DNA of 42,817 nt, from the NCBI GenBank assembly GCA_903822595.1, contig CAIJPS010000060.1, positions 1 through 42,817 on the forward strand. Direction: 5' to 3'. A program made the position numbers and the translations under genes. Below, one piece after another: positions 1 to 42,817 of this stretch. Position 1 is the first letter of the stretch; each line of letters opens with the position of its first letter. Below the pieces are notes generated by a model. That model was not told the DNA's origin. It saw only the letters and a program-made list of their open reading frames with translations, and made no database searches. This DNA is from an uncultured Chlorobiaceae bacterium (lineage in GTDB: Bacteria > Bacteroidota > Chlorobiia > Chlorobiales > Chlorobiaceae).

Positions 1-414
1 AACCACCTCGGTAACCAGAGCCGAAAGTAACGAATATCCGCCGGGAGAATGTGCCCCATAGCCGTTGGACGCAAAGCCTGCGGTAACATCAAATCCGGCT
101 TTGCCACTGGCAACAAGAAAAAGAGTTCCGCCTGCGGCAATAGCCCCTGCAACCTGGGCAGCGATATACGGGGGCAACTCTTTTGCCTCAAAACGACCAC
201 CAGCCCATAACCCGATAGAAACTGCCGGATTGAGATGACAACCCGAGATATGACCGATTGCGTAGGCCATGGTAAGAACGGTCAAACCAAAAGCAAGTGA
301 AACGCCGAGCAGGCCGATACCCACATCAGGAAATGCCGCAGCAAGAACAGCGCTGCCACATCCACCGAGAACAAGCCAGAATGTGCCGATGAATTCCGCA
401 ACATATTTTTTCAT
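1..414 (-). CDS. aqpZ: Aquaporin (MIP family), C-terminal part beyond the window edge
   Basis: A membrane channel of the major intrinsic protein family, expected to conduct water and perhaps small neutral solutes across the inner membrane. Reading from the ATG at 414 gives 138 residues, [20 protein letters not shown] onward, with the first NPA box in the context GCHLNPAVS near residue 63 and hydrophobic segments typical of AqpZ. A strong ribosome site (AGGGAGG) lies 5-6 bases before the ATG. The second NPA box and last helices are outside the window. It lies 17 bases downstream of the ArsA-family gene on the same strand, so the two are probably co-transcribed. The AqpZ subtype is judged from the first half only; an aquaglyceroporin is possible. 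Confidence 0.9.
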
Positions 415-431
415 GAATCCTCCCTGATTTT

Positions 432-1634
432 TCAGACTGTTATTGTAGACTCTTTTTTTCTGAACTCGATTTTGAGACACTGTTCTTCATAGCCTGCTTC
501 AGCAACCCGCATTCCAGCCAGAAAAAGGGGTAGAATGACTCCTTTCTGGTAGTTGCCGATTCTAATGGAAAGCGAGTCGCCAAGCTGCAGGACATTGGCT
601 TCCATTTTGTTGTCGAAGACAAAGGGAAGGCGCAGTTTCATGATATAGTGCCCTTCGTTGATTTTTGTAATGGATGTATGCTCCTCCTTATAAAAAATAT
701 CAAGCGGGCTTTTATCTCCGTAGACCACTTCGCCAACGGTTTTCAGCATCTCAAGCCCAAGCACTTCGCGCCGGAAAAGGGGCACCTTCGTGATCGGGAT
801 GGGTGCAAAGGCGCGCTCAATCTGCTCAATATATTTATGCTGAATGGTTTTCCACTCACTCATGTACTCGCCGTCGATCTCATCGAAAAAAACCCGGTTG
901 ATTATTACCTGGTCAACGGTTATGCCGTAAAGGTTGAGATAGGTGAGCGCACGCATCGACTCTTTGATCACCATCTTTTCGGGGTTCATGACAAGGCGAA
1001 CGGTTGTTTTTGTTCCATCCGACAGGAGGTCGATGATGCCGTCAACCGAGGAGAAAAGTTGCTCAATCTGGTCATAGACCTCAGTTTCAGGCACCAGGTC
1101 GTGGAGGCGGCCGATCTTTTTTGAGAGGGGGCGTATCATCGGTTTGACCAAATACTTCTCGAGGGTCCGTATCATCTTCAGCATCCAGCCGAAGGTTTCA
1201 GGCAGGGAGAGCAGTCGGAGGGTTTCGCCGGTCGGGGCGCAGTCGACAATGAGAAGGTCGTACTCACCGGATTCGTTGTATCGCTTGATATAGGAGAGGG
1301 AGAAGAGCTCTTCCATGCCGGGAAGGACGCCCATCTCCTCAACATAGATCCCCTTGATTCCCTGCACCTCCATGATGTGGGCAAAATGGGCTCGGACGAT
1401 CTCCCAGTTCAGGGTCAGGTCGCCATAGACGCTTACCTCCTGACCGTAGAGGTTATCGGCAATCTTGATGGGAGAGGGCCCAAGTTCCAGGTCGAAGGAG
1501 TCCCCGAGGCTGTGAGCGGGATCGGTGGAGATGACAAGGGTTTTAAAACCCATTGATGCAGCTTTTACGGCAGTTGCCGCGGCTATGGAGGTTTTGCCAA
1601 CGCCGCCCTTTCCTGTAAAGACGATTGTTCTCAT
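432..1634 (-). CDS. ArsA-family ATPase with C-terminal HSP20-like domain
   Basis: A cytosolic P-loop ATPase of the ArsA/GET3 group (400 residues). The deviant Walker A motif GKGGVGKT is at residues 8-15, followed by [10 protein letters not shown] (switch I) and [15 protein letters not shown] (switch II), so the nucleotide core is complete. The last ~80 residues (from about [10 protein letters not shown]) resemble the ArsA/HSP20-like beta domain seen in green sulfur bacterial and cyanobacterial homologues. Only two cysteines are evident (in VDCAPTGE and EEQCLK), so the three-cysteine arsenite site of plasmid ArsA is not conserved. No arsB, arsC or arsR is nearby. The role is unknown; membrane-protein targeting or an ATPase partner function are possibilities. 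It is the first gene of a pair with the aquaporin. Confidence 0.88.
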
Positions 1635-1671
1635 TTACGTATCAAGTTTAGTTGACTGTTGCCAGCTCTTT

Positions 1672-2063
1672 ATTCGATTCCTTCAGACGACGGGAATAAA
1701 GGTGAACCCAAAAAAACCGAAGCTCTATCACCAGTCGAAAGCTGAAGCTCTTGAAAAGGTAAGAGCTGTTGAAAAAGATTTTCTGTTAGATGTCGCAGCA
1801 CTTTTCAAACAAAAAACGAAAGCAACAGAGGATTTTATTGAGTTCTTCCGGTCGTCAACAGAAAAAAGTCGAATTCTTGCTTTGAGGTAAATGTACTGAA
1901 AAAACTTGTGGCTTTCAGTGGTGGTGTTGTCACTTTTGACAGGATAACAGCGGGATGGCTGAAGCAGTTCAAAGCGGGTTTTAAGGCGATGTCCCATTCG
2001 CAACGTGCGGCGAATTATTTGCACGGCTTGCGGCAGAGCAGCAAGCCATTTCAGGTTTTTTGA
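1672..2063 (+). pseudogene. Tyrosine recombinase (integrase) N-terminal relic, frameshifted
   Basis: Two frames read in succession give a recognisable integrase N-terminus. The first frame carries IKVNPKKPKLYHQSKAEALE and DFIEFFRS. After a shift near 1855 another frame continues VLKKLVAFSGGVVTFDRIT, then WLKQFKAGF and AANYLHGLR, ending at a stop at 2061-2063. This is the arm-binding region plus SAM-like core-binding domain of Bacteroidetes/Chlorobi-type phage integrases. The catalytic domain with the R-H-R-Y residues is absent; the ISL3 element begins just downstream. The gene is dead, with at least one frameshift and loss of its C-terminal half. Family assignment is from recognised motifs, without a search. 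Confidence 0.72.
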
Positions 2064-2105
2064 TATTTTTGTTCAAATACAGTAATTGGTTGGCTCCTCG
2101 CTCTT

Positions 2106-3290
2106 TCAAGCGGGTAAGCTGAAATTAAGCTTACCTGAAATCAGATAGATCATGCTGATAAGATTCTTGCTTGTACGGTATCCCCGAGCACGGGCTTTGG
2201 CTGCTTGAACGAGGCTATTGATCCCCTCCAAAATACCGTTGTTGATTCTGGATGTGAACCACCGCAAAATGCCTGACCAGTGTCGTTTGATGGTATAAGC
2301 AGCTTCTTTCATTGGCTGCAATCTACTGTGGGTTGCCCAATAATACCATTTCTTCAGAAGCAGTTCTGCTCCTTCAGCCGGTTGATTGAAAAAATCCTGA
2401 AAAGCAAGACGCATCCTATAAGCACGAGCTGTTTTCAGGTTGAGCTTGCTTAACGACAAGTGCTCAAGTTTGTTGCGTTGCGATGCCTTAAGGTTTTGTG
2501 GGTTCTTCAGCCAGATATAGCGGGTCTTTATCAATTCAGGGTGCTCTTGCTGCTCCTGACGGCGCACTTCGTCTACAGCCTTGTTAATGACCTGCATGAT
2601 ATGAAATTTGTCAAAAGTCAGATGGGCATTGGTAAAGTTGTCGGTTACGCCTTTGATGAAGGCTGGCGACATATCGCTACAAAATTCAGTGATGTTTGAC
2701 GGTTCACCGTGATGGACTACCAGATCATCGTGGAATCTCTTGACGGTTGTGGCATCTTTTCCCTCGGTGGCGAACAGAACTTTCGATGTAGCAAGGTCAA
2801 CAAACAAAGACACATAGTTGTGACCGCGCTTGCTGGCGGTTTCATCCACACCGACTGTGGTGACTTGTGAGTAGTCCTCCTGCTTGCGGGACTGCTCGAC
2901 ATAGTGATTAATGATGCGCCAGATTCGGGTGTCATGCTCTCCGACGATAGCGGCAATCGTGTTGACCGGCATTGACTTAGCCATTACCATGATCATTGTC
3001 TCAAACAAAAGGGTGAAACCGCTCTCTATGCGAGACAAAGGAAGTGACTTCAGCTTGAGGATACCACAATCAGGGCAGGATACCCGAGGTACACGAGCGG
3101 TCAGATAAGCCTCGTGCTGAAAAAAGTTGAGATGACGCCACGTAGTCTCTGACGTATTATAGGCTTTCAAGCCACTACAATCACATTCAGGACAGCAGAA
3201 GGTACTTCCAGGAGCAAAGTCGATTCTTATGTCCAGCCGTTTCTTCTCGGCATTGAATGACGATGGTGATACAGTCCAAGTCAGGTTTAG
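2106..3290 (-). pseudogene. ISL3-family transposase, 5' end lost
   Basis: A DDE transposase of the ISL3 family, nearly full length at its C-terminus. Visible landmarks are the zinc-finger-like CPECDCSG and SCPDCGILK, the catalytic-core start VTTVGVDETASKRGHNYVSL, FCSDMSPAFIKGV with the second Asp, FDKFHIMQVINKAVDEVR, and the C-terminal NNGILEGINSLVQAAKARA region holding the Glu, ending SGKLNFSLPA. Family homology begins near LNLTWTV, around 3290. The open frame continues upstream to 3419, but those residues are antisense to the neighbouring IS630 gene and are not native. The native start codon and left inverted repeat appear lost, so the element is probably immobile on its own. The right end probably lies near 2090, where GGCTCCTCGCTCTTTC resembles an ISL3 terminus. 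Confidence 0.8.
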
Positions 3291-3834
3291 ACGAGCAGAG
3301 TTAGAAATCGAAGAGATGACCGCGCAAGCCGAACGTGATGAAAGGATCTTGGCCTTTGTGGATGAGACTGGTTTTGCACAGGCCCAGCCGAACCGCAGTG
3401 CTTGGACGCATGTAGGCAAATGTCACAAGATTGATGCAAATAAGGGGAAACGCTTGAATGTTATCGGAGCCATGCTCTCAACGGGTGACTTGTTCTCAGT
3501 TGCGATGTGGAAAACAACAAATTCACTGCTGTTCACCGGTTTTCTTGGTCTGCTGATGAACTACGTGGGCAAGCCTTTGACTGTCATTCTGGATAATGCG
3601 TCATTCCACAAAGGGAAAGCAGTTCAGCCGTTGTTGAAGGTGCTGGCTCAAAAGGGGCTGACGCTCTATTTTCTGACACCTTACAGTCCAGAACTCAATC
3701 GAATTGAAAAGTATTGGCACAAGGTGAAGTATGAATTGATGGGATTCAAGACGCGAAATGTTAAAACTCTTGAAGAAGATGTCTGCAAAATCTTGGATGG
3801 TTTTGGCACGGATTACGTAATGACTTTTTGTTGA
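3286..3834 (+). pseudogene. IS630-family transposase, 5' truncated
   Basis: The catalytic half of an IS630/Tc1-mariner-like transposase. ILAFVDETGFAQAQPNRSAW contains the first catalytic Asp, VILDNASFHKG the second, and LYFLTPYSPELNRIEKYWH the Glu of the DDE triad. The C-terminus (VKYELMGFKTRNVKTLEED) looks complete, with a stop at 3832-3834. The N-terminal helix-turn-helix half is missing, and homology stops at about RRAELEIEE, where ISL3-derived sequence begins on the other strand. An ATG at 3229 lies in ISL3 sequence and is not the native start. The two elements therefore meet at a recombination or insertion junction near 3280-3300. Confidence 0.8.
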
Positions 3835-4362
3835 GCACTTATGACAAGCGTTCTTATCTGTCTTTTAATTCTAACAATAATTAGATTGATCCGCCTAACC
3901 CGCAGATATTTGAACTATAACCCATACAAAGCGCAATTGAAAACCCACTCCAAATACATGTATTTATACAAAAAGAAATCGCTTATACTTTGTGTTGCAT
4001 TTTATTTCTGCCTCTTGTATGGATCGGCATAAAAACGTTTTTTTCGGCCCGTCAGCAGAGCAAAAAACTCCAGATAAGCTCCGGTTTAAAAAATGGTTGT
4101 GCGTACATCATTACGGCCAACACGCTCCTGAACGGTTCGAAGGACAGCCCGGAACCGTACCTGTTCGAAATCATCAAGCATCTGTATCAGGGTAATAAAC
4201 GTAATCTCATGCCCCAAAATATATTACTCCATAAAAACAGTGTAACTACTGGTTCATGACACACCTGCAACATCCCTGCCAGCCAGTATCAGAAGAACAA
4301 TACCGAAAGCTGCAGTCAGCACGTACCTGCCTTTGCCAAAATCGGAGTGGTCATATGAGACG
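3835..4362. other. Gene-free, AT-rich remnant DNA after the IS elements
   Basis: No gene that I recognise. 3841-4032 is markedly AT-rich, and its short open frames have no family character. Between about 4050 and 4200 the composition is more coding-like. On the minus strand one frame reads LIQMLDDFEQVRFRAVLRTV, then a further stretch, a stop, and then TGAYLEFFALLTGRKKRFY, which suggests a decayed gene. I cannot assign it to a family. The region ends at the transaldolase terminator. Confidence 0.4.
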
Positions 4363-4394
4363 AAAAAAAGCCGGATATGGGCTGCATATCCGGC
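4363..4394 (-). terminator. Rho-independent terminator of the transaldolase transcript
   Basis: On the minus strand a perfect 10-bp stem (GCCGGATATG / CATATCCGGC) with a 5-base loop is followed directly by seven T residues. It lies 32 bases after the transaldolase stop codon. Confidence 0.92.
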
Positions 4395-4426
4395 TCAAAG
4401 AGGAAGATGAAAAGGGCTGAAAGCTG

Positions 4427-5095
4427 CTACTTCTTCATCACTGCGGCATCATCCATGAACTTCTTCAGGCCGGCATCGGTGAGCGGGTGGTTCATCAACT
4501 GCTTGATAACACTGTAGGGAATGGTGGCGATGTCAGCTCCCATCATGGCGGCATCAACAACGTGCAGTGGAGTGCGGACACTGGCCACAATCACTTCGGT
4601 CGGGTATCCGTAATTGTCGTAGATAGTGACAATCTGCTTGACAAGCTCCATGCCGTCGGTGCTAATGTCGTCAAGGCGGCCAACGAAGGGGCTCACGTAG
4701 TCTGCTCCGGCCTTGGCGGCAAGCAGCGCCTGGTTTGGCGAAAAGACCAGCGTGGCGTTGGTGCGGATGCCGACAGATGAGAAGTGTTTGATGGCCTTCA
4801 GTCCGTCGATTGTGAGCGGGCACTTCACCACCACGTTCTCGTGGATCGCGGCGAGATCTTCACCCTCGGCGATCATCTCCTCGGCCTTGAGGCAGGTGAC
4901 CTCGGCGCTGACCGGACCGTCAACGATCTCGCATATCCGGGCGATGTGCGCCTTGAAGTCGTTGTAGGTGAAGTTCGACGGATCACCAACGATTTTCGCG
5001 ATAAGCGAGGGGTTGGTGGTAACGCCATCAAGCACGCCGAGTTCAGCGGCTGCAAGAATTTCGTCAAGATTTGCTGTATCAATAAAAAATTTCAT
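4427..5095 (-). CDS. tal: Transaldolase / fructose-6-phosphate aldolase family (TalC type)
   Basis: A short-form transaldolase of 222 residues, the size of the TalC/MipB subfamily. It transfers a dihydroxyacetone unit between sugar phosphates in the non-oxidative pentose phosphate pathway, in the cytosol. The sequence opens [13 protein letters not shown], has [11 protein letters not shown] near residue 24, and carries the Schiff-base lysine at about K91 in VVVKCPLT. It follows the deoxyhypusine-synthase homologue after 9 bases and ends at a strong terminator, so the two form an operon. Short-form enzymes can be either true transaldolase or fructose-6-phosphate aldolase; sequence alone does not decide between them. 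Confidence 0.93.
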
Positions 5096-5104
5096 TCTCT
5101 CACC

Positions 5105-6154
5105 TCAAGCGGTTATTTGTTGACGGTCAAGGATGGCATTAAAGTTTTTCGGCTGGCGACCTTCCCAACTGCGTTTGTGCCAGGCATAACCGGCAATCAG
5201 CGGCAGAGCAATGGTTGCTTCAGCAAAGACCATCTGTTCGTGAACGGTATCAACCTTGCCCCATGAGCTGGCCTCCTTGAGGGTTGAACCGGAAAGTGCG
5301 CCGTCACGTTCGTCGGCGACCGTGATCTGAACGGCATAGGTATGCATGGAGACATCGTCGTGGCCGAGCACCTCTGCTGCAACCACAATATCCTGGGTAA
5401 AGTTTTTTGGAACGCCTCCCCCAATCATGAAAATACCGGTTTTGTCGTTCTCAATCTTGATTCTGGTCAGTTCACGAAAATCCTTGACCGAATCAATTGA
5501 AACATGTTTTTCGGGGTTGTTCCACTGATGGTGCACCAGACCGAATCCGGCTGAACAGTCTGAAAAGGCTGGACAGAATATCGGTACGCCCTTTTCGTAG
5601 GCCTTATAAACAATTGAGTTTCTGTCGAGGTTATTTGCCTCAATGTATTTGCCCATCTCTACAATAAATTCACGTGAAGAGTAGGCTCCGGGCTCCATGG
5701 AGTTGGCAATAATAGCCGTCGTGTCATCACAGACCCGAAGGTCATCCTCATCAATGTAGGTGTCGTAAATGCGATCAATATGCAATTCCCTGAGAATGGC
5801 ATCATCCATAAACTGGGTTCCCTTGTAATGACGGAATCCAAGTGCTTCAAAAAAATCCTGATCCACAATGTTTGCGCCAGTGGAGACAATAGCATCAACC
5901 ATATTGCTGTCAATCATGTCAATAATAACCTGCTTCAACCCTGCGCTGATCAGCGAACCGGCAAGGGTTAGAATAACCGCGCACTCCTTGTCCTTCTGCA
6001 TGAGATCCACAATAGCGGCCGCTCTTGCCAGATTGCGTGCCTGAAAAGCGGTTTCGCCCATCTGGTCAATCAGGGGAACAATATTCAATTGCTTGATATC
6101 AATATGGCGAACCGGCGCGCTCAGTAGCTCATCTTTTGTGAATGCTGACGGCAT
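5105..6154 (-). CDS. Deoxyhypusine synthase family protein
   Basis: An NAD-dependent enzyme of the deoxyhypusine synthase fold, 349 residues. In eukaryotes and archaea this family transfers an aminobutyl group from spermidine to a lysine of eIF5A. Bacteria lack eIF5A, and related bacterial proteins have been linked to polyamine synthesis such as homospermidine. The NAD region LISAGLKQVIIDMIDSNMVD, the GGGVPKN loop, and the equivalent of the catalytic lysine in SWGKV (about K300) are all present, so catalysis is plausible. The ribosome site GGGAG is well placed before the ATG at 6154. The SRP RNA gene lies just upstream on the same strand. The substrate is unknown. Confidence 0.87.
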   Translation of the reverse strand: MPSAFTKDELLSAPVRHIDIKQLNIVPLIDQMGETAFQARNLARAAAIVDLMQKDKECAVILTLAGSLISAGLKQVIIDMIDSNMVDAIVSTGANIVDQDFFEALGFRHYKGTQFMDDAILRELHIDRIYDTYIDEDDLRVCDDTTAIIANSMEPGAYSSREFIVEMGKYIEANNLDRNSIVYKAYEKGVPIFCPAFSDCSAGFGLVHHQWNNPEKHVSIDSVKDFRELTRIKIENDKTGIFMIGGGVPKNFTQDIVVAAEVLGHDDVSMHTYAVQITVADERDGALSGSTLKEASSWGKVDTVHEQMVFAEATIALPLIAGYAWHKRSWEGRQPKNFNAILDRQQITA

Positions 6155-6192
6155 AACAATCTCCCGACGTAATTAAAAGTGTAAAATAAAAA

Positions 6193-6294
6193 AGAGAGTA
6201 AGCTTACTATATCACACACTCAAATTACCGGATGCTGCTTCCTTCCGGATCTGACATGGTTGGGTAACGGAGCGTTGTATAGGACTTACTCTCT
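6193..6294 (-). ncRNA. ffs: Signal recognition particle RNA (small bacterial 4.5S type)
   Basis: The minus strand contains the universally conserved SRP RNA core, ATGTCAGATCCGGAAGGAAG followed by CAGCA, which forms the domain IV tip that binds Ffh. The ends of the ~102-base segment pair through a 10-bp terminal stem (AGAGAGTAAG at the 5' end with CTTACTCTCT at the 3' end), followed by a T run at 6192-6187 that serves as terminator. The length fits the short form without an Alu domain. A TATATT -10-like box abuts the 5' end, but I could not find a well-spaced -35. Exact ends are set by the stem and may be off by a few bases. Confidence 0.9.
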
Positions 6295-6508
6295 AATATA
6301 GGGGGGTTTCGAATTCTCTTAACGGTCAAGAAACCAAAACACAAGTTGCATAATATAGTCTATCGTGTCATGAAAACAAAAAACAAACAAAGGCCTTTTA
6401 TCTTTCTGTTAACTGTTATAACTTCCGAAGCATTTGGAGCCTTACAGAACCACGACCCAGCCTGAACAGCCGCACTCGCCGCCTGTTACTGCAGCAACAA
6501 TTATTTTT

Positions 6509-7555
6509 ATGGGAATACAGCGAATTTTAAGCGGAATGCGCCCTACCGGCAAACTCCATCTCGGTCATTTCACCGGCGCCCTTGAAAGCTGGGTTGAGCA
6601 GCAGAATCTCCTTGATGAAAAGGGTTCAAGAATCTATGAAACCTGCTTCCTCATTGCCGATTATCACAACCTGACGACTTCACTTGACACCAGCGAAATC
6701 TATACGAATTCGCTGGACATGTTGCTCGACTGGCTTGCAGCAGGCATCGATCCGGAAAAAAGTCCTGTTTTCCGCCAGTCGCAGGTCAAGGAACATGCTG
6801 AACTGTTTCTGATTTTTGCCATGCTGATCACTTCATCGCGTCTTGAAAGAAACCCGACCCTGAAGGAGCAGATACGCGATCTGAATATGGAGTCACTGGT
6901 ATACGGCCATCTGGGTTACCCTGTTCTGCAGGCGGCCGATATTCTCCTCTACAAAGGCAATGTTGTTCCTGTTGGCGAAGACCAGATCCCTCATGTAGAG
7001 ATTACCCGCGAAATTGCACGCAAATTCAACAATCACTATCCTCATCCCATTCTGGGAGAGGTCTTTGCTGAACCGGAACCTAAAATCACAAAATTCTCTC
7101 GTCTGGTCGGTCTTGATGGAAAGGCAAAGATGTCAAAATCACTCGGCAATACGATTCTTCTTTCAGACGGCCCTGAAGAGGTCATGAAAAAAATGCGCAC
7201 GGCTGTAACCGATACACAAAAAATCCGTAAAAACGATCCCGGGCATCCTGATATCTGCACGGTCTTCAGCTACCACGGAAAATTTACACCGCAGGAACAG
7301 CTCCGCAGCATTGAGATCGATTGTAGCTCAGGCACACTTGGTTGTGTGGACTGCAAAAAACTGTGCGCTGCAAATATTTCACGCGAATTGGCACCCCTGA
7401 TTGAAAAACGCCATTATTATGAAGCGCACCAGGAGCTGGTAAAAGAGATTCTTCTTGAAGGCGAAACCAAGGCAAAAGTCATTGCCAGCCATACCATGCA
7501 TGAGGTAAGAGCGGCCATGAGGCTTGGTGAAACAACCTGCTGCAACCATCTATAA
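6509..7555 (+). CDS. trpS: Tryptophanyl-tRNA synthetase
   Basis: A class I aminoacyl-tRNA synthetase that charges tRNA-Trp, in the cytosol. From the ATG at 6509 it has 348 residues, the usual size. The N-terminus is MGIQRILSGMRPTGKLHLGH, with the HIGH-type motif as HLGH. The KMSKS loop is exact in GKAKMSKSLGN. The frame is open back to an ATG at 6434, but those 25 codons lack family similarity and 6509 matches the family start. No clear ribosome site precedes either. It heads a tightly packed run with the HAD hydrolase (6 bases apart) and argS. CXXC-like cysteines in CVDCKKLC near residue 280 suggest an optional metal site, as in some bacterial relatives. Confidence 0.95.
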   Translation: MGIQRILSGMRPTGKLHLGHFTGALESWVEQQNLLDEKGSRIYETCFLIADYHNLTTSLDTSEIYTNSLDMLLDWLAAGIDPEKSPVFRQSQVKEHAELFLIFAMLITSSRLERNPTLKEQIRDLNMESLVYGHLGYPVLQAADILLYKGNVVPVGEDQIPHVEITREIARKFNNHYPHPILGEVFAEPEPKITKFSRLVGLDGKAKMSKSLGNTILLSDGPEEVMKKMRTAVTDTQKIRKNDPGHPDICTVFSYHGKFTPQEQLRSIEIDCSSGTLGCVDCKKLCAANISRELAPLIEKRHYYEAHQELVKEILLEGETKAKVIASHTMHEVRAAMRLGETTCCNHL

Positions 7556-7561
7556 ACCCCG

Positions 7562-8263
7562 ATGCTGAACGACAAGAGACACGCCTTTATCTTTGACATG
7601 GATGGAGTGCTGACCGATAATATGCGATTCCATGCCGATTCATGGGTCGAACTCTTTAGTGATTTTGGCCTTCAGGGACTTGACGCCGAAAGATACCTGG
7701 TAGAAACAGCCGGCATGAAGGGCCTTGATGTCCTCCGTTACTTTCTTGACCCGCAGATCAGTGAAACTGAAGCTGAACGACTTACCGAACTCAAGGATTT
7801 TCTCTATCGGGTCATGTCACGTGATCGCATAAAACCCATACCCGGTCTTGGGCAATTTCTTGATGCCGCTGAAAAACGGGGCGTCAAGCTTGGAATAGGA
7901 ACAGGTGCAGGCCCGAAAAACATCGATTATGTACTCGATATCCTGAAAATAACCGAAAAATTCCAGGCCATTGTGAACCCTTCACAGGTGCGCCACGGCA
8001 AACCGCAGCCCGATATTTTTTTGCGTGCTGCCGAACTACTTGAAGTACCTCCTTCGGCATGTATTGTGTTCGAAGATGCCCTTCCAGGCGTTGAAGCTGC
8101 ACAGAAAGCCGGGATGCACTGTGTTGCTGTCACAACAACAAACCGTGCAGATGCATTCAGCCGTTTTGACAATGTCCTGCAGGTCATAGACGATTTTACC
8201 CTCCTTTGCCCTGATGATCTCTTGAAAAAGCTCAATGAGAAGCAACCCATGACCCTCTTATAA
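7562..8263 (+). CDS. HAD-superfamily hydrolase, beta-phosphoglucomutase-like
   Basis: A 233-residue HAD hydrolase of subfamily IA. Motif I is [12 protein letters not shown] (nucleophile D12, acid/base D14), the helical cap follows, motif II is IGTGAG, motif III is the lysine in HGKPQPDIF, and motif IV is [16 protein letters not shown]. This pattern fits phosphatases or phosphomutases acting on small sugar phosphates; the substrate cannot be read from sequence. It lies between trpS (6-base gap) and argS (8-base gap) and is probably co-transcribed with them, although no functional link to tRNA charging is evident. Confidence 0.9.
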
Positions 8264-8271
8264 AGAATCAG

Positions 8272-9930
8272 ATGCGTGAATTTTTTCGTCCAGTCATTTA
8301 CAATGCCCTTTGCTCAGCAGGCATTACTACCGACAAATCAATCAATATCGAACAACCTGCCGATAAAAAGTTTGGCGACTTTTCCACAAACATAGCCTTG
8401 CTTGTTGCTAAAGAGTGCCGGAGAAACCCTCGTGAACTGGCTCAAGCAATTATCGAACATCTGCTTTTCCCTCCTGATACCATTGCCAGAATAGAGGTTG
8501 CGGGAGCCGGTTTCATCAATTTTTATCTTGCACCGCTCTTTATTATGCAGTCAGTCGAGAAGGTGCTGCTTGAAGGAGATGAATATGGAAAAGGAAGCGT
8601 CGGTCAGGGGAAAAAAGCTATTGTGGAATATGTCAGTGCAAATCCAACCGGACCGCTGACCATAGGACGCGGCCGGGGCGGTGTGCTTGGAGACTGCATT
8701 GCAAATCTCTTTGAAACCCAGGGCTACGAGGTTACTCGTGAGTACTATTTCAATGATGCCGGTCGGCAGATGCAGATACTGGGTGAATCAGTCCAACTCC
8801 GTTATCTGGAGTGCTGCGGAAAATCGGTTGAGTTCCCTGCCAACCATTACCAGGGAGAGTATATCCGGGAAATTGCCGAAGAAATTTACCATGATCAGGG
8901 AACAGGTTTTGCGGAAAGCACAGAGTTGCTGATGTTCAAAAAAAGAGCAGAAGAGATTATTTTCGCTTCAATACGCAAGACGCTTGAACGCCTTGGCATC
9001 AGGCATGATTCATTTTTCAATGAACACACGCTCTACACACCCGATGAAAAAGGGATGACTGCCAACCAGAGCGTCATTGACGCACTCAGGGAGAAAGGGT
9101 TCATTGCCGAATATGATGGCGCAATCTGGTTTATGACAACAAAGCTGGGCCAGGAAAAGGACAAGGTTCTGGTCAAATCTTCAGGCGAGCCGAGTTACCG
9201 TCTCCCCGATATTGCCTACCATATCACAAAGTTTGAGCGAAGCTTCGACATGATTGTCAATGTTTTTGGCGCTGACCATATCGATGAATATCCAGACGTA
9301 TTGGAAGCTCTGAAAATCCTTGATTACGATACAGGGCGCATCAAGGTCGCCATCAATCAGTTTGTGACCACAACGGTTGACGGACAAACCCTTAAAATGT
9401 CAACAAGAAAAGGCAATGCCGATCTGCTTGATGACCTGATTGACGATGTTGGAGCAGATGCGACCAGACTGTTTTTTATCATGCGGGGCAAGGATTCGCA
9501 CCTGAACTTTGACGTTGAACTGGCGAAAAAACAGTCCAAGGATAATCCTGTCTTCTACCTGCAATACGCCCATGCAAGAATCTGCAGCCTGCTGCGTATG
9601 GCCCGGCAGGAAATCGGATTTGAGGCGGACTCCATCCAGGAGCAGAGTCTTCTTCAACAGCTCAACTCTCCGGCAGAACTTCAACTGGGATTTGCCCTGC
9701 TTGATTATCCTGACATGATAAAAACAAGCCTGCGTCTTCTTGAACCGCAAAAAATGGTCGAATACCTCCACTCCCTCGCTGAAGTTTTTCACCGCTTTTA
9801 TCAGGAGTGCCCCATTCTCAAGGCTGAACCGGATATCGCCAGGGCCAGACTCTTTCTCGCACTGGCAACACGCCAGGTACTGCGTAACGGATTCAGGATT
9901 CTCGGCGTTTCAGCACCTGAGTCAATGTAG
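8272..9930 (+). CDS. argS: Arginyl-tRNA synthetase
   Basis: A class I synthetase of 552 residues that charges tRNA-Arg. The N-terminal additional domain (residues ~1-90, ending GAGFINFYL), the nucleotide fold starting [12 protein letters not shown], and the C-terminal anticodon-binding domain containing [12 protein letters not shown] are all present. The KMSKS equivalent is KMSTRKGN, as in many ArgRS. The HIGH motif is unusual: the sequence is PLTIGRGRG, so both histidines of the usual HVGH are replaced (T130, R133). The family is otherwise certain. Its last 38 bases overlap the end of nadD on the opposite strand. Confidence 0.95.
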
Positions 9931-10534
9931 CAGAAGCAGACGGGTTCCGGTAAAGCCCCTGATCTAAGATGTAACGATGCACTGAAGAAGGAACAAGCCG
10001 GGAGATAGAGCGCCCGGCTTCAACAATATTCCTGATCTCTGTCGAGGATATCTGAAAGGAAAAATCGACGAACCTCATGGCCCATTCCCGGCACATGGTT
10101 TCATGTGGCGATACACTCCGTTGCGTTGATTCTCTGCTGAAAACCACAATATCCGACAAAGTAAAAAGCTGCTCATACTCCTTCCATGTTGGAAAATCCC
10201 GGAAACTGTCTTCGCCAACAAGCAGCGTCAGCTTGTCGGCAGGGTAAAGGGCATGAAGGTAGCGCAGGAGATCGACCGTATAGGATGGCTGCTTTTTTTC
10301 AACCTCCCAGTCACTAACCTCACTGCATGTGCCCGTACGATTGATTTCCCGGGAAAGCAGCTCGGCCATGCCTTTCCGGTGCTCATCGGCACTCCCTTTG
10401 TCTGGCTTGAAAGGATTATTTGAAACGGAAATAATAAGACGGTCGATACCAAGCAGCTCTCTGGCAAACAGGCAGAGAGCAAGATGGCCATTGTGCGGCG
10501 GATCAAAGGTGGCGCCAAAAACTGCCAGATGCAC
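9893..10534 (-). CDS. nadD: Nicotinate-nucleotide adenylyltransferase
   Basis: Transfers AMP from ATP to nicotinate mononucleotide, giving deamido-NAD, in NAD synthesis. The 213-residue protein opens [20 protein letters not shown], containing the nucleotidyltransferase HxGH motif (HNGH). It has the late ISSTEIRN motif typical of NadD. It follows the TPR lipoprotein gene after 12 bases and probably shares its transcript. The last 38 bases run antisense to the end of argS. The C-terminal tail beyond the ISSTEIR region is somewhat long (ending [13 protein letters not shown]) and is the part that overlaps argS. Confidence 0.93.
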
Positions 10535-10546
10535 GACTTCCTTTGA

Positions 10547-11449
10547 TCAGTTTTTGAAATTTTGCTTGATTTTTTCCCTGGTACCCTGCATTTCCTTCTG
10601 CTTGTCAGGGAAAAGCTGCAGATATTGATCAAGCGCCTGCTGTGCATCAAACCACTTTTTTCGCTTGATCAAGACGTCAACCTTTCCTTCCCAGGCTTGT
10701 TTGACATATATGGTATCGGGGTAACGCTTGATAACCTCATCATAAAATATCCCTGCCGCCTTGTACTTTTTGAGCTGGATATACTGTCGGGCGATAAAAT
10801 AAGTGTTCTTTGCAAGTTTTTCTCTCAAAACAGTAATTGCCTTTTCAGCGTATCTCAAACTATCAACCCGCGCAAATTGAGCATTTGCTGTAGCGTAGCT
10901 CTGCTTATAAGCTGAATTCCCTGGATTAATCTTCAGAAGCTCCTTGTAGGTTTCAACATCGCTGGCAATCTTCGACGAATCAACCATTGGATAGAGATCC
11001 AGATATACCGCATACTGCTCAATTGATTTTCTGGTAAACTGCTGATCCAACTCAAAATGAGGCGAAAGCTTTTCATAGGATTTTGCCAGCAAAAACTGAG
11101 CTGTTCTTGCATACGGGGTAGAAGAAATTTGCTGCTGTAACCTCGTGAACATGTCAGCAGCAAGCAGATACTGCCCGGAACGGAAATAGGATTGAGCAAG
11201 GAGAAACAGCACATCGTCCTCAAGCGCCGTAGCACGAGAGGTAAACAGCAGTGGTTCAAGGGCCAGAACAGCAGCCGAATAGTCTCCTTTAACGTACATC
11301 TTCAACGCTTTGCCATAACCTTCAGTAACACGGGAGGTTGCTGTGGTTGATTTTGCTGCCTGCTTTGAGGACGAACAACCGGAACTCATCAGTAACCCTA
11401 TAGCAAAAAGCATCAATACTACACGTGAAAACAAGCTGGCAACCGACAT
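10547..11449 (-). CDS. TPR-repeat lipoprotein, BamD-like
   Basis: A 300-residue protein with a lipoprotein signal: residues 1-24 form a basic then hydrophobic leader, and the lipobox-like SSGC places the lipidated cysteine at residue 25. The mature part is helical with tetratricopeptide pairs, for example DVLFLLAQSYFRSGQYLLAA and the later ARQYIQLKKYKAAGIFYDEV. This is the layout of BamD/YfiO, the outer-membrane lipoprotein of the beta-barrel assembly machine, and a BamD role is plausible here. TPR lipoproteins are diverse, so the assignment is by architecture. nadD follows closely. Confidence 0.8.
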   Translation of the reverse strand: MSVASLFSRVVLMLFAIGLLMSSGCSSSKQAAKSTTATSRVTEGYGKALKMYVKGDYSAAVLALEPLLFTSRATALEDDVLFLLAQSYFRSGQYLLAADMFTRLQQQISSTPYARTAQFLLAKSYEKLSPHFELDQQFTRKSIEQYAVYLDLYPMVDSSKIASDVETYKELLKINPGNSAYKQSYATANAQFARVDSLRYAEKAITVLREKLAKNTYFIARQYIQLKKYKAAGIFYDEVIKRYPDTIYVKQAWEGKVDVLIKRKKWFDAQQALDQYLQLFPDKQKEMQGTREKIKQNFKN

Positions 11450-11680
11450 AGAATAACTCCATTATCCTTTTTAGAGAAAAGAGAAAACGTATAATACGAA
11501 ACTGCAGAAAAAGAAACAGCACGCCATGAGCAATTTGAGCCCCCACAAAAAAAGGAAAGTTCAACCACCGCAACACAACACACCAAAGCAGTTGCTCCGT
11601 GAACGCACAACGGCCAAAATCCGCCAGACAAAAAAAAGAGCCTATCTAACGGGAAAAAGGGAGCTGGAGGTAACTTCTTG

Positions 11681-11753
11681 TGGAGCTTAGGGGAGTCGAA
11701 CCCCTGACCTTCTCATTGCGAACGAGACGCTCTACCAACTGAGCTAAAGCCCC
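11681..11753 (-). tRNA. tRNA-Ala (anticodon CGC)
   Basis: A complete 73-base cloverleaf on the minus strand. The acceptor stem GGGGCTT pairs with AAGCTCC. The D arm is GCTCAGTTGGTAGAGC, the anticodon stem is TCTCG/TGAGA with loop TTCGCAA (anticodon CGC, reading the GCG alanine codon), and the T arm is AGGGGTTCGACTCCCCT. CCA is not encoded. Confidence 0.95.
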
Positions 11754-11798
11754 AACCATTTCAATACAAGAAATTTTCACTTCTGCCTGAATACGGCA

Positions 11799-11826
11799 CA
11801 AAAAATAGCCTGCACGGGCAGGCTAT
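11799..11826 (-). terminator. Terminator of the atp operon
   Basis: On the minus strand a perfect 9-bp stem (ATAGCCTGC / GCAGGCTAT, loop of 4) is followed by a run of T residues. It lies 55 bases after the atpH stop codon. Confidence 0.9.
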
Positions 11827-11881
11827 CGACTGTTGATCTCTTCAGACAACACTGCATGTCACATCACATACCGGTACTTTT

Positions 11882-12418
11882 TCAGGAAACAAGAGCCAGC
11901 TTGAGCATTTGAAGCTGATGACTGATGCTGCCATCGAAAATCGTATCCCCGATTTTAACCGTCACCCCGCCAATAAACTGCTCATCGATAGACATCCGTG
12001 CCCTGATTTTCTTACCGGTAAACGCAGCAAGCGTCGTAATCAGTTCACTGGCCTGTTCGTCAGAAAGCTGAACAGCACTGGTAATATCAACATTGATGAC
12101 CCCTCTTTTCTCATCGAGAAGGATTTGAAACTCATCAATAATTTCAGGCAAGAGCCCTGCACGTTTTTTTCTGGCAATCAGCTTTAAAAAAAGAAACATC
12201 TTCTCCCCGATCGAATCCCTGAAGACCTCCTCAAGTATATGAATTTTCTTGTCCCCTTTTACAAGAGGGCTCCGCAAGGCATGGACAAGATCACGGGAGT
12301 GACCAAGGACCTCCTTGATCACTTGCAGCTCTTCAACAACAGTATCGAGAAAATTTCCCTCTTCTGCCGCTGACAGAAGAGCGGAAGCATATCGACGGCT
12401 TGCAATTAGACTTGACAT
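11882..12418 (-). CDS. atpH: ATP synthase subunit delta
   Basis: The delta subunit (178 residues) caps F1 and ties it to the peripheral stalk. The N-terminal helical domain SLIASRRYASALLSAAEEGN and the C-terminal signature IDEQFIGGVTVKIGDTIFDG are both typical. It is the last gene of this atp block and lies 15 bases after atpF, with a terminator close behind. The catalytic genes atpA, atpG, atpD and atpC are not in this window, so the synthase genes are split over the chromosome. Confidence 0.95.
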   Translation of the reverse strand: MSSLIASRRYASALLSAAEEGNFLDTVVEELQVIKEVLGHSRDLVHALRSPLVKGDKKIHILEEVFRDSIGEKMFLFLKLIARKKRAGLLPEIIDEFQILLDEKRGVINVDITSAVQLSDEQASELITTLAAFTGKKIRARMSIDEQFIGGVTVKIGDTIFDGSISHQLQMLKLALVS

Positions 12419-12433
12419 GACGGTGATCTGTTT

Positions 12434-12961
12434 TCAGTTACGTTTTGTTGAAAGATCCTGAATCATGCTGTCAACGATCTTCTTTTGCATATCAGCATCA
12501 AGAGCTGTCTTTATAATTTTTTCTGCGCCCTTGACGGCAAGATCAGCAACTTCATTCCTCAGCACATCGAGCGCACGGCGTTTCTCCTGCTCAATTTCAT
12601 CTTTTGCCGTAGCGATCATTTTCTTTGCTTCTGCCTGGGCTTTTTCTGTAAAATCGGCACGAAGTCTGTCGGCATAGTCCTTTCCTTCACGAATAATTTT
12701 GTCGGATTCAGCATCAGCTTTTGCAAGCAGTTCCGTGTTTTTACGCAGGATAGCCTCAGACTCATCCTTAGCCTGATGCGCACGGTCAATGGATGACTGA
12801 ATTCCTTTTTCCCTCTCCTCCAAAGCATTGAGGATAGGGCCCCATGCAATTTTCTTCAGTATAAGCAACACAATCACGAATGTTACCGCAGTCCAGAAAA
12901 TAAGGCCGGGGTTCGGCTCCAGAAGACTACCGGCAAGAAGTATAATTCCTGACGTAAGCAT
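12434..12961 (-). CDS. atpF: ATP synthase subunit b
   Basis: The peripheral-stalk subunit of Fo, 175 residues from the ATG at 12961. One N-terminal membrane helix ([20 protein letters not shown], about residues 18-37) is followed by [12 protein letters not shown] and a long, charged, Ala- and Lys-rich coiled coil that reaches up to delta. An upstream in-frame TTG at 12967 would add only two residues; the ATG is the better start. It sits between atpE and atpH. Confidence 0.95.
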
Positions 12962-13066
12962 GAACAATGTTTCCGTTAACGATTAATAAAGCCCGATTGC
13001 GGTCTGGGGAAATCAGCCGCAATCGGGATATCTTCTGTATCGAATCTGTAACCGCCTCAACCTCAA

Positions 13067-13297
13067 TTAAGACTTGAGAGCAAGGAGCACACAGATAACT
13101 TCGCCAAACAAGGCAACACCTTCGATAAGAGCTGCAGCAATAATCATGGTCGTACGGATATCCGAAGTAGCTTCCGGCTGACGGGCGGTACCCTCAGCGG
13201 CTGAAGCAGCAATATTGCCAATACCAAGACCTGCGCCAATGACAGCCAGTCCGGCGCCAAGGCCCGCACCTAAATAAGCTAAACCAAAACCTTCCAT
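13067..13297 (-). CDS. atpE: ATP synthase subunit c
   Basis: The proteolipid rotor subunit, 76 residues from the ATG at 13297, which has a good ribosome site (GGAGG). It is a two-helix hairpin: the first helix carries the glycine-rich packing pattern GAGLGAGLAVIGAGLGIG, the polar loop is ARQPEA, and the second helix holds the ion-binding carboxylate E59 in AALIEGVALFG. There is no sodium-binding ET signature, so proton coupling is expected. An upstream TTG would extend the frame to 13381, but the added residues are not family-like. Confidence 0.96.
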   Translation of the reverse strand: MEGFGLAYLGAGLGAGLAVIGAGLGIGNIAASAAEGTARQPEATSDIRTTMIIAAALIEGVALFGEVICVLLALKS

Positions 13298-13417
13298 CTT
13301 GTAATTACCTCCGTTTATTTGTTGTAAGTTTTTTGCTAAAGGATAATTAGCAGTTTTGAAACCGGTGAATAAAAAGCACAATAATAAGACTTGTTCCTCA
13401 ATAATCCTGAAACCATT

Positions 13418-14434
13418 TTAATGATGCGCCGCTGCCGCTTCATGCCCGCCATCTCCGGCATGAGCAGTGGCAAGACCGATAAAGAGCGCGGAAAGCATGG
13501 TAAAAACAAATGCCTGCAGGAACGCAACAAAAAGTTCAAGCAGATAGATGAAAATGGCAAATGGAACAGAGACAGCCAAGGCGACAATGTAACTTTTCAG
13601 AATGAAACTGATGAAAATCAGGCTGAGAATAATGATATGACCCGCTGTCATGTTGGCAAAGAGTCGGACCGTAAGCGCGAAAGGCTTCGTAAACTGACCG
13701 ATTATTTCGATGGGGACCATGATGATCCAGAGTGACCAGTGAGTCCCGGCAGTAAGATGCTGAAGGTACCCTTTGACACCGTGAGCCTTGAATGCAGCAA
13801 TCTGGGTGATGAAAAAGGTAAACACGGAAAGGGTAAGGGTGACGTTAACATTACCAGTCGCCGTTGCTCCGTAGGGAATAAGGCCCAAAAGATTACAGAT
13901 CAGAATAAAAAAGAAAACCGTCAAAAGGTAGGGCAGATGCTTTTCATAGCCGTGTCCGATATTTGACTTGGCCACATCAATCCGGATAAACTCAACAAGA
14001 GCCTCAATGGCGTTGGCAAGCCCCTTTGGAGCCTGACGAGGAGTCATACCCTTATATTTGCCTCCAACAAGTAAGAAAACAAGAAGAAGGGTCGCCGATA
14101 CAAGCCAGAGCATCACCACATGCTTGGTGATTGAAATGTCAAATCCGCCAACAACTATTTTTGGAAGTTCCACACTCCCGAAAGGCTCAAAGGCAAAAAC
14201 ACGATTGTCGAGAATATGATGCATGATAACATCACCAGCCTTTTCTTCTTCAGGAGCTGCCTGGGCACCACCATGAACAGCTTCAACAGCAGAAGCGGCG
14301 ACCGGACCCCCGGAAATACTGGACGACTGCCCTGCAGAAGCGGCCGCAATACCGTAACCGCTGAGCAAAAGAGGCACAAGAAGCGCAAAAACCTTGATGA
14401 AAGCCTTAGGATTTATAACGTTTAACCGTTTCAT
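13418..14434 (-). CDS. atpB: ATP synthase subunit a, with long N-terminal leader
   Basis: The stator channel subunit of Fo, 338 residues. The essential arginine is in [15 protein letters not shown], and the membrane helices are typical. The N-terminus carries an extra ~75 residues: a signal-like segment ([20 protein letters not shown], then AAASAG) and an Ala/Gly/Glu-rich linker before [15 protein letters not shown]. Such extended AtpB forms are known in Bacteroidetes/Chlorobi; the leader probably places the N-terminus in the periplasm. The start at 14434 overlaps the end of the upstream small membrane protein by 4 bases. Confidence 0.94.
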
Positions 14435-14817
14435 GCAGTTTTCTTTTTCTGTTTGTTTTTCTTTTGATACCCGAGAATCTCAACAATCACATAGATACAG
14501 TAAAAAGCAAAAAATGAGAAGACAAAGTCGTTGATAACTGCCAGATTTCTGATAATGACAACTGCAACAAGCACCATCAAAAGAAGCAACCGAACAGCCA
14601 AGCCACCGAAAACAAACTTGGTGAAAACGGCTGACTCCTTGTCAAAGGCATACTCAAAGAGCAAATAACCTGCAACAGTATTGGCAACCACCATTATCCA
14701 TGCGACAAAAAGTGAGTGCAAATCAACAGCGCCAGACCCAAGAGCTGAAAAAATCCCCCCCCATAAAACGAAGGACAAGATAAACAACTTAATAAAAAAT
14801 TCAAACAATGGCTTCAT
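14431..14817 (-). CDS. Small four-helix membrane protein in the atp operon (AtpI-like position)
   Basis: A 128-residue membrane protein from the ATG at 14817 (an in-frame start 27 bases earlier also exists). It has about four hydrophobic helices: [60 protein letters not shown] and [20 protein letters not shown]. It ends in a basic tail, [11 protein letters not shown] do not recognise the family with certainty. Its position between atpZ and atpB and its topology are those of the AtpI (subunit I) protein, which helps c-ring assembly or magnesium uptake. It overlaps the atpB start by 4 bases, suggesting translational coupling. Confidence 0.72.
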
Positions 14818-14865
14818 ATCTACCGTTTCTTTCTTGATTAACAATCATGACGAGTGCGGAATGCA

Positions 14866-15111
14866 CTATTTTTTCTTGTTTGCCGCCCGCACGACCTTCA
14901 TGAGAAGAAGGGCCATACCAACCATGCCGACAAAAACTCCAAACAGAAACAACCATGGTGTCGAACCAAGCTTGGTGTCGGCCCAATATCCCAGCAAGAC
15001 AAAAAAAGCAAAGCTTGCCGCAATCTGCAGACCGAGTCCCATGTAATCAGAAAGCGCACGGGCAGATCTCCCCAAATTTTCCGAAAACCTCTCATCATCA
15101 GCTTTTTTCAT
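14866..15111 (-). CDS. atpZ: AtpZ/AtpI-type ATP synthase accessory protein
   Basis: An 81-residue protein with two membrane helices (LGLQIAASFAFFVLLGYWAD and STPWLFLFGVFVGMVGMALL), matching the small 'F0F1-ATPase gene 1/AtpZ' family found at the head of atp operons. The sequence between them, GYWADTKLGSTPW, is the family hallmark. It is thought to act with AtpI in c-ring assembly or divalent-cation transport. It is the first gene of this operon; pgeF runs divergently upstream. Confidence 0.85.
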   Translation of the reverse strand: MKKADDERFSENLGRSARALSDYMGLGLQIAASFAFFVLLGYWADTKLGSTPWLFLFGVFVGMVGMALLLMKVVRAANKKK

Positions 15112-15297
15112 CGTCGACGACCCTTGTTATACATTCAGAAAGACTGCACCTTCTGATCAAAAAAGAGCTCCATACGGCTGCAAGGGATGAACATCGCAAT
15201 GAAGATAATACTCTTCCGGAAATAATGAACCTTTCCCGAAAATTCTTCATCAAATGACTGGCACCCATAAAAGAAAAACTCTATTTTACCCCGAGAA

Positions 15298-15314
15298 GCA
15301 GGATCCAATCCTGC
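15298..15314. other. Short hairpin just upstream of the pgeF start
   Basis: GCAGGAT CCA ATCCTGC forms a perfect 7-bp stem with a 3-base loop, ending 4 bases before the ATG at 15319. It could mask that start and favour the second in-frame ATG at 15346, or it may be chance. Confidence 0.35.
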
Positions 15315-15318
15315 AAAA

Positions 15319-16134
15319 ATGAATACTATCCCGCAAAGAAATTCGATGACACCTGAATCAAGTGACAAAGAAACTCCATCAGCATATATCGTCCCTGATT
15401 GCTTCCGTCAATACCATGAGCTTATTGCACTGCAAAGCACAAGAAACGGAGGTGTAAGCGAAGGTGTCTTTTCCTCATTGAACCTCGGAAAGAATTCAGG
15501 AGATATCAAAGAACGAATCGAAGAGAACACCCTTCGCCTCTGCGCAGCAGCCCGTATCAATCACGGATGCATGGTCACCTCCGAGCAGGTACACGGCACA
15601 GCGATACTCTCTGCCGAAAAACCGGGACATTATCAAGGGTATGATGCACTCATTACAGACAAACCCAATCTCTTCCTCTGCATCTTTACCGCGGATTGCT
15701 TTCCTGTACTCATCTACGATCCACAGCACAGCGCCGCTGCAGCGGTCCATGCTGGCTGGAAAGGGAGTGCCGGGGGAATTGTGACAAAAACTATTGAAGC
15801 CATGCAATCACGCTTTAACTCCCAACCAACAAAGTGCCTTGCCTATATCGGGACAGGAATTGCACCTGATGCTTATCAGGTTGGGCGGGAGGTCGCCCTG
15901 CACTTTCCATCTGATACCTACCAACGCTGTGCCTTCTTGCTGGAAGAAGAGAAATACCAGCTTGATCTGGGCATGGTCAACTACCGGCAACTTCTTGCAT
16001 CGGGAATTCCTCCATCGAATATTGAACGTTCGCCTTTCTGCTCGGTTCGCAACCACAATATGTTCTTTTCTTACCGGCGCGATCAGGGAAAAACAGGCCG
16101 TATGATCAGTCTGATCGGTGTCAGCTCTCACTAA
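15319..16134 (+). CDS. pgeF: Peptidoglycan editing factor PgeF (YfiH/YlmD, multicopper polyphenol oxidase family)
   Basis: A 271-residue member of the YfiH/YlmD/LACC1 family. E. coli PgeF edits misincorporated L-Ser in peptidoglycan precursors; other members show purine-nucleoside and phenol-oxidising activity. The three metal-binding residues of the family are visible: the His of SEQVHGT, the Cys of FTADCFPV and the His of AVHAGWKG. The tail NHNMFFSYRRDQGKTGRM is also typical. Family homology starts near IVPDCFRQY, so either ATG (15319 or 15346) could be used. It converges on the CoA-transferase and shares its terminator. Confidence 0.9.
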   Translation: MNTIPQRNSMTPESSDKETPSAYIVPDCFRQYHELIALQSTRNGGVSEGVFSSLNLGKNSGDIKERIEENTLRLCAAARINHGCMVTSEQVHGTAILSAEKPGHYQGYDALITDKPNLFLCIFTADCFPVLIYDPQHSAAAAVHAGWKGSAGGIVTKTIEAMQSRFNSQPTKCLAYIGTGIAPDAYQVGREVALHFPSDTYQRCAFLLEEEKYQLDLGMVNYRQLLASGIPPSNIERSPFCSVRNHNMFFSYRRDQGKTGRMISLIGVSSH

Positions 16135-16168
16135 AAAAAAGGACCTTACCGATCAGTATACACAAACT

Positions 16169-16213
16169 AAAAACAGGAGCCTTTCGCTGGAGGTCAAAGA
16201 CTCCTGTTTTTTT
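16169..16213. terminator. Bidirectional terminator between pgeF and the CoA-transferase
   Basis: The arms AACAGGAG (16172-16179) and CTCCTGTT (16201-16208) pair, with an inner CTTT/AAAG pairing. A run of T follows on the plus strand (16207-16213) and a T run follows on the minus strand. It serves both converging transcripts. Confidence 0.85.
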
Positions 16214-17504
16214 ACATGCTGGTACGACCGTAGGAACCATAAAGCTCATGGGCTTGGCGACAGATATCCTCCCTGAAATCAGGATGGGCGATGGTGGCAA
16301 GCGCCTCAGCTCTCTGGCGGAGATTTTTGCCATACAGATTGACAATCCCGAACTCGGTAACCACATACTGCACATGAGCCCTGGTGGTAACAACACCTGC
16401 ACCCGGCTTAAGCTGGGGAACAATCCTCGACAGGCCACTTTTCGTTGTTGACGGCAAGGCTATAATCGGCTTACCCCCTTCAGAGAGCGCCGCTCCCCGG
16501 ATAAAATCCATCTGTCCGCCGACACCTGAATAATATTTCAACCCTATCGAATCAGCACATACCTGTCCGGACATGTCTATTTCAAGAGCACTGTTAATTG
16601 CCGTCACCCTGGGGTTTCTTCTTATTTCACGCGTATCGTTCACGTAATCAGAGGGGAGCATTTCAACAAGTGGATTATCGTCAACAAAATCATAAAGCCG
16701 TCGGGTACCTACAAGAAAGCTTGCAACAATAATCTCCTTATGGCTTCGCTTTTTACGACCATTAATCACTCCTTTTTCAACAAGATCAACCACCCCGTCT
16801 GAAAACATCTCCGAATGAATACCCAGATCGCGGTGACCGGAAAGTGCGGCCAGAGTAGCATCAGGAATTGCACCTATCCCTAACTGCAACGTAGCGCCAT
16901 CCTCGACAATGGATGCAATATGGCGACCAATACTAATCTCGGTATCACTCAAAAGGTGACGTGGAGTTTCAGGAAGGGGATCGTCCACATCAACCATCGC
17001 ATGAATTTTGCTGATATGCAACATCCCTTCACCATGGGTGCGGGGCATGTTCGGGTTCACCTGGGCGATAACCACCTTTGCCGCGTGCACGGCTGCAAGG
17101 GTAGCGTCAACAGAAACCCCGAGAGAACAATAGCCATGCCTGTCAGGAGGAGAAACATGAACAAGGGCAACATCAAGCGGAAGAACCTTGTTATAGAAAA
17201 GGGACGGAACATCACTGAGGAAGACCGGAATGGCATCACCATCACCATTCTGAACCGACTTGCGGACATTGCGGCCCACAAAAAGTGCATTCAATCTGAA
17301 ACTTTCGCGATATTCCGGCTTCGCGTACGGAGCATCACCTTCGGTGTGAAGACTTATAATTTCCACGTCTCTCAGCTCTTCCGAGCGCTGAACCATCGCC
17401 TCAATCAATCTCTGCGGTGTTGCTGCCGCAGTATGCAAAAAAACCCTGTCACCCGACTTGATTCTTGCTACCGCATCTTCTGCGGAAAGCGTACAATAAT
17501 TCAT
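16212..17504 (-). CDS. Acetyl-CoA hydrolase / CoA-transferase family (4-hydroxybutyrate CoA-transferase-like)
   Basis: A 430-residue family I CoA-transferase of the Cat1/AbfT type. It moves CoA between acyl-CoA and acetate or another acid through a glutamyl-CoA intermediate. The catalytic glutamate is E232 in GIHSEMFSDG. The family regions LQLGIGAIPDA, the GGQMDFIRGA loop and the C-terminal VVTEFGIVNLYGKNLRQRA are all present. Substrate cannot be told from sequence; acetate, succinate or 4-hydroxybutyrate are options. It begins 33 bases after ftsZ on the same strand with no terminator between, so it is probably the last gene of the division operon. Confidence 0.9.
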   Translation of the reverse strand: MNYCTLSAEDAVARIKSGDRVFLHTAAATPQRLIEAMVQRSEELRDVEIISLHTEGDAPYAKPEYRESFRLNALFVGRNVRKSVQNGDGDAIPVFLSDVPSLFYNKVLPLDVALVHVSPPDRHGYCSLGVSVDATLAAVHAAKVVIAQVNPNMPRTHGEGMLHISKIHAMVDVDDPLPETPRHLLSDTEISIGRHIASIVEDGATLQLGIGAIPDATLAALSGHRDLGIHSEMFSDGVVDLVEKGVINGRKKRSHKEIIVASFLVGTRRLYDFVDDNPLVEMLPSDYVNDTREIRRNPRVTAINSALEIDMSGQVCADSIGLKYYSGVGGQMDFIRGAALSEGGKPIIALPSTTKSGLSRIVPQLKPGAGVVTTRAHVQYVVTEFGIVNLYGKNLRQRAEALATIAHPDFREDICRQAHELYGSYGRTSM

Positions 17505-17537
17505 TAATACCTTTATTCGTTTTTTGGAAATACCTTA

Positions 17538-18830
17538 TCATATCCCGTTGTTTTTCCGGCGAAGATATGCCGGAGTATCTGACAAACCTTTCTGAATTTT
17601 ATCTTCGTGCTCTCCTCTGCCACCCGTCAGCGGTGGATTGTAATCGGGATCATGCCCGGCATTTTTCCGTCCACCCACTTCGTGAGGATCATTAATTGAT
17701 AGCTGCCTTCTAATATAGGCAGGAATACGCAAATCCTCTTCCTTTCGCTCAGGAAAAAGGGATGCTGTCTGCCGAACAGATGACGGAGCCTGCCCCAGCC
17801 TTATACCCGGAACCGGAGCAACAAATTGGCGCACCGTCTGCACCGCTCCATCATCCTGCGCCTTTCGCTTGAAACCGGTAACAATCACAGTCACCCTGAT
17901 TTCACCCGATACCTGGGGCTCATCAACATAACCGTTGATAATCTTTGCATCACTGCCAACCTGTTCCTCGATATAGTTCATGGCATCGGACATGTCCCTC
18001 ATGGTCACCTCGCCGGTAATGTTGACCAGCACCCCTTTGGCTCCCTTTACCGAAACACCTTCAAGAAGGGGACTGTTGAGAGCGTCAGATGAGGCCTTCA
18101 GTGCCCGGCGCTCACCTGCAGCAGCAGCAGAGCCCATAACCGCATCACCCGCACCCGCCATAATGCTGCGAACATCAGCAAAATCAACATTGACATGCCC
18201 ATGACGGGTAATAATATCAGCGATGCCTTTGGCCGCCCTGTAGAGAACATCATTGGCCATGTTAAAGGCTTCGGTGGCGCTTACCCCCTCTTCGGCAATA
18301 CTGAGGATCTTTTCATTTTCAACGAGGATAAGGGTATCGATGTATTTTCGAAGTTCGACGATGCCGCCATCAGCAATCTTCGCCTTGACCTGACCCTCGA
18401 AATTAAACGGTCTGGTAACGACACCGATGGTGAGTATGCCCATATTCCTTGCGATTGAGGCAATCACCGGTGCAGCACCGGTTCCAGTACCTTTGCCCAT
18501 GCCCGCAGCAATAAAAACAAGATCAGCACCCCTAAGCTGAGCTGCAATAATCTCCCGATCATCTTCGGCTGCCTGACGACCTTTGGCCGGATCAGCCCCG
18601 GCACCCAGCCCATTCGTCGCTTTCTTGCCAATTTGCACCCTAAGCGGAGCTTTCGAGTTCAGCAAAGCCTGGCGATCGGTATTGAACACGATATATTCAA
18701 CGCCGCTGATCTTCCGGTCGATCATATTGTTTACCGCATTGCCGCCGCAACCGCCCACGCCAACAATCCTTATGGTAACCCCTTTACCCTGGTCACTGTC
18801 AAACAGGCCGGGATCAAGCTCAAATGCCAT
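17538..18830 (-). CDS. ftsZ: Cell division GTPase FtsZ
   Basis: The tubulin homologue that forms the cytokinetic ring, 430 residues. GTP-binding elements are [13 protein letters not shown] (from G24) and the tubulin signature, which reads [13 protein letters not shown] rather than the usual [13 protein letters not shown] (Lys at 113). The T7 region [11 protein letters not shown], with the catalytic loop aspartate, is intact. The linker after ~330 ends with two separate copies of the FtsA-binding type peptide: RIPAYIRRQ near residues 368-376 and DTPAYLRRK near 418-426. It follows ftsA by 43 bases within the dcw operon. Confidence 0.96.
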
Positions 18831-18873
18831 GTTATCAGTTCTCCCCTTTAAAAGGCTCTTATTTGCTCTTTCT

Positions 18874-20211
18874 TCACAGATTATCCCAGAATTTTTTCAT
18901 CCGGTCCACAATTTTTTTCCCGGCAGGACTCTGCTCCTGCGCCAAAGGCTCTTCCCTGATTCCCGCAGGCGCATCAACAGGGATTACCTCCGCTGTTGAT
19001 GCGAAACTATGATCAACAGAAAGATTGTTCTGAAATGCGTGGGCCACAAGACCCATTACCGTTGCATACATGGGGTTATTGACTGAACCCTTGATCCCGC
19101 CGGATACCCCTTCCGGGTAGCCGATACGAACATCAAGACCAAAAACATCATGAGCCAGCTCTTCGGTACCCGGCAAGAGCGAACCTCCACCTGTTATAAT
19201 TGCACCCGCATTGAGATATTCATAATAACCTGACCGCTGCACCGAGTCCCGCACCAATTCCAGAATCTCCATCATCCGCGCTTCAATAATCATCGTCAAC
19301 GAACTCTTCGGAACGGACTTTTGTGTCCGCCCTTCGATACCCTCAATCAGAAGATCCTCGTCCTCGCCACTGAGCCTGCTGTACGCACAGCCATGTTTTA
19401 TTTTCAAATCTTCGGCGACCTCGTAAAGAGCCCTCACTCCGTGTGCAACATCATGTGTCACATCGTTTGCAGCAACCTTGATGACCTCCGAGTAGCGAAT
19501 CGCACCGTCAATATAGATGGCAACCTCAGTTGTTCCGCCGCCAATATCAATGACAACCACACCGCTTTTCTTCTCACGCTCTTTCATTACAGCCATACCC
19601 GAAGCCACCGGCTCAAAAGTAACCGCATTGATCTCAAGACCAGCCTTCTCGACACACTGTTTGATATTGCGAATCTTTGTCCTCAAACCAACCACAATAT
19701 AGGCGCTGCCCCGCATCGTCGTCCCGGCCATCCCTATTGGATCAAGAAGCCCCTCCTGATCATCAACAATGAACTCCTGGGGAATAACATGAATAATTTC
19801 ATGATCAATATCCAGATAGCGGATATTAGTCTTTGCTTTTTCCAGAAAACGCTTTACATCTGAATCATTGACAATCCCGGTCTGGTTGATGCTGATTTCA
19901 GAATTACTATGGATACAGTGGACATGTGCCCCGGAAATACCGACATTGACACCATGGATCCGAATGGAAGACTCCCGCTCAGCATCCGCAACCGCAGATC
20001 TTATAGCGGCTACCGTCTTGTTGATGTTGACAACCGTCGCCCGTTGAAGACCATCGGAATTGGAACGTCCTTTTCCAAGCACATTGAGCTTTCCTATTTC
20101 ATCTTTTTCGGCAACAACAACGCACACCTTGGTTGTTCCAATATCAAGACCTACTGCGATATTGCTTTTCAGCATTGTTACTATTCTTGCATGATTATCA
20201 CAGGGAAACAT
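18874..20211 (-). CDS. ftsA: Cell division protein FtsA
   Basis: An actin-like ATPase that anchors FtsZ to the membrane, 445 residues. Phosphate 1 motif: [18 protein letters not shown]. Phosphate 2: [15 protein letters not shown]. The SHS2 domain 1C lies between them, and the adenosine motif is [14 protein letters not shown]. The C-terminus [14 protein letters not shown] is the amphipathic membrane-targeting helix. The ATG at 20211 has GGAGG nine bases upstream and overlaps ftsQ by 14 bases. The internal ATG at 20175 fits family starts better but has a weak ribosome site. Confidence 0.95.
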
Positions 20212-21091
20212 CCTGTGGAGCCTCCGGAGATACGGGATCCCTGGTAAAAATCCTGTCTCTGAACCTCAAGTCCACAGTCTCATAAGAGTCAAAACCTTTT
20301 TTTGAAACCACCTTTTGCCAGAATATCTCGAATTTTTTCAACTTTTCCTTGTAGTTCCCATCATTACCGACAATAAAACGGACAGGAGCCTGCAGAGCAA
20401 TGCAACAAGCCATATTGTTGTCAGCAAGATGAAGTTCACCAATAAGCAAGCGTGCATAATCACTCTCTGCAAGCGCCTCAAGAAATTGCATGATCATTTT
20501 GGCATCACGCACCTCAAGCTGCCGCAAGCCGTTCCCGACACTCTGCAACCGCGTTATTCCGGTAACTTCGAGCAATTTTGGAACTCGACCGGCAATATCC
20601 TTCTTCTCCGGCAAAAGAAATCCCTCACGATCAATAGCCATAATTTGACCATTAATAACCGTAACAGCAACGGGCTCTCGTTCGAAAACCGTGACACGGA
20701 CAAGCCCGTTCAACTCCTTGCTGATCTCGGCATCCCTGAGATAGGGAAGTGCCAAAACCCTCTTTTTCAGCTCTCTGGTATCAAGTTTCTCCAAATTTCT
20801 GCCTTTGAAGTCACTCAGGCGTGATAGAAGCTCCCTGTCAGAAATAATCGAAGCCCCATCAACAACAAAACCCCTCACAAGCACCCCTTTTTTCCACTGC
20901 GACGCAAAAAAAGCAAGTACAACAAGAGCCGCGAGTACCATCAGAAAAATAAATATCCGCACAAACCAGGTCCCGCTGGAAGTCGAACGCAAATCACCCC
21001 CGATTTCGCCTCCAGAAGCCCATTTCCGGGAGCCTTTGGAGTCAGGCTCCGGAAAAGAACCCAAAACCTCCTGCCTTTTAGAATCAGACAT
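20198..21091 (-). CDS. ftsQ: Cell division protein FtsQ
   Basis: A bitopic divisome protein, 297 residues. A ~45-residue cytoplasmic tail is followed by one membrane helix (TWFVRIFIFLMVLAALVVLA) and a periplasmic POTRA domain beginning about VLVRGFVVDGASIISDRELL. The beta domain contains the conserved REPVAV. It links FtsL and FtsB to the ring. It follows murC by 24 bases and has no evident ribosome site (T-rich before the ATG), so it may depend on coupling from murC. Confidence 0.9.
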   Translation of the reverse strand: MSDSKRQEVLGSFPEPDSKGSRKWASGGEIGGDLRSTSSGTWFVRIFIFLMVLAALVVLAFFASQWKKGVLVRGFVVDGASIISDRELLSRLSDFKGRNLEKLDTRELKKRVLALPYLRDAEISKELNGLVRVTVFEREPVAVTVINGQIMAIDREGFLLPEKKDIAGRVPKLLEVTGITRLQSVGNGLRQLEVRDAKMIMQFLEALAESDYARLLIGELHLADNNMACCIALQAPVRFIVGNDGNYKEKLKKFEIFWQKVVSKKGFDSYETVDLRFRDRIFTRDPVSPEAPQDVSL

Positions 21092-21115
21092 AAAAAAATG
21101 CTTTTTCGAATCCGT

Positions 21116-22555
21116 TCATGACACCACCAAACCTGATATGGATGCTCCATCACAGGAATCAGGAACACTCTCCCTGCACGCTGCGGCGACTCTCGATGCA
21201 AGATGGGTAATATCTCCTGCACCCATGAAAAGAAGCAGATTTCCGTTGACCGAGAATTCAAGAAGAGCTGAAAAGAGACTCTCCATATCGGCAATAAATT
21301 CAACATGCTTGCCGCCTGCTTTCCGGACGGCGTCAGCAACCAGTTCCCCATCAACACCTGGGTAATCTACAGACTTTTCACGAGCTGCATAGACGTCAGC
21401 AACAAAAACAATGTCGGCCCTTGAAAGTGCCCATCCATATTCATGAGCAAACTCCCTTGTCCGGGAAAACAAATGCGGCTGAAAAATTGCGACTACTTTG
21501 GAATTAAACCAGCCACTTTTTGCCGCTTTGACGGTTGCCTTGACTTCTGATGGATGGTGGGCATAATCGTCCACAACCAGAAGCCCCTGACCATTATCAT
21601 ATTTCACCTGAAACCGTCTCCTCATGCCGCTGTATCGGCCAAGCCCCACAATCAGCCGTTCAGGCATGATTCCCAACTCAAGACCTGTAGAAAAAGCCGC
21701 CAGTGCATTAAGTACATTATGGCGTCCAGGCACATTGATGCAAACATCCCGATACTCACGGCCATATACCTGGATAGAAAAACTGGTGCGCTGTTTTTCC
21801 AGAACAATATCCGAAGCCATAACATCCGCAGGCTCATCAATGCCAAAGGTTGTATGAAGACGGTTCATCAATGGAATGATCGTTCTGATCTCCGGCCAAT
21901 CAACGCAACAGATCACCCGCCCGTAAAAAGGTACTTTGTTGGCAAAAGTAACAAACGCCTGCTTCAGCTCATCAAGGGTACCATAAATATCCATATGTTC
22001 AGACTCAAGGCTGTTGATAACCGCAATAGTGGGGGTAAGTTTTAAAAATGCACGATCATACTCATCAGCCTCGATAACCATAAATTTTCCCTCACCAACG
22101 ACGGTACTGCCTTTCAGATAGTCTGATATTCCACCAATCATAACTGTCGGCGACTCACCAGACTCAATCAGCATGGTAGCGATCATGGCTGTAGTCGTCG
22201 TTTTTCCATGTGTACCAGCAATGCATACTCCATATTTGTAGCGCATGAGCTCACCAAGCATCTCGTCCCGCTTGATGACAGGAATTCCCGCTTTTGCAGC
22301 GGCAATGACTTCAATATTCTCATCCGGTCTGATCGCAGACGAGTAAACAACAACATCAGATGAAGCAACCTGCTCAGCCCGATGTCCCTGGTAAATGATT
22401 GCGCCGTGCTCGACAAGCTTCTCTGTCACCTCACCAGACGAAAGATCAGAACCAGTGACGCTGAACCCTGACTTTAGAAGCAACTCGGCAATAGCGCTCA
22501 TGCCTGCGCCACCAACTCCGACAATATGGACGCTTTTTGTTTTTCCCAGTTCCAT
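21116..22555 (-). CDS. murC: UDP-N-acetylmuramate--L-alanine ligase
   Basis: Adds L-Ala to UDP-MurNAc, the first amino-acid step of peptidoglycan precursor synthesis. From the ATG at 22555 (ribosome site GAGGG) it has 479 residues. The Rossmann start is [18 protein letters not shown], the ATP loop is [10 protein letters not shown] near residue 114, and HMDIYG and the C-terminal domain beginning near [12 protein letters not shown] are present. An upstream TTG would add 11 lysine-rich residues and overlap murG; the ATG is favoured. It lies between murG and ftsQ in the dcw operon. Confidence 0.95.
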
Positions 22556-22571
22556 GTTTAAACCCTCTTTC

Positions 22572-23669
22572 TTAATTTTTTTTTGCAAGACGGATGATGC
22601 TCAACGCAAGCTTATGGGCCGCATCAGGATATGCCAGTTTCCGGGAAGCCACACCCATGCTTCGCAGCTTTTCAGCATCATGAAGCAACTCAAGAATACC
22701 TTGTATTGACGTGTCTTCGACGAGACGATTATCCTCAACTGCCATCGCCGCACCGCTCGCAACAAGAGCCTTGGCATTATGACGCTGATGGTCACCGGTC
22801 GCGTAAGGGTAGGGCACAAGAACCGATGGCTTGCCAAGATTGGTCAGCTCGGCAATGGATGAAGCGCCTGCCCGACAAAGAACAAGATCGGATGCACTGT
22901 AGGCCGCTCCCATATTTTCGATATAGGGAGCAATCCACACACAAGAAGATGAGTTAACATGGCTCCTTATACGCTCGAAATCGAGTGCGCCGGTCTGCCA
23001 GATAATATTTGATGATGCCGTAAGGTCACCAAGCCGCTGAAGCACGGCATTATTTATTGAACGCGCACCCCGACTCCCACCAAAAACGAGAAGGGTGGGG
23101 CGCTCTTCATCCAGAGAGAAGTAATGCCTTGCCGAGGCAGAATCCAGAAGATCAAACGACCGTGCCGGATTACCTGAAACAAAAAGCTGCTCTTTTTTGA
23201 CAATAAAACCACGCGCCTCTTCAAAAGAGAGATGCACTTCACTGGCCAGCACTGCAAGCAGTTTGGTTGTGACACCAGGAAACGCATTTTGCTCCTGAAT
23301 AAGCGTTTTTTTCCGCATAAGCTGGGCAGCAAGAAGTAACGGTGCGCTGACAAATCCACCCGTACCAACAACAACATCAGGATTTTCACGCCCGATCAAG
23401 GCAACAGCGCGTCCCAGAGCCGCAACAAAATCAGCAACCACGCCAATATTGATAACCATATCAGCAAGTGACCATCCCCTTTTCAAGCCTCTGACCGGAA
23501 TGAGATGCAACCGGTAACCGAGCCTTGGAACTTCGGTCGCCTCAATGCCCGCGGTTGTACCGGCAAAAGAGAGAGCGGCATCCGGCACCAGTTTCCTCAG
23601 CTCTCCGGCCATAGCTACAGCCGGATATAAATGACCACCGGTTCCTCCACCGGCAAAAAGCACGTTCAT
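22572..23669 (-). CDS. murG: Lipid II synthase, UDP-GlcNAc transferase MurG
   Basis: A peripheral GT28 glycosyltransferase that converts lipid I to lipid II on the inner face of the membrane, 365 residues. The first G-loop is [20 protein letters not shown], and the second includes [16 protein letters not shown]. The donor-binding stretch is [20 protein letters not shown] followed by [12 protein letters not shown]. The start overlaps the ftsW stop as ATGA, so the two are probably translationally coupled. Confidence 0.95.
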
Positions 23670-24871
23670 ACCCTACTCCCGTCAGTGACCTCAACTGGAA
23701 CGCTTCTTTCAACTTCCGGTTTCTTGTAACGCGAAATGCTCATGAGGATCCCTACCCCGAGGGAGTTAAAGAGGAGAGCGGTACCGCCATAGCTGATAAA
23801 TGGGAGGGCGACACCGGTTGAGGGAAACAGATGACACGCAACAGCAATATTAACAAAAGCAAAAAGAGTAATGGCCAAGGTAATGCCGGTTGCAATAAAT
23901 TTACCAAAATTATCGGGGGCATGTTTGGCGATCATAAGACCGCAAACTAAAAATCCCACAAAAAGTGCAATGACGGCAATAGCCCCCACAAACCCATACT
24001 CCTCGCCAATAACCACAAAGACATAATCATTATAGGAGAGTGGCAGATAGAGCTCCCGCTGCTTGCTTGCACCGATACCGAGTCCGAACAGCCCCCCGTT
24101 ACCCAGACCAATCAATGCCTGAATCACCTGCCAGGTCGCCCCTTGTTCATTAGCACTATTCAATGGCTTCAAACGTGCACTGCGATATGGAGATGTAATA
24201 ACATAAACTGCAGCAACAGGTATCAGCACCAAAATGGTAGAGATAAGATGACGCATGTTAACTCCACCGATAAACATAAGCGTAAATCCTATCATGGCGA
24301 TCAGGGTCGCCGTACTGAAATTCGGTTCGAGTGCCACAAGTACCACAACGACCATCAAAAGGGTGAGCATGGGATAATAAGAGGTGTGAAGATCCCTTAT
24401 AAATCCCTGTTTTTCACTGATAAGCCTTGAAAAATGAAAGATAATCGCATATTTGGCAAAGTCCGATACCTGGAATTTAAGCGGCCCGAAGCCTATCCAG
24501 CGAGCAGCCCCGGAAATAAGCCCTACCGCCTTCAAAGCAAGAAGAAGGGTCAAAAGCACAATACTGGCAAAGAGAATTATTTTACTCGTCTTCCAGAAAA
24601 CATGATAGTCGAGCTGGGCAACAAAAAGCACGGTAACGATTCCAATCAGAGAAAAAATTAGCTGACGCCACAAAAAATACTCTGAGCTTGAGTACGTCAT
24701 AACAGCCCATCCAGCACCGCTGCTGTAGACAACAACAATACCTATGCTCATAAGAATGGAGACAATGAGTACCAAAAGCTTTCCGGCAAACATTCCTCTG
24801 CCTGAAGAGGGTAAGAGCGCGCTCATGGTGGGAACCTCTGCGGTATCCGGAGTGTAATCACTATTCACCAT
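23666..24871 (-). CDS. ftsW: Peptidoglycan polymerase FtsW (SEDS family)
   Basis: A multi-pass glycosyltransferase that polymerises septal glycan with FtsI. From the ATG at 24871, which overlaps the murD stop in ATGGTGA, it has 401 residues. About ten membrane helices are evident. SEDS landmarks include [33 protein letters not shown]-like text near residue 185, [17 protein letters not shown] and the C-terminal [19 protein letters not shown]. An upstream in-frame start at 24892 is also possible. Confidence 0.94.
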
Positions 24872-26262
24872 GGCTGTAACTGACGAACGCATTGTTTAAA
24901 CTGCATACCTCTATCCTCAAAATTTTTGAACATATCAAAGCTCGCGCACCCAGGCGAAAAGAGCACGGTCTGGCCTGGCCTGGCAGCGTCAGAGGCAAAC
25001 AAAACCGCATCTTCAAGTGATGCTGCAGCTTTGACGGGAACAACGCCCTGAAAGTCTGAAACGATCTTTCCCTGCGATTCGCCGAGAGCAATAAGCAAAG
25101 ATATCTTTTTACGGACAAGCCCGGCAATCGAAGCGTAATCGTTGCCTTTATCCCTTCCTCCAGCAATAAGAACCGCCGTACCGGGAAGCGCTTCCAGCGC
25201 CTGACGCATGGCATTGATGTTTGTCGCTTTTGAATCATTGACCCAATCAGCCCCGTTGATGGTCATTACAAATTCCTGGCGGTGCTCAACGCCCCTGAAC
25301 TCCCTGAGTACCAGACGAACCACGTCATTATCGATTCCCAATGCATTCGCGACAGCAACAGCCGCAAGCACGTTGGATACATTGTGACGGCCACGAAAAC
25401 TGTTTTTCAAAAAATCTGATGTCATCACAACAGGCGCATCCCCATTGAGCGTACGAACAACAAGGGTATCGCCATCAAGCAAGACGATACGGGGGTCGGG
25501 CACTCCTCCCGCGGCAGGTTCCATGCCAAATGGGATAATCCTGAACGGAAACCGATCGGCACCATCAAGAAAATGTTCCCTGAGCAACACATCATCCTCG
25601 TTGTAGATAAGCGTATCCTCTGCACCCTGATTGGCATAAATCATGAACTTCGCCGCAGCATAGCGGCCAAGATCTCCTTCATAACGATCGAGATGATCGG
25701 GTGTAATATTCGTGATAACAGCTACGTCTGGTCTGAAGGTGGGAGAGCGCTCCAACTGGTAGCTGCTCAACTCGACCACGGCAATATCCCCGGATTCCAT
25801 ATCCAGCACCCTGGAAGAAAACGGCACTCCTATATTCCCGACACTATATGCCCGGTATCCGCGCCGGAGACCATCCTCAGCACAAATGCGATGAACCAGT
25901 GTGGAGGTGGTGGTTTTTCCGTCCGTACCGGTAATACCGACAATCCTTGCCTTGCAAAAACGGCTCGCTATTTCGATCTCGCTAAAAAGCGGGATTCCTC
26001 TTGCCTGCATGGTCGTCACAACTGCGGCATAAGGCGGAATACCGGGACTGATAACGCAAAAATCAGCATCATACACCGCTTCGGAATGGCCTTTCTGTTC
26101 GAAAGAAATCTGCATCTCCCGGAGACGCTCTGCATCCTCCTCTCCGAAAGCGCCAAGCTCACTAAGCAACACTTTAGCGCCTTCGCGGCGGAGAAGCTCC
26201 GCTGCAGCAAGACCGCTTTTCCCGCCGCCAATGACCGAAACCTTTTTGCCCTTTACATCCAT
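24865..26262 (-). CDS. murD: UDP-N-acetylmuramoylalanine--D-glutamate ligase
   Basis: Adds D-Glu to UDP-MurNAc-L-Ala. From the ATG at 26262 ([17 protein letters not shown]) it has 465 residues, the normal size. The ATP loop is [16 protein letters not shown] near residue 110, with [10 protein letters not shown], the [13 protein letters not shown] region and [12 protein letters not shown] typical of MurD. The frame is open further upstream to 26355, but that part lies inside mraY and is not native. It starts 5 bases after the mraY stop. Confidence 0.95.
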
Positions 26263-26267
26263 AGCTG

Positions 26268-27374
26268 TTACCTGAGTTTTAAGGTCATGAGACTGGCAAG
26301 AAAAAAGAGAATGGTCAAAATCCAGAACCGGATCACGATCTTTTGTTCCGCCCATCCTTTCAACTGAAAATGGTGATGAAGGGGAGCCATCAAAAAAATC
26401 CTTTGGCCCTGGCCATACCTCATTTTCGTATACTTGAAATAGAGTACCTGAAGGGAAACGGAGAGCGTCTCAAGAAAAAAGATCCCTGCCATCAAGGGCA
26501 AAAGCAGTTCCTGCTTGATCAAAAGCGCGATAACGGCAATAGCACTTCCAAGAGCAAGAGATCCCGTATCGCCCATGATAATCTCTGCCGGATTGGAGTT
26601 AAACCACAAAAAACCGACACAGGCCATGACAATTGCCATACTGACCACGGCAATCTCACCCCCTCCGGGAATAAAGGGAATATTGAGATATACCGCATAG
26701 ACTGCATTACCAGCAAGGTAAGAAAAACCACCCAGACCCATAACCACTATAGCCGAACTGCCAGCAGCAAGACCATCAAGCCCGTCCGTCAGGTTAACCG
26801 CATTCGATACTGCGGTAATGATAAAGATAACGATCGGTATATAAAAAAAACCGTAATCAAGAGTCAGGTGCTTGAAAAACGGCACGGTTGTCGTCGACAG
26901 GAGCACCGAAAAAGCGGGATCAAACCAGGTATAGATCCCTATCACCAGACCAAGAGAGACCTGACCGATAAGTTTATAGCGGGCAGAAAGTCCACCCTTG
27001 ATTTTCAGTACCACCTTGCGGTAATCATCAATAAAGCCAATGATCCCCATCCAGAGAATGGCAAGCATGACCAACCAGACATGTGGATCATTAAATTTTG
27101 ACCAGAGCAGCACAGAGAGCTCAATGGAAAAGATAATGAGGAGCCCTCCCATAGTCGGCAGCTCCTTTTTCTTTTTATGCTCCGGAGGCGCCTCCTCCTT
27201 GACGGGCTCAATGAACCTGGATTTCAGATATCTGATAAATCCGGGCCCGGCAAACAGAGTAATCAGCAGTGCCGTAATCGCTGCTGCGCTTGCCCTGAAA
27301 GTGAGATACTCAATAACATGAAGGCCCGGCGGATCAAACATATCATCAATATACTTCAGCAGATAATAAAGCAT
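26268..27374 (-). CDS. mraY: Phospho-MurNAc-pentapeptide transferase MraY
   Basis: An integral membrane enzyme that attaches phospho-MurNAc-pentapeptide to undecaprenyl phosphate, making lipid I. It has 368 residues and about ten helices. Conserved sites are PTMGGLLII, the magnesium-binding aspartates in FIDDYRKV and [12 protein letters not shown], the GDTGSLALG loop and the histidine motif [12 protein letters not shown]. It starts 3 bases after murF ends. Confidence 0.96.
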
Positions 27375-27377
27375 ACC

Positions 27378-28841
27378 CTATTCTGGCCCGGTTATGGTTA
27401 TAGTTCTTGCATTGATGAGCGCATCGACAACCCGTTCAAGCTTCATTCCCCTTGATCCTTTTATTAAAACAATATCTCCCTCCTGCAGCACTCTCAAAAG
27501 AGCCTCAAGAAGTTTTTCGCGACTCTCAAAATGGCCCCGGCAAAGTCCCGGAACCTCCCGCCCAAAAATCCGGGCCCTCTCTCCAAAAGTAAAGAGCATG
27601 TCAACTGAGCTCCGCTGAAGGTAACAACTGATAGCTTCATGTTCAGCATCTCCCGCCACTCCAAGTTCAAGCATATCACCCAGCACAGCAATTCTTTTGC
27701 CTGAACACGGAATATCACAAAGCGTATCAATCGCCAGGCGCATAGAGTCCGAGTTGGCATTGTAGGTATCATTAAGGATTCTCAGACCGCATGAGTCAAC
27801 GACCTCAAGACGTTTCCAACCACGAGCAGGAGCAAGTCCTTCCAGCCCCTCCCGAATCTGGCTGAGTGAAAGGCCAAAATGGTGCCCGACTGCGGCGGCG
27901 GCAACAGCATTAATCACATTATGCTTTCCGGTAAAGTTCAGCACCACCATTTCTGTTCCAAAATCGGAACAAAGAAGAAAAGAGAGCTGGCCCGCCCTGT
28001 TTACCGAAATCTCCCGTGCCCAACAGCTATGAGCGGGACTTTTTGCAATACCGTAGGTAACGCTCCCCGCCATCCCCTCTCCTGCTGCGCTGAGCCTTAG
28101 ATCATCGGCATTTACAAAAGCAATGCCACCTCTCTGGCGCAGATAATCGAAAAGTGGTATTTCCGCTGCCGCAACCCCATCAAGATCAAGAAGAAACTCA
28201 AGGTGCTCATGACCGATATTTGTCAAAAGAGCATGTGTGGGTCTTGCAATGCTGGCAAGCAATGCCATCTCGCCGGGATGATTAATACCCATCTCGACAA
28301 CAGCGATATCGGTATCAGGGCGAAGTTGCAACAAAGTCAACGGCACGCCGAGATGGTTATTCCTGTTACCCCGGCTCATATTGACCTTAAAGGCGACTCC
28401 AAGCACCGATGCGACCATCTCCTTCGTTGTCGTTTTTCCATTGCTGCCTCCAATAGCTACAACAGGGATAGAAAATTTGCTCCTGTAAATCGTAGCGAGT
28501 TGCTGCAAGCCAGCTACCGTGTCATCCGTGACAATAAAACCTTTTCCTGGAGGCAGCTCAACAGAACCCTGTGCATCATACCACTGACGGCTGACCATTG
28601 CCCAGCATGCGCCCTTCTCAAAAACAGCATTAATATACATGTGCCCATCTGCATGCTCACCTTTCAGGGCAATAAAAAGCTCTCCCCCGGTAACCTCTCT
28701 TGAATCGATGACCACGACGGGAGAGGCAACCTCCCACGGTGGAGGTGGTTGTAAGGGCACGCCATGGCGTGCCCCTACGACCACCTCTCCAACTTCCCGA
28801 AAATCATCAATCGTCAGCACGACTTTCGCGTTTACTTCCAC
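27378..28841 (-). CDS. murF: UDP-MurNAc-tripeptide--D-alanyl-D-alanine ligase
   Basis: Adds D-Ala-D-Ala, completing the pentapeptide precursor; 487 residues. It starts with GTG at 28841, behind a GGAGAGGGAGAG ribosome site inside the murE end (10-base overlap). The N-terminal domain has VVIDSREVTGGELFIALKG, and the ATP loop is AIGGSNGKTTTKEM near residues 130-142. NDTYNANSDSM is typical of MurF. Residues ~19-34 (EVVVGARHGVPLQPPP) are encoded by a palindromic repeat inserted in frame between FREVGE and the conserved VVIDSRE. The gene is otherwise intact. Confidence 0.95.
   Translation of the reverse strand: MEVNAKVVLTIDDFREVGEVVVGARHGVPLQPPPPWEVASPVVVIDSREVTGGELFIALKGEHADGHMYINAVFEKGACWAMVSRQWYDAQGSVELPPGKGFIVTDDTVAGLQQLATIYRSKFSIPVVAIGGSNGKTTTKEMVASVLGVAFKVNMSRGNRNNHLGVPLTLLQLRPDTDIAVVEMGINHPGEMALLASIARPTHALLTNIGHEHLEFLLDLDGVAAAEIPLFDYLRQRGGIAFVNADDLRLSAAGEGMAGSVTYGIAKSPAHSCWAREISVNRAGQLSFLLCSDFGTEMVVLNFTGKHNVINAVAAAAVGHHFGLSLSQIREGLEGLAPARGWKRLEVVDSCGLRILNDTYNANSDSMRLAIDTLCDIPCSGKRIAVLGDMLELGVAGDAEHEAISCYLQRSSVDMLFTFGERARIFGREVPGLCRGHFESREKLLEALLRVLQEGDIVLIKGSRGMKLERVVDALINARTITITGPE
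28742..28787. repeat. Palindromic repeat unit embedded in murF
   Basis: A 46-base inverted repeat: two 22-base arms match at 20 of 22 positions around a central AT. The core reads GGGCACGCCATGGCGTGCCC. It resembles the GGGGCACG-type palindromes dispersed in several bacterial genomes. It falls wholly inside the murF reading frame and keeps it open. I saw no second copy in this window. Confidence 0.85.
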
Positions 28842-30397
28842 AAGCTCTCCCTCTCCGGATATCCGGAACTGTTTTCCTGCATATATTTTTTTATAAGCTC
28901 TTGATCCGAAAAGAAATGTTTACGACCTGCAATCTCCTGATACGTTTCATGCCCTTTTCCGGCCACGAGAAGAACGTCACCCTGTTGGAGCATCAATACC
29001 GCCCTCCTGATAGCATCAGCCCTATCACAGATCCTCATGTAATGCCCGCTGGTAATTCCGCTCTCAATTTCATCAAGAATCACTTCAGGCTCTTCGTCCC
29101 GAGGATTATCGGAGGTAATGATAACCTCATCGGCTATTTCGGAAGCAATACGCCCCATTTCAGAACGCTTTGTGCGGTCTCTGTTGCCCCCACACCCGAA
29201 AACCACGACAAGACGGGAACCATCAGGCTTAAGGTTGCGCAGGGCATCAAGTGCCTTGAACAGCGCATCCGGGGTATGAGCATAGTCCACAAAAGCAAAC
29301 CACCCCTGACTGCCATCGCCGATTCTTTCCATACGACCATCAACCGAAGAAACCGCCGAAAGAGAGCGGCAGATATCTTCAGGAGCAAGACCCATACCGA
29401 CACCAACAGCAGCAGCTTCCAGCACATTCATCACATTGAAAATTCCCGGCAGTCCAACCTGCATCGTCATAACCGTTCCTGGAAAATGAAGGGCAACGGT
29501 ACTCGACGCAAGAGTGGTTTGAAGAATCTCTGCCTCAAAAAGCCTGCCGCAAAAAAACGTGGGACGAACCTCCTGGCGCAATGTACAACAGTATATTTTA
29601 TGATGCGCCACCCGTGCAGCCATCTGTTCGGCATAGGGAACATCGATATTGATGACCGCAAACCCTTCCGGGGAGAGCTGATCGAACAATTGCTGCTTGG
29701 CTGAAGCATACGCCTGCATGGATTCATGAAAATCAAGATGCTCCATGGTCAGGTTGGTAAAAAGTGCTGCATGAAACCGGATTCCATAAACTCGCTGCAG
29801 CACAAGGGCATGAGAAGAGACCTCCATGACTGCCGCCCTGCATCCCGCATCCACCATCTTACTGAAGAGAGCGTGCAAGCCGGAAGCCTCAGGAGTGGTA
29901 CGATCAAGCGGTATATCAAGTTCTCCAATCCTGCAAAGATTGGTACCGATATAACCTGCAGAAATTCCGCCAGCATTGAGCATGGCCGTAATCAGCTTTG
30001 CTGTCGTGGTTTTACCATTGGTGCCCGTAACACCGATAATCATCAACTGGTCAGAAGCTTTTCCATAAAAAATCCGGGCGGCCTCCGCCAGGGCCTTTCG
30101 CGCATCAGAGACCTTGATATAAAGGCAGGAAAGTGCGATATCATACGGAAATTCCTCGCAGATAACCGCTACAGCTCCGCGCTCCACCGCACTGAGAATA
30201 AAAGAGGAACCATCACTACAATAGCCCTTTATCGCGACAAAAAGCGAACCGGGAAGAACTTCCCGAGAATCAGAGGTAACCAAGCGGATCACCCCGCCTG
30301 TACCGGTTTTTCCAGCAAGCTCTAAATAGGGAACTTCTTTGAGCAACTCCTCCATTTGCACCTCATGCCTGCAGGCACGCTCTCTTGAGGCTGTCAT
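28832..30397 (-). CDS. murE: UDP-MurNAc-L-Ala-D-Glu--2,6-diaminopimelate ligase
   Basis: Adds the third residue of the stem peptide; 521 residues. The ATP loop is IGVTGTNGKTTTAKL near residues 121-135. The specificity motif is DNPR (430-433, in TSDNPRDEEP), which marks meso-diaminopimelate rather than lysine as substrate. The N-terminal TSDSREVLPGSLFVAIKG is family-typical. The ATG at 30397 overlaps the ftsI stop as ATGA. An internal ATG at 30355 (MEELLKEV) also fits family starts and could be the true one. Confidence 0.95.
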   Translation of the reverse strand: MTASRERACRHEVQMEELLKEVPYLELAGKTGTGGVIRLVTSDSREVLPGSLFVAIKGYCSDGSSFILSAVERGAVAVICEEFPYDIALSCLYIKVSDARKALAEAARIFYGKASDQLMIIGVTGTNGKTTTAKLITAMLNAGGISAGYIGTNLCRIGELDIPLDRTTPEASGLHALFSKMVDAGCRAAVMEVSSHALVLQRVYGIRFHAALFTNLTMEHLDFHESMQAYASAKQQLFDQLSPEGFAVINIDVPYAEQMAARVAHHKIYCCTLRQEVRPTFFCGRLFEAEILQTTLASSTVALHFPGTVMTMQVGLPGIFNVMNVLEAAAVGVGMGLAPEDICRSLSAVSSVDGRMERIGDGSQGWFAFVDYAHTPDALFKALDALRNLKPDGSRLVVVFGCGGNRDRTKRSEMGRIASEIADEVIITSDNPRDEEPEVILDEIESGITSGHYMRICDRADAIRRAVLMLQQGDVLLVAGKGHETYQEIAGRKHFFSDQELIKKYMQENSSGYPERESLWK

Positions 30398-32436
30398 GAG
30401 GATTTTCCATTAAGGTTCCTTGATGCAAGTGTCACCCTGATCACCTTCTCTTTTAAAACTTTGCTACCGGGCGTAACACTCTGACCAACAACAACCCCAT
30501 CTAAATCTCCTGAATAATCCATCTCAAGTTCCAGCCATTTCAACAACCGCTTGGCATCGCGCCCCTTAAGCCCTCGAAGCTCCGGAACCGCTACGGTCAA
30601 AATAGAATCGATGAGAGACTTCTCCGGGGAGCGGATGGCAAGGTTTTTCTGCATCTCCTCCGAACAGGCAATCATTCTCGATGCAATGGCAGAAAAAACC
30701 GGAGCGGCAACAGTGGCTGCATAATAGGCCGTTTTCGGATTTTCAACAATCACAATGATGGCATAGCGGGGAGTCTCTACCGGAAAATAGCCGACAAATG
30801 AAGAGACATAGACCGGTATGGCATACGAACGATTGGCAGCACGCCTTGCGGTTCCGGTCTTTCCTGCAACGGTCACTCCCGGCACCGCAGCACTTTTTGC
30901 CGTTCCACTGTCAACAACGGCCTTGAAATACTCCCTTCCAAGATATCGTGCCGTTTCAGCCGAAACCACCCGCCGAACTTTTTCAGGAACACTCTCCCGG
31001 ACAACCTGGCCGTCGGCATCAATAACCCTTTTAATGATGTATGGCTTCATTAACTCCCCATCATTTGCAATTGCAGCATAGGCCAGCAGTGTCTGAAGGG
31101 GAGTTGCCATAACTTCATAACCATATCCCATCCACGGCAATGTTGTTTTGCTCCAGGAAGCAAGAGGCTGCACCATACCACGAGCCTCACCAACCAGCCC
31201 GATACCGGTTTTTTTTCCAAAGCCAAAATTCCTTGTATAAGCATTGAACTTCTCTCGACCAATCTCCATCGCCGTCTTGGCTGCCACAATATTGCTTGAA
31301 AACATGATTGCCTGGCGGAACGTTATATTGCCATAAGGCTCGTGATCCCTGATCTTGAGATTATAGAGGGGCAGCACTCCATGATTGGCAAACACCATAT
31401 CATTCGCCTTTCTTTTCAGGACTTCCGTTGCTGCCGCAGCCATGACCAGCTTGAATGTTGAACCGGGTTCATACATTTCAGTCACTGCGCGATTTCGCGA
31501 ATTAACCGTATTCCATGTAGACCTGTTGTTAAGATCAAAAGCCGGGTTGCTTGCCATTGCAAGAATCTCCCCTGTTTTGACATCCATAACAATACTTGAC
31601 GCCGCATCAGCACGGAAGGTATCGGCTGCCTTGGCAAGTTCGTCTTCAACAATACTTTGAATATCTCCATCGATAGTCAACTGTACCGTATTTCCTTTTA
31701 TGGCATCCTGTTGCCGTGCATCGGGCATAGGATAACGAGACCCTGTAGCGGATCGCTGAAATATTCTCGTCCCATCACGTCCTTTCAACGCCTTGTCAAG
31801 TTGCAGCTCAAGCCCGCCGCTTCCATAAATTTCGTCACTCTTATTGGTACCAATAGAGCCAATAACCTGAGCGGCAACATTCAGATAATAGCGCTGCTGC
31901 TGCCGATCATACCAGACACCTGGAATTTTTTTCTGCATCAATTGCATAATCGGCAATGCCTTTGCAACAGGTATTTTTCGGCCAAGCACAGCCGGCCCTT
32001 TGCTGCGCTGCAACTCCTTAAAATAAAACGACCGGTTCAGCCCCAAATACCGGGCAAAAAGGGTCGCCAAAGGCCCTGAATTATCAAATGTTTTCTGTTT
32101 ATTACTTCCCTTCTCTTTTATCGGCTTGCCATGTTCATCAACAAGTGGAGTCTTGCGGACAAGAACAGGGTCAGCGTAGAAAGAGATGGTTTCAATACTT
32201 TCTACCAGCATTCTTCCATGCCGGTCAAGAATGGCTCCCCGTTGCGCACGCTCAGTGACCATCCGCTCATACTGTTTGGCCGCTTTCTCCTTGTATTTCC
32301 TGGCACTGACCACCTGAATATTGAGCAACATCCCAATAATTGCGACAATAAAAACCGAAAAAATAACAATCACGATGCCAAGCCGCCAGCCAAACTCCCG
32401 ATCATCCGGCTCCCTGATGCTCTGCTGATCATTCAT
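30394..32436 (-). CDS. ftsI: Septal penicillin-binding protein (FtsI/PBP3-type transpeptidase) with PASTA domain
   Basis: A class B PBP of 680 residues that cross-links septal peptidoglycan with FtsW. A cytoplasmic tail is followed by a membrane helix (residues ~19-40) and the pedestal domain starting ERAQRGAILDRHGR. Active-site motifs are STFK (S326-K329), SSN (379-381) and KTG (525-527). A single C-terminal PASTA domain spans about residues 614-672, beginning VAVPELRGLKGRDAKRLL. ATGA overlaps tie it to ftsL upstream and murE downstream. Confidence 0.95.
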   Translation of the reverse strand: MNDQQSIREPDDREFGWRLGIVIVIFSVFIVAIIGMLLNIQVVSARKYKEKAAKQYERMVTERAQRGAILDRHGRMLVESIETISFYADPVLVRKTPLVDEHGKPIKEKGSNKQKTFDNSGPLATLFARYLGLNRSFYFKELQRSKGPAVLGRKIPVAKALPIMQLMQKKIPGVWYDRQQQRYYLNVAAQVIGSIGTNKSDEIYGSGGLELQLDKALKGRDGTRIFQRSATGSRYPMPDARQQDAIKGNTVQLTIDGDIQSIVEDELAKAADTFRADAASSIVMDVKTGEILAMASNPAFDLNNRSTWNTVNSRNRAVTEMYEPGSTFKLVMAAAATEVLKRKANDMVFANHGVLPLYNLKIRDHEPYGNITFRQAIMFSSNIVAAKTAMEIGREKFNAYTRNFGFGKKTGIGLVGEARGMVQPLASWSKTTLPWMGYGYEVMATPLQTLLAYAAIANDGELMKPYIIKRVIDADGQVVRESVPEKVRRVVSAETARYLGREYFKAVVDSGTAKSAAVPGVTVAGKTGTARRAANRSYAIPVYVSSFVGYFPVETPRYAIIVIVENPKTAYYAATVAAPVFSAIASRMIACSEEMQKNLAIRSPEKSLIDSILTVAVPELRGLKGRDAKRLLKWLELEMDYSGDLDGVVVGQSVTPGSKVLKEKVIRVTLASRNLNGKSS

Positions 32437-32870
32437 GGCTCAAGTTCAACCGGCGGGATTCTGGAAGCAGCAAGCCCAAGTGCCGCAGCTCCTTGAGCAA
32501 CATTACGAATACTGTGCAATTCATCCATTTTGAGCTCTTGTGAGGTAATAACACTGGAGGTCATCTGTATCTGCTCCCGAAGCTTCTCATTCTGTAAGGC
32601 AAGATTGTTGATGGCAAGATTATTATGGACCAGAAAAAGAAAAATCACCACTCCGAACAAAATGTAAAGTAAAGAGCGCGGGTGCAACAGCGAACCGATA
32701 TCGAACTCAAGCGCATTGCTAACCATATCCCGGAACCCCAAATCCTGGGCACCCTGACCCTCGCCAATACGTTTGGCTGCAACCACCTCATCAGGCACCT
32801 CTTTTCCAAAACCTTTAAAACGGCGTAAAAGCCTTTTCAAAAAGAGAATAACCGTATTATTGGAGTCCAC
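32433..32870 (-). CDS. ftsL: FtsL-like cell division protein
   Basis: A small bitopic protein between rsmH and ftsI, the usual ftsL place. From the GTG at 32870, which has AGGGAGG five bases upstream, it has 145 residues; an ATG at 32897 gives 154. It has a basic cytoplasmic part (KRLLRRFKGFGKE), one membrane helix (LLYILFGVVIFLFLVHN) and a short leucine-zipper-like coiled coil (LAINNLALQNEKLREQIQMT). Primary sequence is poorly conserved in this family, so the call rests on position and architecture. It would join FtsB and FtsQ in the divisome. Confidence 0.8.
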   Translation of the reverse strand: MDSNNTVILFLKRLLRRFKGFGKEVPDEVVAAKRIGEGQGAQDLGFRDMVSNALEFDIGSLLHPRSLLYILFGVVIFLFLVHNNLAINNLALQNEKLREQIQMTSSVITSQELKMDELHSIRNVAQGAAALGLAASRIPPVELEP

Positions 32871-33855
32871 TGCAACCTCCCTGGTGAATTTTTTCAATAA
32901 CTCTCAATTTCGCACTCCTTGCCCTTGAATTTGACGCTATCTCTTGCTGCGATGCAAGCAGTGGTTTGTGGGTAACAGGGACAACCGTTCCCCATGCAAG
33001 AGGCTCCCTCAAACCAACACCTTTGGGACCCCAGTCACTCCGGGCTTTTTCAGCAAAAACTCTTTTCACGATTCTGTCCTCAAGAGAATGATAACTGATG
33101 ACCGCCATTCGGCCTTGCTCATCAAGACAATCGATACCATCGAAAAGCGCCTGCCGGAGAACATCAAGTTCAGCGTTGACCTCAATTCTCAATGCCTGAA
33201 AAACTCTTGAAAGTGTCTTGATAACTTTCTCACCACCATGCGCATTACCTCGAATAATCGCAGCAAGCTCTTCTGTGCGGCTGACTAACCCATTTTTTTC
33301 ACGGTAAGCGACAATCGCCCGAGCAATGCTGCGGCTTCTGGGCTCTTCACCATATCGATAAATAAGCCTCGCAATCTCCTGCTCAGAATAAGTATTGACA
33401 ATATCAGAAGCACTTACTGAAACATCGCTATCCATTCTCATGTCCAGCGGCCCTTCCTTCATATAACTGAACCCTCGCTCTGCCGTGTCAATCTGAAACG
33501 ATGAAACCCCAAGATCAAGCAGAATACCGGCAACTTTCGGCCTTAGCCCTTTTTCACCGCAAACTCTTGTAATAATGCGCCCAATATCCCTGAAATTTCC
33601 TTTGACCAGAGACGAACAGGCATCATACTCTTTGAGCTTTTCGCCAGCCTCCCTTAATGCGTCATCGTCCTGGTCAATGCCAATCAACAGCGATCCCTCA
33701 TGGAAACGTGCGGCAAAAAGTGCGCGCAGCATCATCAGCGAATGGCCCCCGCCCCCAAGAGTCCCATCAACATAGATCCCGGGTTTTCTGACCAGCAGGG
33801 CAACAATTTCAGTGGCAAGCACCGGTTTGTGAAATGTATCTTGCGTCATGGACAT
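32857..33855 (-). CDS. rsmH: 16S rRNA m4C1402 methyltransferase RsmH (MraW)
   Basis: A SAM-dependent methyltransferase that modifies C1402 in the 16S rRNA decoding centre; 332 residues from the ATG at 33855. The N-terminus is HKPVLATEIVALL, the SAM site is YVDGTLGGGGHSLMML, and ILLDLGVSSFQIDTAERGFS, GPLDMRMD and AVISYHSLEDRIVK are all family signatures. The start codon overlaps the mraZ stop as TGATG, so translation is probably coupled. A second ATG lies two codons further on. Confidence 0.96.
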   Translation of the reverse strand: MSMTQDTFHKPVLATEIVALLVRKPGIYVDGTLGGGGHSLMMLRALFAARFHEGSLLIGIDQDDDALREAGEKLKEYDACSSLVKGNFRDIGRIITRVCGEKGLRPKVAGILLDLGVSSFQIDTAERGFSYMKEGPLDMRMDSDVSVSASDIVNTYSEQEIARLIYRYGEEPRSRSIARAIVAYREKNGLVSRTEELAAIIRGNAHGGEKVIKTLSRVFQALRIEVNAELDVLRQALFDGIDCLDEQGRMAVISYHSLEDRIVKRVFAEKARSDWGPKGVGLREPLAWGTVVPVTHKPLLASQQEIASNSRARSAKLRVIEKIHQGGCSGLQ

Positions 33856-34325
33856 CAAAAATACCTGCCCGCAAGTGATGTAAAACGACTGGCACTCTCA
33901 TGCAAAAGAGAGGAAAGGCGCTCCGGATCCCAAATAATCATTTTTGTATCAGCCCCAATAATCACGACATCCTTTGAAATACCTGCATGCTCAAGAAACT
34001 CCCTTGACAGCGCAACCCTCCCGTGACGGTCAAGCTCAACCGTTTCAAGACTTTCATACATCAACGTCTTCAAAAGACGCTCTTCAGGGTTAAAATCAGA
34101 AAGACCGGAGAGAGACTTTCTTAGTCCGGCCCAAATGAAAGGCTCATAAAGCTCAAGAGAGCGATCAGGCGCCTTCATGATATAGAGACCATCGACGTGG
34201 CCCGGAACAACATCCCCTATATCCGCTGAAGCCGCCGACTCGAACTTCCGCCGAAACCTTACAGGAATCATCAGTCGCCCTTTTTCATCGACGGCATGTC
34301 TCTCTTTTCCTATAAAGCCAGCCAT
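33855..34325 (-). CDS. mraZ: Transcriptional regulator MraZ
   Basis: A DNA-binding regulator of the division/cell-wall operon, 156 residues. It has two tandem SpoVT/AbrB-like half-domains, each with the DxxGR motif: DEKGRLMIPVRFRRKF near residue 14 and LDRHGRVALSREFL near residue 104. As the first gene of the cluster it is expected to bind repeats upstream of itself; three suitable boxes are present at 34435-34458. Confidence 0.95.
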   Translation of the reverse strand: MAGFIGKERHAVDEKGRLMIPVRFRRKFESAASADIGDVVPGHVDGLYIMKAPDRSLELYEPFIWAGLRKSLSGLSDFNPEERLLKTLMYESLETVELDRHGRVALSREFLEHAGISKDVVIIGADTKMIIWDPERLSSLLHESASRFTSLAGRYF

Positions 34326-34434
34326 TATGGCAACCCCTTTAGACCCCGTTGTGCATATAATTCAGCCTTACACCTCTTTTCCACCTGCAAATCGGCATAA
34401 AAAACGAAAAAAACACAAAGGGCGGACAACGGCT

Positions 34435-34458
34435 CCCATTTTTTACCATTTTTTGCCA
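34435..34458 (-). promoter_or_regulatory. Three MraZ-box direct repeats upstream of mraZ
   Basis: On the minus strand, TGGC, TGGT and TGGG occur at exactly 10-bp spacing, each of the first two followed by A6 before the next box. MraZ of E. coli binds TGGGN repeats separated by 5 bases, giving the same 10-bp period. They lie 110 bases upstream of the mraZ start and just downstream of a possible -10 box. Confidence 0.75.
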
Positions 34459-34466
34459 CTTACAAA

Positions 34467-34473
34467 ATGTATA
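34467..34473 (-). promoter_or_regulatory. Possible -10 box of the dcw operon promoter
   Basis: TATACAT on the minus strand, placed so that transcription would start within or next to the MraZ boxes. No convincing -35 was seen, so this is tentative. Confidence 0.35.
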
Positions 34474-34507
34474 AAAAAGGATGCACTAAAAAAATTTTAG
34501 TCTATTT

Positions 34508-34513
34508 TATAAT
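34508..34513 (+). promoter_or_regulatory. Possible -10 box for the YacP-like gene
   Basis: TATAAT on the plus strand, 39 bases before the ATG at 34552, in an AT-rich region. An AAGGAG sequence follows downstream. The -35 is unclear. Confidence 0.4.
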
Positions 34514-34551
34514 AGAGTTGAAGGAGATATTTTGAAAGACGGAGATCCCCC

Positions 34552-35082
34552 ATGAAAACAGGAAACAAAGAGGTTGTGGTGGACGGATATAATCTGATCC
34601 ACAAGCTTTACCCATCTCCGAGTCAAGCATCGCTGGAATTTCTGCGTCAGGAAACAGAAAAAAAGCTCCTCCGTTTTCAGCAGGAGACCGATAGCCAGAT
34701 AACTATTGTCTATGATGGGAAAGGCAGTCCCAGAGAGTGTGCTTACGGCGCACCACTGCATATTGTTTTTACTCCATCCTCAAAAAGTGCCGACCTCTGG
34801 ATTATTGATTACGTAAAATCGTTGAACACAAGAGTAAAAATGGTTACTATTATAAGTTCGGACGATGAGATTCGACGGTATGCAGCAGCATTCGGCGCCA
34901 AATGCATCAAGTCTGAGGCATTTGCACTGCAATTGAACGAGATAGAAGCTGCTGTCACCATCAGGAGTAATAGCACGCGCTCCCTGCGCATGTCGATCAA
35001 AGAAAAAAAATTCAACGGGAAATTGCTGAGCGATCGGGAAGTCACCCGTTGGATGAAGCTGTTCTCCTGGGAAAAATCATAG
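34552..35082 (+). CDS. YacP-like NYN-domain ribonuclease
   Basis: A 176-residue protein of the YacP/NYN family, PIN-like metal-dependent nucleases; Bacillus YacP (Rae1) cuts mRNA at the ribosome. The N-terminal EVVVDGYNLIHKL has the first conserved aspartate, TIVYDGKGSP the second, and SADLWIIDYVK with TIISSDDEIRRYAAAFGAK the remaining acidic residues. A GGAGAT ribosome-like site precedes the ATG at 34552. It is the first gene of the plus-strand run that diverges from the dcw operon. Confidence 0.85.
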   Translation: MKTGNKEVVVDGYNLIHKLYPSPSQASLEFLRQETEKKLLRFQQETDSQITIVYDGKGSPRECAYGAPLHIVFTPSSKSADLWIIDYVKSLNTRVKMVTIISSDDEIRRYAAAFGAKCIKSEAFALQLNEIEAAVTIRSNSTRSLRMSIKEKKFNGKLLSDREVTRWMKLFSWEKS

Positions 35083-35149
35083 CGACAACCCGGCTCATTT
35101 TCTTATACTCTTTTTTGGCAACAAAGCTTCACTCTTAACTACCGTCATT

Positions 35150-35479
35150 ATGATGACAGACAGCACCGTCAACAATACTGCACATTGGCAAGAACTTGAC
35201 GAATGGAGAAAAAAAATCGACACCCTTGACCAGCAGTTATCCTCCCTCCTCTGCGCGAGGTTGCATTGCGCTCAAAATATCAGCTCCCTGAAATCAAGAA
35301 TTGGTGAGCAGGTTCTCCAACCTGAACGGGAAAAAGAGGTTCTCAACAATGTGCTGAACCATGCCGACTCGCCGCTGAAAGCACATGCTCTGGAAAAAAT
35401 CTATCGATGTATCATTGAAGAGACCCGACTTTTTCAGCATGAGTGGAAAAATAGTCAGTCAGGTATCCAGTCCAGCTAA
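35150..35479 (+). CDS. Chorismate mutase (AroQ class)
   Basis: A 109-residue all-helical protein matching monofunctional AroQ chorismate mutases, which turn chorismate into prephenate for Phe and Tyr synthesis. The first helix carries the hallmark LDEWRKKIDTLDQQLSSLL (active-site Arg), followed by RLHCAQNISSLKSRIG with the active-site Lys, and VLQPEREKEVL. The C-terminal helix IYRCIIEETRLFQ completes the fold. It has two adjacent ATGs (35150 and 35153). It sits 14 bases before mltG, with no obvious functional link. Confidence 0.9.
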   Translation: MMTDSTVNNTAHWQELDEWRKKIDTLDQQLSSLLCARLHCAQNISSLKSRIGEQVLQPEREKEVLNNVLNHADSPLKAHALEKIYRCIIEETRLFQHEWKNSQSGIQSS

Positions 35480-35493
35480 AAGACCCTCTCGAA

Positions 35494-36522
35494 ATGGCAT
35501 CAAAAAAAAACTCTTCACGTAAACAGCTTACTGGTGTCGTGGCCATTCTGCTAACGACAATGACATGCTTTTTATTTTTGCCAGGACTCAATACCGTGCC
35601 GAGAACAACCCTCCTGACCGTTCACAACAAAATGGGAACCCGAGCCATCGTGGATGAGTTGTACCATAACGGCTCTATTAACAGTAAATGGCAGACACTC
35701 TTAACCATCAGCATCATTCCACGGCTTCACCATATCAAGCCGGGAAGGTACACCATTCCACCTAGAATGTCGAATTTCATGCTTATGTATTACCTGCATT
35801 CACATCGGCAGGATGAGGTCCGTGTCACTCTCCCCGAAGGGCTCGATCTCAGAAAAGTTGCCCGCATCCTCTCAAAAAATCTTGATATCGACTCGACAGA
35901 GTTCATTACAGCAACCTCAAACCGGAACATTCTCATAAAACACGGCATTACGGCAAAAAATGCAGAAGGCTACCTGCTTCCCGGCACCTATGACTTTGCC
36001 TGGGGAAGCACGCCAGAGGAAGCTACGGGATTTCTTATAGGCCGATTCCGCCATTTTTATACCGACAGCCTGAAAAGTATAACCGCCAAAAAGGGACTGA
36101 GTGAAACAGAATTAGTGACTCTCGCCTCTATTGTTGAAGCTGAAACCCCGCTGAACCAGGAAAAAAATATGGTCGCAAGTGTCTATCTTAACCGACTGAA
36201 AAAAAAGATGCGACTGCAGGCAGATCCAACCGTACAATATGCCCTCGGAGGAGAGGCCAGGCGACTCTATTACAAAGACCTTGCAGCAGACTCCCCATAC
36301 AACACCTACCGCCATAGTGGACTTCCACCAGGCCCGATCTGCAACCCTGGTGCCGCATCGATCCTCGCTGTTCTGAAACCTGCGGAAAGCAACTTTCTCT
36401 ACTTTGTTGCAACAGGAAAGGGAGGACACTACTTTGCCGAATCACTGACAGAACATCATACAAACATCAAAAAATACAAACTCACCCAACGCGATACACA
36501 ACCGCTGATCGACAGCAAGTAA
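35494..36522 (+). CDS. mltG: Endolytic murein transglycosylase MltG (YceG-like)
   Basis: An inner-membrane lytic transglycosylase that ends glycan strand growth, 342 residues. A basic N-terminus is followed by a membrane helix (TGVVAILLTTMTCFLFLPGL), a LysM-like subdomain (VTLPEGLDLRKVARILSKNL) and the catalytic domain. The catalytic glutamate is in LASIVEAETPLNQEK, and family motifs RLQADPTVQYAL and SPYNTYRHSGLPPGPICNPG follow. A cell-wall enzyme next to the dcw cluster fits context. Confidence 0.94.
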   Translation: MASKKNSSRKQLTGVVAILLTTMTCFLFLPGLNTVPRTTLLTVHNKMGTRAIVDELYHNGSINSKWQTLLTISIIPRLHHIKPGRYTIPPRMSNFMLMYYLHSHRQDEVRVTLPEGLDLRKVARILSKNLDIDSTEFITATSNRNILIKHGITAKNAEGYLLPGTYDFAWGSTPEEATGFLIGRFRHFYTDSLKSITAKKGLSETELVTLASIVEAETPLNQEKNMVASVYLNRLKKKMRLQADPTVQYALGGEARRLYYKDLAADSPYNTYRHSGLPPGPICNPGAASILAVLKPAESNFLYFVATGKGGHYFAESLTEHHTNIKKYKLTQRDTQPLIDSK

Positions 36523-36617
36523 CAGATATCAATCACCTCTCTCTGGAGTAGATTGATTCCATTTATAATGTATACATTGTGCTCACAGATCATTTTTTCA
36601 ACAAATCATCCATAGCA

Positions 36618-37811
36618 ATGCAGAAAAAAAGTTTATCTGACATAGCAATTCAAGGCAAACGCGTATTGATGCGCGTCGATTTCAACGTTCCTCTCGACGG
36701 CAACAAAAAGATTACTGACGACAAAAGAATCGTCGAGTCCCTTCCCTCCATCAAAAAAGTTTTGGAAAACGGGGGGCGCCTTATTTTAATGTCCCACCTT
36801 GGCAGGCCAAAAGGAAAAGTTAATGCGGAATACTCGCTGGCCCCTGTTGCATTGCGACTTGCCGAACTTCTCGATTGCCCGGTTACCATGGCAAAAGAGT
36901 GTATTGGCACAGAGGTGATGAAGCAGGTACTCTCACTGCAGGACGGAGAGGTAATCCTGCTTGAAAATCTGAGATTTCACCCTGAAGAAGAGGCCAATGA
37001 CCCCGATTTCTCTCGTGAGCTTGCATCACTTGGAGAGGTCTACGTCAACGACGCATTCGGCACCGCACACCGCGCCCACGCCTCGACAGAGGGCATTACA
37101 CACTACGTTCAGACTGCCGTCGCCGGTTTTCTCATAGAGAGGGAGCTCCTCTATCTTGGAAAAGCGCTTCAGGAACCCGAACGCCCCTTTGTGGCAATTC
37201 TTGGCGGCTCAAAAATATCAGGCAAAATAGATGTTCTTGAAAACCTCTTCAAAAAGGTTGATACCGTTTTGATCGGCGGCGCCATGGTCTTTACCTTCTT
37301 CAAGGCCATGGGTTACGAAACCGGCAACTCTCTGGTTGAAGAGAGCAAGATTGAACTGGCACTGAAAATTCTGGAAGAGGCAAAAGCCAAAGGCATCAAA
37401 CTGCTTCTCCCCTCAGACGTTATTGTTGCTGCTGAAATTTCGGCAACTGCTGACTTCCATGCGGAGATGATCACCGCCATACCTGAAGGGATGATCGGCC
37501 TCGATATCGGCCCCCTCACGGCAGAAACCTACCGGAACGAAATTCTCTCCGCACGCACCGTGCTCTGGAATGGTCCGATGGGTGTGTTTGAAATCGACAA
37601 TTTTGCGGCTGGCACGATGGCCGTAGCAAAAGCCATGGCTGAAGCAACCGCAAAAGGGGCTACGACCATTATCGGCGGTGGCGACTCTGCAGCAGCAGTT
37701 GCGAAAGCGGGTCTGGCACAAGAGATGACCCATATCTCAACCGGAGGAGGTGCAAGTCTTGAATTCCTTGAAGGCAAGGAACTCCCGGGTATCGCAGCTC
37801 TGAACGATTGA
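36618..37811 (+). CDS. pgk: Phosphoglycerate kinase
   Basis: Transfers phosphate between 1,3-bisphosphoglycerate and ADP in glycolysis/gluconeogenesis, in the cytosol. From the ATG at 36618 it has 397 residues, the usual size; 13 residues could be added from a GTG at 36579 but are not family-like. Signatures: [54 protein letters not shown] and [15 protein letters not shown]. The gap before it contains a TATAAT-like element (36564-36569), so it may have its own promoter. Confidence 0.96.
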
Positions 37812-37872
37812 TACAGGTTCTTACAAAACACGCTTTGCATTGAACATTTACCTTTGAGAAGAACCAGACCTA

Positions 37873-38694
37873 TTGATGAACTATTCCAACCAAACATACA
37901 GTCCCGGGGGCTTTCAGTTTATGCCCCCGGCAATCAAAACCATCATTCTTGTCAATGTTGCAGTTTTTCTTCTGCAATTCTTTACTCCATTTGGTGCAAT
38001 GATTCAAGAGCTCGGTGCGCTCTGGCCAATCGATTCCAGCAACTTCCAACTCTGGCAGCCGCTGACCTACATGTTTCTGCACGGCAACGGCACCCATCTC
38101 TTTTTCAATATGTTCGCACTCTGGATGTTCGGTGCTGAAATTGAAAATTACTGGGGAACCCGACAATTCAACATCTATTACTTTACCTGCGGTATCGGCG
38201 CTGCAATCATCAACCTTCTGGCAACCATAGGTGATCCCTATCCAACCGTCGGCGCATCCGGAGCCATTTACGGCGTCCTGCTCGCCTTCGGCATGATGTT
38301 CCCCAACCGCTACATTTTTCTCTATTTCCTTTTCCCCGTAAAGGCAAAATATTTTATTGCCGGCTATGCGCTTATCGAGTTTATCTCCGGACTCAACAGC
38401 CGGGCAATGGGAAGCGGCAGCAACATCGCCCATTTCGCACACCTTGGAGGAATGCTGATCGGTTTTATCTTCATTATCATCAAACGAGCAGAGTGGTCGT
38501 TTTCCGGACTCTTCAGCAAATTCCGCCCTTCCCCAAAAAAGAAAAGCGGGCCGCGCCTCCATACCCAAAACAGGGTGGCCCCACCGGTTTCCGAAGCAGA
38601 AATCAACGCCATACTCGACAAGATTTCCGAGCGTGGCTATGAATCGTTGACCGAAGAGGAACGCCGCAAACTGCTCAAGGCTGGCGGTAAATAA
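37873..38694 (+). CDS. Rhomboid-family intramembrane serine protease
   Basis: A 273-residue membrane protease of the rhomboid family. The catalytic serine is in GASGAIYG, the catalytic histidine in AHFAHLGGMLIGF, and the oxyanion-supporting H..N motif in MFLHGNGTHLFFNMFALWMFG. About six membrane helices span residues ~15-215. The soluble tail ends with a short conserved domain (VSEAEINAILDKISERGYES) common in Bacteroidetes/Chlorobi rhomboids. Substrates are unknown. It lies between pgk and a DUF1232 gene. Confidence 0.92.
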   Translation: MMNYSNQTYSPGGFQFMPPAIKTIILVNVAVFLLQFFTPFGAMIQELGALWPIDSSNFQLWQPLTYMFLHGNGTHLFFNMFALWMFGAEIENYWGTRQFNIYYFTCGIGAAIINLLATIGDPYPTVGASGAIYGVLLAFGMMFPNRYIFLYFLFPVKAKYFIAGYALIEFISGLNSRAMGSGSNIAHFAHLGGMLIGFIFIIIKRAEWSFSGLFSKFRPSPKKKSGPRLHTQNRVAPPVSEAEINAILDKISERGYESLTEEERRKLLKAGGK

Positions 38695-38739
38695 TGGCTG
38701 CATTTCCCCGTCAGCAGAACGGCCATCAAGCATGAGAAA

Positions 38740-39165
38740 ATGATGAACAAAGCATTTGACAAAGCAACGCGCACGGCGAAATCGACCGTAAACAGTCCCA
38801 GGAAGAAAAAAAAGCTGGCTGACGCGGCATCAAGAATAGCCTCTTCCGGGAAACACTCTCTCAAGGTTTTCGGCATCACCGGTAAAATCAAACCGCTGGT
38901 ACGCATGGTGCGGTGCTCGGTAAGCAGGGAGTACCTCGATACCCCCTGGCAGACCATTGTCATCATTACCGCCGCCCTCATCTACTTTGTCTCACCCTTT
39001 GACGCAATTCCCGATTTTCTCCCGTTTATCGGGTTTATCGACGATGCCGCCATCATTTCGGCAGTTTTTGCCTCAATCAGCAAGGATGTCGAGAAATTCA
39101 TCGCCTGGGAAGCCGGCAAATCCGCATCCGAGTCTGCACGAATCAGCTCTCCTGAACCTGAGTAA
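38740..39165 (+). CDS. YkvA-like membrane protein (DUF1232)
   Basis: A 141-residue protein with a basic N-terminus and a C-terminal DUF1232/YkvA region: WQTIVIITAALIYFVSPFDA followed by IPDFLPFIGFIDDAAIISAV. The family has no established function; some members are membrane-associated. It starts 45 bases after the rhomboid gene. The last 23 bases overlap the end of rlmD on the opposite strand. Confidence 0.85.
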   Translation: MMNKAFDKATRTAKSTVNSPRKKKKLADAASRIASSGKHSLKVFGITGKIKPLVRMVRCSVSREYLDTPWQTIVIITAALIYFVSPFDAIPDFLPFIGFIDDAAIISAVFASISKDVEKFIAWEAGKSASESARISSPEPE

Positions 39166-40606
39166 CCGCCACAGAGTCATCCCTCTCAAAACAGGCAACA
39201 CTCTCGATATGGCTGGTATGCGGGAACATGTCCACCGGCTGCACCGACAAGAGCTTGTAGCCCTGAAGGCAGATCTCCTTGCCGTCACGGGCAAGACTTG
39301 CCGGATTGCAACTGACATAAACAATCCTCCTCGGCCTGAGCCGAAGCATCGTGGAGAGCGCCTTCGGGTGCATACCCGCGCGCGGAGGATCGGTGATAAT
39401 CACTCCCGGAGCATCATAGCTTGAGAGCTTATCGTGCATGGCATGAAAATCCTTGAGATCAACCTGGAAAAATGCCGCGTTCTTAATCCCGTTAAACGCC
39501 GCATTGGAACGTGCATCATTGATGGAGCTCTCAACCACCTCAAGCCCCACAACCTGACGACAATACTTTGCCATATAAAGGGTTATCGTTCCCGTGCCGC
39601 AATAGAGGTCATAAACCGTATCCTCCGGCCTCAGCCCGGCAACCTCCAGAATGCTGTGGTAGAGCACCTCCGCCTGTGAAGAGTTCGTCTGAAAAAAAGA
39701 GTTCGCCGATATCCGAAAATCAAGGCCTCCCAAACGCTCGGTAATATATCCCGCACCGCTGAGCAGGAACTCCTTTTCGCCGGTAGCAACCGTATTCTTC
39801 CGCTCGGTCACATTGTTGACCACCGTCATCTTCTGGCCAGGCATTCCCGATTCAAGATGGATTCGGTAGCGCTCCATCAGCGCTTCGTCATACCACGAGG
39901 TCACAAGGTTAACCATAACCTCCTCACGATTCTCACTGAACCGCACCACAAGATTGCGCAAAAATCCGGTATGAGCCTTGGCTCCGTAGGGCGCAAGAGC
40001 GTTGTCGAGCGCAAACTGACGGGTCAGGGCGAGCACCCTGTTCATCGACTCCTTGGCCAGATAACAGTAATCAATATCAATCACCTTCTCAAAATTGCCG
40101 GGAGTATGAAAGCCAAGCGCAAACCCCTTGGGGCGCTCAAGCTCTTCAAGCGAAAGCTCCTCCGGCAGCAGGTAGCGCATATTTGAGCACGAAAATTCAA
40201 TCTTGTTCCGGTAATGAACAGGATCGTGAGAGGCAAGAGCCGCCATAACCGGGGGAGCCACAAAATCACCGAGATGTTCCAGGGCATCCTTCACCTTTTT
40301 CTGCTTGTACAAAAGCTGCGCATCATAGCGGATATGCATTAGCTTGCACCCCCCGCAGACACCAAAATAGCTGCACACCGGCTCCGTCCTGTCAGGCGAC
40401 GCTTCAAGCACCTCAACAGCGATGGCCTCGATATAGCGTTGCTTCACTTTTTTTATTTTGGCCGACACCCGGTCACCAATCGCAAGCATACCGCTGACCA
40501 TAACCGCCATGCCGTTATCAAGCCGCCCGAAACACTGCTCTTTCTCCGCCAGATCAGTGACCATCAACTCAATGCTATCCCCTTTCCTCAAAATCCCTTC
40601 AGCCAT
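39143..40606 (-). CDS. rlmD: 23S rRNA (uracil-C5) methyltransferase, RlmD/RumA family
   Basis: A SAM-dependent RNA methyltransferase of 487 residues. An N-terminal TRAM domain (~1-65) is followed by the iron-sulfur cysteines C78, C84, C87 (CSYFGVCGGCKL) and C181. The SAM fold includes VYDLYCGTGTITLYMA, the catalytic region has ITDPPRAG, and the nucleophilic cysteine lies in VYVSCNPASLARD. The pattern fits RlmD-type enzymes acting at 23S U1939 or related sites; which uracil is modified cannot be told. A 3' antisense overlap of 23 bases with the DUF1232 gene is present. Confidence 0.93.
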   Translation of the reverse strand: MAEGILRKGDSIELMVTDLAEKEQCFGRLDNGMAVMVSGMLAIGDRVSAKIKKVKQRYIEAIAVEVLEASPDRTEPVCSYFGVCGGCKLMHIRYDAQLLYKQKKVKDALEHLGDFVAPPVMAALASHDPVHYRNKIEFSCSNMRYLLPEELSLEELERPKGFALGFHTPGNFEKVIDIDYCYLAKESMNRVLALTRQFALDNALAPYGAKAHTGFLRNLVVRFSENREEVMVNLVTSWYDEALMERYRIHLESGMPGQKMTVVNNVTERKNTVATGEKEFLLSGAGYITERLGGLDFRISANSFFQTNSSQAEVLYHSILEVAGLRPEDTVYDLYCGTGTITLYMAKYCRQVVGLEVVESSINDARSNAAFNGIKNAAFFQVDLKDFHAMHDKLSSYDAPGVIITDPPRAGMHPKALSTMLRLRPRRIVYVSCNPASLARDGKEICLQGYKLLSVQPVDMFPHTSHIESVACFERDDSVAVTQVQES

Positions 40607-40703
40607 GACAACCTTTTTATACCTTATAAAATCAATACGTTACAGCCACTCGGCCACGAGAGAGTCATTATCAAACATCAAACAAAATCCCTGTTACTTG
40701 ACT

Positions 40704-40759
40704 CTGTCAGTTTACCCGTAACATATTTATGGAGAATACGGGTAAAAAGTGTTTGACAG
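40704..40759. other. Nested inverted repeats between rlmD and the toxin gene
   Basis: Inner arms TTACCCGTA (40712-40720) and TACGGGTAA (40737-40745) are perfect and are flanked by outer arms CTGTCA (40704-40709) and TGACAG (40754-40759). It lies 59 bases beyond the toxin stop codon and may act as a terminator or mark an insertion edge. The rest of the 211-base gap shows nothing else. Confidence 0.6.
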
Positions 40760-40817
40760 GGTATCCCTTCTTCCAGAGCCTTGGTCTTCGGTATGAATGG
40801 ACTGAGATCAGGATTGC

Positions 40818-41141
40818 TTATGCAAATCCAAGCCACACTGCGAGCGCCCGGTTAACGGCAAGCATCAAGGCATCATCAAGTCTTCCGAAAGTCGGTCCAA
40901 TTTTTTCACGCGGGACGGTCTGAACCTTGTCAACCATTACCTGTGATCTTTTTTTCAGATTGTTACCCTCTGTCGGCTCAATCATAATCCTGAATAACGG
41001 GACTGACCGTAATTCACTTGTAACCGGCAGAATGGTCAGCGAGGGGTGTTCAGAAAAAAAATCAGACTGCACAACAACCGCAGGGCGAGGCTTACCGTAA
41101 TCACCCTGTAATGCAATGGTAACCAGATCACCTCTCTTCAT
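40818..41141 (-). CDS. MazF/PemK-like toxin (mRNA interferase)
   Basis: A 107-residue toxin of the MazF/PemK family, ribosome-independent mRNA endonucleases. The family start MKRGDLVTIALQGDYGKPRP leads into AVVVQSDFF, then LTILPVTSELRSVPLFRI, and VMVDKVQTVPREKIG (the conserved D-K/R motif). The ATG at 41141 overlaps the antitoxin stop as ATGA, the usual coupled layout. A TTG three codons earlier is an alternative start. Activity is likely but not shown. Confidence 0.92.
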   Translation of the reverse strand: MKRGDLVTIALQGDYGKPRPAVVVQSDFFSEHPSLTILPVTSELRSVPLFRIMIEPTEGNNLKKRSQVMVDKVQTVPREKIGPTFGRLDDALMLAVNRALAVWLGFA

Positions 41142-41359
41142 GCCTCCCAACCCTCGCGGTCCGCAGCTTCATCAAGAAAATCAAGCAGTTCCTTTTCATG
41201 CGAATCATTTTTGACCAGCAGAGACTGCCGCCTGCACTCCTCTGCAAAACCGGAGCGACGTGTATCGGGAACCCATATCTGTATCGGTCGCATCCCCTCC
41301 GCGCGTAATTTCGCCCTGTACTTATGCACCCGTTCAAGAACTCCGCCCATGTGTCTCAT
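41138..41359 (-). CDS. Antitoxin, MazE-like (DUF3018 type)
   Basis: A 73-residue protein preceding the MazF-like toxin with an ATGA overlap. RVHKYRAKLRAEGMRPIQIW followed by VPDTRRSGFAEECRRQSLLV is characteristic of the DUF3018 antitoxins paired with MazF/PemK toxins. The N-terminal half is expected to bind DNA, and the acidic C-terminus (ELLDFLDEAADREGWEA) to block the toxin. A second ATG at 41350 is equally possible as start; neither has a clear ribosome site. Operator-like direct repeats lie just upstream. Confidence 0.88.
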   Translation of the reverse strand: MRHMGGVLERVHKYRAKLRAEGMRPIQIWVPDTRRSGFAEECRRQSLLVKNDSHEKELLDFLDEAADREGWEA

Positions 41360-41379
41360 TGTTAATTCGTAGCCTTACT

Positions 41380-41420
41380 TGTGACATGTAACATACAAAA
41401 CACAGGCGTTACATGCAACA
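41380..41420. promoter_or_regulatory. Operator-like repeats of the toxin-antitoxin operon
   Basis: Two 14-base direct copies, TGTGACATGTAACA (41380-41393) and CGTTACATGCAACA (41407-41420), sit 27 bp apart (start to start), each nearly palindromic around ACATGT/ACATGC. They begin 20 bases upstream of the antitoxin start and fit an autoregulatory operator. Confidence 0.6.
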
Positions 41421-41741
41421 ATATTTTCTGCAGGAACATAGTCAATCAGAGTTCACAATAATAGTATCGCTGGCTGCTCAAAATCGTCTTGATCAGTTTA
41501 TGCCCAAAATAGAAAAAATGGCACTCCAAGGGATGTTCCTTCCGTGCTGACAACAGCATCCAAAAAGCAATGCTCAAACAAACGAGTTTCGATATCTCAT
41601 AAAACGGTCGTTTGATGAGATATCGAAAAGGGTTGCGAAACACCCCTGTTTTCTGGCTCTTTTTGTCTTATAAAAATTTCGTATTTCTATATTTCAGTAA
41701 TCCGTTAAAATTGGTGCTTTTTAAGATTAGCAAGAGAATGT
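41421..41741. other. Gene-free AT-rich stretch upstream of the recombinase pseudogene
   Basis: No supportable gene. A long palindrome is at 41587-41628. Just upstream of the recombinase start, TGTCTTATAAAAATTTCG (from about 41665) resembles half-sites found in serine-recombinase res sites, which is a weak likeness only. Confidence 0.35.
41587..41628. repeat. 42-bp palindrome
   Basis: Two 20-base arms (TTTCGATATCTCATAAAACG and its near-complement) match at 19 of 20 positions around a central GT. It lies in the gap between the toxin-antitoxin pair and the recombinase pseudogene. No T run follows, so it is not an obvious terminator. Confidence 0.8.
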
Positions 41742-42316
41742 ATGGACGGACGACTGATCGGTTATGCAAGGGTATCAACTTCAGGCCAGGAACTGAACCT
41801 GCAGCTTGATGCACTTAAACAGGCTGGCTGCAAAAAGCAGCAGATCTTTACCGACCAGATAAGCGGCTCTAAAGCTGAACGGCCGGGGCTTGCCGAATGC
41901 TTGAAAGAGCCAAAAAAAGGCGATACCCTCATCATCTGGCATCTTGACCGACTTGGCAGGTCACTGCGGAACCTGATCGATATTGTCGAACAGTTGCAGA
42001 AAAGGGGAGGGGATTCCTCTCAATCGATGACGGCGGCATTGATACCAAAACAGCATCCGGGGAAATGATTTTCAATATCTTCGGCACTCTGGCACAATTT
42101 GAGCGCCGCCTGATTCAGGAACGTACCCAGGCAGGCCTGACGGCGGCAAGGGCGAGAGGAAGAAAAGGTGGGAGACCGAAAATCTCGAAGTAGGATCCGA
42201 GAGTGCAGATGGCCAAAAAGATGAGCAAGAATATGAACATCAGCATCGGCATCGGCGAGATCTGTGACACGCTGAAGATTTCACGGGTGTCTTATTATCG
42301 GTATTTGGGTTTGTAG
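41742..42316 (+). pseudogene. Serine recombinase (Tn3-type resolvase/invertase), two lesions
   Basis: The first frame reads MDGRLIGYARVSTSGQELNL with the catalytic serine (S12), then IIWHLDRLGRSLRNLIDIVE. A one-base loss in the G-rich run at about 42003-42012 shifts the frame. The other frame continues GFLSIDDGGIDTKTASGEMI, IFGTLAQFERRLIQERTQAG and GRKGGRPKISK, then meets an in-frame TAG at 42191. Beyond it the helix-turn-helix resumes: VQMAKKMSKN and EICDTLKISRVSYYRYLGL, ending at 42316. A six-base ATCGGC duplication gives ISIGIGE. With a frameshift and a nonsense codon the gene is dead, although every domain can still be read. Confidence 0.9.
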
Positions 42317-42362
42317 GGTAGAGTGAAAGTTGGGTGTAAATTTTCTTGGTTTTTGCCTCTCC

Positions 42363-42399
42363 GTATGCAATATTAAGGTTGAACTTTAATATTGCATAC
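42363..42399. promoter_or_regulatory. Long inverted repeat abutting the ATPase start codon
   Basis: Arms GTATGCAATATTAA (42363-42376) and TTAATATTGCATAC (42386-42399) are perfect, with a 9-base spacer. The ATG follows one base later at 42401. No ribosome site is present, so it may be an operator overlapping the promoter of a leaderless message. Confidence 0.65.
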
Positions 42400-42400
42400 A

Positions 42401-42817
42401 ATGATTGCGCGTCATCTCATGTCTGTCCTGCAGAGTCGGGCCTTGGAATATCCTGTTGTAACGCTTACCGGTCCAAGGCAATCAGGGAAAACCACTCTTT
42501 GCAGAACTGCTTTTCCTGAAAAACCTTACAGCAATCTGGAGAGGCCTGATATTCGTAATTTTGCACAGCATGATCCGGCAGGATTTTTGGCCCAGTTTCC
42601 AAAGGGTGCCGTTCTTGATGAAGTGCAGCGTGTTCCTGAGTTGCTTTCATGGATTCAGGTTCGAGTTGATGAACACAAAACTGCCGGTGAATTTATTCTG
42701 ACCGGAAGCCATCAATTTGAATTGAGCCGCCATATCAGTCAGTCACTTGCCGGAAGAACTGCGCTTTTGAAGCTGTTGCCGTTATCTGTTGCTGAACTGT
42801 GTGATGCAGGGCTACCC
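42401..42817 (+). CDS. ATPase of the AAA_14/DUF4143 type, cut by the window end
   Basis: The first 139 residues of a P-loop ATPase. It opens MIARHLMSVLQSRALEYPVV, with Walker A as TGPRQSGKTTL (about residues 24-34), Walker B-like GAVLDEVQRVPELLSWIQV, and FILTGSHQFELSRHISQSLA (sensor 1), followed by LAGRTALLKLLPLSVAEL. This matches the widespread 'ATP-binding protein with DUF4143' family, whose C-terminal DUF4143 domain would lie outside the window. The function is unknown; members are often found in accessory regions. The start codon directly follows a strong inverted repeat. Confidence 0.9.
   Translation, partial: MIARHLMSVLQSRALEYPVVTLTGPRQSGKTTLCRTAFPEKPYSNLERPDIRNFAQHDPAGFLAQFPKGAVLDEVQRVPELLSWIQVRVDEHKTAGEFILTGSHQFELSRHISQSLAGRTALLKLLPLSVAELCDAGLP

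Follow-up and report, generated by a model that had tools for sequence, protein, structure and literature searches.

A dispersed palindromic repeat of GTAG REP type read in frame within murF of an uncultured Chlorobiaceae bacterium

In-frame REPs of the GTAG/CGTC kind have been reported within genes, recB among them, in many species (Di Nocera et al. 2013, PMC3733652), and in the same survey GTAG repeats came from Proteobacteria, Cyanobacteria, Chloroflexi and the PVC group, while Chlorobi gave only CGTC repeats. The transposases associated with REPs, known as RAYT or TnpA-REP, include a subclass 2.4 (RAYT group 4) marked by double-foot REPs, by NH[IFV]H and WQ motifs and by YIxNNP (Quentin et al. 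2018, PMC6006769); that work also described REPs lying in frame between the HUH and Tyr motifs of their own transposase genes, so we make no claim of novelty for REPs inside RAYT genes. Cleavage of REPs by TnpA-REP has been demonstrated for other systems (PMC8266576).

In this study we follow up a palindrome within murF of an uncultured Chlorobiaceae bacterium (GCA_903822595.1, contig CAIJPS010000060.1), using a window that comprises positions 1-42,817 of the forward strand, the whole stretch of DNA analysed. An earlier note on this window took protein-embedded palindromes to be known mainly from Rickettsia, a view that is out of date given the GTAG/CGTC REPs found in genes (PMC3733652) and in transposase genes (PMC6006769). 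We consider it highly probable that the murF palindrome is a 28-bp double-foot GTAG REP served by a RAYT of the same genome, tolerated in a variable stretch of MurF and persisting in a group of Chlorobiaceae.

The palindrome and its place in MurF

The features of the murF locus to which the text refers are as follows.

26268-27374, minus strand: mraY, downstream neighbour of murF; open reading frame
27378-28841, minus strand: murF, an open reading frame of 487 codons with a GTG start overlapping the end of murE
28742-28750, minus strand: outer arm on the 3' side (murF sense), codons of a proline-rich Q-P-P-P stretch, partly common to other filled alleles (DNA alignment)
28751-28778, minus strand: double-foot GTAG REP of 28 bp, matched by a covariance model at E 1.9e-9
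28779-28787, minus strand: outer arm on the 5' side (murF sense), old murF codons E-V-V, also found in empty-site species (DNA alignment)
28832-30397, minus strand: murE, upstream neighbour in the mur operon; open reading frame, aligned in the tree

An inverted-repeat search gives 28742-28787 as the strongest inverted repeat in the window (arms of 24 nt, 92% complementary), and palindrome scoring pairs 21 of 23 positions over its 46 nt. Scored as a gapless palindrome it reaches 17, far above chance level, as 200 first-order Markov random windows gave no more than 12. As the earlier note had seen, this near-perfect palindrome lies entirely within the murF reading frame and keeps that frame open. 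The identity of the host gene as a Mur ligase is confirmed by its Pfam matches (Mur_ligase, Mur_ligase_M and Mur_ligase_C); relatives of murF are present in all 41 genomes searched, and the gene order here is murE-murF-mraY. The transcribed palindrome is predicted to form an RNA hairpin of -39.3 kcal/mol (z -7, with 0 shuffles equally good) some 55 nt from the start of the murF coding sequence.

Among solved structures of MurF, alignments to 1gg4 and 4cvk begin at residues 41-42, just past the insert, and those to 2am1 and 3zm5 span the insert stretch with differences in length. By these structure-sequence alignments the insert sits in a part of MurF that varies in length, ahead of the conserved DSR motif and the Mur-ligase domain, and that is probably a surface loop.

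Two other inverted repeats lie near the end of the window. One, of 20 bp at 41587-41628, stands shortly before a serine-recombinase gene (41742-42190) whose frame seems broken near 42010, and may have served a now defunct resolvase as its recombination site. The other, of 18 bp (94%) at 42363-42399, overlaps the 5' end of a reading frame that is ATPase-like (GPRQSGKTTL) and extends past the contig end.

A dispersed repeat and its RAYT partner

Comparison of copies and their flanks shows that the repeating unit is 28 bp long, GTAGGGGCACGSCATGSCGTGCCCCTAC, with two main core variants, GGCATGCC and GCCATGGC. Outside these 28 bp the sequence varies between copies, so that the outer 9 bp on each side of the murF palindrome belong to murF and not to the element; the 46-base element of the earlier note is thus an accurate description of the inverted repeat, but the shared unit is only 28751-28778. 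The consensus carries GTAG at one end and CTAC at the other, and the murF copy agrees with it at 27 of 28 positions, with GTAG as its foot on the murF strand and, through one change, GTAA on the other strand. On each strand the element is open in two of the three frames, as VGARHGVPL or RGTPWRAPT, the former being the reading used in murF.

The murF palindrome is a copy of a dispersed repeat, as the earlier note had supposed from its likeness to mobile palindromes. In the same genome the 20-bp core is found at 9 places with three mismatches or fewer (0 for a reversed-pattern control), and 24 of 61 genus genomes contain a match to a strict pattern. With a covariance model trained on 24 copies and matches counted at E 0.01 or better, the tally is 29 of 65 genus genomes and 21 hits in the source genome, both strands counted, where about ten places carry the element. 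Copy number is low, up to some 18 places in other genomes and below that of classical REPs, which counts against the REP interpretation.

The dispersed copies bear directly on whether the palindrome could have arisen in place, a template switch within murF having made a perfect palindrome out of a short GTAGGGGC-like stretch with no mobile element involved. The left arm does resemble the empty site of relatives (GTCGCCGGGGC, GTCGGAGGC), and the outer arms pair even though they are murF sequence; a template switch could nevertheless account only for these outer 9-bp arms, since the 28 bp match other genomic copies at 26-27 of 28 positions, core included, and the empty site lacks the core. The dispersed copies thus largely refute such a local origin, which we regard as very improbable.

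The source genome also encodes a candidate partner, a Y1_Tnp (IS200-like, HUH) gene of the RAYT/TnpA-REP kind on contig C83 (C83:44467-45009). Copies of the element flank this gene on both sides, at 44402 and 45064, and a further copy lies in frame inside it, at 44708. The protein has NHVH and WQRNY motifs (WQRNYWE), with the in-frame REP between them, and its form of the YIxNNP motif is YIRNNT, several relatives having YIRNNP; the close RAYTs with a complete loop carry the peptide GTACRAPT or GTACRART between the HUH and Tyr motifs. Close relatives of the protein occur in 7 other genomes of the genus, and the element is present in 8 of 8 genomes with a close RAYT versus 21 of 57 without one (Fisher P 0.0009, approximate owing to the kinship of the species). 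The element has what characterizes GTAG REPs, namely a palindrome of 20-40 bp (here 28 bp), a GTAG foot, dispersed copies and a RAYT flanked by the same REP. By the motifs and the form of the REP it is assignable to the GTAG double-foot REPs of a subclass-2.4-type TnpA-REP REPtron, and we infer that the C83 RAYT would be the enzyme that moves it.

A separate pattern was seen in RAYT genes of the genus and phylum, where at least five unrelated REP families lie in frame between the HUH and Tyr motifs (RAYTs L235-L241, L243, L244, L246, L248-L251, L258, L365, L379 and L383), the internal REP often being identical to the REP that flanks the same gene. Its recurrence with different cognate palindromes within one genus is striking, the general phenomenon being that of PMC6006769.

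Gene context was checked for 68 further copies in 67 stretches, with reading frames tested against Pfam. Only copies in RAYT genes and in one recB gene lie strictly inside a Pfam-supported gene, one more is in the C-terminal tail of a polysaccharide-synthesis gene (L316), and the remainder appear intergenic or at gene ends; the family is thus mostly intergenic, and the murF copy is an exception. The recB copy, from another species of the genus (L350:1489-1516, equivalent to G053:C11:135588-135615), is in frame at about residue 127 of a protein whose match to a RecB structure in the PDB covers residues 30-631. Long open reading frames also span copies in L313, L333, L337 and L330 but were not counted as evidence of coding: in the first three the Pfam domain and a likely start codon both come after the copy, and the fourth frame has no Pfam match. 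At L192:1523-1550 (G000:C2:75022-75049) a copy and the end of a reading frame overlap, and the stop codon seems to be provided by TAA in the foot of the copy.

Filled, decayed and empty sites among relatives

The MurF sequences compared were drawn from across the genus and from named genomes. A related insert occupies one and the same murF site in ten Chlorobiaceae species, counting the source species; this site is empty in the close relatives L012, L173 and L016 as well as in the more distant species examined. Of the ten filled species L171 matches the element consensus fully (28/28), the source genome at 27/28 and L172 least, at 18/28, and paired arm positions drop from 14/14 to 5/14; the palindrome DNA decays in these relatives while the frame stays open.

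Relative to the empty L012 allele, DNA alignment gives filled alleles about +6 to +21 bp between conserved codons, +18 bp in the source genome. The net gain over empty-site species is accordingly 2-7 residues, 6 in the source genome, and the earlier note's figure of about 16 added residues was an overestimate. The gain is only 6 because the insert also replaces some ancestral residues: filled alleles lack about five that stand before P-P, so that the insertion came with, or was followed by, local sequence loss. The gap that the earlier note expected in other MurF proteins is there in L012, L173 and L016, but it is not a clean one, and this unclean insertion is a second point against the REP interpretation.

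Two rival readings can be judged against this series of alleles. A conserved regulatory role, in which the hairpin is kept to tune how the mur operon is translated or how stable its mRNA is, or for DNA topology, would suit the strong predicted hairpin, unmatched by shuffles, and the published ability of REPs to act on mRNA stability and transcription. The palindrome has, however, decayed in most filled relatives, with no compensatory pattern seen among the ten filled species, and several species have no insert at the site at all, which argues against selection for the hairpin and makes a regulatory reading very unlikely. Less likely still, and the least probable of all the readings, is that the residues are an ordinary variable loop of MurF unrelated to any mobile repeat, or an assembly artefact. 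Similar residues do stand at the same place in nine other species, which the earlier note would have taken as grounds for rejecting an insertion where the DNA had diverged, but the DNA there is still a decayed palindrome at the same place, as expected of an inherited or repeated insertion and not of the absence of one. Moreover, the residues are missing from empty-site relatives and more distant MurFs, the insert is present in ten separately assembled genomes, and its DNA is that of a genome-wide repeat, whose dispersed copies refute this reading.

The distribution of the insert does not track the tree cleanly, the third point against a simple REP history. Trees were built from the murF body and from the DNA of murE-murF-mraY. 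In these L171 falls together with L173 and L016, whose sites are empty, at full support, and the source genome branches deeper with weaker support. This mismatch requires more than one event, either one gain and one loss or several gains. Simple deletion is an unlikely origin for the empty L173 and L016 alleles, which resemble the ancestral site of outgroups, and a search for a recombination breakpoint around these two alleles found no clear switch. Between the source genome and L171 the copies show 1 difference in 28 positions, against a 21% divergence of the murF bodies; at P 0.012, the lowest value among six comparisons, this is only suggestive. Repeated insertion, conversion between copies and exchange of alleles are all possible. 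A bolder proposal, which we hold to be doubtful, is that the element targets this murF site repeatedly, the same codons having been entered independently in several lineages (the source species, L171 and an eight-species group) or kept near-identical by conversion from other genomic copies; if so, one stretch of an essential enzyme is remodelled time and again by a family of mobile DNA.

Taken as a GTAG REP, the element would be non-autonomous and served by the RAYT/TnpA-REP single-strand transposase of the same genome. One copy would have entered the length-variable, probably surface-exposed stretch near the N-terminus of MurF in one of its two open frames per strand, and so be translated as VGARHGVPL. 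The insert may have been kept since it does little harm, its near-neutrality being presumed, and its persistence in a species group of Chlorobiaceae would be by descent, perhaps also by repeated insertion or exchange.

Comparison with described REP systems

Elements of this kind are already known, and the murF case leaves the view of what REPs are unchanged. Its new points are murF as host gene, Chlorobiaceae as lineage, and a set of alleles, filled, decayed and empty, that can be compared: in related genomes one REP insertion into an essential gene can be traced as its palindrome goes from intact to decayed, beside empty sites, so that the cost and fate of in-gene REPs become measurable. GTAG REPs and RAYTs are also documented here in green sulfur bacteria, for which the 2013 survey (PMC3733652) had only the CGTC type.

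Rickettsia palindromic elements are likewise palindromic repeats in frame in genes that probably encode functional proteins; they belong to another lineage, and the murF element is set apart from them by its GTAG foot and RAYT link. With the intragenic GTAG REPs of PMC3733652 it shares the form of a short GTAG-footed, RAYT-linked palindrome in frame in a gene of known function, and it differs from those cases in having murF as host gene and Chlorobiaceae as lineage, with alleles in all three states available for comparison. Its likeness to the subclass 2.4 REPtrons (PMC6006769) lies in the double-foot REPs, the RAYT with NHVH and WQ and the in-frame REP between HUH and Tyr motifs, and the differences from these are a Chlorobium subfamily, a low copy number and an extra copy in a housekeeping gene of the host.
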